A DNA stretch of 64,000 nt from Thermomicrobiales bacterium (GTDB lineage Bacteria > Chloroflexota > Chloroflexia > Thermomicrobiales > UBA6265), in the NCBI GenBank assembly GCA_023957015.1, contig JAMLHR010000006.1, positions 1 to 64,000 on the forward strand, read 5' to 3'. Position numbers and translations under genes: made by a program. Of the stretch, positions 1 to 64,000 are shown piece by piece. The notes beneath the pieces are model-generated. The model did not search any database, was not told the origin of the DNA, and worked only from the letters and a program-made list of their open reading frames with translations. Position 1 is the stretch's first letter. Every line of letters starts with the position of its first letter.

Positions 1-91
1 CCCACCTCAGGGGTCATATGTCTCTGAACCTATACAGGGAATGTGAGCACCAATTTGCCAGTCCGCCATGGTGCTTGCTGTATCGGCATAT

Positions 92-119
92 TTGCATCGC
101 CCAAACACTCTCCTATACT
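92..119 (+). promoter_or_regulatory. Possible sigma-70 promoter for the C26 hydrolase pair
   Basis: A TTGCAT -35-like hexamer (92-97) is followed after 16 bases by TATACT (114-119). It lies about 40 bases before the TTG start of the first hydrolase gene. Assigned by eye only. Confidence 0.4.
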
Positions 120-158
120 GCCAGCAGAGTCAATCGTCCCAACTACAGGAGCACCGAT

Positions 159-929
159 TTGAAACCACTGATTGGCCTTACGCCAACACCTGAACTCGAG
201 GTAATGGAGCACGGAACCTTCCGCCGCCATACCCTTTCGGATCATTACTCCCGTGCGATCATCGCCGCGGGTGGAATACCGGTGATGCTGCCCTCCAACT
301 ATCTCAATCCTGCCGAGATGCTGGATCGACTCGATGGTGTGGTCATTACCGGTGGCGGCGATATCGATCCCGCCATTTATGGACAAGAGCGTAACGAGCT
401 CACTGCCGGCATCGATGACGAGCGCGATACGTTCGAACTCGCCCTGCTTAAAGCAGCCATGGAGATCGATTTGCCAATACTCGGTATCTGCCGCGGTTGC
501 CAGCTCTTCAACGTCGCCCTCGGCGGCACGCTCCATCAGGATATCGACACCCTGCACCCGAATCCTGTCCAGCATCGCCAGCAGAACCTTGGTGTTCATC
601 ACGAAGAGTCGTTCCAGACGGTCACGATTCTTCCCGGTGAGCATCCGCTGAACGGCTCCGTCGCGGCACCGACAACGGAAATCAACTCCTTCCATCATCA
701 GGGGATCGATCGCCTCGCGGATGCCCTCGAACCAATGGCCGTAACGGAAGATGGACTCGTGGAGGCCGTCTACCACCCGGGAATGCGTTACGGCGTAGCG
801 GTCCAGTGGCATCCGGAGTTGATGGCGCACAACTTCAGCGACCAGGCAGCGATCTTCTGCATGTTCGTCAAGGCCTGTGAGGTATATCAGGAAGCCTCTC
901 GCGCGTACGAGGGGGTCGAGATCGCATGA
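159..929 (+). CDS. Gamma-glutamyl-gamma-aminobutyrate hydrolase-like (peptidase C26) protein
   Basis: A class I glutamine amidotransferase-like hydrolase of the PuuD/C26 family, about 256 residues. These cytoplasmic enzymes cleave gamma-glutamyl amide bonds, for example in putrescine breakdown. The nucleophile elbow GICRGCQ places the catalytic cysteine at residue 111, and QWHPE supplies His218 and Glu220, completing the triad. The TTG start at 159 is chosen because AGGAG lies at 147-151 with 7-base spacing, and homology-like sequence (KPLIGLTP) begins right after it; an upstream ATG at 18 would add 47 residues with no family character. Its stop overlaps the start of a second family member by four bases (ATGA), so the two are translationally coupled. 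The substrate is unknown; no other polyamine gene is nearby. Confidence 0.85.
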   Translation: MKPLIGLTPTPELEVMEHGTFRRHTLSDHYSRAIIAAGGIPVMLPSNYLNPAEMLDRLDGVVITGGGDIDPAIYGQERNELTAGIDDERDTFELALLKAAMEIDLPILGICRGCQLFNVALGGTLHQDIDTLHPNPVQHRQQNLGVHHEESFQTVTILPGEHPLNGSVAAPTTEINSFHHQGIDRLADALEPMAVTEDGLVEAVYHPGMRYGVAVQWHPELMAHNFSDQAAIFCMFVKACEVYQEASRAYEGVEIA

Positions 930-1657
930 GCCAGCCAATCATCGGTGTGACACCGAGCGCAGGATTGAACGAACTCGGCGTACGCACCTATTCGATCGCC
1001 GCAGACTATACGCAGGCAATCCAACGCGCTGGCGGACTTCCGGTTGTACTCCCTCTCCATATCACCGATATCGATGCGATCTTGTACCTGGTGGATGGCC
1101 TCGTCTTCTCGGGTGGTGGCGATATCGAACCCGGCCTGTTCAATCAGGACAAGCACGAAACCACAACCTATATCGACGAGGAACGCGATGCCTTCGAGCT
1201 CGCATTGATGCAGGCAGCATTCGAGCGCGACGTGCCGATCCTCGCGATCTGCCGCGGTGTTCAAGTGATGAATGTCGGTTTAGGCGGAGATCTGATTCAG
1301 GACATTCCCTCGCAAACCGACTCGGAGAAGGAACACGCACAGCGCGCCGTCGGTGTGGGCGAGCACGATCTCTTCCAGACCGCGACCGTGGACGACGGCG
1401 ACAATCCAGTCACCCAGGCACTGGGCACCGGATCGATCGATATCAACTCATTCCACCATCAGGCGCTGGGCACGGTGCCTGATGTGCTCGAAGTTGTGGC
1501 GAAAGGCGACGATGGCATTATCGAAGCCGTCTATGCGCCAGGAAGAAGCTACGCGATCGGCACGCAATGGCATCCGGAGCGGTTGGCTGCGCAGCACGAG
1601 GAGCATCAGCGACTGTTCGATGGATTGGTGGAGGCCGCTCGTAAGAGCATCAGGTAG
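926..1657 (+). CDS. Second peptidase C26 / PuuD-like gamma-glutamyl hydrolase
   Basis: A 243-residue paralogue of the preceding gene with the same architecture: N-terminal IIGVTP strand, VFSGGGDIEPGLF loop, nucleophile motif AICRGVQ (Cys109) and TQWHPER (His216). The two share clear residue-level similarity along their length, so a tandem duplication is likely. The ATGA overlap with the upstream gene points to a shared transcript and perhaps joint function or a heteromeric assembly, which is inference. A strong bidirectional hairpin follows at 1681-1716. The exact gamma-glutamyl substrate cannot be read from sequence. Confidence 0.85.
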   Translation: MSQPIIGVTPSAGLNELGVRTYSIAADYTQAIQRAGGLPVVLPLHITDIDAILYLVDGLVFSGGGDIEPGLFNQDKHETTTYIDEERDAFELALMQAAFERDVPILAICRGVQVMNVGLGGDLIQDIPSQTDSEKEHAQRAVGVGEHDLFQTATVDDGDNPVTQALGTGSIDINSFHHQALGTVPDVLEVVAKGDDGIIEAVYAPGRSYAIGTQWHPERLAAQHEEHQRLFDGLVEAARKSIR

Positions 1658-1680
1658 ATCGCGGACATCAAGAGAGACGA

Positions 1681-1716
1681 CAAGAGGGGAAGTCGGTTGG
1701 CCGACTCCCCCTCTTG
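1681..1716. terminator. Bidirectional hairpin terminator between C26 gene and lon
   Basis: Two 16-base arms (1681-1696 and 1701-1716) pair almost perfectly around a TTGG loop. It sits in the 69-base gap between two converging genes and can serve both. Confidence 0.7.
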
Positions 1717-1726
1717 CCGTATCTGG

Positions 1727-4291
1727 TTAGGCGACTGTCACCGCCTCAGCGGGTGCATCGATCACCGGTTCCCGCTTTTGCTCAGTTTTACGCAGATCGT
1801 GGAACTCCACCGGCATGCTTACGGCAAGCGCATCATCCAAAGTATCCGCCAGAACGAAAGTCATCTCGTCACGAACTTCATCCGGCAGATCATCGAGATC
1901 AACCTCATTCCTCTTCGGCAAGATGAATGTAGTGCAGCCGGCGCGAAGCGCGCCCAGCGCCTTCTCCTTGATGCCACCAACCGGTAGCACCTGGCCGCGC
2001 AACGTGAACTCACCCGTCATCGCGACATCGCCACGAACCGGAACACCGGAAAGCAATGAAACCAACGCGGTCGTGATCGCAACCCCAGCGGACGGTCCAT
2101 CCTTCGGCACGGCACCAGCAGGTACATGGATGTGGATATCCGAGTCCTTGTAGAAGTCCGGATCGATTCCCAGCTCTGCCGCCCGTGAGCGGACGAAGGA
2201 GAACGCGGCCTGCGCGGATTCCTTCATCACATCGCCAAGCTGACCGGTGACGATCATGCCGCCCTTACCAGGCATTCGCGTTGCTTCGATGAACATGATG
2301 TCGCCACCAAACGCATTGACACCAACACCGATGCTCACACCCGGCTGCGATGTACGCTGCTCCAGCTCCTCATAGAAGAATCGCGGTCGACCAAGGTACT
2401 CGCGAATCTCGGCCGTAGTGATCGTTGAAGGTACCTCGGTACCCTCAGCCACACGCGTCGCGATCTTGCGCGTGGCGCTACCAACCTCGCGCTCGAGATT
2501 CCGGACGCCCGCTTCGCGCGTGTAGTGCTGGATGATCGCCATCAACGCGTCATCCTCCCACGCAATCTCGCGGCCGATCAACCCGTTCGCCTTCATCTGC
2601 TTCGGGACAAGGTAGCGCTTCGCGATCTCGAGCTTGTCCTCATCCGTGTAGCTACTGAGTTCGACGATCTCCATGCGATCTCGCAACGGCGCCGGTATCG
2701 TGTCCAACATATTCGCGGTGGCGATGAACATCACCTTACTCAGGTCAAACGGAACATCCAGATAGTGATCGCGGAAGTCGCCGTTCTGCTCGGGATCAAG
2801 CACTTCCAGCAGCGCCGAGGACGGATCACCGCGCCAGTCGTTGCCGAGCTTATCCACCTCATCCAGCACGAAGACCGGGTCAGACGTACCAGCCCGACGA
2901 ATCGCCTGAATGATGCGACCCGGCATGGCACCAACGTAGGTGCGGCGGTGACCGCGAATCTCGCTCTCGTCACGAACACCACCGAGGCTCATACGAGTCA
3001 GTTCCCGCCCGAGCGCGCGAGCGATGCTCTGCGCCAAACTGGTCTTCCCCACGCCCGGCGGACCGACGAAGACGAGGATCGGTTCCCGATTGATGACATT
3101 CTCGTCACCAGTTTCCGCGGCGATATCCTGCTTCAGCTTACGCACCGCAAGGTACTCGAGGATACGATCCTTGATCTTCTCCAGACCGTAGTGATCCTCA
3201 TCGAGAATGGCACGCGCCTTCTGGATATCAATCGGCTGCTCGGTCGTCTTACCCCACGGCAGACTCACCAACCAATCCAGATAGGTCTTGATCACACCGT
3301 ATTCGGCGGCAGCCGGCGGCAGCTTGGAAAGTCGATCCAACTCACGCTGAGCCTCCTTGCGGGCCTCGTCAGACATACCGCTTTGCTCGATCTGCTCACG
3401 CAGATCGTTGATCTCGGCTTCCTGATCACTGGTTTCACCGAGCTCGCGCTGAATCGCCTTCATCTGCTCGCGCAGGAAGTATTCGCGCTGGCTCTTGCCC
3501 ATCTCCTCCTGGACATCGGACTGGATCTTTCGACCCAGCTCCAACACCTCCAGCTCCTTTGTCAGGTAGCCGATAAGGAACTTCAGCTTCTCGGCGATGT
3601 CGGTCAGTTCAAGTACATGCTGCCGCTCACTCGGTTCCATACGAAGGTTGGACGTGATGAGGTACGTGAGATGCACTGGGTCATCGAGCGCATTCATGGA
3701 GGCGATCAGCAGTTCATCTGGCAAATGCTGGACCAAACCAACCGCGCGCTCGAAGAGCTCATGAGCATTGCGGGCAAGCGCCTCGATCTCCACCGTTTCC
3801 GGAGCGATCTCGGGCGTACGGCGAATGCGTGCCTTCAGGAAAGGCTCCTCCTCAACAACCTCGAGGATCTCCATACGCTCGAGCCCCTGCACCGCCAGAC
3901 GCATAGTGCCATCCGGCACGCGCATCATCTGGTGAATCGTGGCGACGGAACCGATCTCGAGGATATCCTCAGGGCCAGCGTTATCCTGCTCATCATCCTT
4001 CTGCATGACCATGGCGACCATGCGATCACTTTGCATCACCGCATCAATGAGTCGCAACGATCGCTCCTGCGCTGCCGCCAACGGCACTAGCGTATGCGGG
4101 AGAATCACCGTTGCCTTTAGCGGCAACAGGGGAATGATCTCCTCGACAGGTTCGATAGCGATATCGTCCGCATCACTGGCAATAGTCTCATCGCGCACTT
4201 CATCGTTCTCTGCCACGGTGGCTTCCTCGATCGGCGTTGGCTGATCGGTCTCCTCCACCGAATCCACGATGTTCTTCTCGTTATCTGTCAC
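1727..4291 (-). CDS. lon: ATP-dependent Lon protease (LonA)
   Basis: A full-length 854-residue LonA. An acidic N-terminal extension of about 50 residues precedes the substrate-binding LAN domain (IIPLLPLKATVILPHTLVPL), then a coiled coil, an AAA+ module with Walker A GPPGVGKTS and Walker B PVFVLDEVDK, and the S16 protease domain. The Ser-Lys dyad is visible: Ser734 in PKDGPSAGV and Lys777 in the GGIKEK motif. Lon degrades misfolded and selected regulatory proteins in the cytoplasm. The GTG start at 4291 has AGGAG 7 bases upstream. It lies 15 bases downstream of hsp20 on the same strand, so the small chaperone and the protease are probably one stress operon. Confidence 0.97.
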   Translation of the reverse strand: MTDNEKNIVDSVEETDQPTPIEEATVAENDEVRDETIASDADDIAIEPVEEIIPLLPLKATVILPHTLVPLAAAQERSLRLIDAVMQSDRMVAMVMQKDDEQDNAGPEDILEIGSVATIHQMMRVPDGTMRLAVQGLERMEILEVVEEEPFLKARIRRTPEIAPETVEIEALARNAHELFERAVGLVQHLPDELLIASMNALDDPVHLTYLITSNLRMEPSERQHVLELTDIAEKLKFLIGYLTKELEVLELGRKIQSDVQEEMGKSQREYFLREQMKAIQRELGETSDQEAEINDLREQIEQSGMSDEARKEAQRELDRLSKLPPAAAEYGVIKTYLDWLVSLPWGKTTEQPIDIQKARAILDEDHYGLEKIKDRILEYLAVRKLKQDIAAETGDENVINREPILVFVGPPGVGKTSLAQSIARALGRELTRMSLGGVRDESEIRGHRRTYVGAMPGRIIQAIRRAGTSDPVFVLDEVDKLGNDWRGDPSSALLEVLDPEQNGDFRDHYLDVPFDLSKVMFIATANMLDTIPAPLRDRMEIVELSSYTDEDKLEIAKRYLVPKQMKANGLIGREIAWEDDALMAIIQHYTREAGVRNLEREVGSATRKIATRVAEGTEVPSTITTAEIREYLGRPRFFYEELEQRTSQPGVSIGVGVNAFGGDIMFIEATRMPGKGGMIVTGQLGDVMKESAQAAFSFVRSRAAELGIDPDFYKDSDIHIHVPAGAVPKDGPSAGVAITTALVSLLSGVPVRGDVAMTGEFTLRGQVLPVGGIKEKALGALRAGCTTFILPKRNEVDLDDLPDEVRDEMTFVLADTLDDALAVSMPVEFHDLRKTEQKREPVIDAPAEAVTVA

Positions 4292-4306
4292 GTTGCTACT
4301 CCTGGA

Positions 4307-4762
4307 TTAGTTCTCGGTGTGAGGAATGACACGCTTTGGCACGATAGTCACACCCTGAATGCGCTTGAGGCTGATGCGGAGGAAGCCGTTCTCATAGCTA
4401 GCTTCGGCACCTTCCTGCTCGACCTGGAATGGAAGTCGAATCTCGACACCGAATGGGCCGTATCCAATGCGAGCGATATGGTAACTGCGATGACTGCTCG
4501 CGCACATATCCTGGCGCTCGCCTTGAATGGTGAGCACATCGCCCTCAAGGACGATATCGATCTCCTCCGGATTCATACCAGCAATCTCGGCGACGACCTC
4601 CAGCGAATCCTCTGTTTCATATACCTCAACCGGTGGCCGCCACATCGGACGACGATTGCGCTCAGTTGCGGCTGATGAGCCGAGCATGGAGAGGAACATC
4701 GCATCCAGATCATGCTGGCGGCGCGTATCCGGTCGAGGACGAACCTTACGAACAACAATCAC
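4307..4762 (-). CDS. Small heat-shock protein, Hsp20/alpha-crystallin family
   Basis: A 151-residue ATP-independent holdase. The alpha-crystallin domain spans roughly residues 50-140: PPVEVYETEDSLEVVAEIAG begins it, and the signature ENGFLRISL (usual G-x-L) closes it. The GTG at 4762 is preferred because AAAGGAG lies just upstream; an earlier in-frame ATG at 4840 would cross a hairpin and add 26 unlike residues. The gene heads the hsp20-lon operon. Its long leader contains a hairpin (see 4795-4834), and no CIRCE element is visible, so regulation differs from groESL in this window. Confidence 0.93.
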   Translation of the reverse strand: MIVVRKVRPRPDTRRQHDLDAMFLSMLGSSAATERNRRPMWRPPVEVYETEDSLEVVAEIAGMNPEEIDIVLEGDVLTIQGERQDMCASSHRSYHIARIGYGPFGVEIRLPFQVEQEGAEASYENGFLRISLKRIQGVTIVPKRVIPHTEN

Positions 4763-4794
4763 AAAACGGCTCCTTTCACAATCAATACATGGCC

Positions 4795-4834
4795 GAACCC
4801 GGAATAGGAAGTACACCGTAGGTCTTCCGGGTTC
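4795..4834 (-). promoter_or_regulatory. Inverted repeat in the hsp20 5' leader
   Basis: Ten-base perfect arms GAACCCGGAA and TTCCGGGTTC enclose a 20-base loop upstream of the GTG start and its Shine-Dalgarno. A TATAGT -10-like box lies further upstream (4846-4851, minus strand). Role unknown: it may be an RNA structure in the leader or an operator. Confidence 0.4.
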
Positions 4835-4920
4835 ATGCAATACAGACTATACACCGTGTAGCACTGATATGCCACGATTCGTATCAACTTACTGTGGATT
4901 AGTCTCAGACATGATCTCCG

Positions 4921-5793
4921 TCAGGTGCCGATGATCATGACGGTCAGGACGGTGATCGACCAACCGACCACAGCCAGAAGCAAGGGGGTGTCTTTCCACA
5001 GGAGCGTTTCCGGTGTGCTGCCCTCGCCCTTGGCCATCACCAGCAGCAAATAGCGGAACAACGCGAAGATCACGAAGGGAACGGTCAACATCATCGAGCC
5101 GTTCTCGGGCACGGAGTCGGAGGTAAAGCTATAGATGCCGTAGCTCATGATCGAACAGGTCGCGGTGATGATCAGGAACTGATCCAGCATAGGTAGCGAG
5201 TACTCCGCCAGCGTCGGTCGATGAGCCGCGGCACCATCGCTCAAGCGAACTAACTCACTGCGTCGCTTGCCGAAGGCGAGGAAGAGGGCCAGCAACATCG
5301 TGCAGAGCATCAGCCATGAGGACACGGGGACTTCAATCGCGGTCGCACCCGCGACCGCCCTTAGGACGAATCCGCCCGCAATCACAAACGCATCCACCAA
5401 AACAACGGACTTCAACTTCATGCCATAGGCGAGCATGAGCGTGGCATACGCCAATATGACCAGCGTCAATAACGGAGTGATCAACCATGATCCGAGAAAC
5501 GCCACTGCTGCCAGGGCGATGGAGACGGTGATGGCCGCGGGCGAACTCACCTGGCCAGCTGCCAGCGGCCTGTTTCGCTTGGTTGGGTGGAGGCGATCAC
5601 GATCGCGATCGATCCAGTCGTTGAGGATGTAGACGCTGCTACTAATCGCGCAGAAAACCAGGAATGCCGCGATCGAACGCCAGATCGCGTGAGTGATGGT
5701 CGGGTGACCGAAGACAAGCGCCGCGAATACGACCGCGTTCTTGCTCCACTGGGTGACTCGTAGTGTTCGTAGCCAAATGGCGACGGTCGTCAT
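4921..5793 (-). CDS. UbiA-family prenyltransferase, decaprenyl-phosphate phosphoribosyltransferase-like
   Basis: A 290-residue integral membrane protein with about eight to nine hydrophobic segments. The first Asp-rich motif NDWIDRDRDRLHPTKRNRPL and the GMKLKSVVLVDAF region resemble decaprenyl-phosphate phosphoribosyltransferases, which move phosphoribose onto a polyprenyl phosphate for cell-envelope arabinan synthesis. Other UbiA enzymes prenylate quinones, so the substrate is inferred. The ATG at 5793 follows an AGGGAT ribosome site. It is divergent from the polyprenyl diphosphate synthase gene at 5925, whose product could supply the lipid. No other arabinan genes are in the window. Confidence 0.8.
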   Translation of the reverse strand: MTTVAIWLRTLRVTQWSKNAVVFAALVFGHPTITHAIWRSIAAFLVFCAISSSVYILNDWIDRDRDRLHPTKRNRPLAAGQVSSPAAITVSIALAAVAFLGSWLITPLLTLVILAYATLMLAYGMKLKSVVLVDAFVIAGGFVLRAVAGATAIEVPVSSWLMLCTMLLALFLAFGKRRSELVRLSDGAAAHRPTLAEYSLPMLDQFLIITATCSIMSYGIYSFTSDSVPENGSMMLTVPFVIFALFRYLLLVMAKGEGSTPETLLWKDTPLLLAVVGWSITVLTVMIIGT

Positions 5794-5840
5794 ACTTATC
5801 CCTACCGCAGAAAAAGCGGATACGATCAATCATTCTGGCG

Positions 5841-5869
5841 TTGACATGCCTGTTTGGCAGCAATGATAC
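5841..5869 (+). promoter_or_regulatory. Sigma-70-type promoter for polyprenyl synthetase
   Basis: Perfect TTGACA (5841-5846), a 17-base spacer and TGATAC (5864-5869), or GATACT with 18 bases. It is about 55 bases before the TTG start at 5925, in the divergent gap. Confidence 0.6.
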
Positions 5870-5924
5870 TGTGCAGAAGCTTACGGGGAGAGGGGGTCAG
5901 GCGCTGACCCACAGGGAGGATCGC

Positions 5925-6911
5925 TTGAACGCCAGCACCCGAGATGTCTTTACGATCATGAAACCAGACCTCGAACGCGTCGAGGATGTGCTGGTCACTG
6001 CGGCGAGTATCGATTACCCCATCGTCAACACCATGCTCCACGCGATTGTCAGCGGTGGCGGGAAACGACTTCGACCGGTACTTCTGCTATTAGCAGCGAA
6101 GGCGTTCGGCACATTCAACGAGCGGGCAGTCGATGTTGCTGCTGGCGTTGAACTGCTGCACACTGCCTCACTCGTTCACGACGATAGTATCGACAAAGCC
6201 GCGCTTCGTCGCGGGAATCCGACACTTAATACCGAACTCAGCACCGGTGCCGTGATTCTGATCGGCGATTATCTCTTCGCCCAGAGCGCCATCCTGGCCG
6301 CCCGACCGGAGAATCCACGCGTGATGGTGATCTTCGCGACCACGCTCGCCGAGATCTGCGATGGACAAATCCGCGAGACGCTGGAGGCGCACCGACTGGA
6401 TCAGTCGATGGCCGAGTACGAGGTTCGCATCTTCGGCAAGACAGCGGCGCTCTTCGCCGGTGCCGCCGAGATGGGCGCAGTCCTGGGTGGTGGCAGCGAT
6501 GAGCAAGTCGCGAATCTCCGCCAAATCGGTACCGATCTGGGTATGGCGTTCCAGGTGATCGACGACGTCCTTGATTTGCGCGAATCCAGCGAAACGATCG
6601 GCAAACCAGCAGGCAATGACCTGCGTCAGGGCGTGGTGACTGTGCCGGTTATGAGCTTTATCGCCAATCTCCCAGCAGACGCTCCGCAACGGGCATTGAT
6701 CGAGCGTATCGTCGCCGGTGATGAGACCAACGACCAGACAATCGATGCGCTAGTGCAAGAGATTCGGAACTCGGGTGCCTTGGTCGAGGCCGAGCGTATT
6801 GCGCAGGGTTATGTTGCCTCCGCACGGGCGCGCGTGGAGTTGGTCCCGGACGAGGATACTCGCGATTCGCTGAATCAGTTGCTCGACCTGGCCACAATCC
6901 GGAGCGTGTAA
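5925..6911 (+). CDS. Polyprenyl diphosphate synthase (trans-isoprenyl)
   Basis: A 328-residue class I isoprenyl diphosphate synthase that condenses isopentenyl diphosphate onto an allylic primer. Both Asp-rich motifs are present: HDDSIDKAALRRG (first, DDxxD) and QVIDDVLDL (second), together with the GGGKRLRP substrate-binding motif near residue 45. Length fits octaprenyl/heptaprenyl synthases, which make quinone side chains or lipid carriers. The TTG start at 5925 is chosen because GGGAGGA ends 4 bases before it; an ATG at 5958 is the alternative. An upstream ATG at 5763 overlaps the divergent gene and the promoter and is unlikely. Confidence 0.92.
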   Translation: MNASTRDVFTIMKPDLERVEDVLVTAASIDYPIVNTMLHAIVSGGGKRLRPVLLLLAAKAFGTFNERAVDVAAGVELLHTASLVHDDSIDKAALRRGNPTLNTELSTGAVILIGDYLFAQSAILAARPENPRVMVIFATTLAEICDGQIRETLEAHRLDQSMAEYEVRIFGKTAALFAGAAEMGAVLGGGSDEQVANLRQIGTDLGMAFQVIDDVLDLRESSETIGKPAGNDLRQGVVTVPVMSFIANLPADAPQRALIERIVAGDETNDQTIDALVQEIRNSGALVEAERIAQGYVASARARVELVPDEDTRDSLNQLLDLATIRSV

Positions 6912-6933
6912 CGCGGATTCCCAACGTAATAGC

Positions 6934-7040
6934 GGTAGCAGGGCAGATAAACTGCCCTCGAGATGCGGCCAAAAGGGGAAACAAGGGCACGCTTTGCTGC
7001 TCGGTTGCGCCTCGGCCACCTGCGGTGCTCCGCTGCTACC
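6934..7040 (+). repeat. Dispersed hairpin repeat, copy A
   Basis: The core (6934-6958) is GGTAGCAGGGCAG, five bases, CTGCCCT. The wider element ends with CTGCTACC at 7033-7040, the reverse complement of its first bases, so it is about 107 bp with inverted ends. It fills the 204-bp gap between two converging genes. Further copies are at 37587, 41930 and 52923. Confidence 0.6.
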
Positions 7041-7115
7041 AAACCCCAGACGACAGCACAATGCGAATTCTCTCCAGGAATCACAGATGGGCTCCGGCGT
7101 CGTTGCCGGACCACA

Positions 7116-8054
7116 TTACTCTGCTCCGTCCAAACCGGCATCATCCTGGACGTACGGCATACCCAGCGCATCGCAGAACCGACGCAGGAACACCTCGGCC
7201 TTTACCTCGGTGGCGATCAAAACGTTGCCGCCATCCCTGACGATCGTGCGGCCCCGCTCCTCGCCATCGGTCACCACCTCAACCGCATACGGTTCCAGTG
7301 TCACCAGGGACTCGTCGAGCGCAACCGCCACGGCCAGAGGATCGTGCAGGAAGAATCCGCTGCGCACCCGCTCGGTAAACGTGCGAGCGGCGATCTTCCT
7401 CATGAGCCCGGCAGCACCACTGAATTTCTCCGGGATCGCCTCCCACATTCTGGTGGTAATGGCAACCTGATGGGTCACATCCAAGCCGATCGCGATGACC
7501 TCGTTCCACTCGGTAGCAAATACCTGCGCGGCCGCATCCGGGTCGGCCCAGATGTTGAACTCGGCATAGGGTGTGACGTTGCCGGGATTGAAGAAGGCAC
7601 CGCCCATTAGCACCAGTTTGCCGATCTGCTGCGCGATCTGCGGTCGCAAGGACAAGGCGATCGCGAGATTCGTGAGCGGACCGGCGGCAACGAAGGTGAG
7701 ATCACCCTGGAACTCCTCTGCCATGGCAATGATGGCCTCCGGTGCCGTCAGGTCGGCCTCATCGGCCAACGCATCTGGAATCGTCGCGCCACCTAGTCCG
7801 TTGCCACCATGGATATGGGCGGCATCCTGGAACGGCTTGATCAGCGGGCGACTGGCACCGCGAAATACGGGTACATCCTCGGCACCAAGCAGGCTCAGCA
7901 CTTTCAGCGTATTGCCGGTAGTGAGATCGATGTGGATGTTGCCAGCCACCGTGGAGACTGCGACCAAATCCGCCTCCAGACCAAGCGCATAGGCGATGGC
8001 GGCGGCATCATCAACACCAGTATCAACATCAAGCATGATCGGCTGAAAGCTCAT
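7116..8054 (-). CDS. Inosine-uridine preferring nucleoside hydrolase
   Basis: A 312-residue nucleoside N-ribohydrolase that splits ribonucleosides into base and ribose. The calcium-binding signature DVDTGVDDAAAI (usually DxDxxxDD) lies at residues 9-20, and family blocks GGNGLGG and LVLMGGAF follow. Substrate preference (purine or pyrimidine) cannot be decided. Its ATG overlaps the stop of the upstream glycerate kinase gene by four bases (ATGA), so it ends a tightly packed lspA-rluD-glycerate kinase-hydrolase operon. No metabolic link among these four genes is obvious. Confidence 0.92.
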   Translation of the reverse strand: MSFQPIMLDVDTGVDDAAAIAYALGLEADLVAVSTVAGNIHIDLTTGNTLKVLSLLGAEDVPVFRGASRPLIKPFQDAAHIHGGNGLGGATIPDALADEADLTAPEAIIAMAEEFQGDLTFVAAGPLTNLAIALSLRPQIAQQIGKLVLMGGAFFNPGNVTPYAEFNIWADPDAAAQVFATEWNEVIAIGLDVTHQVAITTRMWEAIPEKFSGAAGLMRKIAARTFTERVRSGFFLHDPLAVAVALDESLVTLEPYAVEVVTDGEERGRTIVRDGGNVLIATEVKAEVFLRRFCDALGMPYVQDDAGLDGAE

Positions 8055-9316
8055 GGTTCATTCCTCAAAGATACGTTGTTGCGCACGGCAACATAGATGT
8101 CGTTGACATTAGTCCCAGATTGGCCGGTGACAAACAGCGCACCGCGATCACCTAGATATCCGGCTGAGTTACTCTCAGCCAGAGCTACCCTGGCTGCATT
8201 CTCGTCATCGATCGTCTTGCCATCGACGATTCCACCAGCAGCACCCGAGTTGCCGTCGTCACCATCCGAGGCGAGGCTGGCAATCGTCCAGGCATCATCG
8301 CCGCGCAATGCCAGGGCGGCAATCAACGCGGCTTCACTGTTGCGACCACCACGACCGCTCCCATGCACTCTGCACGTGGCCTCGCCGCCGCCAATGAGTA
8401 TGTCAGCCGGGGAAGCCTGGCAGTCGGCGACCATCCTCTCACCGAGCGCACGAGCATCGCCGCGCCAATCGCGCCACGCAAACTCGACCGCGTACCCTTC
8501 TTCAGTAGCCGCATTGGCAATCGCGGTGAGCATCGTCTCGTTGTCAGCGATGATGCGAATCTCATCCCGGGAGGCATCGAGTTCGTCTTCCGGAACGGAA
8601 TCACCCAACAACGCCAGTCGCACCGACTCCGGCACGCGGTCTTCAATCCGGAAGTGCCGCATGATCTGCCAGGCAGTCTTGAGATCGCGTGGAGTGGGAA
8701 TCGTGAGTCCGCTGGCGATCACTGCCGGATCGTTGCCGAGCACATCGCTCAGTATCAAGGTGATACAGCGCGCATCACCCATCGCCCGGCGCAAGCCACC
8801 GCCTTTGACGGCGCTAAGCGCTCTCCGAACGGTGTTGAGCTGATGGATATCGGCACCGGCGAACATCAGCAATTCGGTTGTGACTTGAAGCTCGGCGAGC
8901 GAAACGCCATCGACCGGGACTTCCAGCAGCGCAGATCCACCGCCAGAAATAAGCGCAATAACGGTATCGTGGCTCTTCAAACCACTCACTGCGGAGACTA
9001 CCGCCTCACCGGCCTGAAGGCTGGCTCCAGTTGGTATCGGATGCCCTGCTTCATAGACATCGAAGCAGGTGAGATCGTCCCGCATTGTCGACTGCTTGGC
9101 TACAACAACACCGCGATCAATGCTCGCTCCAAGTGTCACTTGTGCAGCGAGCGCCATGGCCTCGGCGGCTTTACCGATAGCGACGACAACGATCCTGCCC
9201 GTACCGCGGAATCCACCGAGCGAACTCAGAGCCTCGGCCGTCACCGCGGTTGGCTCGACGCTCTCCAATCCACGTTCATAGAGCTGTTTGATGAGATCAA
9301 ACGCCGTTGTTGGCAT
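8051..9316 (-). CDS. Glycerate 2-kinase (GckA/TtuD, MOFRL family)
   Basis: A 421-residue protein of the DUF4147-MOFRL type, which phosphorylates D-glycerate at C2; older annotations call it hydroxypyruvate reductase. The N-terminal domain has AIGKAAEAMA and the ALISGGGSALLEVP loop, and the C-terminal MOFRL domain has GGGEATCRVHG with GRGGRNSEAAL and SDGDDGNSGAAGG. The ATG at 9316 is chosen because GAGGAG precedes it; it overlaps the rluD stop by 20 bases. A class V aminotransferase related to serine-glyoxylate chemistry lies at 18 kb, but a shared pathway is only a guess. Confidence 0.9.
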   Translation of the reverse strand: MPTTAFDLIKQLYERGLESVEPTAVTAEALSSLGGFRGTGRIVVVAIGKAAEAMALAAQVTLGASIDRGVVVAKQSTMRDDLTCFDVYEAGHPIPTGASLQAGEAVVSAVSGLKSHDTVIALISGGGSALLEVPVDGVSLAELQVTTELLMFAGADIHQLNTVRRALSAVKGGGLRRAMGDARCITLILSDVLGNDPAVIASGLTIPTPRDLKTAWQIMRHFRIEDRVPESVRLALLGDSVPEDELDASRDEIRIIADNETMLTAIANAATEEGYAVEFAWRDWRGDARALGERMVADCQASPADILIGGGEATCRVHGSGRGGRNSEAALIAALALRGDDAWTIASLASDGDDGNSGAAGGIVDGKTIDDENAARVALAESNSAGYLGDRGALFVTGQSGTNVNDIYVAVRNNVSLRNEP

Positions 9317-10277
9317 CGGCACTCTCCTCACGGAGCTGATCCAGCACATGCTGCAGGTCGGCTGGCAACGGCGCAGCAAATGTGCGCTTCTCCCCCGAAC
9401 CCGGCATCGCAAACGAAAGCGACTGCGCGTGCAGGAACTGGCGGTGCAGATCGAGTCGCTCAGCGACGCGCGCACTCACCTTGTTACCGTAGAGTCCATC
9501 TGCCACCACCGGGTGACCGATGAACGCCAGGTGGACACGGATCTGATGGGTGCGCCCGGTCTCGATCGTGACATCGAGCAATGTGCAATCCGAGAATCGC
9601 TCCACCACGATGAAGTGCGTGACCGCATCGCGACCGGAACGGGTGGTCGTCATCTGTTGGCGATTGGCGGAGCTACGACCGATCGGGGCATCGATTGTGG
9701 CGGAATCCTCTTCCACCACACCCGTGACCAATGCAAGATATTTCTTCTCCACCTGGCGGGCCTGCCACTGCTCGACCAGCGTGGTCTGGGCGCGATCCGA
9801 CTTGGCGATGACCATGATGCCTGACGTGTCCTTGTCCAGGCGGTGGATGATGCCGGGTCGCGTGCTGCCTTGAATGGAGATCTCGGGGGCATGGTAGAGA
9901 ACGGCATTCACCAGCGTGCCGTGAGAATGCCCGGCCGCCGGATGCACAACCAAACCCGCAGGTTTGTTGATCATGAGAATGTCGGCATCCTCATAGACAA
10001 CATCCAGGGGAATATCTTCGGCGAGGAGTTCCGTTTCCTCGACCTCCGGCAACTCCACGGTCACAACTTCACCAGGTGTCACCTTGAAGCTGGGACGTCG
10101 CACCAGACCGTCGACCAGCACTGAACCATCGGTGATCAACTGCTGCAAGTAGGTGCGGCTGAGTTCCGGCAGTTCGTCGGCAACGTACTTGTCCAGCCGC
10201 GTTCCCAGATGCTCACGTTGAGGAAATAGTTCGATCAGCTCTTGCTGATCCTCGCCCTGAGGGATAATCGAAATCAT
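9297..10277 (-). CDS. rluD: RluA-family 23S rRNA pseudouridine synthase (RluD-like)
   Basis: A 326-residue enzyme that isomerises uridine to pseudouridine in large-subunit rRNA. An N-terminal S4 RNA-binding domain (LDKYVADELPELSRTYLQQL, about residues 30-75) precedes the catalytic domain, where the active-site aspartate is in HRLDKDTSGIMV. The C-terminal block TGRTHQIRVHLA is typical of the family. It overlaps lspA by four bases, an arrangement seen in many bacteria (lspA-rluD). The RluD rather than RluC assignment rests on gene order and the S4 domain. Confidence 0.93.
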   Translation of the reverse strand: MISIIPQGEDQQELIELFPQREHLGTRLDKYVADELPELSRTYLQQLITDGSVLVDGLVRRPSFKVTPGEVVTVELPEVEETELLAEDIPLDVVYEDADILMINKPAGLVVHPAAGHSHGTLVNAVLYHAPEISIQGSTRPGIIHRLDKDTSGIMVIAKSDRAQTTLVEQWQARQVEKKYLALVTGVVEEDSATIDAPIGRSSANRQQMTTTRSGRDAVTHFIVVERFSDCTLLDVTIETGRTHQIRVHLAFIGHPVVADGLYGNKVSARVAERLDLHRQFLHAQSLSFAMPGSGEKRTFAAPLPADLQHVLDQLREESADANNGV

Positions 10278-10774
10278 GTAACGTCTTCCTGTAATGATGA
10301 ACTCTCGCCCGTGCGCCAGAGGAGTATGAACAACAGCACTGCTCCCACGCTGATACAGGCATCGGCCAGATTGAATTTCCAGAATCGTCCTACCGCGACG
10401 TAATCAACGACATATCCGCGCACAATACGATCGACCGCATTGCCCATGGCACCACCAACGATGAGGCAGATCGCCACCGCCATCGGCAGATCGCGCCCGG
10501 CAAATCGCCACACGAAGAAGAGACCTACGCCGATAGCGATGATCGCCACTGCGGCAAAGAGCGCGGTTGCGCTCTGAAACAAGCCGAAGGCTGCGCCCCG
10601 ATTCTCGAGGTACTCCAACGCGAAGAGCCTGCCCAACACCTCGATACGATGCTGATCGGCATCGGGACCAATCAACCGGATCATCGCTCGCTTGAGCAGT
10701 TGATCCAGCAGTGCGATACCCAGTATCAGGGAGACTAGCCACAGAAATCGCCGCAGGTGATGTTCGCGTGGCAC
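10274..10774 (-). CDS. lspA: Lipoprotein signal peptidase (signal peptidase II)
   Basis: A 166-residue membrane aspartyl protease that removes signal peptides from diacylglyceryl-prolipoproteins. Four hydrophobic segments are visible. The conserved block ENRGAAFG and the two catalytic aspartates, in GNAVDRIVRGYVVDY and FNLADACI, are intact. It heads the operon with rluD. A divergent promoter region of about 85 bp separates it from murG, where a TATAAT lies at 10816-10821 on the plus strand. Confidence 0.95.
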   Translation of the reverse strand: MPREHHLRRFLWLVSLILGIALLDQLLKRAMIRLIGPDADQHRIEVLGRLFALEYLENRGAAFGLFQSATALFAAVAIIAIGVGLFFVWRFAGRDLPMAVAICLIVGGAMGNAVDRIVRGYVVDYVAVGRFWKFNLADACISVGAVLLFILLWRTGESSSLQEDVT

Positions 10775-10861
10775 TCGATCCTCCTGATCCGTTCATGCGA
10801 TTATCGCACGCGCTCTATAATGCCGATGGAAAACGAGTAGCGCCGCTCAGTTGAGGATGCC

Positions 10862-12001
10862 ATGCCAGACACACCGAACCCTCTCAAACTCATCATCGCC
10901 GGTGGTGGTACCGGTGGACATGTGCTCCCGGCGGTTGCCGTTCTGGATGAGCTGCATAGTCGCGGTGTGGCGATGGATGTGCTCTGGATCGGCAGCGAGG
11001 CAGGCGTCGAACGCACCTTCGCGGAGCAGAAAGGTATCCCCTTCCGGGCCATCAAGACGGGCAAACTACGTCGTTACCTCTCGCTGGACAACGTCAAAGA
11101 CGCGCTGCGCGTACCCATCGGCACCGTCCAGGCATGGAACATCATTCGGGACTTCGGTCCGGATGTGATCTTCAGTACCGGCGGCAGTGTCAGCGTCCCC
11201 AGCGTCTGGGCGGGAAGTCGTCGGGCTCGCGTGCTCACTCACGAGCAAACCGCGCAGGTTGGTATCAGCAATCGCATGGCGGCGAGGTTCGCCCATCGAT
11301 TCGCCTGCAGCTACGAGGAGACCGCGGTCATCGCCCGCACGATGCACAAGGACGTGGTGGTTACCGGCAATCCGGTACGCAAGGCGCTGACGACCGGAGA
11401 CCGCCAGCGAGGGCTGGAACGATTCGGTTTCACCGCGGATTTACCGGTGCTCTTCGTCACGGGGGGTGCTCGCGGTGCCAGCGCGATCAACGAGCGCATT
11501 GAAGCAATGCTGCCTGGCATTCTCGAGGTCACTCAGATCATCCATCAAACCGGACCGGCGGATGCAAACCCGGATTTCGCGCGATTGAGTGCGCTGCGTC
11601 AATCGCTCCCCGAGAACATCCGTGACCGCTATCAGGTGCGGGCGATGATCACCGATGAAATGGCCGATATCTATGCCATGGCGAGTCTGGTCATCGGGCG
11701 GTCCGGTGCGGGCACAGTGGCAGAACTGTCCTATCTTGGTCTGCCCGCGATCCTCATTCCGCTTGGTGGCACATGGGGTGACGAGCAGCGCAAGAACGCC
11801 GCGTTACTCGCAAATGCCAATGCGGCGGTGGTACTGGAGCAGGAAGAGACGCCCGCTGCCAAACTGGAATCTACCATTCGCGAGCTATTAAGCGACACCG
11901 ATCGACTCGGTGCGATGGCTGCGAACGCCGAAGCATTGGGTCGCGGTGACGCCGCCGCAAATGTTGCGGATCAGTTGCTGGAGTTGGCCGGGCGAACGTA
12001 G
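10862..12001 (+). CDS. murG: UDP-N-acetylglucosamine--lipid I transferase MurG
   Basis: A 379-residue GT28 glycosyltransferase that adds GlcNAc to lipid I to make lipid II on the inner face of the membrane. The N-terminal GGGTGGHVLPA loop (residues 13-23) binds the lipid diphosphate, and the C-terminal GRSGAGTVAELSYLGLPAIL with LIPLGGTWGDEQRKNA binds UDP-GlcNAc. The start at 10862 follows TTGAGGA. Unlike in most bacteria it stands alone here, away from any dcw (mur/fts) cluster, and converges on radA with only 33 bases between them. Confidence 0.95.
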   Translation: MPDTPNPLKLIIAGGGTGGHVLPAVAVLDELHSRGVAMDVLWIGSEAGVERTFAEQKGIPFRAIKTGKLRRYLSLDNVKDALRVPIGTVQAWNIIRDFGPDVIFSTGGSVSVPSVWAGSRRARVLTHEQTAQVGISNRMAARFAHRFACSYEETAVIARTMHKDVVVTGNPVRKALTTGDRQRGLERFGFTADLPVLFVTGGARGASAINERIEAMLPGILEVTQIIHQTGPADANPDFARLSALRQSLPENIRDRYQVRAMITDEMADIYAMASLVIGRSGAGTVAELSYLGLPAILIPLGGTWGDEQRKNAALLANANAAVVLEQEETPAAKLESTIRELLSDTDRLGAMAANAEALGRGDAAANVADQLLELAGRT

Positions 12002-12034
12002 TCTACAACATATCGCCGCATGTCAAATGCGTCG

Positions 12035-13411
12035 CTACGAACGTGACGCTTCGATCGCTTCGGCGGCCGTACCAACCTGGATGATCTCCATCCCCAACGT
12101 GCTCGGTGCAGGTGTCACGCCCGAACGTGCCGGAACCAGAGCCTTACGGAAACCAAGTCGCGATGCTTCCTGGATGCGTCGCTCAAGCTGGGAAACGGTA
12201 CGTAGCTCTCCGGACAGTCCGATCTCACCGATGCAGACGATACCGGGATCAACCGGGATATCGCGCAGACTACTGGCGATCGAGACAGCGACCGCCAGAT
12301 CGGAGGCCGGCTCCTGTATACGTAAACCTCCGACGACATTGGCATAGACATCCTGCGTGCCCAGCCCAAGTCCGACCCGCTTCTGCAGCACGGCCACCAG
12401 CAGTTGCAGGCGACTGTTATCCAGTCCGTTGGCGGAACGGCGCGGCATAGAGTAGTTCGTTGGCGTCGCAAGCGCCTGAACTTCCACCAGAATCGGTCGG
12501 GAACCCTCCATCGTCACTGCCACCGTACTGCCCGGAGCGCGCGAGGCTCGCTCCTCCAGGAACGCCTCCGACGGATTGCGCACCTCCCGCAATCCCGAAC
12601 CAGCCATCTCGAAGACACCGACCTCATCCGTTGATCCAAATCGATTCTTCACCGCCCGCATGATGCGGTACTGATGAAAACGATCTCCCTCGAGATAGAG
12701 CACGGCATCCACCATATGCTCCAACACACGCGGACCAGCGATGGCCCCCTCTTTGGTGACGTGTCCGATGATGAACACCGGTACACCAGAGGACTTGGCC
12801 CACTGCATGATCCGACCGGTGCTTTCGCGTACCTGAGAGACGCTGCCAGCGGTCGAATCGAGCTCATCGATCATCACGGTCTGAATCGAGTCAACAACCA
12901 GCAGGCTGGGGCGGACATCGTCCGCGACTCCGAGGATCGTATCAAGATCGGTCTCCGCCATCAGCAAAACATTGGCGGAGTCGACGCCAAGTCGATCTGC
13001 GCGCAGCTTGATCTGCTGCACACTCTCCTCACCACTGACGTAGATGACATGTGCTCCATCGTTCGCCAACTGACCGGCTGCCTGGAGAATCAGGGTGGAT
13101 TTGCCAATACCAGGATCGCCGCCGATCAGCACCAGGGCACCCGGCACGAGTCCACCACCGAGCACGCGATTGAACTCAGAGATACCGAGCGGAATACGAG
13201 ACTCCCCCTGCGGTGCGATCTGGCTGAGTGGCGTGAGGCGAGATTCAGCGTCTATGAGTCGAACGCGGTTGCCTTTGCCGGTACTTTCGGCGCGAACACC
13301 CAATGTCTCCACCATCGTGTTCCACTCGCCGCATCCCGGACAGCGGCCCAAGAACGCCGGACTGGAGGCACCACATTGTTGGCAGATCCAGGTTGTTCGC
13401 TTCTTCGCCAT
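12035..13411 (-). CDS. radA: DNA repair protein RadA (Sms)
   Basis: A 458-residue RecA-like helicase that drives branch migration in recombination repair. A C4 zinc finger (CQQCGASSPAFLGRCPGCG, residues 10-28) opens the protein; Walker A GGDPGIGKSTL and the RadA-specific KNRFGSTDEVG follow, and the C-terminal Lon-protease-like domain lacks the serine dyad, as is normal. GAGGAA precedes the ATG. It follows clpC on the same strand after 126 bases, but two hairpins in that gap suggest separate transcription; clpC-radA linkage is common in Firmicutes as well. Confidence 0.97.
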   Translation of the reverse strand: MAKKRTTWICQQCGASSPAFLGRCPGCGEWNTMVETLGVRAESTGKGNRVRLIDAESRLTPLSQIAPQGESRIPLGISEFNRVLGGGLVPGALVLIGGDPGIGKSTLILQAAGQLANDGAHVIYVSGEESVQQIKLRADRLGVDSANVLLMAETDLDTILGVADDVRPSLLVVDSIQTVMIDELDSTAGSVSQVRESTGRIMQWAKSSGVPVFIIGHVTKEGAIAGPRVLEHMVDAVLYLEGDRFHQYRIMRAVKNRFGSTDEVGVFEMAGSGLREVRNPSEAFLEERASRAPGSTVAVTMEGSRPILVEVQALATPTNYSMPRRSANGLDNSRLQLLVAVLQKRVGLGLGTQDVYANVVGGLRIQEPASDLAVAVSIASSLRDIPVDPGIVCIGEIGLSGELRTVSQLERRIQEASRLGFRKALVPARSGVTPAPSTLGMEIIQVGTAAEAIEASRS

Positions 13412-13445
13412 CGTGTTCCTCGTACCCAGCCAATTAACCGCGGAG

Positions 13446-13476
13446 GGGCGGATCCGACCGCAGTCGGTATCCGCCC
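13446..13476. terminator. Hairpin between clpC and radA
   Basis: GGGCGGAT ... ATCCGCCC arms with an inner CCGAC/GTCGG-like pairing. No clear T-tract on either side, so the terminator role is tentative. Confidence 0.4.
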
Positions 13477-13498
13477 AAATTGTGCCATCAATAGCGCC

Positions 13499-13524
13499 AA
13501 CCCCGGGGACAAACCCCCGAGGTT
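13499..13524 (-). terminator. GC-rich hairpin just after clpC
   Basis: AACCCCGGGG pairs with CCCCCGAGGTT across a short loop, 14 bases beyond the clpC stop. No T-run follows. Confidence 0.4.
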
Positions 13525-13537
13525 ACGCGTGCATTCG

Positions 13538-16039
13538 CTAGACCGTTACCAGCTCCTCTGCGTCGGATTGCCGCGGTGCCTCAACCGCCTTGAGCACGAT
13601 CTGGTCGTCCTCGTCATCGATGAGCACGGTGCTACCCGGAAGGAATCGCTGCTGCAGCATACCTTCCGCAAGAGGATCCTCGATCCGATTTTGGATGACG
13701 CGGCGGAGAGGACGAGCACCATAGGTGTGGTCGTAGCCTTCCTTACCGATCAGATCCTTCGCCTCATCCGTGATCTCGATCAGGATCTCGTGTTCCTTCA
13801 GCTGCATCTGCACCCGACTCATCTCCAGATCAACGATCTGGCGAATCTCTGGCTTGGTCAAACTCTGGAACACAATCGTGGTGTCGATACGGTTCAGGAA
13901 CTCCGGTCGGAAGGTCTGCTTCAATCGCTGCATGACCTTATCGTGCATTAGCGTATGCTCGCGCTGCTGCTCCTCCTGTTCGTCATCGCGAGAGACGAAC
14001 CCGAGCGTCATATCCTTGCTGATCTCGTCGGCACCGACATTGCTCGTCATGATAATGATGGTATTGCGGAAGTCGACCCGACGACCCTTGGCATCAGCAA
14101 GGGAACCATCCTCCATGATCTGGAGAAGCATATTGAACGCTTCCGGATGCGCCTTCTCGATCTCGTCCAGGAGGATCACCGAGTACGGCTTACGACGTAC
14201 AGCCTCGGTCAGCTGGCCGCCCTCCTCGTAACCAACGTAGCCTGGAGGTGCACCGACCAAACGGGCAACCGCGTGGCGCTCCATAAACTCGCTCATATCG
14301 ATCTTGATCAGGTGATCCTCGCTGCCGAAGATGAACTCCGCCAACGCTCGCGCCAGATAACTCTTCCCGACACCCGTGGGGCCAAGGAAGATGAACGAAC
14401 CGATCGGTCGTCGCGGATCCTTGATGCCAGCACGAGCACGTCGCACTGCCTTGGCGATGGTGGTTACAGCCTCGGACTGCCCCACGATCTTCTCGTGCAG
14501 CTCGTCCTCCATCTTGAGGAGTCGTTCGCTTTCCTGACCAGCGATACGCACCATCGGAATGCCGGTCCACATCGCGACGACTTCGGCGATGTCTTCCTCG
14601 GTGACATAGACCTCTTCGGAGTCCTGCGCTTCCTTGCGTTCTCGCTGCTGCTTCTCAATGCGATCGCGCAGCTTGCGCTCGCGATCACGGAGTTCGGCGG
14701 CCTCCTCGAAGGCGCGGGCATTGACCGCGTGTTCGAGTTCCTCCTGCACCTCCATCAGCGCCGAGAGCGATTCCTTAATCACACTCGGTGTGGCGGAGCG
14801 TTGCATGCGCACGCGACTGGCGGCTTCATCCACCAGATCGATCGCCTTATCCGGCATGAATCGATCGGTGACATACCGTGCCGCCAGATTGGCGGCGGCG
14901 GTAAGCGCCTCGTCGGAGATCTTGAGTCGATGATGATCCTCATAGAGGGAGCGCACACCGCGAAGAATCTCGATCGTGTCTTCAATTGATGGCTCATCGA
15001 CCTGCACCGGCTGGAAGCGACGCTCGAGGGCAGCATCGCGCTCGATGTACTTGCGATATTCATCCAGTGTGGTCGCGCCGATAGTCTGCATTTCGCCTCG
15101 CGCCAACGCTGGTTTGAGGATATTGGCGGCATCCACGGCACCTTCGGCCGCACCCGCACCCACGAGTGTGTGTAACTCATCGATGAAGAGGATCGCGTGG
15201 GTCTCCTTGACCTCGGCAACGATCTTCTTGAGGCGCTCCTCGAACTCGCCGCGGTACTTGGTTCCGGCAACAAGTGCGCCGATATCCAGAGATACCAATC
15301 GCTTACCCTGGAGCTGCTCCGGTACATCGTCGTTGACGATGCGCTGAGCCAATCCTTCGACGATCGCTGTCTTACCGACACCGGGTTCGCCGATCAACGC
15401 GGGGTTATTCTTGGTACGGCGCGAGAGAATCTGCATGACTCGATCAATCTCGAGGCTACGACCGACCAATGGTCCAAGCCGATTGGTTCGCGCCGCCTCG
15501 GTAAGATCGAATCCCATGGAATCCAGGAACGGTGTTTTGCTCTCACGCGGAGCGCCACCCTTACTCTGCGCTCCCGTTGAAAGCTGCTGCGGTGGTGCCT
15601 GGCTGACAACCTGCATCACCTGGGTACGCACACGCTCCAGGTTCACTCCCAGGCTCTCGAGCACACCGGCGGCGATACCTTCACCCTCGCGGACAAGTCC
15701 CAGGAGGAGGTGTTCCGTACCGATGTAATGGTGATTCAGACGCCGGGCTTCATCGATAGCAAGCTCGAGTACCTTCTTCGCCCGTGGTGTGAGCCCAAGC
15801 TCACTTGTGACCATGCTGTCACCGCGACCGATGATGAACTCTACCGCCGAGCGAACCTTACTGAGCTGCACGCCCATGTTCGCCAATACCTTTGCGGCAA
15901 CACCATCGTTTTCACGCACTAACCCGAGAAGCAAGTGTTCGGTGCCAATGTAATTATGATTGAACCGCTGTGCTTCTTCCTGGGCGAGCGTGAGGACCTT
16001 GCGAGCGCGATCCGTAAACTTTTCGAACTGCTCTGCCAT
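13538..16039 (-). CDS. clpC: ATP-dependent Clp protease ATP-binding subunit ClpC
   Basis: An 833-residue Hsp100 unfoldase that feeds substrates to ClpP. Two Clp_N repeats (both containing [13 protein letters not shown] or [13 protein letters not shown]) occupy residues 1-150; the first AAA+ module has Walker [11 protein letters not shown], a UVR-like coiled segment near residue 430 ([17 protein letters not shown]) marks ClpC rather than ClpB, and the second AAA+ module has [11 protein letters not shown]. The start at 16039 follows GGGAGAG. No mcsA/mcsB or ctsR neighbour is present, so the Firmicutes-type control is absent here. Confidence 0.96.
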
Positions 16040-16209
16040 CCGGCTCTCCCGTCTATGATCTTGATTCGAGCGTGTCCCGAATCCTCGTGCGTACGTCTCG
16101 CGCTACCTTCACCAACGCGCATGGCGAGAACTGCGTTTCCGCGATAATTGCGTTTGGTTTCCTTAATCGTACTCCGTCACGCAAATTTGTGGAACCAGCG
16201 ATGGAAAAC

Positions 16210-16252
16210 CACAATCCGGAGGATATCCCAATGGGACATCCTCCGGATTGTG
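16210..16252 (-). terminator. Rho-independent terminator of rpsA
   Basis: A long hairpin with about 19-base arms (one mismatch) ends 31 bases beyond the rpsA stop, followed on the minus strand by GGTTTTCC. It is the strongest-looking terminator in this part of the window. Confidence 0.75.
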
Positions 16253-16282
16253 CAGTGTACCTGAATTATGACGACGAAGGTA

Positions 16283-17848
16283 CTACTTCTCTTCTTCGTC
16301 GGACTCCAGCAGATCGGCACCGAGCTTGGCGAAAGCCAGCTCCATGGCGCTCATGCCACTTTCGTCACCGAAGGTCTGAGTGGCATCAACCACCTCGTCT
16401 TCGGCCTTCTTGCGAGCGCGGCTTGGTCGCTTGGTCGCGGCCTTCTCGGCTCGAGCGGCGCGCTCTTCGAACGCGGCAACCTGCGCCTCACCGACTTCCT
16501 TGATATCGACTTCGGCGGCTTCCGGATTGACTTCGGTCGCGACAGCGGTTTCGCCATCCTCGCCTTCCGGCTCGTCCTGGCGGGTACCGACGAGGCCTTC
16601 AGCCTCAATGCGGGCGGCCAGCTCGGCCTTCAGCGCATCGCGCTCCTCAATAACAGCCTCACCGAAGACGGTGATGAGATCCTCATCCGGTGTATCGAGT
16701 GCGCGGCGCAGGGAAAGACCCATGCGGCGGCGCTGCGGGTCGATGCGGATAATGCGCAGGATCAGGTCCTGACCCTCGTGCACAACCTGCTTCGGATGCT
16801 GAATGCGCTCATCGGCAAGCTCGGAAACGTGAATCAGACCCTCGATACCATCTTCGATACGAGCGAACGCACCGAAGTTGGCGAGCTGGGTCACGGTGCC
16901 CTTGACGAGCTGACCGACCTCATAGCTGTTCTCCACGCGACTCCAGGGTTCTGCCTGGGTACGCTTGATGGAGAGCGCGATCTTCTTTTCGTTCGGGTTG
17001 ATACCGAGCACGTACACCTGAACTTCCTGCCCGATCTTGAGCAGTTCGTTTGGATGGCGCACGCGGCTCCAGCTGAGCTCGGAAAGGTGAACCAGTCCGT
17101 CAGCCCCGCCGATGTCAACAAAGGCACCGAAGTCGCAGATGGACGAAACAGTACCCGTGCGAACTTCACCTTCGGTGAGTTCCTGGATAAGGTTCTCCTT
17201 CATCGCATCGCGTCGCTCCTGAACAGCCTGGCGCTCAGAGAGGATAAGGCGATTGCGGTGACGGTTGATCTCGATCACCTTGAGCGGCAGCTTGGTACCA
17301 ATCAAGCGAGCCATATCGGCCTGCTTGGAGGACTCATCGCCACCACGGATCTCGCTCACCTGGCTGGCGGGCACGAAACCGCGCACACCATCCAGATTGA
17401 CCAGCAGACCGCCCTTGTTGTAGTTGACCACTTCCGCCTCGATGATATCGTTGGCTTCGTGAATCTCCTGCAACTTGCGCCAGCTCTTCTCCTGCTTGGC
17501 GCGGTCGATACTGACAACCGGGTGACCCTCGTTGTTCTCGGCCTGAACCACGAACACGAGCAGGGTATCGCCAACCTCGAGCTGCTCTTTTTCTTCCGAA
17601 GTAAGGCTGGAATACTCCTTCGATGGGACAATTCCCTCTGCCTTGGATCCAATGTCCACCAGCAGTTCATCCCGATCGACATGCATAATGGTGCCTTCCA
17701 GCACGTCACCATACTTCAGGGTCTTGTACCCGTGGGATGGATCGCTGAGGAAAGCCTCCATAAGGGCTGCGCCATCAAGCTCATCGAGATTCACTGGTGT
17801 GGTCTCGGTGACCTGCGCATCCTGCTCTTGAACGTCCGTTCCGTCCAT
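16283..17848 (-). CDS. rpsA: 30S ribosomal protein S1 homologue
   Basis: About 521 residues with four S1 RNA-binding domains: starting near GDVLEGTIMHV, NDIIEAEVVNY, GEVRTGTVSSICDFGAFVDI and GQLVKGTVTQLANFGAFARI. The third and fourth carry the strongest S1 signature (GLVHLSELS, GLIHVSELA). S1 helps mRNA bind the 30S subunit. A Lys/Arg/Glu-rich low-complexity tail of about 100 residues follows. The ATG at 17848 is chosen because AGGTAGG precedes it; an ATG/GTG nine codons earlier lacks one. A stop-free frame of equal length on the opposite strand is a codon-bias shadow. Confidence 0.92.
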   Translation of the reverse strand: MDGTDVQEQDAQVTETTPVNLDELDGAALMEAFLSDPSHGYKTLKYGDVLEGTIMHVDRDELLVDIGSKAEGIVPSKEYSSLTSEEKEQLEVGDTLLVFVVQAENNEGHPVVSIDRAKQEKSWRKLQEIHEANDIIEAEVVNYNKGGLLVNLDGVRGFVPASQVSEIRGGDESSKQADMARLIGTKLPLKVIEINRHRNRLILSERQAVQERRDAMKENLIQELTEGEVRTGTVSSICDFGAFVDIGGADGLVHLSELSWSRVRHPNELLKIGQEVQVYVLGINPNEKKIALSIKRTQAEPWSRVENSYEVGQLVKGTVTQLANFGAFARIEDGIEGLIHVSELADERIQHPKQVVHEGQDLILRIIRIDPQRRRMGLSLRRALDTPDEDLITVFGEAVIEERDALKAELAARIEAEGLVGTRQDEPEGEDGETAVATEVNPEAAEVDIKEVGEAQVAAFEERAARAEKAATKRPSRARKKAEDEVVDATQTFGDESGMSAMELAFAKLGADLLESDEEEK

Positions 17849-17980
17849 AAACCTACCTAAAACGAGAACTACCACCGTTGCAACGTGGATTCGGTTTCCC
17901 GGTCACAACAATAGACCCCCCACCTGGGAGTACATATGAAGAAATACTAGTACTTTTGGCTCAAAACCGCAATGCTGGCG

Positions 17981-19072
17981 CTATATCGCCGCGGCGATGG
18001 CCTCGAGCGTGGCATCGAGTTCTGGCTCGTGGGTCCAGCCCATCGTACCGACGCGGATAGCGACATCGGCCCACTGTGCCTGACCGACGGCCAGCTCGAC
18101 ACCCGACTGCTCGCGGACCTTGACCTGGAATGCCTTGGCACTGCCACCGGGTGCACGGAACGCTGTCACCGAGTAGCTACGCAGGTGCTCCTCGGCAAGG
18201 AATTCAACGCCAAGCTTCTCTAGTCCGGCGCTGAAGTGTGCACCGAGACGTGCGTGACGGGCGAAGACCTCATCGATCCCCTCCTCTTCGATCGCCCGCA
18301 GGGCAGCATCCAGCGCGAACAGCGATGTCTCCGGTGCAGTAGCGGGATGGATGTTGTCGCGACTGGCCTCAACCATTGTCGGCGCGTCCCAGATGAAGCG
18401 CGGATAGCCACTCGTCTCCTTGCTGCGCGCAACTGCGCGCTCGCTGAGGGCGGAAATCATCAGACCCGGAGGACACATCCACGCCTTCTGGGCGCCACTC
18501 AGCACCCAGTCGAGGTCATTGGCGTCCATATTGATCGGCAGTGCAGCAGCTGAGGAAACCGCATCGACGCTGACGAGCGCACCGTGGCTCTTGGCGACAG
18601 CCGCGAGCGCAGCCAGGTCCTGAGTGACACCGGTGCTGGTTTCGTTGTGAGTGATCATGACGGCAACGACATCGCCATGCTGCTGAATCGCTGCGTCAAG
18701 CTGCTCGGGCGTAACGGCACTCCCCCACTCGGCGTTCACCCGCAGGACATCGAGACCCAACGTCTCAGCAGCGGCGGCGTAGCGATTGCCAAAATCACCC
18801 GCACAGGTCACCACCACCTTGTCGCCAGGGTTACAGAGATTGACGATGCTCGCTTCAAAGCCAGCGGTACCGGTGCTGGCCCAGAGCAGCACCTGGCCAC
18901 TCTCGGTACCATGAACCTTACGCAGCGATGTCTGCACGCGCGCCATCGTTTCCATGATGATGGTGCCGCGCTGCGGTACCATCTCGTGCGTGAGTGCTTC
19001 CACCACGTACGGGTGCAGCGGTGTCGGTCCCGGAATACGCAACCAGCGACCTTGAGACAATCGTTCGTCCAT
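17981..19072 (-). CDS. Class V aminotransferase (alanine/serine-glyoxylate aminotransferase-like)
   Basis: A 363-residue PLP enzyme of the AGAT/serine-pyruvate type. The N-terminal RIPGPTPLHPYVVEAL and the ASTGTAGFEASIVNL phosphate-cup region are typical, and the PLP lysine is in LSGAQKAWMCPPGL. Candidate reactions are glyoxylate transamination with alanine or serine; the exact donor is unknown. GGGAGAAGC lies just before a GTG-ATG pair; ATG at 19072 has the better spacing. Its start shares one base with the stop (TGA) of the phosphodiesterase gene upstream, indicating coupled translation. Confidence 0.88.
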   Translation of the reverse strand: MDERLSQGRWLRIPGPTPLHPYVVEALTHEMVPQRGTIIMETMARVQTSLRKVHGTESGQVLLWASTGTAGFEASIVNLCNPGDKVVVTCAGDFGNRYAAAAETLGLDVLRVNAEWGSAVTPEQLDAAIQQHGDVVAVMITHNETSTGVTQDLAALAAVAKSHGALVSVDAVSSAAALPINMDANDLDWVLSGAQKAWMCPPGLMISALSERAVARSKETSGYPRFIWDAPTMVEASRDNIHPATAPETSLFALDAALRAIEEEGIDEVFARHARLGAHFSAGLEKLGVEFLAEEHLRSYSVTAFRAPGGSAKAFQVKVREQSGVELAVGQAQWADVAIRVGTMGWTHEPELDATLEAIAAAI

Positions 19073-19665
19073 CACGCTTCTCCCCTATCCTCAAACTGAA
19101 TGCTGTCCAAATGATCAGGCTGATCGAAAAGTACAAGATCAGGGTGAATGCCCATCTTGTCAATGGTGATCACGCCGACACCGAAATGTGGATGCCAGCG
19201 ACGATCCGTCGGCGAGCCAGGATTGAAGAGGATCGTTCCCTCATACTGCTCGATGAGGGGAACATGGCTGTGACCAAAGAGGACACAGTTCACCTTACCG
19301 GCCCAGCGCTCGATGGCCACATCCCGAGCCGAGCGTCCACCATGACCATGAATCGCCGCGAAACTGAACTCGCCGACAGTGAATCGCGTGGTCTGCGGCA
19401 ACAGGTACTGTAGATCCTCGTCATCGTTGTTCCCAACCACTGCGATCAGCGGTGCGAGCTCAGCGACCTCTGCCAACACCGATCGGCTGTTGGCGTCACC
19501 CAGATGCACGATCAGATCGATCTGAGCGCGCTCAAATAACCGTTTCACACCGGGTGCAATCTCGCGGCGACTACCGGTGTAGATATGGGTGTCACTGATC
19601 ACGCCGATGGTAAATGGTGCATCGAAGGCGCGTTTGCTGGTCGTCGGCAGAATACGACTACTCAT
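19072..19665 (-). CDS. YfcE/MJ0936-type metallophosphoesterase
   Basis: A 197-residue calcineurin-like phosphodiesterase. Metal ligands are visible in GVISDTHIYTG (D-x-H), HLGDANS (GD), VGNNDDED (GNND) and AIHGHGGRS with LFGHSHVP (GH-x-H), the complete five-block set of the family. These small enzymes hydrolyse phosphodiesters in vitro; a physiological substrate is not established. The ATG at 19665 overlaps the preceding membrane-protein gene by 8 bases. It is part of a three-gene run ending with the aminotransferase. Confidence 0.88.
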   Translation of the reverse strand: MSSRILPTTSKRAFDAPFTIGVISDTHIYTGSRREIAPGVKRLFERAQIDLIVHLGDANSRSVLAEVAELAPLIAVVGNNDDEDLQYLLPQTTRFTVGEFSFAAIHGHGGRSARDVAIERWAGKVNCVLFGHSHVPLIEQYEGTILFNPGSPTDRRWHPHFGVGVITIDKMGIHPDLVLFDQPDHLDSIQFEDRGEA

Positions 19666-19999
19666 CGAACACCGAGAACATGAGCCCGGCGGCGATGCTG
19701 GCAATCAGCGATCCCAGAACCGCGCCTGCGGCGGTTAACTCTATTCCCGGAACAACATACGCCCCCATCGCGAACAGGAGTGCGTTGATCACGAAAGCAA
19801 ACAATCCAAAGGTGAGGCATGTCAGCGGAAGACTGACCAGACGGACGACGGGCCGGATGAAGGCATTGATCACGCCCATCACCGCCCCGAAGATCAGCAC
19901 GCTCTCGCGGGAATCGAAGCTAAACCACTCGCGGGAGATCGTAGCCGTGGCGAGGGCAGCCACGATCGCGGCGAGTGCGTATGCAAGTATGCGAACCAT
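19658..19999 (-). CDS. Phage holin family 4-like (DUF360) small membrane protein
   Basis: A 113-residue protein with four hydrophobic segments. Blocks such as GVINAFIRPVVRLVSLPLT followed by FGLFAFVINALLF are typical of the widespread DUF360/YvlD-like family. Despite the family name, these are chromosomal membrane proteins of unknown function and not evidence of phage. The ATG at 19999 follows AGGGAGA at a rather long spacing; much longer upstream reading (to 20644) runs antisense to the ada gene and is not coding. Confidence 0.82.
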   Translation of the reverse strand: MVRILAYALAAIVAALATATISREWFSFDSRESVLIFGAVMGVINAFIRPVVRLVSLPLTCLTFGLFAFVINALLFAMGAYVVPGIELTAAGAVLGSLIASIAAGLMFSVFDE

Positions 20000-20155
20000 G
20001 GAGTAACGGATCTCCCTTGAACAACAGGCGGCAAAGCTCCCAAGAGTATACGTGGAAGAAGAACGCGATTTGACCTCAGGAATCCGGATGTCGGCTTGAT
20101 CTGCGTGCCGCAAACTGATGACACTGATAACGAAACAAGACCAGGGGCGATAAAC

Positions 20156-21205
20156 ATGGAGCAGGAAACAACAGATCAGGAACGATGGCAGGCGGTCCAG
20201 GAACGCGACCATCGGGCCGAAAACACATTCTGGTTCGGCGTCACGACGACGAGAATCTTCTGCCGACCCGGCTGCCCGGCCCGCACACCCCAGCGCGAGA
20301 ACGTTCAGTTCTTCGGTACGGTGCGAGAGGCATTGGTTTCTGGCTACCGACCGTGCAAACGGTGCAAGCCACTTGCGGCATCTCTTGCCGACGAGCAAGC
20401 AGCCGTTATCGGCGATGCCTGTCAGAAGATTGTCGCCGCAAACACCCCCGTGAGACTGGGAGACCTCGCCGCAGATGCGGGTATGAGTGAGGCTCACTTC
20501 CAGAAGCTCTTCCGCAAGGTGGTTGGACTCTCTCCGGCGCAGTTCTCTCGGGCCGTGCGGGAGCAACGCCTCCATCAGCAGCTTCCCATGGCCGAGAACG
20601 TCCTTGGAGCGGCATTGGACGCAGGCTACGCCAGTAACTCCCAACTCTACGCCGAGGCACCGGAGGCGCTGGGAATGACACCCGGGGCATTTCGCAATAA
20701 GGGCGAAGGCGAAACGATTCGCTACGCCGTCGTCGATACGTGGCTCGGTCCTACACTCGTGGCAGCGACGGAGCGTGGCATCTGTCGACTTCAGTTCGGG
20801 GACGATATTCAGGAGATGATGGCGTTATTCGAACGAAACTTCGCGAACGCAACCATTCTGCCGGCTGATGACAGGTTCAAGGAGTTGCTCGATCAGGCTA
20901 TCTCGGCACTAGGTTCACCCGAAGCACTCAAGCTGCCACTGGATGTGCGCGGTACAGCATTCCAGATCAAGGTCTGGCATGCCCTGCGCCAGATTCCGTT
21001 CGGCCAAACAATCAGCTACGGCGAGCTCGCCCGCCGGATCGGGCAGCCCACAGCCTCACGAGCGGTCGCAACTGCCTGTGGCAGCAACGATGTGGCAGTG
21101 CTCATCCCCTGCCATCGCGTCATCGGCAAAGATGGTTCATTGACGGGATATCGCTGGGGAACTGAGCGCAAACGCGAGATTCTGGCCAGAGAGCAAACAA
21201 GCTAA
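20156..21205 (+). CDS. ada: Ada-type bifunctional methyltransferase/transcriptional regulator
   Basis: A 349-residue three-part protein. The N-terminal AdaA domain (about residues 5-80) has the zinc cysteines FCRPGCPAR (Cys36, Cys40) and CKRC, which accept methyl groups from phosphotriesters. An AraC-type helix-turn-helix domain (85-170) binds DNA. The C-terminal O6-methylguanine-DNA methyltransferase domain has the acceptor Cys319 in IPCHRV and the GTAFQIKVWHALRQIPFG block. It repairs alkylated DNA and activates its own regulon. The ATG at 20156 is preceded by AGGGGCG. It is divergent from the holin-like gene. Confidence 0.93.
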   Translation: MEQETTDQERWQAVQERDHRAENTFWFGVTTTRIFCRPGCPARTPQRENVQFFGTVREALVSGYRPCKRCKPLAASLADEQAAVIGDACQKIVAANTPVRLGDLAADAGMSEAHFQKLFRKVVGLSPAQFSRAVREQRLHQQLPMAENVLGAALDAGYASNSQLYAEAPEALGMTPGAFRNKGEGETIRYAVVDTWLGPTLVAATERGICRLQFGDDIQEMMALFERNFANATILPADDRFKELLDQAISALGSPEALKLPLDVRGTAFQIKVWHALRQIPFGQTISYGELARRIGQPTASRAVATACGSNDVAVLIPCHRVIGKDGSLTGYRWGTERKREILAREQTS

Positions 21206-21246
21206 ATCAGCCAATCAACCATAGAACCTCAAGGAAAGGATCTGCC

Positions 21247-22482
21247 ATGAGCACGACCCCTGGCGTAGCGTCGCCTAAAATCCAGACGCTGGGCTGGATT
21301 AACCTGTTCGCCAACGCCGCCGATCAGATCGCCACGGTTGCCTTGCCGATCGTTTACGTCAGTAAACTCGCGGGCGATGCAGGGGACACCAGTATCCTCA
21401 CGATGGCAGCGACGCTGCCACTCCTTCTCTTCTCGCTGCCATTCGGCGCCCTGGCTGATCGTGTCCAGGCCCGCAGCCTGCTACTCGTCGGAGAAGGCAT
21501 CCGTCTTGCATCACTGATAGGTCTCATTATTCTGCTGGCAATGCCCGATCCCTCGTTTGCGCTGATCGCCCTGCTGGCTATCGGTGGCGGTACAGGAACA
21601 GTTGCGTTTCAGGTCGCGGCACCGACGTTGGTGGCCAAATCCACGACCGGTGCACTGCGGCAACAACTCAACAGCAACATCGAGCTCGCCAGAAGTATCG
21701 CGATCACCGCTGGACCGCCCCTCGCCGGTGTGTTGGTGAGTGTTGCGGGTGGCAGTATCGCGCTCTCCGTTGGCGCAACACTCGTCCTCATCGCGCTTCT
21801 GGCGGCAATCCGGTTGCCAGTCATAGCGGAATCACAAGCAGCAAAGCGAAGAATCCGCGATGATTTCTCGGAGGGTATTCGCTTCACCCTGAAGAACCCA
21901 TGGTTGAGACCGATCCTGTTCGTCTCCATGTTCTTCAATCTGGGTTGGTACGTACTCCTGGGTGTCATCGTTGCCTGGGCGAGTAGTGAACTCGGGATGT
22001 CGTCTATCGGTATCGGTACCATGTTTGCTTGCTATGGTGTCGGCATGATCGCAGGTGCGAGCTTCATGAAGCGCACCGGAACCTCGATAAAGGAGACAAT
22101 GCTGGTTCAAATAGGACCATGGTGTGGATTTACCTTTGCGGGACTCATCGCGCTCACCATGGTCATTCGAGATCCGTCGATCCTGTTCGTGGCCTTCTTC
22201 CTGATCGGCACCGGTCCGATTATCTGGACGATTACGACAATCACGATCCGTCAGACCGTTACTCCATCGTCGCTCCTCGGCAGGGTATCCGCTGCCATCA
22301 TGTTCGCCTCCGCTGGCGGTAGACCGATCGGTGCAGGTATCGGGTATTTGGGGTTCAAGTTCGGAGGATATCCGCTGGTCTTCGCCATCGCCCTGGCATT
22401 ATTCGGCACGCAGGCGTTCCTGATCGGACGCACAGCTTTGGCAAGCGAACAGGCACCGGCGACCCAGGAATCTGCCACCTAA
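21247..22482 (+). CDS. MFS transporter, EntS-like
   Basis: A 411-residue major facilitator with about 10-12 hydrophobic segments and the conserved loop FGALADRVQARSLLLVGEG between the second and third helices. General sequence character matches the MFS_3/EntS group, which exports siderophores or drugs, but the substrate is unknown. AAGGAAAGGATC precedes the ATG. It begins 41 bases after ada on the same strand and ends about 100 bases before an HxlR regulator, so either neighbour may influence its expression. Confidence 0.85.
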   Translation: MSTTPGVASPKIQTLGWINLFANAADQIATVALPIVYVSKLAGDAGDTSILTMAATLPLLLFSLPFGALADRVQARSLLLVGEGIRLASLIGLIILLAMPDPSFALIALLAIGGGTGTVAFQVAAPTLVAKSTTGALRQQLNSNIELARSIAITAGPPLAGVLVSVAGGSIALSVGATLVLIALLAAIRLPVIAESQAAKRRIRDDFSEGIRFTLKNPWLRPILFVSMFFNLGWYVLLGVIVAWASSELGMSSIGIGTMFACYGVGMIAGASFMKRTGTSIKETMLVQIGPWCGFTFAGLIALTMVIRDPSILFVAFFLIGTGPIIWTITTITIRQTVTPSSLLGRVSAAIMFASAGGRPIGAGIGYLGFKFGGYPLVFAIALALFGTQAFLIGRTALASEQAPATQESAT

Positions 22483-22586
22483 GGAATGTGAAGAAATGTC
22501 CACCGTGTACAACCTCAATGCACCTTGAGTCAAAAAGCTGCTATCCTATGGGAAGTATCGTATCCGCATCTTATTCTGGCAGCATT

Positions 22587-22925
22587 ATGACCGAAACCAG
22601 CATCGTTAATGACCATGGCTGTCCCGTAGCCCGTACGGCTGACTTAATCAGCAACAAATGGACTCCACTCATCATCCGCGATCTCGCCAAGCGTGAGATG
22701 CGCTTCAGCGAGTTGGAGCGATCCTTAAAGGGAATCAGCCCAAAGACACTCAGCGAGCGCCTGAAGCGGCTGGAAGACAGCACCGTTATCCAGCGCACCT
22801 GCTTCGCCGAGGTTCCGCCGCGCGTGGAGTACCAGCTCACCGAGAAGGGTTTCGCCCTCCTGCCGGTGATCGACAGCATGCGTGAGTTCGGTAAGCAGTG
22901 GCTGGCCGATGAGGACTGTGACTAG
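22587..22925 (+). CDS. HxlR-family winged-helix transcriptional regulator
   Basis: A 112-residue regulator. The family pattern is clear: GCPVARTADLISNKWTPLII, then the recognition region FSELERSLKGISPKTLSERL and the wing EVPPRVEYQLTEKG. Many HxlR proteins sense aldehydes or redox change through the cysteine near the N-terminus, here Cys11. The start at 22587 matches the family; its Shine-Dalgarno is poor. Neighbours are an exporter upstream and cytidine deaminase downstream; either may be a target, which is inference. Confidence 0.9.
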   Translation: MTETSIVNDHGCPVARTADLISNKWTPLIIRDLAKREMRFSELERSLKGISPKTLSERLKRLEDSTVIQRTCFAEVPPRVEYQLTEKGFALLPVIDSMREFGKQWLADEDCD

Positions 22926-22937
22926 TCACCAAACGCT

Positions 22938-23372
22938 ATGACCAATGATCAACTCATTGAGCGTGCCGCCACTGCGCTCAACCCGTACACCACCTCGGAT
23001 GGTCGCCTGTTTGGCGACGTTGCCTCCACACTCCTCACCTCGCAGGGGAATCTCTATACCGGTGTCTGCATCGATACCGCCTCCGGCACCGGGTTCTGTG
23101 CAGAACATAGCGCCATTGCCGCCATGGTTACCGCTGGCGAATATGTGATTGACAGCATTGTTGCCGTCTGGCGAGACGAACGGGACGACAAACTCTATGT
23201 GCTCCCTCCATGTGGACGCTGTCGGGAATTCATCCGCCAGATCGACGCTGCCAACCTCAACACCGATGTCATTCTTGGTCGTAACGTCTCCCGCAAACTC
23301 AGCGAACTCTTACCCCACCACGAATGGCCCGAGCCGATCGATGCCGGTGAGCCATGGCCATTGACCGAGTAA
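22938..23372 (+). CDS. Cytidine deaminase family protein (blasticidin-S deaminase-like)
   Basis: A 144-residue zinc hydrolase. The active-site motif FCAEHSAI (catalytic Glu, first Cys zinc ligand; His and Ala differ from the classical HAE form) and PCGRCREF supply the zinc cysteines. The HAE-to-CAE ligand change is the usual one in the tetrameric CDA/blasticidin deaminase group. It could deaminate cytidine or a nucleoside antibiotic; length and motifs do not settle which. It follows the HxlR gene by 12 bases on the same strand. Confidence 0.82.
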   Translation: MTNDQLIERAATALNPYTTSDGRLFGDVASTLLTSQGNLYTGVCIDTASGTGFCAEHSAIAAMVTAGEYVIDSIVAVWRDERDDKLYVLPPCGRCREFIRQIDAANLNTDVILGRNVSRKLSELLPHHEWPEPIDAGEPWPLTE

Positions 23373-23480
23373 ACCCAAGCTGCCAGTAAGTGCTGTCACA
23401 TGGGCCAGTTCTTGCTATCCTTGCTTCGGTAAATGAACCGGGGCGGGATATCTGCCCAAAGCAAGGACCAAGCATCGCCA

Positions 23481-24497
23481 ATGTCCACATCACCCCGTAA
23501 ACCCCGCGTCTTCAGCGGTATGCGTCCTTCGGGCACAGCCACCATCGGCAACTATCTCGGTGCGATTCGCAACTGGGTGGCGCAGCAGGCTGAGTACGAC
23601 AATCTCTTTTGCATCGTCGATCTGCACGCACTCGACACGTTGACGGATCCGAACGAGATGCGTGACAACATCCATGGATTGGCGGCAACGATGTTTGCTG
23701 CCGGTCTCGATCCGGAAATCGCACCCCTCTTCGCGCAGTCGGATGTGCCTCAGCACGCTGAGCTTACGTGGACGCTCAGCGCCGTCACCCAGTTCGGCGA
23801 ACTCAGCCGCATGACCCAGTTCAAGGACAAGACCGCGGGTAAGAGCGATGCTGCCATCAATAGCTCGATGTTCTTCTATCCGGTGCTGATGGCGTCCGAC
23901 ATCCTCCTCTACGACTCGGATCTGGTGCCGGTGGGTGACGATCAGCGCCAGCATGTTGAACTGACGCGCGATATCGCCAACCGCTTTAACGCCCGCTACG
24001 GCGAGACATTTGTTGTTCCCAAAGCGGATATCAAAGAGGTCGGTGCGCGCATCATGAGCCTGCAAGAGCCGACAAAGAAGATGAGCAAGACCGATCCCAA
24101 CGTGAATAGCTTCATCGCTCTTTCCGATGAATCGGATGTGATCAAACGCAAGATCAAGCGAGCGGTGACCGACAGCGATGCCCGCGTGGCGGCCTCACCG
24201 GACAAGCCAGCGGTATCGAACCTGATGCAGATCTATGGAATCCTGGCGGATATGAGTCTGTCTGAGGTGGAGGATCACTTTGCTGGTAAAGGCTACGGTC
24301 CATTCAAGGCAGAGCTCACCGATCTGCTCGTGGAGAGCCTGGCACCAATCCATGAGAACCTACGGATGTTCGCGGCCAACCCGGACGAGGTGACACGCCG
24401 ACTGGAAGACGGCGCCGCCAAAGCAAGAGTTCTGGCCGAGGCGAAGATGTCCGATGTCAATCGCAAAACGGGTGTGGGTGGCAAATTGCACCGGTAG
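23481..24497 (+). CDS. trpS: Tryptophan--tRNA ligase
   Basis: A 338-residue class I aminoacyl-tRNA synthetase. The HIGH-like motif TIGNYLGAI appears around residue 20, the KMSKS motif is KKMSKTDPN near residue 200, and PSGTATIGN with QFKDKTAG are TrpS-specific blocks. The ATG at 23481 is chosen as the family N-terminus (KPRVFSGMRPSG) starts a few residues later; an ATG 48 bases upstream is possible. A 110-base leader precedes it; I looked for a T-box and saw no convincing one. Two tandem hairpins follow the gene. Confidence 0.95.
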   Translation: MSTSPRKPRVFSGMRPSGTATIGNYLGAIRNWVAQQAEYDNLFCIVDLHALDTLTDPNEMRDNIHGLAATMFAAGLDPEIAPLFAQSDVPQHAELTWTLSAVTQFGELSRMTQFKDKTAGKSDAAINSSMFFYPVLMASDILLYDSDLVPVGDDQRQHVELTRDIANRFNARYGETFVVPKADIKEVGARIMSLQEPTKKMSKTDPNVNSFIALSDESDVIKRKIKRAVTDSDARVAASPDKPAVSNLMQIYGILADMSLSEVEDHFAGKGYGPFKAELTDLLVESLAPIHENLRMFAANPDEVTRRLEDGAAKARVLAEAKMSDVNRKTGVGGKLHR

Positions 24498-24527
24498 GAA
24501 TTTCCGCAACCTGGAATGAACGAGTGG

Positions 24528-24574
24528 ACCCGGGGTTAAGCCCCGGGTTTCGCATTTATACCGCCTGAGGGCGG
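24528..24574. terminator. Two tandem hairpins after trpS
   Basis: ACCCGGGG/CCCCGGGT (24528-24548) is followed by CCGCC-TGAG-GGCGG (24561-24574). They lie in the 170-bp gap between converging trpS and the reductase gene and could end both transcripts or be a palindromic repeat. Confidence 0.5.
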
Positions 24575-24667
24575 TTCCCGGGCAACTCACTGTCGCACCT
24601 GATTGATAACAGACTATCCTCTGTATCGCGACCGATCGGCCCGGGACTACACTGTCAACAGCACAAA

Positions 24668-25720
24668 CTACACCGCAGCAGCCTTCTCCCGCTTCTCCAT
24701 GATGGTGGTGCTATGGCCACCATCCAGTCGCGCATCGGGATTGATGAATGTCAGGGCGTGATTCACCGCCGAGACCGCCTCACCAGCACCGGTCGCGATC
24801 AGCTTGAACTTGTCCGGATAGGCAGCGATGTCGCCAGCGGCGAAGATACCAGGAATGCTGGTTTCCAGCGTCTTCGGATCAACCACGATCGAGTTGCGCT
24901 GCAACTCGAATCCCCAACTCTTCAGCGGTCCGGGATCGGCCTTAAAGCCGATCGCGCAGATAAGCTCGTCGACCTCAACGTCCTGTGTCGTCCCGTCCTT
25001 GTGGACGAACGTCAGGCTCGCGATACGACCGTGGTCACCGGCACGGACATGTGTGACCTCGTATTCGGGATAATGCAGGATCACGCTCGAAGCATGTAGC
25101 TCCTCGACCGTGCTCTCATGTGCACGGAACTTGCTGCGGTGGATCACCCGCACACTGCTGGCGATCGGCTCCAGCGTCAACGCCCAGTCGACGGCGCTAT
25201 CGCCGCCACCCACGATAACGACATGCTTATCGCGGAAGTCCTCGATATGCTTGGCAAAGTAGTGAACGCCCTTGCCCTCTAGCTCCTCGACACCTTCAGC
25301 TGTCAATCGTGTTGGCTCAAAGGCGCCGACACCAGCCGCGATGATGATGGCGCGGCTGCGACGGAACCCCTTGCTGGTGCGGAGGGCAAAGGTGCCGTCC
25401 TCCAACCTGATCAACTCCTGAACCTGCTCGCTAAGGCGAATGGTGGGATCCGCCTTCATGGCCTGATCGAGACAGGCAGCGGCGAAGTCCTTCGCCAGCA
25501 CGCGTGGATACCCGATGACATCGTAGATGTACTTTTCCGGATACATGGCAGTACACTGACCGCCCGCTTCTTCCAGCGAATCGATAATCTGCACCGACAT
25601 TCCGCGCAAACCGGCATAGAACGTGGCGAACAGACCCGTAGGACCCGCACCGATTATATTGAGATCGAACACGGGTTCGTTGATGAACTCCGGTGACGTG
25701 AGAAAATCCAGATCAGACAC
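24668..25720 (-). CDS. Ferredoxin--NADP+ reductase, thioredoxin-reductase-like (YumC type)
   Basis: A 350-residue flavoprotein. FAD binding is shown by NIIGAGPTGLFATFYAG near the N-terminus and the second GxGDIAAYPDK-type motif (AGDIAAYPDKFKL); NADPH binding by VIVGGGDSAVDWAL. The redox CxxC of true thioredoxin reductases is absent, which fits the ferredoxin/flavodoxin NADP reductase branch. The GTG start at 25720 follows AGGAG at a longish spacing. A single-cluster ferredoxin gene at 52 kb could be one partner, which is inference. Confidence 0.88.
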   Translation of the reverse strand: MSDLDFLTSPEFINEPVFDLNIIGAGPTGLFATFYAGLRGMSVQIIDSLEEAGGQCTAMYPEKYIYDVIGYPRVLAKDFAAACLDQAMKADPTIRLSEQVQELIRLEDGTFALRTSKGFRRSRAIIIAAGVGAFEPTRLTAEGVEELEGKGVHYFAKHIEDFRDKHVVIVGGGDSAVDWALTLEPIASSVRVIHRSKFRAHESTVEELHASSVILHYPEYEVTHVRAGDHGRIASLTFVHKDGTTQDVEVDELICAIGFKADPGPLKSWGFELQRNSIVVDPKTLETSIPGIFAAGDIAAYPDKFKLIATGAGEAVSAVNHALTFINPDARLDGGHSTTIMEKREKAAAV

Positions 25721-25884
25721 AGACGTTGTTACTCCTGATTCGTGCGAGCGGCGACACCCTTGTCTATTGTCACCAAAGAATACTATCCGACCATGTCAGT
25801 CAGGTATGGTGGAAGTGTAGGTCGTCGGACCGGCGTATGGGCGGTATGCACAAGCCGCCTTCCCGCCTATAGGCAGGAAGCCTA

Positions 25885-28020
25885 GTGAGCGAGAACAAGA
25901 TCAAGCAATGGGCCCGCGCTCGCATGGAGCCGGAATCCTGGAACCGGATAGGAGCCGGGTTCGCCGCCGCGGGTCGCGGTGCGAAGCGATCCGGCGTAGA
26001 AGTCCGCCATTGGATCGGTATCGGCAGCGATACCGTGACCTCGTTCCGCACGGTCCGTCTGGAACCATGGCGACTCGTCTTCGCGATCGTCGTTATTCTC
26101 GTACCGATGACGATCCTCAGTTTGCTCCCGTGGACGATTCCGACCGCCATCCTCATCGCCATCCTGTTTGCGCTTATCCTGCTCAGCACCTACGCGGCCG
26201 ATTGGGTGGGTGGGCTCTCCTCGATTCTCACAGGGTACCTGGCGCTGGATATGTTCTTTCTGGGGCAGCGCAATACGCTCGATGCCTGGCATTCGACCAC
26301 CTCAACCTGGATCATCGTCGTCTATTTTCTGGCCGCGGGTGCCTTGGTGACGATGACGGAACACCTGAAGCACGAGCTCGCGATTGCCAAGATCGAAGCG
26401 TCCGCACTCCGTGCCGCCAACACGGCCTTCTACTCGGTGGAGATCGCAGCGGCCCAACGTCCCGCCGGAGATAGCGCGGCCTTCGTTGGCGTGCTGGAGA
26501 TGATCCTGACGGCCATGGTGCGCGTCAATCGCGCCAGCGCTGGCGCGATCTACCTCATGGATGGTCCGAACCGATCCCTGGTGCAAGCAGCCACCTATGG
26601 TGGCGACGAAGACGCACCTCCGATGGAAGGCGACGATCCATCTCGCATCGTGCCGCTGAACGAAGGCTTTGTCGGTCGGGTGGCGCAGGAGCGACGACCG
26701 GTCGTGATCTCGAATATCGGTCCGAAGGATGATGTGGCCGATGTGCTGGCGACCAATCCACACGTGCAATCGGTCGTCGGTGTACCGATCTTCGATGGCC
26801 AGGATGCTCTGGCAGGTGTCGCCTGGGTGGGTCTCTACGTACCCTATCGCTTCACCCAAACGTCGCAGGCACGGTTGCAGGCGCTCGCTTACCGCACCAT
26901 CGCCTTCATGGAATCAGCCCGACTAGCCGATCTCCAGGTGGAAGAGCTCGGCCGCGTACAGGATAGCCACCGCCGTCTCCAGGCTGTGATCCAAACAATG
27001 CCCGAGGCGGTGATGGTCATCAAACCACCAACTGGAGCCATCATCACCAGCAATGCCGCCGCTCAAAACCTGTTTGGATTGAACCGCGGCGGAGCCCAGA
27101 TCGCGCCCAGACGTATCGATCAGTTAAGCATCGTGCCTGATCCACCAGAACTCGATATTGAGTTGCCGATGATTCAGGCAATGAACGATGGCACTACCGT
27201 CACCAGCGTCGAACTGATCGTACAAACATTGGATGGTCGCGATGTTCCGGTCGTTGCCAGCGCCGCTCCGCTTATCACGGAGGACAACGAGATCGACGCA
27301 GTCGTCTGCGTCTTCCAGGATGTCTCGCCACTCAAGGAGGCGGAGAGATTGCGAGACGAGTTCATCTCGGTCGTCTCCCACGAGCTGCGATCACCGTTAA
27401 CACCGATTCGCGGATTCGCCCAGGTGATCTCCCGCGATCTCACCCGCGAGGGAGGCCATGATCAACATGTGAAGTGGCTCAAGACACTGGAGATCCACAC
27501 CGATCGCCTGACACGACTCGTGGACGATCTGCTGGATGTCTCCCGCATGCGGGCCGGACGCCTGAGCGTGTTGCACGAGGATGTAGATCTGGTAGAACTG
27601 ACCGCCGCGGTTGTGGAGGGTCGGCGAGCCAGCCAAAACACCCACCGCATCATCCTGGACACGAATCTCCAGACACTACCCGCCAGCATGGATCGGGATC
27701 GGATGATGCAGGTGCTGGATAACCTCATCGGCAATGCGATCAAATACACGGATGGAGGCACCGTGAGTGTGGGGTTGCACGCGGATGAGGAGCTCGTTCA
27801 TTTCACGATCAGCGACGAGGGACGTGGTATCCCCGTTGCCAACCGGGAATCACTGTTCAGCGCCTTCTACCGCACACGTGACGCCAACGAGAGTGCCGTT
27901 CCTGGCCTGGGATTGGGGTTGTATATCGTCCGTGAACTCGTCCACGCACACGGGGGCATCATCTATATCGACGACGCCCCCGGCGGCGGTGCCCGGTTCA
28001 ATATCGAGTTACCAAGATAA
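25885..28020 (+). CDS. Membrane sensor histidine kinase with GAF and PAS domains
   Basis: A 711-residue kinase with a cytoplasmic N-terminus, three to four membrane segments (about residues 60-155, with a KdpD/DUF4118-like arrangement), a GAF domain (about 190-350), a PAS domain (about 370-480), then HisKA and HATPase. The phospho-acceptor is His499 in FISVVSHELRSPLTPI; N-box LDNLIGNAIKYTDGG and G-boxes DEGRGIP and GLGLGLYIV are intact. The start is GTG at 25885. No response regulator is adjacent, so it is an orphan; the sigma-54 activator at 40.5 kb is one candidate partner, without direct evidence. Confidence 0.9.
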   Translation: MSENKIKQWARARMEPESWNRIGAGFAAAGRGAKRSGVEVRHWIGIGSDTVTSFRTVRLEPWRLVFAIVVILVPMTILSLLPWTIPTAILIAILFALILLSTYAADWVGGLSSILTGYLALDMFFLGQRNTLDAWHSTTSTWIIVVYFLAAGALVTMTEHLKHELAIAKIEASALRAANTAFYSVEIAAAQRPAGDSAAFVGVLEMILTAMVRVNRASAGAIYLMDGPNRSLVQAATYGGDEDAPPMEGDDPSRIVPLNEGFVGRVAQERRPVVISNIGPKDDVADVLATNPHVQSVVGVPIFDGQDALAGVAWVGLYVPYRFTQTSQARLQALAYRTIAFMESARLADLQVEELGRVQDSHRRLQAVIQTMPEAVMVIKPPTGAIITSNAAAQNLFGLNRGGAQIAPRRIDQLSIVPDPPELDIELPMIQAMNDGTTVTSVELIVQTLDGRDVPVVASAAPLITEDNEIDAVVCVFQDVSPLKEAERLRDEFISVVSHELRSPLTPIRGFAQVISRDLTREGGHDQHVKWLKTLEIHTDRLTRLVDDLLDVSRMRAGRLSVLHEDVDLVELTAAVVEGRRASQNTHRIILDTNLQTLPASMDRDRMMQVLDNLIGNAIKYTDGGTVSVGLHADEELVHFTISDEGRGIPVANRESLFSAFYRTRDANESAVPGLGLGLYIVRELVHAHGGIIYIDDAPGGGARFNIELPR

Positions 28021-28064
28021 CCCCGAAGTAGTCTGGGTTCACGTTCCTAATGCACCATACACGG

Positions 28065-28097
28065 CAGAGCGCCGATCGGGATTCGATCGGCGCTCTG
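28065..28097. terminator. Bidirectional hairpin between kinase and MMPL genes
   Basis: Perfect 14-base arms (28065-28078 and 28084-28097) around a 5-base loop, in the 88-base gap between two converging genes. Confidence 0.7.
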
Positions 28098-28108
28098 CGG
28101 TAAAGCGA

Positions 28109-30311
28109 TTAGGCTTGCGTGGTCGCGTGCCCCTCGATCTGGAGGTTCGGGACCCAATGCAGGGCGCCGGGCCACCACCAGGCCGACTTCCCGAGAAGCT
28201 TCAGCCCGGCCGGTAACAGGATCGATCGCACCAGCATCACATCGATGAAGACCGCCAGCGCCAGCCCGAAGCCCATCTGCTGCATTTCCGCCAGATGACC
28301 GATCGCGAAGCTACCAAACACCGCCATCATGATTACCGCCGCGCCAGTGATGATGTGACCGGTGTGATTGATACCGTCCACAATCGACTCATCCACGTTA
28401 TGGGAACGATCCCAGGCTTCCCGAATACGGCTGAGCACGAATACGTGATAGTCCATGCTCAAACCAAACAGGATGCAGAAGAGGATGATCGGGAGCCAGT
28501 TCACGATGCTCTCGACCTGGATCAATCCAAGCTGATCGGCCATGAATCCATGCTGGAAGACGAGCACCACCGAACCGTACGCGGCACCGACCGAGAGCAG
28601 GTTCAGGAATACTGACAGCAACGGCACGGTGATTGATCGGAACGCCAGCATCATGACGACGAAGCTCAAGGACAGAACGAAGAGCAACACCTTCGGCAGC
28701 GAATCCCTGAGTACCTGACCGAAGTCGTACACCTCGGCTGGGCCACCACCAACGAGGACATCGTTGCCCGCGCGAGCAAACGTACTCGTCGAGCGGAGAT
28801 CGCTGACGGCAATCTGGGCCGCGGCACTACTTGTCTCCACGGTCAGAGGCGACTCGATCATGATCACGCTGCCATCCTCGCTGATAAGGACAGTGGCAGG
28901 TCCGAATACCGGATTCTGGGCCAACTCAGCCTCGATCTCAGCGGCATTGTCAGCAGTGGCGGCGTCGCCTCGGAGCACGATCCGGATCGGCGATTCCATA
29001 CCGGCGGCGAAGTCCTCAGCCACGATCTCGAAGCTGTGAACGAAGCGGCTCTCCGGTAGCTGGAAGGCGGACGACTGGCCAAGCTCCATCGTGAATGTCG
29101 GTAGTGCAGCCAGAATGAGAGTCAGTGTCACACCGACAAAGCTCAGCATCGGTCGCTTGACCACGGCGCGAGAGACCTTGCCCCAGGCACCATGTCTGGT
29201 TTCGATCTCGCGAGGTAGGCGAACACCTGCATCCTGCTCACGCAGTCGGCGCATGGAGTCAAATCGTGGGAAGTTGATCCAGTTACCAACCAATGCCACC
29301 AGCGCCGGGAGCAGCGTCAACGCTGCGCAGACGGCCACCACAACAGCGACGGCCATCGCGAGTCCCATCCCCTGGAACTCCATCATCGGTACCAGGAAGA
29401 CACCGAATAGCGCCATGGTGGTGGTGATGCCACTGAAGAACACCGCCTTGCCTGCAGGCGGAAAGGATCTCGATCGCGTCGAGTTTGCTGTGACCGCTGT
29501 TGCGCTCCTGGCGATAGCGTTCCACCAATACGAGTGAGTAATCGATACCGACCGCCAGGCCGATCATGCTGACCATGGTAAATGCGATATCGGAGATAAA
29601 GATCTGCGATCCCAGCAACGTCACAATCGCGGTGCCGATACCAATCGTCGCGATTCCCAGCAGGAGCGGTAAGCCCGCCGCCACCAGCGCTCCGAATACG
29701 ATGATCATCACGATCAGCGCCGCCGGAATGCCGACACGAAGTTCACTGGCCATATCATCCGCGATGATCTCACTGATCTCGCCTGAGGTGATATCACCGA
29801 TACCACCGATGAAGAATCCCTCCGCCTCGGATGCGTTCAGAATGCGCTCGAACTCGGGCCAACGACTGTCATAGTCGGACCATTCGCCGTGGAGCGCGAT
29901 CGGGATCAACAACGAATTCTGATCTGCACTCACCAGTTGCTGCATGGCAGGGACTTCCGGCGCATCGTAGTAGTAGGTGATGGCAAGGATATCGTTCTGG
30001 AACGGATCGAGGTTGGCGACAAATCGATCCGCCACTGCCCGGAACTCAGGATCATTGATCGTGTAGACATCGCTATGGATGACGATCAACTCGTCAGCGC
30101 CACCATCGCTGCCGAATGCATCGTTCGCGACGGTCGCTGCCATCTCGGACTCGACATTGATCGTGTATTCGCTGTCCGGATCGAATGCGGTCACGTTGGA
30201 TCCCGCGATCACGATGATGGCAGCCATCACCACCCAGAGTGCAACCGTGATCCATGGATGCGCAGCACTTCTCCGACCAAGTTGTCCAAATACGTTTGAT
30301 TTCGCTTGCAT
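28109..30311 (-). CDS. MMPL/RND-type membrane exporter, single frameshift
   Basis: A homologue of MmpL/YdfJ exporters, about 733 residues when the frame is repaired. Two reading frames meet near 29453: the upstream part ends its good sequence at ERNSGHSKLDAIEILSA, and the downstream part resumes at GKAVFFSGITTTMALFG. One extra base (a T on the minus strand in GCCTGCAGG) explains the break, and the gene length is three-fold plus one. Two sets of six membrane segments flank large outside loops, as in the family, and GLAVGIDYSLVLVERYR is the proton-relay region. ATG at 30311 follows AAGGAG. Substrate unknown (lipid or drug). Sequence error or a recent mutation are both possible. Confidence 0.82.
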
Positions 30312-30443
30312 GGTTCTCTCCTTCGGCTCATACAGTGGAGCCCTCACACCCAGGAGTGTGATTCCGCGGAGAGACGTACGGGAGCAGACAGACCAGACAA
30401 TTCGTGGTGAGGATATCCGGAAATGATGGGTGGTCTAAACCAG

Positions 30444-30469
30444 AAGAGGCAGCCTGGACGGCTGCCTCT
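30444..30469 (-). terminator. Terminator of the secreted-protein gene
   Basis: AGAGGCAGC and GCTGCCTCT form a 9-base stem 43 bases beyond the stop at 30512, followed on the minus strand by TCTGGTTT. Confidence 0.55.
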
Positions 30470-30511
30470 CACTCGGTACGCTCTGTTATCTGGCTGGCTC
30501 TCGCCATCGCA

Positions 30512-31312
30512 TTATGCGCCGCCGGTGCCATCATCCTGCAGGATCGGCGGTCGGGGACCACCGGTACCATCGCCGGCATCGTCAATGAATCGGGCTCCAT
30601 CCGTACCATCGGACGAGACGGTCGGTGTGGGTGAGACACTGCTCGTGGAAGTGGAAGACGATGCCGTGCTGGATGTCGACCCAGATGTCGAGGAACTGGT
30701 ATTCGAGGAGGAGGAACTGCTGCTGGAAGTAGAACCTGAATCAACGGAGGAGGTTGATTGATCACTACCACCGGTGCTCGGCGCAGGCTCGCTTAGAGCG
30801 ACAGAGCTGTTCGCCAATGTCAGCGAATCGGTATCGAGTCCATTTCCCCAAACCGTATAGAGGACGCCACCGGCAATCCACATCACCTTGTCGTAGATCG
30901 GAGTGGTAGAACCCGCAGGGATACCGATATCCTGAATGGCGGGGTACCCGAGCACATTGGCGTTGATTGACAGGGGCACATTCAGATCGGCCTCGGAGCC
31001 GCCCGGGAACTCCCCCCCATACACACCAGTGATGTAGAGAAATGTCGTACCGGAGACAAAGTAAACGCTGTAATTTCCGTTGCCTGCGTATATCTCGGGC
31101 GCTGATCCGGAGAAGGGGCCAGGTACCCACGATGGCATATAGACGGTGATTCCGGATGACGTGAGATAGCTCACCGAACTATCACTGAGCCAACTGACAC
31201 TCTGAGCGGAAGCCTCTTCCCGTTGAAGTGGCGAACTTAAGAATGCAGCGAGCATGGCGAACGCGATGGCGATTGAAGTGATGAGCGCAGTTCGCGGCCT
31301 GCGAAATGTCAT
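30512..31312 (-). CDS. Secreted protein with Ser/Thr-rich tail, function unknown
   Basis: A 266-residue protein not recognised beyond export. Residues 1-37 form a signal peptide (RPRTALITSIAIAFAMLAAF, cleavage near ASAQS). A globular part of about 130 residues follows, rich in aromatic and Gly residues with motifs SGITVYMPSWVPGPFSG and NVLGYPAIQDIGIP. The last 90 residues are a low-complexity Ser/Thr linker and an acidic Gly/Asp tail. The start at 31312 follows AGGAGG. It differs from the secreted family at 53-64 kb in its N-domain. A surface-anchored or cell-wall role is possible. Confidence 0.75.
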   Translation of the reverse strand: MTFRRPRTALITSIAIAFAMLAAFLSSPLQREEASAQSVSWLSDSSVSYLTSSGITVYMPSWVPGPFSGSAPEIYAGNGNYSVYFVSGTTFLYITGVYGGEFPGGSEADLNVPLSINANVLGYPAIQDIGIPAGSTTPIYDKVMWIAGGVLYTVWGNGLDTDSLTLANSSVALSEPAPSTGGSDQSTSSVDSGSTSSSSSSSSNTSSSTSGSTSSTASSSTSTSSVSPTPTVSSDGTDGARFIDDAGDGTGGPRPPILQDDGTGGA

Positions 31313-31560
31313 AGAGCCTCCTGGAAGATGACGCGAGCCGTCTATCCTGAATTCTGGAACGCACACCTGGCTCGATCGGTGTCATCTACGCATAAGATAG
31401 CCGAAACATGGTGGTGCGGTCGATGCGTCCGTACGGACATTAGTCGGATCACGAAACGGCAAAATCAGCACGAATCCCGTATACTGAGACGTTATCAAGG
31501 TGGCCTTGACGGAGTTCAGTTCGTCAGGGTCCCTATGTTGTGCGTATTCCGGAGGCTTCT

Positions 31561-32949
31561 GTGCAAACCCGAACCGTCATCCCGCTGGTGCCTCACGATC
31601 ACCAGCCGGCTCCGATGACCAGCCATCCGATGCCTGCTAACGGCAAGAAGTTCTTCATCTGGACCATGGGATGCCAGATGAATGAAGCGGACAGCCAGAA
31701 GGTGGCAGCGATGCTGCAGGAAGTTGGCTACCGCAAGGCCGAGAGCGAGAACGATGCCGACATCGTCATTCTCAACTCCTGCGTCGTACGCCAGGCTGCC
31801 GAGGACAAAGTTGCCGGACGGCTGGACTATCTGGCCCGACTCAAGCGCGAGAAGCCGGAGATGCCGCTGGTGCTCACCGGCTGTATGGTGACGCGCCAAC
31901 AGGAGAAGCTGAAGCAGCGGTTCCCACACGTCGATCTGTTCTTCAATCCCAGCGATTTCGACAAGCTGGTCGCCGTGGTACCCGAACTGGAGATGCTGGA
32001 AGATGATCTCGCCAGTCTCCCCCACTACTATCAGCCACAACTCAGCGGCAACAAGGTCGGTGTCTCGGCGTTTGTACCAATCATCTATGGATGCAACTTC
32101 GTCTGCAGTTACTGCATTGTTCCCTATCGTCGCGGTAAGGAAACCAGCCGACCATTCAGCGATATCGTCACCGAAGTCGAACGTTTGGTAGATAACGGTG
32201 TGCGTGAGGTGACCCTCCTCGGCCAGACGGTGAATGCCTACGGATACGATCTCGAGGAAAAGAGTTCGCTCTCAAGGCTCCTCACCGCCGTCGACAAGAT
32301 TCCCGGACTCGAACGTCTTCGCTTCCTCACCTCGCATCCGAAGTACATGGGCGACGACGTCATTGATGCGATTGCGGATCTGCCAACGGCCTGCGAGCAT
32401 ATGAATCTGCCCGTTCAGGCGGGCGATAACGAGGTGCTGCAGCGCATGCGCCGCACCTATACACGTGACCTCTGGATGGAGCGCATCGCCACCACCCGCG
32501 AGAAGATCGCCGGTGTCACCGTCGCCACCGATATCATCGTCGGCTTCCCGGGTGAAACCGAAGAACAGTTCATGCAGACCTATGACATGCTTGAGCACAC
32601 CAAATGCGATAAAGTGCACCTTGCGATGTACTCGCCACGACCCGGCACACTCAGTTCTCGCTGGGAAGACGATGTACCGCATGAGGAGAAGTGGCGCCGC
32701 CATCAGGAACTGGAGAAACTGCAACTCCGCGTCTGCACCGAGCTCAACGCCGTCCGCATGGGCGAAACGTACGAAGTCCTGGTGGAGAGTAAAGAGAAGG
32801 GCCGGTGGACCGGCCGCACTCGTGGTAACACACTGGTGCACTTTGATGACGATGGTGAGACGGATGTTCTCGGCAAGATGGTGGATGTTCGCATCAACCA
32901 CACCAGTCCGTGGTTTTTGATGGGCGAAGCCGTATCGGCACCCCGGTAA
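31561..32949 (+). CDS. miaB: tRNA-2-methylthio-N6-dimethylallyladenosine synthase MiaB
   Basis: A 462-residue radical-SAM methylthiotransferase that adds a methylthio group to i6A37 of tRNA. The N-terminal UPF0004 domain has cysteines in TMGCQMNEADSQ, NSCVVR and LTGCMV that hold the auxiliary cluster; the radical SAM motif is YGCNFVCSYCIVPYRRG; a TRAM domain closes the protein. The TMGCQMN signature favours MiaB over RimO or MtaB. GTG at 31561 is chosen because GGAGG lies 7 bases upstream; an earlier ATG at 31540 lacks this. The TPR gene follows in 49 bases. Confidence 0.95.
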   Translation: MQTRTVIPLVPHDHQPAPMTSHPMPANGKKFFIWTMGCQMNEADSQKVAAMLQEVGYRKAESENDADIVILNSCVVRQAAEDKVAGRLDYLARLKREKPEMPLVLTGCMVTRQQEKLKQRFPHVDLFFNPSDFDKLVAVVPELEMLEDDLASLPHYYQPQLSGNKVGVSAFVPIIYGCNFVCSYCIVPYRRGKETSRPFSDIVTEVERLVDNGVREVTLLGQTVNAYGYDLEEKSSLSRLLTAVDKIPGLERLRFLTSHPKYMGDDVIDAIADLPTACEHMNLPVQAGDNEVLQRMRRTYTRDLWMERIATTREKIAGVTVATDIIVGFPGETEEQFMQTYDMLEHTKCDKVHLAMYSPRPGTLSSRWEDDVPHEEKWRRHQELEKLQLRVCTELNAVRMGETYEVLVESKEKGRWTGRTRGNTLVHFDDDGETDVLGKMVDVRINHTSPWFLMGEAVSAPR

Positions 32950-32998
32950 TGGATCAACGTTTCGCCAACGGTGGCGAAATACGAAAGGACACACGACT

Positions 32999-33859
32999 TT
33001 GACGCCAGCACCCCAGAAGCTCAAGACCAAGAAGCAGCTCTATCAGGATGCGCTCGACGCCAGCCTGGATAGTCGCTGGGAAGACGCAATTGCCCTCAAC
33101 GATGAGTATCTCGATCGCTTTCCGCGCGATGCCGAAGCGCTGAACCGCAAGGGACGCGCGTACATTGAGCTGGGTCAGCTCGGTACGGCTCGCGAATGCT
33201 ACTCCGAAGCCTTGAAGGCAGATCCAGCCAACATGATCGCCCGTCGCAATTTGCAGCGCCTGGAGACGATTTACAAGGCCGATGGTGCCGATGAGACCGC
33301 CGCTCCTCGTACCCTGGGCATCCCCCGGGCGAATGTCTTCGTCGAAGAGATCGGCAAGACCTGGATCGATGACCTCGCTCATGCCGCCGATAACGATGTG
33401 TTGGCTCAGGTAGCCCCGGGTGATGCGCTGCTGCTCGTGGTTGAGGGCGAACGCGTCTTCGTGCGCTCCACCGAGGGTATCGAACTCGGCCAGGTCGATC
33501 AGGTGATCGGCAGCAAGATGGCCCGCCTGATTGGTATCGGCCATGAGTTCGAGGCATACGCCCTCGGTCAGTCCATGAATAGCCTCCGCATCATCATTCG
33601 TGAGACGGTTCGGGCCGAGGAATCCGAGCGATTCATGACTTTCCCACCGCAGAACCTGGCGCACCAGGATTTACTGCGTGAACGCGAACAGCTCTCCCAA
33701 CGCGAGGAAGGCGACTTCGACTTCGGTGATGAGAATGACGATGTCGACGATGCGGACGATGCCGAGATCGACGAGGATGAGGACGATCTAGAAGAGAACG
33801 ATGAGGACGAGTTCCTGAGCGCTGATATCGACACCGATGAAGAGGCTCCAGAAGAGTAG
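32999..33859 (+). CDS. TPR-repeat protein with acidic C-terminal tail
   Basis: A 286-residue protein. Residues 10-90 contain two TPR-like helical pairs (WEDAIALNDEYLDRFPRDAE and GTARECYSEALKADPANM). The middle (about 100-220) is a globular domain I do not recognise, including VAPGDALLLVVEGERVFVRS and SMNSLRIIIRETVRAEE. The last 60 residues are strongly acidic (runs of Asp/Glu). TTG start with AAGGA upstream. Its place directly after miaB hints at a role in RNA or translation, which is inference only. A strong terminator at 33892 ends the unit. Confidence 0.7.
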   Translation: MTPAPQKLKTKKQLYQDALDASLDSRWEDAIALNDEYLDRFPRDAEALNRKGRAYIELGQLGTARECYSEALKADPANMIARRNLQRLETIYKADGADETAAPRTLGIPRANVFVEEIGKTWIDDLAHAADNDVLAQVAPGDALLLVVEGERVFVRSTEGIELGQVDQVIGSKMARLIGIGHEFEAYALGQSMNSLRIIIRETVRAEESERFMTFPPQNLAHQDLLREREQLSQREEGDFDFGDENDDVDDADDAEIDEDEDDLEENDEDEFLSADIDTDEEAPEE

Positions 33860-33891
33860 GACGTCATCCTAAGTAGCGAGACTATATAACG

Positions 33892-33925
33892 AGCGGCATG
33901 AGATCAGTCTCATGCCGCTTTCCTT
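33892..33925 (+). terminator. Rho-independent terminator after the TPR gene
   Basis: Twelve-base perfect stem AGCGGCATGAGA/TCTCATGCCGCT with a TCAG loop, then TTCCTTT. Confidence 0.8.
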
Positions 33926-34050
33926 TGGTTGATGCAACAGAATCGCAACGGCTCTCGCAGATGGTGTTCAATCCGACCGACTTGGGTATACTGCATGCTG
34001 TAGAGGATCGATCGCAACGACGTGATTGCACTGCAAGGAGTGACGTCGTC

Positions 34051-34110
34051 ATGAAACCAGATGATGCACATCGCTACGCGAAGAGACACTGCCAAGCCGC
34101 AGGGGAATAA
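34051..34110 (+). CDS. Possible 19-residue leader peptide ahead of the SWIM gene
   Basis: ATG at 34051 starts a 19-codon frame (MKPDDAHRYAKRHCQAAGE). AAGGAG lies 11 bases upstream and a TATACT -10-like box sits at 33987-33992. The TAA stop falls inside the loop of a stem-loop followed by TTTT (34094-34125), as expected of an attenuator. The AHRYA string also occurs at the start of the SWIM protein downstream. Coding status is unproven. The rest of the 330-bp gap between 33860 and 34189 holds this leader and a small GAAA-loop hairpin at 34155-34168, and nothing else I can identify. Confidence 0.3.
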   Translation: MKPDDAHRYAKRHCQAAGE

Positions 34111-34125
34111 CCCCGAGCGGCTTTT
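34094..34125 (+). terminator. Terminator/attenuator-like hairpin upstream of the SWIM gene
   Basis: AAGCCGC-AGGGG, loop AATAA, CCCC-GAGCGGCTTTTG. It is followed by a U-run and includes the stop codon of the short frame at 34051. Confidence 0.5.
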
Positions 34126-34189
34126 GTGTCACCCTCTGGCGGCTATTCGAATCTGACGCGAAAGCGTCTGGCAAGCAGGAGCAGCGGCC

Positions 34190-34465
34190 ATGAACTCAAG
34201 CATGATCGGCAAAATCGAGAAAGCCCATCGCTACGCTCATGAACCAGAGCGAGTGAAGTTCAACTCACTCGGAGCCACCATTAGCGGTGACAACGATGAG
34301 TATCATGTAACACTCTCACCGGACGGTTGGTCCTGCTCCTGCCACACGTTCCAGAGTCACATCCTGGAAACCTGTAGCCATGTGATGGCGATGCAGTTGA
34401 TGTTGGGCAAAATGCTGAGCGATGATGATCGGTATAGCACCCAGGACGGAGCCGAACCACTCTAA
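34190..34465 (+). CDS. Small SWIM zinc-finger protein
   Basis: A 91-residue protein carrying the SWIM motif CxCx(n)CxH: WSCSCHTFQSHILETCSHVMAM. The N-terminal KAHRYAHEPERVKF and the GDNDEYHVTLSPDGWSC core look like a compact family common in Chloroflexota. SWIM domains bind DNA or protein; here no function is known. The ATG at 34190 follows AGGAG. It is preceded by a possible leader peptide and attenuator, and shares a bidirectional terminator with the DarA-like gene. Confidence 0.8.
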   Translation: MNSSMIGKIEKAHRYAHEPERVKFNSLGATISGDNDEYHVTLSPDGWSCSCHTFQSHILETCSHVMAMQLMLGKMLSDDDRYSTQDGAEPL

Positions 34466-34530
34466 AGAGCCTGACAGCGAACCCACCCGATGATCATGGT
34501 GGACACGCAGATCAGCTATATGGAAACCAG

Positions 34531-34563
34531 AACCCCGACGCGTTGATCAATGCGTCGGGGTTT
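34531..34563. terminator. Bidirectional terminator between SWIM and DarA-like genes
   Basis: AACCCCGACGC and GCGTCGGGGTTT form an 11-base stem with T-runs on both strands. It overlaps the last codons of the DarA-like gene. Confidence 0.75.
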
Positions 34564-34915
34564 GCTGTCGGCGTTCGATTCGGTCTGGCCAGACCTTGTA
34601 CATCTCGTCGAGCGGTACAGCGAAGATCACGCCGCCACCGATCGGTACCTCGTGATAACCAGCCGCGAACCACTCCGAGTACTCAGCCTCGGCAGCGTCC
34701 ATCTTGACTTCCACCCGGCGTCTCGCCACGGACCGGATGATGCTGATGGCTTCAGGAACACGCTCGTCTTCCATACCCATCAGGATCGTGGAGTTCGCCA
34801 TACGCAGAAACCCACCGAGACTGTTGATCTTGGTGGCACCATAACCGGCGTCCGTCAATGCGTGGAGCAATCGATCGCTGTCATAGGCTTGCACGATGGC
34901 GACGAGAAACTTCAT
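34547..34915 (-). CDS. PII-like cyclic-di-AMP receptor (DarA/DUF970) homologue
   Basis: A 122-residue member of the DUF970 family. The N-terminus KFLVAIVQAYDSDRLLHALT, the ATKINSLGGFLRMANSTIL block and the late GGGVIFAVPLD match the trimeric PII-like fold of Bacillus DarA/PstA, which binds c-di-AMP. Ligand binding is inferred from family; no cyclase gene is in the window. The Shine-Dalgarno is weak. Its C-terminus overlaps the bidirectional terminator stem. Confidence 0.85.
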   Translation of the reverse strand: MKFLVAIVQAYDSDRLLHALTDAGYGATKINSLGGFLRMANSTILMGMEDERVPEAISIIRSVARRRVEVKMDAAEAEYSEWFAAGYHEVPIGGGVIFAVPLDEMYKVWPDRIERRQQTPTH

Positions 34916-35033
34916 GAAATCTCAGACGTGTAGGAGTCGAAATACTCGCGAGAAAAACCACTTGCGATAGTCTACGACGAAAACGCGAAAGGGTCACCGG
35001 TTAGCACGATGACCCTTCGTTCGCAGAGAAAAT

Positions 35034-36236
<1,203 letters not shown>

Positions 36237-36281
36237 GACCGTGTCCTTTGGCTGATAGAGTACGTTCGTCCGAGAGTTCGA

Positions 36282-37649
<1,368 letters not shown>

Positions 37650-38642
37650 TTAGTTCGCTGACAGACCCCGCAACGCATCCACCGAAACCGCACCCGCGAA
37701 ATCCGGGAACGACTCATCGAAACGTTGTATGAATCCCTCTGGGGTAAAGATGTGTTCCTGCGGACCGTGGTATTCGATAGCGTGCGTGCTGGTCAGCGCC
37801 GCCATCCGACCGGCCACCGGCAGATCAGCACCGATCAGCAGGCCAGCCACAAGACCGGCACGATAGGCGTCGCCGCCACCCGTTGGATCGCCGAACTGCT
37901 TCGTTGGTGCGATCGGGATCAAGTGGCTTTCCCCATTCGCCCGAATCTCGCTGCCGCGATTGCCGTACGTGATCACCGTCATCGGCTTACTCGCAGCGAT
38001 GTCATCGACGCTCAGACCCGTCTTGTTCGTCATCATGCCGAACTCGTAGTCATTGCCAATGACGATGTCAGCCAGGTCAATACCGCGCGCGATCTGCTCA
38101 CCGCTGAGGATGACGATCTGGAAGGCCGGATCGTAGATCAGTTGGCAATCCTCCGCCGCAGCGAACTGCTCGGTGTGCTTCACCATCGCACCCGGATCAC
38201 CGGCACTGACGATACCGTAGGCTGCATCGCGAGCGACCTCGGAGACATCAATCTTCTGGGCCTCACTTCCCGGTCCGGGATAGAACGAGGCGATCTGATT
38301 GCCGACATTGTCCGCATTCATGAATGCGGTGGCGGTGAAATCGTTGCCATCCTCAATGAGGAGCGCGAGATCGACACCCAGATTCTCCAACTTGGCTCGG
38401 TAGGGACCGAAGTCCTGACCAACGGTACCAACCAGCGTGGTGGGGACACCCAGCAGCGCCATGTTGTAGACCATATTGCCCGCCACACCGCCGTGCTGTC
38501 GCTTGAACGAATCAAGCAGAAAGCTAACCGAGAGCGTATGGGCTTTGTCCTGGAGAATGTGATCGGCGAACGAGCCGTCAAAATGCATGATGTAGTCGTA
38601 TGCGATCGACGCACTGACTACGACTCCGGTTGAGCGAGTCAC
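37650..38642 (-). CDS. PfkB-family kinase, adenosine kinase-like
   Basis: A 330-residue ribokinase-fold kinase. The first PfkB motif GGVAGNMVYNMALLG and the second motif DPTGGGDAYRAGL with the catalytic aspartate are present; NDYEFGMM matches adenosine kinase-like members. By position next to ahcY, it probably phosphorylates the adenosine released, so SAH breakdown is pulled forward; this is inference. GTG at 38642 with AGGAG 10 bases upstream is preferred to ATG at 38705 because the family N-terminus VVVSASIAYDYIMHFDG starts just after it. Confidence 0.85.
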   Translation of the reverse strand: MTRSTGVVVSASIAYDYIMHFDGSFADHILQDKAHTLSVSFLLDSFKRQHGGVAGNMVYNMALLGVPTTLVGTVGQDFGPYRAKLENLGVDLALLIEDGNDFTATAFMNADNVGNQIASFYPGPGSEAQKIDVSEVARDAAYGIVSAGDPGAMVKHTEQFAAAEDCQLIYDPAFQIVILSGEQIARGIDLADIVIGNDYEFGMMTNKTGLSVDDIAASKPMTVITYGNRGSEIRANGESHLIPIAPTKQFGDPTGGGDAYRAGLVAGLLIGADLPVAGRMAALTSTHAIEYHGPQEHIFTPEGFIQRFDESFPDFAGAVSVDALRGLSAN

Positions 38643-38734
38643 TGAGTTGGAACTCCTGTCCGTGACAATTGGAGTGGGTCGAATGCGCGACGAGGAGTCA
38701 CTCATCGACCGCGCGCCCCGGCGGGCACGCGACA

Positions 38735-38756
38735 CCGACAATCGTGCGATTGTCGG
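38735..38756. promoter_or_regulatory. Perfect inverted repeat upstream of the methyl-cycle genes
   Basis: CCGACAATCG-TG-CGATTGTCGG, ten-base arms with two bases between. It sits in the 149-base leader between aroKB and the kinase gene and could be an operator for the kinase-ahcY-metK group. Confidence 0.4.
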
Positions 38757-38791
38757 CAACCTGCATCAGCATACCATAGCGCGCCGAAATA

Positions 38792-40447
38792 CTAGTAGTG
38801 GGCAGGTTGCCCGAGCACGAACTCCAGGGCAACATCGATATGTTCCGCCGAGACCTCGTTCGTCACGAACACGCCACCGTCGGCCTGCGGTAGCACCCAG
38901 TTCTGCTTTCCGGAAAACACCTTTTTGTCTGCCCCCATCTTCTGGAGCACGACACTGGTATCCGCATTGGTGCTGACCGGCAAACCGAAAGCACGTAACG
39001 TCTCCATTAGTTCCGTCCGCATTGATGCATCAATATCGCCTCGCGCAACAGCGACCGTCAGCGCTGCCACCAAGCCAACCGCGATCGCCTCACCGTGAAG
39101 CAACTGATATCCGGCGGCCTCGATGCCATGACCGATCGTGTGGCCCAGGTTCAGGATCTGACGGATCCCTGCCTCACGCTCATCCGCCGCAACCACACTG
39201 GCCTTGAGGCTGATATTCTGCCGAATCACCCAGCTGGTCAGCGGTTCCGAAAGCGAGAGCAAACCAGCCGCATTCAGTCGCAATACCTCGGCCAGGAATC
39301 CGGGATCGCCGCCCGGTGTGCTCGCCTGGATCACGCCATGCTTGATCACTTCTCCGAATCCGGAGCGGAACTCGCGGTCAGGTAGTGTTCGCAGGAATCG
39401 AGGATCGACCAGTACTACCGGCGGCTGGTAGAAGGCACCAATCAGGTTCTTGCCGGTGGCGTGATTGATACCGGTCTTGCCACCGACACTGCTATCAACC
39501 ATCGAAAGCAACGTTGTCGGGATCTGGATCAGGCCTATGCCACGCAGTACGGTCGCAGCGGCGAAGCCCATGAGATCGCCGACCACACCGCCGCCGAGCG
39601 CAATGACGACATCGCTGCGGCGCACACCGTTAGTGAGCATCCAGTCCAGGATCTCACCGTATCGCTCCAGGCTCTTGCTGGTCTCCCCAGCGGGAATGTC
39701 GTAGACATGCACCGGCACAGCGAGGGACTCGGCCAATGCGTCCAGATACTCCTGATTGGCCGCCGCCATACGAGCATCAACGCCAACCCAGACAGCCTGT
39801 GCCTTCGGCCACCGGTCGGAAACAACTTCCGCAACGGTATCGGCAACAACCTGCCCCACACGAATCGAGGATTCGGCACTGTCCGTGCGCAAAATGACTT
39901 CCGATGGTCGTCCATTGGCCAGGTTGACGAGCTCGACCAGATCCGCAGCCGTCCGCTCGGCGGATCGCTTGCCAACGGGAATCGTGATATCGGCAAGGCC
40001 GTAATACCCAGCTCGCTGCTCGATCAGAGAGCGCATTCGCTCCAACTGATCATCAGCGGCCAACATCGGCCGGTCGGTCGTGCGAGTCTCGTCTGCGTGC
40101 GCTTGCACCCGCGCCAGCAACACCTCGGGTGTGGCGGTCAGCCAAGCAGAAAGCGTGGTCGCGGAATCACGAATCGCCAAGCGGGCGATGTCATTGCAGA
40201 CAGCTCCGCCGCCTGTGGAGATAACGGCATCCCTCACCTGGAGCAGTTCAGCCAGAAGATCAGCTTCGAGTGCGCGGAAGGCTGGTTCACCATCCTCGGC
40301 GAAGATCGTTGGAATAGTGCGACCGACACGCGCCTCGATCTCGTCATCCATATCAACGAAATCCCAGCCGAGGGTCTCCGCCACCAATCGACCAACGGTG
40401 CTCTTCCCTGCACCACTCATTCCCGTGAGCATCAGTCGCTCAATCAT
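38792..40447 (-). CDS. aroKB: Bifunctional shikimate kinase / 3-dehydroquinate synthase
   Basis: A 551-residue fusion of two shikimate-pathway enzymes. Residues 1-170 are AroK, with Walker A GMSGAGKSTVG and the shikimate-binding FVDMDDEIE and STGGGAV. From about residue 190 to the end is AroB, with GGGVVGDLMGFAA, the QIPTTLLSMVDSSVGGKTGI block, GEVIKHGVI and NLGHTIGHGIE metal ligands. The two steps are not sequential (AroB is step 2, AroK step 5). Start at 40447 is the ATG two residues before RLMLTGM. It is divergent from the sigma-54 regulator. Confidence 0.93.
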   Translation of the reverse strand: MIERLMLTGMSGAGKSTVGRLVAETLGWDFVDMDDEIEARVGRTIPTIFAEDGEPAFRALEADLLAELLQVRDAVISTGGGAVCNDIARLAIRDSATTLSAWLTATPEVLLARVQAHADETRTTDRPMLAADDQLERMRSLIEQRAGYYGLADITIPVGKRSAERTAADLVELVNLANGRPSEVILRTDSAESSIRVGQVVADTVAEVVSDRWPKAQAVWVGVDARMAAANQEYLDALAESLAVPVHVYDIPAGETSKSLERYGEILDWMLTNGVRRSDVVIALGGGVVGDLMGFAAATVLRGIGLIQIPTTLLSMVDSSVGGKTGINHATGKNLIGAFYQPPVVLVDPRFLRTLPDREFRSGFGEVIKHGVIQASTPGGDPGFLAEVLRLNAAGLLSLSEPLTSWVIRQNISLKASVVAADEREAGIRQILNLGHTIGHGIEAAGYQLLHGEAIAVGLVAALTVAVARGDIDASMRTELMETLRAFGLPVSTNADTSVVLQKMGADKKVFSGKQNWVLPQADGGVFVTNEVSAEHIDVALEFVLGQPAHY

Positions 40448-40554
40448 GTTTGTCCCGATCACCTTCCAGCAGAATCCAACGTCTCTATGCGCTAAGGCTA
40501 TACTTTTTCCAGGCACCTCGCATGATTTTCATCCCAACCCCGCAGGAGCACCAC

Positions 40555-41913
40555 ATGCCAACCGAGACAATTCTGATAGCCGATGACGATGCCTCAATGC
40601 GAGCAATGCTGCGCGAATTCCTGGCCGACGAAGGCTACGAGACGATTGAGGTCGAAACGGGATCGGCAGTGGAGTCGGCCATCAGCGAGCAGAATCCAGC
40701 GCTTGTGCTGATGGATATCCGTCTACCAGACAAGAGTGGTCTGGATGTCCTCAAGGAACTGAAGGGGCCACAAAAGCCCGTCATCGTCATGACCGCATTC
40801 GGTGGATCGGGTGTCGCTATCGAGGCGATGCGCCTCGGCGCGTATGACTACATCACCAAACCGTTTGATCTGGATGATGTAAGTCAGGTGCTAAAACGTT
40901 ACTTCGATCATCGCCAACTCACCCAGCACGTCGCCGAACTCTCCGAAGCCATCACCCGCAATGATCCCTCCGATCCGCTTGTCGGCAACAGCCCGGCCAT
41001 GCAGGAGGTCTACAAGCAGATCGGTCGCGTTGCGGCATCCGATGCGACGGTGCTTATCACGGGTGAAACCGGAACTGGCAAGGAGCTGATCGCCAGCATC
41101 CTCCATCGCACCAGTCGCTATAGTCGGGGTCGATTGGTAAAGGTCAACTGCGCCGCATTACCAGAGTCGTTGCTGGAGAGCGAACTCTTCGGTCACGAGA
41201 AAGGCGCATTCACAGGAGCCGTTGCTCAACGCAAGGGTCGGTTCGAGCTGGCGGATAAAGGCACTATTTTCCTCGACGAGATCGGCGAGATGACGCTGGC
41301 GACGCAGAAGAAGCTGCTGCGTGTGCTCCAGGAACGCGAGTTTGAGCGTGTCGGTGGCCAGCTCACCGTCAAGGTCGATACCCGTGTCATCGCGGCCACC
41401 AACAAGATACTGACACAGGAGGTTGAGGCCGGTCGCTTCCGCGAGGACCTCTACTACCGACTCAATGTCATCGATATCTATCTGCCACCCTTGCGCGAGC
41501 GAGAGGGCGATATCCCACTCCTGGTGGAAGCATTGATTGATCGCCACCGGTCGAATCCGGGGACGACTCCGATCCGCATCAGCCAGGGTGCGCTGGAGAA
41601 ACTCGAGACCTATAGCTGGCCGGGAAATGTACGCGAACTCGAGAATGTGGTGCAGCGGGCATTGGTTCTGGCCCAAGGTGGCGTGATTAGCGAGCAACAC
41701 ATCAGCTTCGCGGGTACGGATGGGCGACGACTGATCGATATCGGTGAGCGTGTTCGAAGGGGTGTCGATCTGCCGGAGATGCTGGCCGATATCGAGCGCA
41801 CCGCGATCGAGGAGGCATTGGACATCGCAGGCGGAGACCGCAAGGAAGCGGCCTCACTGCTCACAATCTCGCTGACGGAGTTCAATAAACGCGCCAAGAC
41901 GTTCGATCTGTAG
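40555..41913 (+). CDS. Sigma-54-dependent response regulator (NtrC family)
   Basis: A 452-residue regulator. The receiver domain holds the phospho-acceptor Asp54 in VLMDIRLPDKSG and Lys in TKPFDL. The AAA+ domain has Walker A GETGTGKEL and the sigma-54 contact loop GAFTGA, plus DEIGEM. A Fis-type helix-turn-helix ends the protein (GDRKEAASLLTISLTEFNKR). The ATG at 40555 follows AGGAG. An intact GAFTGA implies that an RpoN is encoded elsewhere. No kinase is adjacent. Confidence 0.93.
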   Translation: MPTETILIADDDASMRAMLREFLADEGYETIEVETGSAVESAISEQNPALVLMDIRLPDKSGLDVLKELKGPQKPVIVMTAFGGSGVAIEAMRLGAYDYITKPFDLDDVSQVLKRYFDHRQLTQHVAELSEAITRNDPSDPLVGNSPAMQEVYKQIGRVAASDATVLITGETGTGKELIASILHRTSRYSRGRLVKVNCAALPESLLESELFGHEKGAFTGAVAQRKGRFELADKGTIFLDEIGEMTLATQKKLLRVLQEREFERVGGQLTVKVDTRVIAATNKILTQEVEAGRFREDLYYRLNVIDIYLPPLREREGDIPLLVEALIDRHRSNPGTTPIRISQGALEKLETYSWPGNVRELENVVQRALVLAQGGVISEQHISFAGTDGRRLIDIGERVRRGVDLPEMLADIERTAIEEALDIAGGDRKEAASLLTISLTEFNKRAKTFDL

Positions 41914-41929
41914 GCCGCCGTTATGCTGG

Positions 41930-41954
41930 AGGGGAGACAAGCTCCCCTGCTACC
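41930..41954 (-). repeat. Dispersed hairpin repeat, copy C
   Basis: On the minus strand: GGTAGCAGGGGAG, CTTGT, CTCCCCT. It carries G-C in place of the C-G pair of copies A and B. It lies in the 50-base gap between two converging genes. Confidence 0.6.
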
Positions 41955-41963
41955 AGACTCTTG

Positions 41964-42971
41964 CTAATCCAGTACCTTTGTCACCGGATCGATCTCAACG
42001 GTGTCTTCCACCTTCGGACGAGTGGTTGCTTCGATCGGCTTGTCGCCTTCCAGCAACTCACCCACGAAGGGAATACCCTCGGCGAGCTTCAGTGCCTGAT
42101 CGCGCAGATTTGCGAGCTGGAGGCGACTTGGTTTGGCACCATGCTGGTAGTAGAGATCGGCAGCCTTACCCATCGCCAGTGTACCGGCGTATGCGATAGC
42201 AACCTTCGGGATCGTGCCACCCGCAAACGGCACGAACGATGCCGCCTCGCGTGCTGCGGTGCGCCACAGGAACCCCGCGCCAACAACCGGTGTCAGCTCA
42301 CGCATGATCGCCATCTGATCGTTCAGATCCTCGCCGTTCGCTGCAGCGATCTTGTAGCACATCATCACCTGATTCTTGGTGAGGACAATCAGATCAGCAC
42401 CAGCCGCGATAACAGACCCCAGGAACGGGATCATCGCGGGTACGTTCGAAACCAATGCGAACTGTCCGTTGGCACGTGCGGTTTGCTCGACAATCGCGGT
42501 GACCGCGGCTCGCCGCCAATGGGGATGGAATCGTCCGAACGACGTCGCCATCTCCGGCATCATCTCAAGTACCTGCAAGCGAATCGCCCGCACGGACTCA
42601 TCATCACCCTCGATCGATGCCGAGAGGAAGAAAACGTTGCTCGTATCCCTTGTCTCACCGACTCGCAAACGCACCGCATCGAACAATCCCTCGCCATCGG
42701 GATCGTAAACGATGACAACATCGTGGCGATGGGGATCGAAGTTCCGTTGGATGGTCGACCATGCTTCGGATCGAACACCGTTGCGATCATCAAGCCCAAA
42801 GAGCCGCGTAGCGGCTTCTCCTGCCAGATGATCACTACTGGCAACAACGAGAATGCGTGGCATCTCCTCGGCCCGATCCCGCGTTTCCTGAAAATCGATA
42901 TCCTTGACCACGTTCATAAACGACCGAGCGGTACCAACGGCGCCGACCGGTCCACCCTTCAGCATCTTCAT
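41964..42971 (-). CDS. Membrane protein with DUF697-like domain and degenerate GTPase-like N-terminus
   Basis: A 335-residue protein I recognise only partly. The C-terminal half (about 180-290) has two hydrophobic hairpins typical of DUF697/YcjF-like proteins (NVPAMIPFLGSVIAAGADLI and VVGAGFLWRTAAREAASFVP with PFAGGTIPKVAIAY). The first half has a strand order resembling a small GTPase (RILVVASSDHLAGE, DVVIVYDPDG, NVFFLSAS) but no GxxxxGKS, so it may be a pseudo-GTPase; this is inference. ATG at 42971 follows AGGAG at a long spacing. Function unknown. Confidence 0.6.
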   Translation of the reverse strand: MKMLKGGPVGAVGTARSFMNVVKDIDFQETRDRAEEMPRILVVASSDHLAGEAATRLFGLDDRNGVRSEAWSTIQRNFDPHRHDVVIVYDPDGEGLFDAVRLRVGETRDTSNVFFLSASIEGDDESVRAIRLQVLEMMPEMATSFGRFHPHWRRAAVTAIVEQTARANGQFALVSNVPAMIPFLGSVIAAGADLIVLTKNQVMMCYKIAAANGEDLNDQMAIMRELTPVVGAGFLWRTAAREAASFVPFAGGTIPKVAIAYAGTLAMGKAADLYYQHGAKPSRLQLANLRDQALKLAEGIPFVGELLEGDKPIEATTRPKVEDTVEIDPVTKVLD

Positions 42972-43049
42972 GTGACTGCCAGTTCTCCTGACGCGTGTTG
43001 CGACCCTTGCTTGCGGATGTACATGGTCAGAATAACGGATTGACACAAA

Positions 43050-43077
43050 CAGCGTGGACGTTTACACGCCCACGCTG
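43050..43077 (-). terminator. Terminator of mdh
   Basis: CAGCGTGG and CCACGCTG arms; on the minus strand the hairpin is followed by TTTGTGTC, 31 bases after the mdh stop. Confidence 0.65.
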
Positions 43078-43107
43078 CTGAAATTTCCGGTTAACCGGTA
43101 GAGAGAA

Positions 43108-44055
43108 CTACTCGAGATTCGCCATTGCCGTAACCAAATCCTGGACAGCATCTGCGGATCGCTTCAATGCTTCCGCCTCGTCGTCAGTCAATTTGATCTC
43201 AATGACCTTCTCCAGGCCGTTCTTGCCAAGCTTGACCGGAACACCAACATAGAGATTCTCAACGCCGTATTCACCCTGCAGATAGACACTGGTCGGGAGA
43301 ATGCGCTTCTTGTCCAGCAGGATCGAATCGATCATCTCGCAAACGGAGGCTGCCGGTGCATAGTATGCGGAACCAGTCTTGAGCAAGGCCACGACCTCTG
43401 CGCCACCATTGGCGGTGCGGGTCTGGAGCCGGGCGATCGTCTCCTCATCCATCAGATCAGGTAGCGGGATACCGGCAACCGTGCTGTAGCGAGCCAGCGG
43501 CACCATCGTATCGCCGTGGCCACCGAGCACGAAGGCGCTGACATCCTCGATCGAGACATCAAGCTCCTCGGCAATGAAGCTGCGGAAACGAGCGCTATCG
43601 AGCACACCAGCCATACCGAGCACACGCTCACGGGGGAAGCCACTGACATCGAACGCCACATGGCACATGGCATCAAGCGGATTCGAGACGACGATGAGGA
43701 TCGCGTTCGGCGCGACCTTGGCGATCTCGCCGGTGACTGCAGTGAGGATGCCCTTGTTGACCTTCAGCAGGTCATCGCGACTCATGCCTGGCTTACGCGG
43801 TACACCGGAGGTGATAACAACGATATCGGAATCGGCAGCATCGGCGTAGTCGTTCGAGCCAAGTATGTAGCTGTCATACCCCATGACCGGGCCGGTCTCA
43901 CGCAGATCAAGCGCTTTGCCCTGCGGCATACCCTCGATAATATCGATCATCACGATATCGACGTAATCGCGCTGCGCCATCAACTGGGCGACCGTGCCAC
44001 CCACCATACCGGTACCAACAACGGTAACCTTTGGTCGATTCTCCATGTGAACCAT
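43108..44055 (-). CDS. mdh: Malate dehydrogenase (LDH-like, NAD-dependent)
   Basis: A 315-residue enzyme of the tetrameric LDH-like MDH type that interconverts malate and oxaloacetate in the TCA cycle. NAD binding: [20 protein letters not shown]; substrate arginines in [14 protein letters not shown]; the catalytic histidine in [14 protein letters not shown] at 44055 follows AAGGAAAG. The window also encodes a membrane-linked malate:quinone oxidoreductase at 49.7 kb, so the cell can oxidise malate two ways. Confidence 0.96.
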
Positions 44056-44283
44056 CGCAGTGCTTTCCTTCCATCCGGTTTGCCGGACTGACCAACCAAC
44101 TATCTGATTCATGGTTGAATTCTGGCTGGTTTACGTTAACCCAGATCCAGCGAGCCATGATCAGCACCTACCAACAGTGTAGCGCTGCAATTGGTACAAT
44201 CACGTCAGGATTTCCACGCACGAGCATCACAAAACCATCACACCCGTGAAATTCTTCACAAACCTGATGCTTGCGAAAATGCA

Positions 44284-44313
44284 TTGACGCTGAGCGAAGA
44301 ACCCGCCTATACT
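44284..44313 (+). promoter_or_regulatory. Promoter of the tRNA operon
   Basis: TTGACG (44284-44289), an 18-base spacer and TATACT (44308-44313), 26 bases before the first tRNA. Confidence 0.7.
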
Positions 44314-44338
44314 TGGCTTCGCTGCACAGCAGTCACCA

Positions 44339-44426
44339 GCCCAGGTGGCGGAATCGGCAGACGCGCTAGCTTGAGGGGCTAGTGCCCGTTTAGGGCGTGA
44401 AGGTTCAAATCCTTTCCTGGGCACCA
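44339..44426 (+). tRNA. tRNA-Leu(GAG), CCA encoded
   Basis: Acceptor GCCCAGG/CCTGGGC with discriminator A and encoded CCA (44424-44426). The anticodon loop is TTGAGGG between CTAGC and GCTAG arms; the long variable arm typical of leucine tRNAs is GTGCCCGTTTAGGGC. TTCAAAT marks the T loop. Confidence 0.95.
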
Positions 44427-44439
44427 GTTGATCGTTCTC

Positions 44440-44514
<75 letters not shown>

Positions 44515-44545
44515 CGGCCAGAGCGTGACCATCAACTGCATATCG

Positions 44546-44621
44546 GCCAAGGTAGCTCAGTTGGTAGAGCTCACGACTGAAAATCGTGCGGTCCCCGGTT
44601 CGAGCCCGGGCCTTGGCACCA
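44546..44621 (+). tRNA. tRNA-Phe(GAA), CCA encoded
   Basis: Acceptor GCCAAGG/CCTTGGC, anticodon loop CTGAAAA (GAA) closed by ACGA/TCGT, T loop TTCGAGC, then discriminator A and CCA. Confidence 0.95.
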
Positions 44622-44623
44622 TA

Positions 44624-44656
44624 GGACCACTCGCGAATCGCGGGTGGTTCTTTTTT
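44624..44656 (+). terminator. Rho-independent terminator of the tRNA operon
   Basis: GGACCACTCGCG/CGCGGGTGGTTC stem (one G-U) followed by six T residues, directly after tRNA-Phe. Confidence 0.88.
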
Positions 44657-44730
44657 GTTCATCTGGCCCATCCGCATAGTCCCGGATAGGGTACTTCCTC
44701 ACCACCTCCACACATTCATACTCTATACTT

Positions 44731-44771
44731 ATTCCTATATAGGAATCATTCTCATATATGATGAGAATGAT
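44731..44771. promoter_or_regulatory. Double palindromic metal-regulator-like operator
   Basis: ATTCCTAT/ATAGGAAT is a perfect 16-bp palindrome (44731-44746). It abuts a second repeat, ATCATTCTCAT, five bases, ATGAGAATGAT (44745-44771), whose halves resemble a Fur box. A TATACT -10-like box lies at 44724-44729. It precedes the metal ATPase gene directly. Confidence 0.6.
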
Positions 44772-44779
44772 CGGATTTG

Positions 44780-46750
44780 ATGTCGATGAGTCGAGCCATG
44801 ACGCAACGGAAAGAACCACAAACGATACCACTGGCGATCGCAGCCAGCCTCACCTGGATGGCGACCATCACTGGTTTCGCGCTTTCAAGGGTGGATGACA
44901 CCTATGCTGTGGGCGCGTTCATGCTGGCGTATCTCTTCGGCGGGACACTCGCAACGCGTGATGCTATCAGCGATCTGCTCGAAGGACACGTCAATGTTGA
45001 TCTCCTGATGGTGCTGGCTGCCGCGGGTTCGGCGATGCTGGGTCATTGGTTGGAAGGCGCGATCCTGCTCGGGCTCTTCTCCACCTCGAATGCTCTCGAG
45101 TTCTATGCCATGCGACGCACGCGCAACGCAGTACGTGCTCTGATGGACATGACGCCACCGACGGCGCACGTTCAGGTAGGTGATACATACCTCGTAAAGG
45201 ATGTCAACGATGTGCGCGTTGGCGACATGGTACTCATTCAACCCGGCGAACGCATTCCCGTCGATGCGCGTGTTATCGAGGGATCGTCAGCCGTTGACCA
45301 GGCCGCGATCACGGGCGAATCCGCACCTGTTCACAAAAACATCAACGATGATGTCTTCGCGGGAACCATCAATGGTAATGGCAGCCTCATCGTTGAGGTG
45401 ACCAGATTAGCCTCAGACACCACACTGGCGCGGATCGTCGCCCTCGTCGCCGATGCCCAGAACGATCAGTCCGACCTCCAGGAGTTCGCCGAAGGGTTCG
45501 AGGGCAAGTATGCGGTCTTCGTCATTGCCGTTTCCGCCCTGGTCACACTCATCCCCATGATGTTTGGCGTATCGAGTGGTGACGCCTTCTATCGCGGAAT
45601 GACGCTTCTCGTCGTCATGAGTCCATGTGCCCTGGTGATCAGCACACCTGCGGCGACATTGAGCGCACTGGCAAACGCGGCCCGGCGCGGCATCCTGATC
45701 AAGGGAGGTCGGGCGCTGGACACGATGGGGATGATCGATACGGTCGCGTTCGATAAAACCGGCACGCTCACGTATGGTCGCCCGAGCGTCACCGATATCG
45801 TGGTCTTTGACGGACTGGATTCCGCATCCATTCTGGCAACGGCCGCAGCGGTCGAGCAACTCAGCGAGCATCCACTGGGGGCCGCGATCGTGGCCGCAGC
45901 CCAGACCCAGGCTATCGCCATACCGATCGCCGAGAACCTGCAAGCTTATCCCGGTCACGGTGTATCTGCTCAGGTGGGGGATAATCGTGTTGCCCTCGGC
46001 AACCGCCGGATGATGAGTCTGGATGGTATTGCTTTACCCCAAACAGCGCTGGACTACCACCGTAATCTCGGGGCGGAGGGCAAGACACCCATCTTCGTGA
46101 CGGTGAATAGACAGCTCGTTGCCATCATTGCGGTGGCTGATGCACTGCGACCGCACGTCCCGGAAACGCTCGCACGCTTGCGCAAGCTGGGCGTTGGGCG
46201 CACGGTGATGCTCTCCGGGGATACCGATCACGTCGCGGCCACAGTGGCTCGTCGCATCGGGATTGACGAAGTCCGCGCTGACCTGCTGCCACAAGATAAG
46301 CTGATTGCCATTGATGAACTCAAGCGCACCGGTACAGTCGCGATGGTGGGTGATGGTGTGAACGACGCCCCGGCGCTGGCAAAGGCGCACATTGGTATCG
46401 CCATGGGCGGTGTAGGAACCGATGTCGCCCTTGAGACGGCCGATGTTGTGTTGATGTCCGATGATCTTACCAAGGTGGGGTATGCGATCGAACTCAGCCG
46501 CAAGACCAGACGCATAATCCGGATGAATCTCACCTTTGCTCTTGGGGTTATCGCCGTGCTGGCAGTACTCAACCTGACAATCGGGATTCCACTGACGATG
46601 GGTGTCATCGGACATGAGGGCAGCACCGTGCTGGTGATTCTGAACGGTCTGCGGTTACTCGGTTATGGTGGCGGATGGAAGAATCTCATCCATCACAACA
46701 GCGCCCCAGCATCGACGACTAAACCTCGCTTCCAGGTGATTGCAGCGTAG
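44780..46750 (+). CDS. P1B-4-type heavy-metal translocating ATPase
   Basis: About 656 residues, a transition-metal exporter. The transmembrane metal site is SPCALVISTP and the last helix carries HEGSTVLVILNGLRLL: SPC plus HEGGT-like text marks the P1B-4 class, whose members move Co2+, Fe2+ or Zn2+. The A-domain has TGESAPV, the P-domain DKTGTLT, the N-domain SEHPLG, and GDGVNDAPALAKAH is intact. It lacks N-terminal metal-binding domains, as usual for this class. Starts at 44780, 44786 or 44798 are all possible; no strong Shine-Dalgarno decides. The palindromes just upstream suggest metal-responsive repression. Confidence 0.9.
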   Translation: MSMSRAMTQRKEPQTIPLAIAASLTWMATITGFALSRVDDTYAVGAFMLAYLFGGTLATRDAISDLLEGHVNVDLLMVLAAAGSAMLGHWLEGAILLGLFSTSNALEFYAMRRTRNAVRALMDMTPPTAHVQVGDTYLVKDVNDVRVGDMVLIQPGERIPVDARVIEGSSAVDQAAITGESAPVHKNINDDVFAGTINGNGSLIVEVTRLASDTTLARIVALVADAQNDQSDLQEFAEGFEGKYAVFVIAVSALVTLIPMMFGVSSGDAFYRGMTLLVVMSPCALVISTPAATLSALANAARRGILIKGGRALDTMGMIDTVAFDKTGTLTYGRPSVTDIVVFDGLDSASILATAAAVEQLSEHPLGAAIVAAAQTQAIAIPIAENLQAYPGHGVSAQVGDNRVALGNRRMMSLDGIALPQTALDYHRNLGAEGKTPIFVTVNRQLVAIIAVADALRPHVPETLARLRKLGVGRTVMLSGDTDHVAATVARRIGIDEVRADLLPQDKLIAIDELKRTGTVAMVGDGVNDAPALAKAHIGIAMGGVGTDVALETADVVLMSDDLTKVGYAIELSRKTRRIIRMNLTFALGVIAVLAVLNLTIGIPLTMGVIGHEGSTVLVILNGLRLLGYGGGWKNLIHHNSAPASTTKPRFQVIAA

Positions 46751-46800
46751 AGTGGATCAGCTATGGACCAGTCCGAGCAGGGTTCAACACGGAAATCGAC

Positions 46801-46842
46801 CATCATTCCTCCTCTTCTCCCTGCGATTGAGGAGGAATGATG
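46801..46842. repeat. Long inverted repeat between converging genes
   Basis: Perfect 14-base arms CATCATTCCTCCTC and GAGGAGGAATGATG around a 14-base loop. Flanking GGTTCAACA (46780s) and TGTTGAACC extend the symmetry with a bulge. No T-tract. Confidence 0.5.
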
Positions 46843-46861
46843 TTGAACCGTCGTTTAGGTA

Positions 46862-47755
46862 TTACGCAGGACGACCTATACCGAAGAGATCGTGATTCTC
46901 TTCGGCCGGAAGATCCTCGCGTTCGCCCCATTCGTTCCAGGAGCCATCGTAGTTCGTCATCGTCGTCGCACCAGCGATCTCCAGACCAAACATGGCCTGT
47001 GTGGCAGTGACGCCACCGTTGCAATAGGCAACAATCGGCTGAGTCAAATCTAGACCGGCTTCGATCGCCATCTGCCGAATCTCTTCGGCCGATCGCCAAT
47101 TGCCCTCGTCGTTCACCATCGCTTTCGCCGGCAGGTTCACAGCACCGGGGATGTGTCCACCCCTACTCCCACGCTGCACGAGACCGTGGAATGTGTCAGC
47201 ATCACGCGCATCCACAATCTGGGCACCGCCATGGTTAACGACCTCCAGGACATCGTTCCATTCGGCCCGCAAATCCTCCTGCACCTTCGGTGTGAAAACC
47301 GCGTCAGTGCGGACATCGGTAGCATTCATCGTCATGGCACCATCGGCGGCCAGCCAGGCAGTGTAGCCACCCTCGAGAATCGAGACCGCTTCATGCCCCA
47401 TATAACGCAATGCCCACCAGAGTCGCGTGGCCAGGTGTCCGCCGGTGTCATCCACGATAACGACGTGAGTGTCGTCACCGATACCGCGACTCTCCATCAC
47501 TTGCGCGAACTCATCCGGTGGCGCAATCTGCGCCTTCACGGCCGCATCGGCATCGACGATATCCTTCGTCCAGTCGATAAACACCGAACCGGGAATGTGA
47601 TCGGCGGCATAGGCTTCGGGATGACCGGCGTAGGTCGCCTTCTGGCGACCGCCACCGAGGTCCTCGGACGTAACCGAGCCCCGAATGTCCACAACCACAA
47701 TGCTGTCATCGGACAGGTTTTCCTTCAACCAGGCAACAGAGACCAGATTGCTCAC
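46862..47755 (-). CDS. Sulfurtransferase with two rhodanese domains
   Basis: A 297-residue tandem-rhodanese protein, thiosulfate or 3-mercaptopyruvate sulfurtransferase. The N-terminal inactive domain has GHPEAYAADHIPGSVFIDW; the C-terminal domain has the persulfide cysteine in AYCNGGVTAT (usually C-G-S-G-V-T-A) and the GGHIPGAVNLP motif. The CNGGVTA loop differs from the classical CRKGVTA/CGSGVTA forms, so substrate is uncertain. GTG at 47755 follows AGGAGAAAGGA, a better site than upstream codons. Confidence 0.9.
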   Translation of the reverse strand: MSNLVSVAWLKENLSDDSIVVVDIRGSVTSEDLGGGRQKATYAGHPEAYAADHIPGSVFIDWTKDIVDADAAVKAQIAPPDEFAQVMESRGIGDDTHVVIVDDTGGHLATRLWWALRYMGHEAVSILEGGYTAWLAADGAMTMNATDVRTDAVFTPKVQEDLRAEWNDVLEVVNHGGAQIVDARDADTFHGLVQRGSRGGHIPGAVNLPAKAMVNDEGNWRSAEEIRQMAIEAGLDLTQPIVAYCNGGVTATQAMFGLEIAGATTMTNYDGSWNEWGEREDLPAEENHDLFGIGRPA

Positions 47756-47913
47756 GTGATGTCCTTTCTCCTCACAACTCGCTTTGCCATGATACCAGTG
47801 CTGGAGGTACTCCACGCGTAGCGTGCTGGGCAGTCTGCAGGAAGATATGAACGAGTTCCAGGTGACACAGCGACCGGCATGGTTGGTTCGCCTGGGCAGA
47901 CTGAGAAATCACT

Positions 47914-49308
47914 CTATCGCGCTCGCAGGCTGTCACCAGCGTGTGGATCGAGTCGCAAGGCCATCAGGAACGGGACGAGCGCGATCACCGCCATCGCCAG
48001 GAAGGCGAACGCATATGCGCCCTCAAGATCACTGCCCGGCAGGAACGCGCCCCAGTTGAATCCTGCCGTGATCGCCAGCATGGTGACGACAATGCCGATG
48101 GCACCAGCGACCTGCTGGACGGTTGCATAGAGTGCGCTGGCTTCTCGTGTAGTACCGCCCTTGGGTACATCACAAAACGCAAGCGTGTTGTATGCCGTGA
48201 ACCCGATGGATCTGAAGACGCCACTGACAAACACAATCATCGCGATCAGTACAAACGGCGTATTGGCGTTCAACAATGAGAACATCGCGATACTGGCGGA
48301 CACGCCGAATGTCGCGAACAAGAGGTTGTATCTGAAACCGAATCGATTCAGCATCCAGGTTGTGGCCGGTTTGATGGAGATGTTTCCGGCGAATACCCAC
48401 AGCACGGCAGCACCAGACTGTACCGGCGTCCAACCGAACACTTCCTGAAACAGCAACGGCAATATGAACGGGACGCTCCAGACGATCATGGCGTACATGA
48501 AGAACCCATAGGTCGATACCCGAAAGGTATAGATACGCAGCGTACGAAGGTTTAATAGCGGGGTCTCAGAGCGAAGCAGATGCCGCACCGCCAGGGTCAG
48601 CACACCTACGCCAGCAAGCAACACCACAACACCCTTGGCAGTCGAGTACGATTCCTCCGCCATCATGTGGGCACCCCAGGTAATGGCCCCCAAACTGCCC
48701 GTGGTGAGGACAGCACCGAATACATCCAACGGCGCGGTTTTCTGAGCGTCCGCTTCATCGATCAGAATCCAGGCGGCGACGAAACAGATGATACCAATGG
48801 GAATATTGATCAGGAACATCCAGTGCCAGGAAAGGTATTCGGTAATCACACCGCCAAGCAATGGCGCGATCACCGGTGCAATCAGGGCTGGCCAGATGAT
48901 ATAGGCCGTAATCCGAATCAGGTCTTCCTTGTCGGTATGCCCAAGCACCACCATACGCCCGACCGGCACCATCATGGCACCGCCCACGCCCTGAAGCACG
49001 CGCATGAAGATGAGCATCTCGACGTTCTGTGACAGCCCACATCCCAACGATGCGAGTGTGAAGATGACGATGGCACTGAGGAAGATAGCGCGACTGCCAT
49101 AGCGCTGGGTCAACCATCCGCTGAGTGGAATAAGCGTCGCTAGCGCCAGCAGATAGGCGGTCACGACCAGGCTGACCGTGCTCGTACTCGCATTCAGGGA
49201 TGCACTCATTTGCGGGATGGCGGTAGTAACGATCGTGCCATCCAGGTTTTCCATGAAGTAACAGGCGGCAACCAGCAACGCGGTGTTCCGCAGTCTGCGA
49301 TCAATCAC
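47914..49308 (-). CDS. MFS multidrug efflux transporter, DHA2/EmrB type
   Basis: A 464-residue protein with about 14 hydrophobic segments. The motif C-like ENLDGTIVTTAIPQM in helix 1 and LSGWLTQRYGSRAIFL in loop 2-3 are typical of drug:H+ antiporter-2 exporters. Many export drugs, dyes or fatty acids. GTGA overlap links its start to the tautomerase-family gene upstream. The pair suggests removal of a related aromatic compound, but that is a guess. Confidence 0.87.
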   Translation of the reverse strand: MIDRRLRNTALLVAACYFMENLDGTIVTTAIPQMSASLNASTSTVSLVVTAYLLALATLIPLSGWLTQRYGSRAIFLSAIVIFTLASLGCGLSQNVEMLIFMRVLQGVGGAMMVPVGRMVVLGHTDKEDLIRITAYIIWPALIAPVIAPLLGGVITEYLSWHWMFLINIPIGIICFVAAWILIDEADAQKTAPLDVFGAVLTTGSLGAITWGAHMMAEESYSTAKGVVVLLAGVGVLTLAVRHLLRSETPLLNLRTLRIYTFRVSTYGFFMYAMIVWSVPFILPLLFQEVFGWTPVQSGAAVLWVFAGNISIKPATTWMLNRFGFRYNLLFATFGVSASIAMFSLLNANTPFVLIAMIVFVSGVFRSIGFTAYNTLAFCDVPKGGTTREASALYATVQQVAGAIGIVVTMLAITAGFNWGAFLPGSDLEGAYAFAFLAMAVIALVPFLMALRLDPHAGDSLRAR

Positions 49309-49712
49309 TTGTCACTGCTCACAGGATGATCAACCCGATAGTTCAGTGTTAGTTCGTCTCCTGGCATGCTACGAATCAACCAATCATGACGGGGAGACTC
49401 CGTGATCACGAGTTCGATATCCTGTGCCTCTACTCCACACATCCTCTGCAAATTGGTCAGCACCGCTGCATAGAACGCCTTCTTGGTCTCGAGGGGACGC
49501 CCTTCAAACATCATCACTTCGATAATGAGATACCGTTCCGTTCGGTCGGAAGGAGCGATCAGCTGCCATGGCTCCAGTGGGAGGAAACGATGGAAACGCT
49601 TCCCCTCCGGCAAGCCGAGTGCAGCCACGCTCGCGGCATGAATCGCATCAGATAGAGTGGATGAGTTCTCGGACAGGAAGGTCTTGTGTCCGTAAATCTT
49701 GAACTGGGACAT
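49305..49712 (-). CDS. Tautomerase-family protein (Tautomerase_2-like)
   Basis: A 135-residue small protein resembling the 4-oxalocrotonate tautomerase superfamily, long (MSAD-like) type. FHRFLPLEPWQLIAPSDRTERY and EVMMFEGRPLETKKAFYAAV match the family; an N-terminal Pro at residue 2 is not present (MSQFKIYGHK), so catalytic tautomerase activity is doubtful. It is translationally coupled to the MFS gene. Substrate unknown. Confidence 0.75.
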   Translation of the reverse strand: MSQFKIYGHKTFLSENSSTLSDAIHAASVAALGLPEGKRFHRFLPLEPWQLIAPSDRTERYLIIEVMMFEGRPLETKKAFYAAVLTNLQRMCGVEAQDIELVITESPRHDWLIRSMPGDELTLNYRVDHPVSSDK

Positions 49713-49732
49713 GCACGTATCCCCGCTATGAG

Positions 49733-51232
49733 CTAAATGTTGCTACCGTAACCCTCGAGACCGAGAACATCCCGGATAATGTCCTCACCCGCCAGCAACG
49801 TGCGCTCATAATCGGTCGCGGCTGCAGTGCGCAGCGGGAAGATGTCATCAAACACTCCGCGCGCCATCTCGGCGGGGAAGCTCCGTTCCAGGATATGCGC
49901 AACGATCGAAACCGCCGTCGATGCCCCAGGGCTGGCACCCAACAGTCCGGCAATTGTGCCATCCGCGGATGAGACGATTTCGGTACCAAACTCCAGCTTG
50001 CCGTGGCGATTGGCACCGGGCTTCAGCGTCTGTACACGCATTCCGGCATTGTGCAACACCCACTCGCTATCCTGTGCCGAAGGTATGAAGTCGCGAAGCA
50101 CATCCATTTTGGCACCCTGCTTCAACAGGACCTGACCAATGAGGTACTTCGTCAGACCAAATTCATCGTGGGCGACATCAAGATAGGTCCTGAGGTTATT
50201 CGGTTTGATCGATCGGAACAGATCGGTCCAGGAACCTGCCTTGAGGAATCGTGGTTCAACACCAGCGAAAGGTCCGAACAGCAACACCCGCTGACCGTCG
50301 ATCACGCGCGAATCCAGGTGAGGCATGCTCATCGGGGGAGCGTTTAACTGCGGCTGCCCATAGACCTTGGCGGCATGCCTCGCGATCAACTCCGGATCGG
50401 TGCAATGGAGGAACTGTCCACTGACGGGAAACCCGCCATAGCCCTTGGCTTCATCAATTCCCGATGCCTGCAACAGATGCAGTGCGGTGCCACCAGCTCC
50501 AACGAAAACAAAGCGAGCGTCGAAGAACTTCTTCCCGCCGCCGTCGCGGTTCACGACTTTGACCCGCCAGTCGTCACCGCGACGTGAGAGGCCGGTGACC
50601 TGGTGTCGTGTGAACAGGTGCATACCACCATTCATGGCGCTTTGCACCAGTTGCGCAGTAAGTTCACCAAAGTTGACATCGGTACCAGCCACCGAGCGAG
50701 TCATTGCGATCGGAGTAGAGCCACCTCGTCCCTCGAACATCAATGGTGCCCATTGCACCAACTGATCGGAATCATCACTGAACACCATCGTGCGGAATGG
50801 CGCCTTGTGAGCGAGGGCATCGTAACGCTTCCGTAGAAAGGCAACGTCGGTTTCGCCGGAGACATAGCTCACATGGGGGATGGAACGAATGAAGCGATCC
50901 GGTTGAACCAGGGAGCCGCGTTGAACAAGCTCCGCCCAATATCGCAATGATTCCTGAAACTGGGTGTTGACTGTCAGTGCTTTGGCAGTAGAGACTGAGC
51001 CGTTCTTCTGTAAGGGCGTGTAGTTCAACTCACAAAGACCAGCGTGACCGGTGCCCGCATTGTTCCAGGCATTGGAACTCTCGGTGGCGACGGACTCCGC
51101 CCGTTCAAACATCGCGATCGACCAGTCGGGACGCATCAGCTGAATCATCGTCGCCATCGTGGCACTCATGATGCCACCACCAATCAGGACAATATCGACC
51201 GTTGATGCTGAATCGTCACCCACTGCTACCAC
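49733..51232 (-). CDS. mqo: Malate:quinone oxidoreductase
   Basis: A 499-residue FAD-dependent membrane-associated enzyme passing malate electrons to quinone. FAD binding is DIVLIGGGIMSATMATMI near residue 12; NNAGTGHAGLCELNYTP and the FGPFAGVEPRFLK block are Mqo-specific. The C-terminus GASPGASTAVSIV closes the flavin site. GTG start at 51232 (or 51223). Complements the NAD-linked mdh in this window, letting the TCA cycle feed the respiratory chain directly. Confidence 0.95.
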   Translation of the reverse strand: MVAVGDDSASTVDIVLIGGGIMSATMATMIQLMRPDWSIAMFERAESVATESSNAWNNAGTGHAGLCELNYTPLQKNGSVSTAKALTVNTQFQESLRYWAELVQRGSLVQPDRFIRSIPHVSYVSGETDVAFLRKRYDALAHKAPFRTMVFSDDSDQLVQWAPLMFEGRGGSTPIAMTRSVAGTDVNFGELTAQLVQSAMNGGMHLFTRHQVTGLSRRGDDWRVKVVNRDGGGKKFFDARFVFVGAGGTALHLLQASGIDEAKGYGGFPVSGQFLHCTDPELIARHAAKVYGQPQLNAPPMSMPHLDSRVIDGQRVLLFGPFAGVEPRFLKAGSWTDLFRSIKPNNLRTYLDVAHDEFGLTKYLIGQVLLKQGAKMDVLRDFIPSAQDSEWVLHNAGMRVQTLKPGANRHGKLEFGTEIVSSADGTIAGLLGASPGASTAVSIVAHILERSFPAEMARGVFDDIFPLRTAAATDYERTLLAGEDIIRDVLGLEGYGSNI

Positions 51233-51344
51233 TCACCCATTCATACGCGCAGCGAGAGCCACATCCATATGCGTGGCCCCACAAGGTAAACTACACCAAC
51301 ATGAGCATCGCCACCAGCCATGGTGCCACCAGGACTTCTCCAGA

Positions 51345-51998
51345 ATGAATGCACCGTATCGAATGGTTCGTGCGGACGGCTCGCATGAAATCGAGATCAA
51401 GAAATCACGGTTCATCTGCCACCTCTTCCGCGTGACCTCGGAAGGTGAAGCCCGCCAACACATTGAGACCGTGCGCAAGGAACACTGGAACGCGAATCAC
51501 AATTGCACGGCCTGGATCATCGGTGAAGGTCAGGCCAGCCAGCGATCCAGTGACGATGGCGAACCCTCTGGCACCGCAGGCATGCCGATGCTGGAGGTAC
51601 TGCGCAAGCGCGGCGTAACCGATACGCTCGCGATCGTGACCCGTTACTTCGGTGGGATCATGCTCGGTGCGGGTGGATTGATCCGCGCCTATGGTGGTGC
51701 CGTCAGCGAGACGCTGGATAGTATCGGTATCGTCGAACGCAAGCCTCTGGCAATCGTGCAAGCAAGCGCCAGCTACGATGATGCCGGTCGCATCGAAAAC
51801 GCGATCCGGGCGAAAGATCTCCCGCTAACCGATGTCGCCTACACAACTGATGTCAGATTCGAACTGGCCATGCCAGAGTCTGAGGTGGAGCCCTTCGCGA
51901 CCTGGCTTCAGGAACTCACCAACGGCGGTACGCACGCTACCATTGTCGGTGAAAGATACGTCGAGGTTACAGCACCGTTGCTGCTGATCGAGATCTGA
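51345..51998 (+). CDS. YigZ/IMPACT-family protein
   Basis: A 217-residue member of UPF0029. The N-terminal IMPACT domain has FICHLFRV, HNCTAWIIG, SSDDGEPSGTAGMPML and VTRYFGGIMLGAGGLIRAY, all family signatures. A C-terminal EF-G-like DUF1949 domain follows (ITDVRFEL-type sequence VAYTTDVRFELAMPESEV). Role in translation or stress is suggested for relatives. ATG at 51345 is preceded by AGGA; upstream reading overlaps the divergent mqo start. Confidence 0.9.
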   Translation: MNAPYRMVRADGSHEIEIKKSRFICHLFRVTSEGEARQHIETVRKEHWNANHNCTAWIIGEGQASQRSSDDGEPSGTAGMPMLEVLRKRGVTDTLAIVTRYFGGIMLGAGGLIRAYGGAVSETLDSIGIVERKPLAIVQASASYDDAGRIENAIRAKDLPLTDVAYTTDVRFELAMPESEVEPFATWLQELTNGGTHATIVGERYVEVTAPLLLIEI

Positions 51999-52010
51999 TA
52001 GGAGTTCCTG

Positions 52011-52271
52011 ATGGAGATCAAACCAGGCATCACCGTAACCATTGATCCACACCGTTGCATTGGCATGGCCAAATGCACCACCGCAGCACCTGGCATCTAT
52101 ACGATCGACGAAGAGACGCGAAAGGCCGTCATCGAGCATCCTGACGATGCCACCATCGAGCAGATCTTCGCCGGTGCTCGTGTTTGCCCAACCCAGGCGA
52201 TCGCGATCCACCAGTATGGTCGTCGCGTATACCCGCAGATTGTCCCACCCATGCCAGGTGACAAGAAATAA
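52011..52271 (+). CDS. Single-cluster ferredoxin (3Fe-4S/4Fe-4S type)
   Basis: An 86-residue ferredoxin. Cluster cysteines are in HRCIGMAKC and ARVCPTQAI; the CxxxxxC-n-CP spacing with Ala or Met in place of one of the central cysteines indicates one 3Fe-4S (or variant) cluster, as in P450-linked ferredoxins. ATAGGAG precedes the ATG. It is 12 bases after yigZ. Partner enzymes are not adjacent; the reductase at 24.7 kb is a candidate. Confidence 0.88.
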   Translation: MEIKPGITVTIDPHRCIGMAKCTTAAPGIYTIDEETRKAVIEHPDDATIEQIFAGARVCPTQAIAIHQYGRRVYPQIVPPMPGDKK

Positions 52272-52357
52272 GAAGTCATTCCCATCGAGATGCGTGACAC
52301 TACGTTCAAACACCGATGTTCATGTAGCAAGCATCACGATATCGATGGAGGTCCACT

Positions 52358-52825
52358 ATGAAACTCGACGAGATCACACATCTCATCAATACCGATCCCT
52401 TCGTACAGGAGCTTACTGCGGCACCGATTCCGGCGCGGCTCGCATACATCGGTATTGATGGTCATCCACGAGTCATACCGGTCAGTTATCTCTGGAACGG
52501 GACTCACTTCGTCTTCGCCTCGCCTCCCGATTGGTACAAGATCAAGTCGATCGTGGCCCATCCTGAGGTTGCGTTCACGGTAGATACAACGGACTTCCCA
52601 CCTCTGATCCTCTCCGTTCGGGGAACGGCGGAGGTGCTCTTCGATCAGGGTTTGCCGGAAGAATACGTTGAGGCATCTCGCCGCATTGTCGGTGAGGACA
52701 AGATGCCGGATTGGGAACGAGCCGTCCGGGCCGAGAACCGCAATATGGCCCTGGTGCGCATTACACCAACCTGGATCAAAGTGGTGGACTTTGTCTCTCG
52801 CTATCCCGGACCAACGCCATCCTAA
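52358..52825 (+). CDS. Pyridoxamine 5'-phosphate oxidase-related flavin/F420-binding protein
   Basis: A 155-residue split-barrel protein. PARLAYIGIDGHPRVIPVSYLW and FVFASPPDWYKIKSIVAHPEVAFTV fit the PPOx/F420-dependent class found in actinobacteria and Chloroflexota. Substrate unknown. GGAGG precedes the ATG at 52358. It follows the ferredoxin gene with an 86-base gap. Confidence 0.82.
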   Translation: MKLDEITHLINTDPFVQELTAAPIPARLAYIGIDGHPRVIPVSYLWNGTHFVFASPPDWYKIKSIVAHPEVAFTVDTTDFPPLILSVRGTAEVLFDQGLPEEYVEASRRIVGEDKMPDWERAVRAENRNMALVRITPTWIKVVDFVSRYPGPTPS

Positions 52826-52922
52826 ACGCGGAGACTGGCTGGCGCTGGGTTAGCGCCAACCAGTCCTGCATTCCATCAAACGAGATAGATCCTTACCGCG
52901 GGTTCCTTATCAACAAGGTATC

Positions 52923-52975
52923 GATAGAGGGGAAGATCGTCCGCCCCCTAAGGGGAGACTAGCTCCCCTGCTACC
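52923..52975 (-). repeat. Dispersed hairpin repeat, copy D
   Basis: On the minus strand: GGTAGCAGGGGAG, CTAGT, CTCCCCT (52951-52975), then a second GC-rich stretch ending CCCCTCTATC. It has the same outer symmetry as copy B and lies between two converging genes. Confidence 0.6.
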
Positions 52976-53017
52976 GATCTAGACCAAAGGTGACGCATCC
53001 GGAACCCACTCTGGGAT

Positions 53018-54463
53018 CTATGGCTGCAGTTCGCCGATTTCCTCGACATCCCAGGTGAGATTGAGCGCACCACCGTTGTAGAACACGCCGTCCACGTAGT
53101 TCGCGTAGACCTCAGCAATGGTCTCTGGCGCGGCCGTCAGTTGAGTGTAGACCACGGTGCCATCGTCCTGGAAACTGCCATCCATGATCACCACGATCGG
53201 TTCATCAGCGAGATTCGTCGTGACATAGATGATGCTGGCGGAATCACGTGTCTGGGCGGAATCAATGATGACCGCATCCGCTCCCACACCGCTCAGATAC
53301 TCTTCTGTCTGCCAATAATCCAACAACGTTCTGGGAGTGAAGTCCATCGTGTAGTCGACGGTGACAAAGACATAGCCCAATCCATCGGTGGTCTGCAGGG
53401 TCAAGGAATCCCAACCATCAGGGTCGATCAGAATCGCGCTTTCGTAATCAACCGGGAACTCCCATAAATCCAGGTCCCATTCGATGGTGGCACCATGCGT
53501 TGGACTCTCCCAGGTGGCATCATCGATCAATCCCAGATCGGCCCAACCACCATCCTCGGGCTCGTCCGTCTGCGTATTAGTGGTGGTTCGGTCAGTGCTC
53601 GTTCCCTTGCTCCCGGAGGTCTCGGAGTCATTGGTCTGGTCTGAGTCGACGACGGTGGTACGGCTGGTACGGGTCGTAGTGCTCGTCTGCCCGGAGGTCT
53701 CATCCGTCTTCACAGTACCGGTTCGACTCGTCCGTGATGTAGTGGTGGTGGTTTCGGTTTGATCGGTGGTCTCATCTTCGTCTGTCGAGACAGTGCGACT
53801 GGTGCGAGATGTCGTTCCGGTCTGGGTGGTAGTCTCCTCGTCCTCTGCTGGCGTCGATTCGGTATCGTCCAGCGGCATACCGATCAGTTCCGCGATCGTC
53901 GGCAGATCCGGATTCAGGGGAACAGAGAGTCCACCAACGGTGATCAGGTCCTGCGCCAGCTGCATATCCGGTATCAGATCGATATCGATAGAGAACTGCA
54001 TATAGGCGAAGTCCACATCGCCAAAGACATCGACCTCGTACTCGTAGTACACGTATAGCGGCTCACCATCGATCTCGGCTTCGCCCAGGAACCAGGCAGT
54101 ATCGACATCGGACTCGGTATCCAACAGAACCCAGGAATCGTAGAACGCTTCCATATTCTCAAGCGTGATCTCGGTATAGAGCTCGGCATCTGTTGGACCG
54201 TCGATCAGAATGAGTTCGTAGGTGGAGTAGCTCGACCAAATCCAGATGTATTCTTCCTGGAAGGTAGTGTTGACACTAAACTCGTACTGGTCTGGGACAA
54301 ACTGGAGAGCACCGCTCTCGCCGATCTCAATGTCATCGCCAGTGATCTGCGAGGTAAACACGGTATCGAGTTCCGAGGGCTGGGCCGATACCGATACCAA
54401 TGGAACAAACACCAGCAGGATCGCGGTGAACAGCCCGGCGGCTGTGCGAACCAATTGTTTCAT
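53018..54463 (-). CDS. Secreted paralogue P1, Thr/Ser/Arg-rich linker protein
   Basis: The only intact member of the array, 481 residues. A signal peptide (GLFTAILLVFVPLVSVSAQP, residues 10-29) opens it. The N-domain (30-195) starts VFTSQITGDDIEIG, is acidic and aromatic-rich, and ends ITVGGLSVPLNPDLP. A 130-residue linker of TSRTSRT-like units with Asp/Glu follows, then a C-domain from DATWESPTHGATIEWD to the end with GSFQDDGTVVYTQL and VYANYVDGVFYNGG. AAGGGG precedes ATG at 54463. I cannot name a family; an extracellular or surface role is implied only by the signal. Confidence 0.8.
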   Translation of the reverse strand: MKQLVRTAAGLFTAILLVFVPLVSVSAQPSELDTVFTSQITGDDIEIGESGALQFVPDQYEFSVNTTFQEEYIWIWSSYSTYELILIDGPTDAELYTEITLENMEAFYDSWVLLDTESDVDTAWFLGEAEIDGEPLYVYYEYEVDVFGDVDFAYMQFSIDIDLIPDMQLAQDLITVGGLSVPLNPDLPTIAELIGMPLDDTESTPAEDEETTTQTGTTSRTSRTVSTDEDETTDQTETTTTTSRTSRTGTVKTDETSGQTSTTTRTSRTTVVDSDQTNDSETSGSKGTSTDRTTTNTQTDEPEDGGWADLGLIDDATWESPTHGATIEWDLDLWEFPVDYESAILIDPDGWDSLTLQTTDGLGYVFVTVDYTMDFTPRTLLDYWQTEEYLSGVGADAVIIDSAQTRDSASIIYVTTNLADEPIVVIMDGSFQDDGTVVYTQLTAAPETIAEVYANYVDGVFYNGGALNLTWDVEEIGELQP

Positions 54464-54609
54464 GTGTTCCCCTTCTAGAGTCATCAATCGCGTTCGTACC
54501 TGAACCACTAACGCCAGAGGCAGGATCGAAGTTCCAACAAACGCACCCTCTCAATTGCCGATCGCGCGCTCCGATGGGCTAATCAGGTAGTTCCGCTGAG
54601 TACCTCTAC

Positions 54610-55782
54610 CTACGGAACCAAAGCCTCGATATACTCCACATCCCAGGTCAGATCCAGCAGTCCGCCATTGACCCGAACGCCATTGGCATAGTTAGCGTAG
54701 GCCGTAGCTATCGCCTCCGGGCTGGTGGTGAGCTCGGTGTAGATCATCGTACCGTCGTCCTGGAAACTGACATCTATGATCACAACCACTGCTCGGTTTT
54801 CGGCGTTAACGGTGGTATAGACCACACTGGCTGAGGTCTCAGACCGGGCGGCATCCAGAATAACGAAATCAGATTCGAGACTGACGGGATACTCATCGAG
54901 CTGCCACTCAGCAAGCACGGTCTCTGGCGTATCATCACCACTCGTATCAACATAAATGCTGACATAGCCCCGACCGTCGATGGTCAGTAACGTCAGCACA
55001 TCCCAACACCTTCCGGGCTCGAGAAGATAGCGAAGTCGTAACTGAACGGGAATCTTTCACAGACTCGCATCCCCTCCCGCGAGGTGCCAAGGGTTGGACT
55101 GGTCAGCCCGGCATCGCCATCGAGACCTAGCTCAAGCCATCTATCCGCTTCATTCGCTACCGGAGTGGCATATTGAAACGGGCATACCAACGATATCCGG
55201 AAATCGCGTTTTTATCAGGATTCAGTGGCACAGAGAGTCCGCCAACGGTCAACTCTCGTTGAGCCCGCAGCATATCGAAATAAAAATCAGCCTTGGTAAG
55301 GAAACTGCATATACGCCAGGTCGATATCGCCGAATACACCCACCTGATACTCGAAGTACACAGAGTATCAGGTGTCCATCCATATCTGCTTCACCGAGGA
55401 ACCAGGTGGTATCCACATCGATGGACTGATCAGGAATCTCCAGGAGCTATAGAACGCCTCAAGATTGGGGATGGTGGCTTCCATGTGCACTTGCGCATCA
55501 GACGGCGTGTCCACCAGGATGAGTTCATGGGATATTGTACGTGGACTCCGCTAAAACCAGATGTACTCCTCCTGAGTAGCAGGGTCATCGACGGCAAACT
55601 CGTACTGGCCGGGTGAAAAACCAGGCCACCCGGGTCTTTCAACACGACGTCGATATCAGCAATCTGCGCAGTAAGACACTCTATCTGTACTGGTTGGGCG
55701 AGCCGAAGCTGTCACCAGAGAGTAGGAACATCAGCAGCATCGCTGCCAGCGACACGACACCTCTTCGGAGTGGACTGTTCAT
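54610..55782 (-). pseudogene. Secreted paralogue P2, broken by several frameshifts
   Basis: A P1-like protein in pieces. ATG at 55782 starts a signal peptide (MNSPLRRGVVSLAAMLL...). Frame shifts follow; VGGLSVPLNPD (near 55220) and the C-terminal piece 54610-54999 (DVSFQDDGTMIYTELTTSPE, NYANGVRVNGG) line up with P1. There is no long Thr/Arg linker. Several small indels are needed, so decay or error. Confidence 0.7.
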
Positions 55783-55894
55783 AGGTCACCCTTCATTGCC
55801 TGAAGACACGGAGATGCTAGTGAGCGAATCACGCTGTCAGGGATGAGGGTTCCAATGACGATGCCGAATGTAACTCCGGCATCGTCGATAACAT

Positions 55895-57014
55895 TCAGAA
55901 ACTAGCTACGCCACACGGAGGCTGGAATCTATGCAAGGCGAACATGCGATACCTCGTACCCGCTGGTTCATTCAGTTCTACTCCCAGGGCATCGTCGGCA
56001 TCAATAACCACGGCGAGTTAGTCGAAGATATCATCCGCGTTAGCGTCCCCGACTCTGGCGGACTTCCATGTATCTGCGAGAAAGCGATCTCATCGCACCA
56101 GGTCTCATAAAGCCCGGCAGCGAACTTTCGGATGCGGGGGCAATCAGCTCCGCGAAACGCTCCGGGTAGAGGAGCCATTCATCGGCGATCCCATCGATAT
56201 CGGCAAGCGCCTGGTCGGTTGCGCTCTTTGAGGACGTCGGGTCAGTGAGGATACCTAGTGATTGGGCGAAGATGAGGAACGTCTCCTGGAACTTTCAACC
56301 GGTGAGCACGTACGGTTTCGCGATAGCTATCATCATCGCGAGTGGTTGTCTTGTCCGACGCAGAGCGTGAACTTCGCGATGAGCGGGTTGTCGTTGTTGT
56401 GGTCGTGCTTGAACTCCGTGAGGTTCGGGAGGATCGTGTACTGGTTGTGGCCACTGGTGTAATCGCTGCTACGAGTCCAACGGAATCACTGTCTTCCAGG
56501 AAGAGGAATGGTGGCATCCCATCGACCGTCACTAGCTGGAAGGCGTTGATTACCACTCTTCAAACTCATCTACCGAACTGCGGAACGAGATGACCCAGAT
56601 CATAGCGGATACGCTCCCATCTGCAGGCTCACGATACAGCGCCGTCGGTACACCACCGGGTTTCAGCGTGCATCAATGCCAGGCCCCCATCGTCGAACGC
56701 GTCAGTCTGAATCACCTCAGCGTTTGCAATGTCGGCTTGCAGATCGGCGATAGACGATTCCATGAAAGCCTCTGGATCATCAATGGTTGGGAAAAACTCG
56801 ATATACCCTGCGTTGGCATCCCGGATCACCTCAACAGCGGATTCGGCGCCGTTCTCGACGCCGGACTCATCGAACAGTGAATCCGGAATCACTTATCGAT
56901 TGTGGAACCGGTGAGTTCGGTCTGATAGGTTGTCTCACCTGCCTGAGCAGCAATGCGGGTTGCAGTCAGTGCGAATGCGGCGGCGCCAGTGGTTACGAAT
57001 ACTCGACGATTCAT
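55895..57014 (-). pseudogene. Secreted paralogue P3, broken by several frameshifts
   Basis: ATG at 57014 with AAGGAG upstream and a signal peptide RRVFVTTGAAAFALTATRIA. The start of the family domain YQTELTGSTIDK then shifts; FFPTIDDPEAFMESSIADLQ, a TRSSRTSRSSSTTTTTTTRS linker (56330-56470) and a tail with VVIDADDALGVELNEP (ending about 55895) are found in different frames. The 3' boundary is approximate. Fewer matches to P1 than P2 shows. Confidence 0.6.
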
Positions 57015-57111
57015 CCAGGTCTCCTTACCGATGACTGGTCGTTGACATAGTTGTTTACGTTGTAACGAGATCATACACACTATGGTTCCATAATGGAAGC
57101 GCCCGAAAAAT

Positions 57112-57145
57112 GGAACACTCCGGGCCAGCTGGCCCGGAGTGTTCC
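57112..57145 (-). terminator. Rho-independent terminator of groL
   Basis: Perfect 15-base arms around AGCT (57112-57126, 57131-57145), followed on the minus strand by ATTTTTC, 23 bases beyond the groL stop. Confidence 0.85.
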
Positions 57146-57168
57146 GTGAACGTGTGATATTCGCTGGA

Positions 57169-58852
<1,684 letters not shown>

Positions 58853-59149
58853 CTAGCCGATAACAGCCAGGATGTCCTTCTCGGCCAGGATCAGCAGATC
58901 CTGATCATCCAGCTTGAACTCGGTGCCAGCGTACTTGGCAAAGAGCACTTCATCGCCAACCTTGACGTCCATCGGGATGCGATCACCATCTTCGTCGCGG
59001 CAGCCTTCACCGGTGGCCATGATCGTGCCACGCATTGGCTTTTCCTTGGCGGTATCCGGCAGCACGATGCCGCTTGCCGTGATCTCTTCGCGACCGGCCG
59101 GCTTGATGACTACGCGATCACCCAACGGCTTGAGGTTCATCTCAGACAT
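58853..59149 (-). CDS. groS: Co-chaperonin GroES
   Basis: A 98-residue lid subunit. The [17 protein letters not shown] start, the mobile loop [18 protein letters not shown] and the [17 protein letters not shown] segment are typical. ATG at 59149 follows AGGAGG. First gene of the groS-groL operon, with a 95-base leader downstream of a CIRCE-overlapping promoter. Confidence 0.97.
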
Positions 59150-59250
59150 TGCGTTTCCTCCTGCAAATCGTCACTTTGACACGTCTTGTGCCAAGTTACT
59201 CAACATTCACTCGTATCAGCACGCATTACATGCTGATCTCGACGTTCAGA

Positions 59251-59279
59251 ATCATAGCACCGCCATTAGCACTCTGCAA
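59251..59279 (-). promoter_or_regulatory. groES promoter
   Basis: On the minus strand TTGCAG (59279-59274), a 17-base spacer and TATGAT (59256-59251). The -35 box lies inside the CIRCE palindrome. Confidence 0.7.
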
Positions 59280-59299
59280 GTACAGAGTGCTAATGGCGG
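59260..59299. promoter_or_regulatory. CIRCE operator, extended palindrome
   Basis: TTAGCACTC and GAGTGCTAA are present with a 10-base spacer (consensus 9). The whole symmetry is larger: 17-base perfect arms (59260-59276, 59283-59299) with a 6-base centre. This is the HrcA repressor site controlling groESL. Confidence 0.88.
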
Positions 59300-59305
59300 G
59301 TTAAG

Positions 59306-59338
59306 CAGAACGACCCCGGATACACCGGGGCCGTTCTG
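59306..59338 (-). terminator. Hairpin between P4 and the CIRCE element
   Basis: CAGAACG-CCCCGG/CCGGGG-CGTTCTG, a 13-base stem with two bulges. It sits between the stop of the secreted operon (59413) and the groES promoter; no T-run follows. Confidence 0.5.
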
Positions 59339-59412
59339 GAGATTCCTGAAGCTATTCGCCGACCGCGCGTTCCACTTGTCGGGTGGTCAGAATCTGCGGC
59401 AGAGGCTCGCCA

Positions 59413-60629
59413 TCAGAAAACGTCAAATCGTACGGCCGTAGCGACATCAAATGCCTCCGCGATTTCATCAACCGAGGTATCGATCTGGGACATGAACAGC
59501 GTGCCATCTTCAAGTTCCGTCATCTGATTGACGCGCACGTAATCCGTACCGTTGATGGTGTAGAGAATGACAACACCAACACCGTTGGTACGCGAGCGCG
59601 AGCTCAACACCTCGTACTCGCCGTCATCACTACCGATGAGCACTCCGAGCACGTACTCATCTGACGACCAATAGCCAAGGTAGTCCGCAGGTGAATGCGC
59701 CTGATCGTCAATCACCGCAAGGTACGCGTAAGGCGTGGTCACCCAGCCATCGGCACTGAGCGTGATGCTATCGACCAGATCCTCCTCGCTGGTATGGTCG
59801 AACCATCCATCTCGGGATCGATATGCCGAACAGCTGGGATTCAACTCAGACTCTGCTTGACCAGACACCGGGCCGCCCCTGCTCGAATCCGTCAGGATGC
59901 CCATGCCGTCATCGTCGCCGGTATTCACCTCGGGAGTCGAATCCAGTCCGGAAACGGTCGTCTGACCGTCGCCTATGCGCGCGTCCTCCCGTGGATTACC
60001 ACTTAGGCCAGCGTCATCGTCGATGTCATCACCGGCATCGGTATCCGTGGTCGAGCCCGTCAACGCAGCACCATCGACATCCACCAGGAACGGGATGCCA
60101 TCGATCTCGATCTCCTGCTGCGCCGCGAGTTCCTCCGCAAACACGTCCGCATTGGTGATGATCATCTCGAAGAGATCGACCGTACCCACCACATCCTCGG
60201 TAACCTGCGCGTAGATCAACATGTCCACATCGTCGTAGGTAAAAGCAACGTGAGCGTAGTGAACCAGTGCCCTTGCTGGAACGATCAATCACCTCGAACA
60301 CGACTGCGCCGCTGCTTCGATGTTGTCCAGATAGGCATCAAGCGAATCGTCCGGCGTGTCCTCGTCGTCAAAGAAGCTCACCTCCGCGATTGAGTCCTCG
60401 GATTCGATACTCACGATCTCGCCATCGCCGGTGCGGTAATGGTCCAGCGATGCCTTGGTGATCGCGAAGACCGGTCCGGTAACGTTGATCTCAAAATCGG
60501 TGAGCACCGAGACGTAGGCTTCGGGCGTGAAGTCCTGAGGCTGAGCGGCCATGCTCCCGACGGGACGATAAGGAGAAGTACCCCAAAGAGCGTCAACGCG
60601 ATCCGTGTACTGCCGGTTCGAATGTTCAT
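59413..60629 (-). pseudogene. Secreted paralogue P4, two frameshifts
   Basis: ATG at 60629 (GGGAG upstream) starts a signal peptide RIALTLFGVLLLIVPSG; one shift near 60548 restores MAAQPQDFTPEAYVSVL, a second near 60290 leads into VHYAHVAFTYDDVDMLIYAQ and EIEIDGIPFLVDVDG, the family end-motif of the N-domain. A short Asp-rich linker (no TSR units) and a C-domain (DGWFDHTSEEDLVDSITLSA to VRFDVF) follow. About 405 residues repaired. Lies 14 bases after P5. Confidence 0.7.
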
Positions 60630-60643
60630 AGCTACTCCCATCG

Positions 60644-61742
60644 TTACGGCGCCATCTCGGCGTCCTCAATCAGCGATTCGATATCCGTATCCTCGAAGAT
60701 CGGACGATCATCCATAGAGACGTGTCCGATGATTTCCTGATATTCGCTCATGAACGCATCCGGTGGTGCGGCCAGCGATTCTATGCGCCAGATATCCCCA
60801 TCATGGCGGGACGCCGAGATTACCATCAGCATATCGCCCTCCCTCGACGGCACAAGATAGAGTCCGACCGCGTGTTCGTCACTCAGCGTTTTCACCTCAA
60901 TCTCCTCAGCCGGGCGCTCGCCCTCGGGTGTCCGCGACAATCGCGCGAATCACATTTGCCGGAATCGTCTCATCATCCTGGAGATAGCCGATAAGGCCGT
61001 TGGCTTCCCCGGTTGCGGTGGTGAAGAACACCACATCTAGCACGTCGTTGGAGAGCTCGTTATAGGACCGTACCGGCGAAACAATGGTGACATCGCTGTC
61101 GCGAACTACGTACGTCTCCACCACCGGAGTGGCCGCGAGTGTTGCTTGCTGAGCTGCGTGCTCGGCGATAATGTCGTCGAGGTCGATCACCGGTGCCTGC
61201 AGGAATGGCACACCATCGATGGTGACATCCTCACGTACCAGTGCGAGCTGCTCGCTGAAATCCGCATTCAGACTGTAGAAATTCTGCTGAATATCGACAT
61301 TGCCATCGACATCCTGAGCGACCTCGATATAGAAATAACCTTCGTATCCGGGTAGGCGAAAGTGGGCGAGAGCGTAGTGAATGTTGCCAACATTGCCCTG
61401 CTTCAACACCTCAAATCGGGAAGAAGCTGATTCGAATTCCGATAGCATCACCGCGATGGTTTGCTCCGGAGAGTCCTCATCGTCAAAGAAGGAGATCTCA
61501 GCGAATCCCTTGCTCTCCAGGCTGGAGATGTAGATACGCTCGCCTCGCCCGTGCGGGTACTCCTCGAGATCGGCGTGATCGAGGACATAGTTCTGGCCGC
61601 GAATCTCGATGATCGAGTCGATCAGCTCCGGCCGGATGGTCATTGGCTGCGCGTCCTGGGCAGTAACGACCGAGCTACTACCCAGACAGAGCATCATTAC
61701 CAGCAGTAGCTTCACCAGTTGGGTGATCCTGACAGGAGTCAC
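60644..61742 (-). pseudogene. Secreted paralogue P5, one frameshift
   Basis: GTG at 61742 and signal peptide VKLLLVMMLCLGSSSVVTAQ. The N-domain (ELIDSIIEIRGQNYVLDHA to VTIDGVPFLQ) matches P4: FAEISFFDDEDSPEQTI against AEVSFFDDEDTPDDSL. A short VxETYVVRDSDV bridge and a C-domain follow; near 60945 one extra base shifts into RTPEGERPAEEIEVKTLSDE. Repaired about 366 residues. Starts 7 bases after P6 ends and ends 14 bases before P4, so P6-P5-P4 form one operon. Confidence 0.72.
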
Positions 61743-61749
61743 TTCGCAC

Positions 61750-64000
61750 CTAGTTCCCGTACTCGTCGATGGCTGACTCAACGGTCCGTACCCGCATGGC
61801 ATCCGTTATCGAGATGTCATCCGCGGCAAGACCCCTGCGCATGTCCTGAAGCGCTGCCGGCATACCTACGTCATCTGAAACAACCTGCACCCGCACTAAC
61901 TGCGAACACGAGGCATCAAGACACGTGAACTGCGTGTAGAGCCAACCACTGCTGGTATCGCTGACAATGTGAATGAGCATGCCACTGGCATCGTCACTCG
62001 TCGTATAGTCCACGAGTTCCGCACCAGCGCCAAAGTATTCCTCCACCGCGGCCGGATCGGCGGCAAGCGCCTCGGCAACGAATGCAGGATCACCTGCCTT
62101 TCCTTCCATCACGGTGATCAGGACGAGCGCGATGTTGCCATCGTCATCCTCCCAGCGCAGGTTAAGTTGATCCAGGCCGGATGCAGTGTCGCTATTCGTG
62201 GATCCGTTCTGCCCCTCATATAGCATGAAGGCATCGTCCCAGGTGAAGAGCACATCGAACTGAGGTGCCAACCACTCGCTGACGGCCGTGGTCGTTTGTC
62301 CAATGGAGGTGCCGCGGGTTCCCTTGGTCTCGCTGATATTTGACAGCGCATTATCCGGATCAGTTCCTTGCGTTGTGCGGCCGGTACGAGAGCTGGTCTC
62401 GGTGGCTTCCGGTGTTACATCAGTAGTGCTGCCGCGAGTGGTTCGGCCCGTACGCGTACTCTCCTCGGTGGCCTCTGGAGTCACATCGCTGGAACTACCG
62501 CGAGTCGTGCGGTTTGAGCGTGAAGAGGTATCTGTTGCTCCCGTGTCGTCGCCGGCATTGGTGGTGGTCTGCGCTGATCCTGCCGAAGCCAGTTCGATGG
62601 CGAGCGCCTCCTCAGCAGCCTGGACATTCCCGAGTTGCAGACTGAAATCTTCCGTCGTCGGACCTTCCCCCCGCAGGAATCCCATCCAGGTATCGCCAAG
62701 AGCCGTTACTTCCGTCGCCCAGGCGATGTAAGCCGCGTGAACACTCTCGTGGCCGGTGGCGGTGTCAGGAGTTGGCGGTATCGAGATAGGTCGACCAGGA
62801 TAGCGCCTCATCGACGGTCGCGCCTGGATATGCGCCTGCTTCTGTACATCCGTCGTCGCACCGCTAAACTGGCCAAGGTTATCGGTGAAGTTGGTCAGCG
62901 AGATGTGATAGGTATCGAGCGCCCCTGAATGGCGGCCAGGTATTGACTGGCATCGGCGGTATCCGTGGAAGTGGAGGACGTCGTTGTCTGCGCCTCTGTA
63001 CCAGATGAGTTCATCTCGCGGTCAAGTGCAGTTGCAAAAGAGCCGTAGGCCGCCATCGCGTTCGTGACCGTACCGGAGTATTCCTCTGCTGTGGCATTCC
63101 CACTTACAAAGAACTGCCACGTCACTCCCATCGTCGTCATGGACTCCGCCGTGGCCAGGAATTCGCTATGGAAGCTCTCCATGCCAGCGGGTGCCGCGAT
63201 CGCAGCAGCACGATTGTTGGATAGTGCCAGCGCCGCGTGGAGCTTCATCCATGATCGGTCGCGCTTCTTGTGCGGTGATCGTTTGGTCAGCCAAAGCATT
63301 CGTGGTCTCGAGAACCGTCTGTAAGGTGAGTCGTGTAGAACGCGAACTCCAGCCTGGACCTGGGTCAGATACGCGTCCAGCCTGCTCCATTGGTTTGGGT
63401 GGTGAGTGGTCGTTGGTTGCTCGGTGCTCTGTTGGATTTCAGTGACATCAGTCGCGGCGGTACCGCCGGTGACACCGACATTGGCCAGCACCATCTCACC
63501 CATTACGGTTGGATTGACACCCCGCATGAGTCCAACACCATCGATGGTAATGCTGTTCTGCATCAGTTGCATAGCCGCGCCAAAGACCACCGGCGGCGCG
63601 ATGAAGATCGCGAACTCGGCGAAGCCGTGGGAGCGTTTGTTCATGAACAGGGAGAACACACCCATCTCGACACCATCGACATTGGCGATATCGAGCGAGT
63701 ACGAGACACCATCGTAGTTACCGGCATCAAGGTTCACGATGGCCTGGAACTCGCCGAAAAGACCATCCAGGAAGACATCACGGGCACCATTGAGATCAAT
63801 CAGTGCTGGGAGGAATCCCATAGCCAGAATGTCTGCGGATCCCGCGAAGCCAATCATCTCCATGTTCTCATCGACATAGTAGAGATCGCTGATAGGTTGG
63901 TATGGGGAGTTGTAGGTAATCGTGACGCCAGTCAGCTGACTGACAAAGGACTGCTGCTGCGCCGCAGCCGCACCGGGGACGAGAACTGACCCAGCCAACA
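61750..64000 (-). pseudogene. Secreted paralogue P6, runs off the window, several frameshifts
   Basis: The start lies beyond the window edge; the first visible residues are the end of a signal peptide (GSVLVPGAAAAQQQ). Family text follows: QSFVSQLTGVTITY and ITIDGVGLMRGVNP. Frame slips occur near 63380, 63230, 62940 and 62820. Two diverged helical units (near 63100 and 62720; MTTMGVTWQFFVSG against LGDTWMGFLRGE) suggest an internal duplication. A tandem S/T/R linker (TTRGSSSDVTPEATEES, TTRGSTTDVTPEATETS) precedes a C-domain to the stop. Confidence 0.65.

Follow-up and report, generated by a model that had tools for sequence, protein, structure and literature searches.

A candidate PerR-type operator ahead of a P1B-4 metal ATPase gene in a Thermomicrobiales bacterium

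Two adjoining palindromes precede a gene for a P1B-4-type metal ATPase in a draft Thermomicrobiales genome, and we consider it probable, from the sequence and its conservation, that the element serves as operator for a pump exporting iron (or cobalt) and is controlled by a PerR-type repressor of the Fur family. The unit conserved in relatives, as judged from the promoters compared, is a 15-bp box lying over the junction of the palindromes, and not either palindrome. For a bacterial order that has been little studied, these findings offer a testable iron/peroxide operator and a likely regulon (perR, hemA and the P1B-4 pump).

The window, meaning the whole stretch of 64,000 nucleotides that was analysed, is contig C61:1-64000 of a draft genome of 2.84 Mb in 104 contigs, 91% complete. 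Read 5' to 3', the region comprises three tRNA genes (Leu, Val, Phe), a terminator, a short spacer with TATACT, the two palindromes and the ATPase gene. Since the tRNA cluster is closed by an intrinsic terminator, the ATPase probably has a promoter of its own. The main box begins 10 bp past TATACT (44724-44729). No good -35 was found, and a consensus promoter scan gave no + strand promoter at this place. The features are the following.

44623-44651, + strand: intrinsic terminator closing the tRNA cluster (Leu, Val, Phe) that lies upstream, from tRNA and terminator searches
44723-44737, + strand: weak upstream 7-1-7 box CTATACTTATTCCTA, score 5.4, 17 bp ahead of the main box and overlapping the -10
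44724-44729, + strand: -10-like element TATACT, read from the sequence and shared with L005 and L006, two loci of the same genus
44731-44746, no strand: 16-bp palindrome ATTCCTATATAGGAAT, made of the upstream box right half, TA and the main box left half
44740-44754, + strand: predicted main Fur/PerR-type 7-1-7 box TAGGAATCATTCTCA, 2 mismatches to the consensus TGAGAATNATTCTCA, straddling the palindrome junction
44745-44771, no strand: 27-bp inverted repeat, whose left arm ends in the main box right half and whose right arm bears an extra TGAGAAT
44762-44768, + strand: additional TGAGAAT half-site, at +22 bp relative to the left half of the main box
44768-44778, + strand: TGATCGGATTT, identical in three same-genus ATPase leaders, just ahead of the start codon
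44780-46750, + strand: P1B-4-type metal ATPase, 656 aa from ATG 44780, assigned from motifs and a structure match

Hallmarks of P1B-4 ATPases are an SPC motif in the membrane region and HEG[GS] towards the C-terminus. The protein encoded here carries SPC (281), HEGS (612) and DKTGT (325) and has no CPC, and its best solved match is 7qbz (5.3e-146), an entry named 'Cadmium translocating P-type ATPase', so its earlier assignment to this class holds. By its class the pump would export iron (or cobalt). Other possible starts are TTG 44777, ATG 44786 and ATG 44798. An out-of-frame ORF of about 45 codons from ATG 44758 (44758-44895) overlaps the ATPase start and is likely due to chance. A second ATPase match in the same genome, 40% identical and with one in-frame TGA, lies at G000:C57:918-2789.

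The original prediction described a perfect 16-bp palindrome touching a 27-bp inverted repeat in a metal exporter promoter, and this description proved accurate. The palindrome is exact at 44731-44746, both by direct reading and in a repeat search; the inverted repeat, ATCATTCTCAT-ATATG-ATGAGAATGAT at 44745-44771, has perfect 11-bp arms around a 5-bp loop; the two overlap by 2 bp, and both lie directly upstream of the ATPase gene. The window contains 4 perfect palindromes with 8-bp arms, where 100 dinucleotide shuffles average 1.45, so that the 16-bp palindrome by itself is not rare. Arms of 11 bp with a loop of 0-10 gave 18 listed matches against a shuffle mean of 0.27, many of these matches being nested and the distinct hairpins fewer. 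A touching pair of both repeat kinds occurred in 0 of 100 shuffles. Divided into heptamers, the stretch reads CTATACT-T-ATTCCTA-TA-TAGGAAT-C-ATTCTCA-TATATGA-TGAGAAT-G-ATCGGAT. Its half-sites had been called Fur-box-like, and indeed ATTCCTA, TAGGAAT, ATTCTCA and TGAGAAT are variants of one Fur-family heptamer.

The main box has the form of a Fur-family 7-1-7 operator, with two inverted, TGATAAT-like heptamers around one central base (TAGGAAT-C-ATTCTCA). With a scoring matrix made from 30 PerR-gene promoters it scores 21.3, a value reached by none of 100 shuffles, in a test that is not wholly independent because the seed consensus of the matrix came partly from the ATPase boxes, where it was first seen. 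It is also the top score in the window, the next being 11.5. To assess conservation we scored 30 ATPase loci, namely our own and the 29 best matches among 61 genomes, over 600 bases upstream (277 in L031). A box beating all 100 shuffles was present in 20 of the 30, our own included (19 of the 29 relatives), and no box exceeded all 100 shuffles in the other ten (L008, L011, L012, L016, L017, L018, L019, L025, L029 and L033). When the three same-genus promoters were aligned, a single conserved block, TATACTTATTC-TA...GAAT-ATTC-CA, stood out amid otherwise unalike sequence, followed by the identical TGATCGGATTT; elsewhere among 207 loci the latter recurs in L090 only, besides L040, which is the 44768-44778 site itself. 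A generic Fur box was also sought ahead of P1B ATPase genes at 80 loci from named genomes, of which nearly all lie outside the order; all 10 fixed letters were found at 1 of the 80, and this sole match (L128) is from Thermomicrobiales.

The genome holds three Fur-family genes, one of which encodes a PerR-like protein (P0001; locus L001, G000 C20:2260-2676, minus strand) and adjoins sufC. An orthologue of at least 53% identity was detected in 45 of the 61 genomes, a total that includes a partial match and a split one. The best 30 of these 45 loci were fetched, and all 30 carry a box within 4 mismatches in the gene's own promoter (two or fewer in 22); in the 27 loci where a -10-like element was recognised, the box follows it by 11-16 bp. 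The best solved match of P0001 is B. subtilis PerR 2fe3 (4.1e-23, ungapped). Mapped through this match and the orthologue alignment, the residues at PerR positions 37, 85, 91, 93 and 104 are His, Asp, His, His and Asp in all 30 orthologues, in which four Cys are likewise invariant. We take H37, D85, H91, H93 and D104 to be the PerR metal site, accompanied by two CxxC motifs; Asp104 distinguishes PerR from Fur. P0001 itself bears the full set of metal-site residues and cysteines. Against NCBIfam, a Fur model scored best (90.8) with the PerR models near, all under cut-off; for the two PerR equivalogs P0001 gave 87.9 and 85.9 bits against cut-offs of 200 and 180. The one DtxR-family gene of the genome has a best box score of 1.7 in its locus. 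In the interval that separates a metal ABC transporter gene from a Zur/Mur-like gene of the Fur family, at about 1439-1463 of L003 (G000 C94), we also observed an inverted repeat, AGTATTGA-TACATGGTG-TCAATACT, which looks like a different metal operator.

Exact matches to YRRGAMTNATTCBYA lie at three places in the genome, ahead of the PerR-like gene, of hemA and of the ATPase. Simple base counting predicts about 2, so their number is no evidence in itself and it is the location before such genes that counts. Within one mismatch there was no clear excess (17+13 against 13+11 for the reversed control), and a looser pattern matched 62 places per strand against 16, an excess that is soft because the reversed control differs in base order. 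Ranked by score among 33 fetched sites of this genome, the PerR-like gene (26.6), hemA (22.3) and the ATPase (21.3) come first, and a far-upstream rpoB site is fourth. The hemA box exceeded all shuffles in 4 of 29 scored loci (30 fetched, one too short), namely L097, the same-genus L098, L101 and L119, and those of L099 and L102 were each reached by one shuffle; as a target, hemA would thus be shared only locally.

Two further candidates were rejected. The rpoB site (L035 1501-1515, G000 C31:4499) is near-consensus and follows TTGACA about 320 bases upstream of rpoB, but its box, TGAGAATGATTATCA (19.9), was found in this species only: among 24 loci fetched, with L230 and L231 left out, the other 21 scored reached at best 9.2, and same-genus L209 reached 5.6. 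The sole ferritin-family locus has a best box score of 5.2. For catalase, the draft genome gave no PF00199 match.

Across the ATPase sample, a PerR orthologue was detected in 13 of the 20 genomes with a box and in 8 of the 10 without, so that box and regulator presence do not track each other in these incomplete assemblies. Five of the seven box-positive genomes without an orthologue also lack the neighbouring sufC; of the other two, G021 carries its sufC at the edge of a contig, and in G038 the Fur-family gene adjoining sufC is a more distant one. A genuine counter-example to the pairing is G002, which is 98% complete and has the box at both ATPase and hemA, together with a single Fur-family gene found, 26% identical to the PerR-like one. 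A close sufC is missing from 12 of the 61 genomes (G002, G004, G009, G022, G023, G025, G026, G029, G031, G041, G053 and G058), well-completed drafts among them, through assembly gaps or real loss.

The boxes also show a preferred spacing. Scoring each offset from 8 to 60 bp on both sides of the main box, we found scores above -5 at +17 in 16 of 30 PerR genes (3 at the next best offset), and at -17 in 5, +17 in 3 and -23 in 3 of the 20 box-positive ATPases, counts that come from related loci and are not independent events. The -17 box scores 5.4 here, 6.5 in L005 and 5.5 in L006. This tandem spacing explains the 16-bp palindrome, as ATTCCTA (right half of the -17 box) and TAGGAAT (left half of the main box) meet around TA. 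At +22 the score is -2.1 here against -23.6 and -14.4 in L005 and L006, the TGAGAAT half-site being absent from both of these same-genus relatives. Several dimers of one regulator may bind cooperatively. Tentatively, and with less confidence than for the operator itself, we propose a Thermomicrobiales PerR regulon centred on iron efflux and heme synthesis, not catalase, whose operators would consist of 7-1-7 boxes in tandem, set at a constant step of 17 bp with a 2-bp linker; dimers would load side by side, secondary palindromes would arise between neighbouring boxes, and in this species the half-site at +22 would lengthen the array.

The mechanism we propose is that metal-loaded repressor dimers would occupy the box at 44740-44754 and possibly also the weaker box 17 bp upstream, over the -10, and the extra half-site downstream. 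They would shield the promoter between the -10 and about +35 of the presumed transcription start and hold the pump off. Peroxide would oxidise the iron-loaded repressor, which would then leave the DNA, and the freed pump would lower cytosolic Fe(II). The same predicted box also stands before hemA and before the gene of the repressor itself. Fur/PerR-type control had been anticipated in the original prediction, and the Fur-family box at the ATPase and PerR-like promoters, together with a PerR-like protein matching 2fe3, supports it.

A less likely reading is that another Fur-family member, an iron-sensing Fur or an L002-type paralogue, reads the box as an iron-dependent repressor or activator, alone or with PerR. 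The genome has three Fur-family genes, boxes remain where no PerR orthologue was detected, Fur and PerR boxes are very similar, Listeria frvA answers to both proteins (PMC3283593), and iron induces B. subtilis pfeT via Fur (PMC9993123). However, no strong box lies near the other two Fur-family genes (best 10.5 for L002 and 9.5 for L003, against 26.6 at the PerR-like gene), and it is the PerR-like gene that bears the box in its own promoter throughout the fetched loci; both points count against this reading.

Two further readings are both very improbable. That the palindromes serve two different regulators, as the original prediction had suggested, draws on their different sequences, their perfection and a contact that shuffling did not reproduce; it was not borne out, since the half-sites are of one heptamer type, the unit conserved across the order spans both palindromes, the left one is accounted for by the 17-bp tandem, and the right arm of the inverted repeat is missing in L005 and L006, both same-genus relatives fetched. 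Tandem boxes can, in this way, pass for unrelated stacked palindromes. The 27-bp repeat could instead act as a leader RNA hairpin controlling translation, as its 11-bp stem ends 8 nt ahead of ATG 44780 (-18.7 kcal/mol), but its z of -1.88 is modest, 13 of 200 shuffles were as good, and the L005 and L006 leaders do not form the stem.

PerR-type control of the exporter would fit what is known elsewhere and add a further phylum to those in which PerR/Fur governs P1B-4 iron pumps. The known regulators of these pumps are Fur and/or PerR, according to a review (PMC7762939). In B. subtilis, peroxide relieves the repression of pfeT through PerR and iron induces the gene through Fur (PMC9993123); PerR represses hemAXCDBL as well (PMC5189952). 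The 7-1-7 view of such operators and multi-dimer binding are likewise established (PMC11353095, PMC3293774). No PerR regulon in Chloroflexota, Thermomicrobiales or Sphaerobacter was described in the literature searched, at title and abstract level. In principle the arrangement itself has precedents in Bacillus and Listeria, and it is here found in Thermomicrobiales; possible novelties are the 17-bp step and the pairing of iron efflux with heme in one regulon, in a draft genome where no catalase was found.

One close parallel is B. subtilis PerR with pfeT (zosA) and hemAXCDBL, where a P1B-4 ATPase and heme synthesis also stand under a PerR-type protein acting on a 7-1-7 inverted repeat. It differs in phylum and in its box, which follows TTATAATNATTATAA in the consensus quoted in PMC545781, whereas here the type is TGAGAATNATTCTCA/TAGGAAT; moreover, in our genome no PF00199 catalase was found and the sole ferritin-family locus is without a box. 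The Listeria monocytogenes frvA promoter, under Fur and PerR, similarly places Fur-family boxes at a P-type ATPase gene; it has a Fur box and, apart from it, a putative PerR region (PMC3283593), where our promoter shows one box type. The box sequence itself is paralleled by predicted Desulfovibrio PerR sites, which use TAGGAAT and CAGGAAT halves around one central base (PMC545781, Table 7); the targets listed in that source are rubrerythrin, ahpC and perR, whereas in Thermomicrobiales this type of box precedes a P1B-4 pump.
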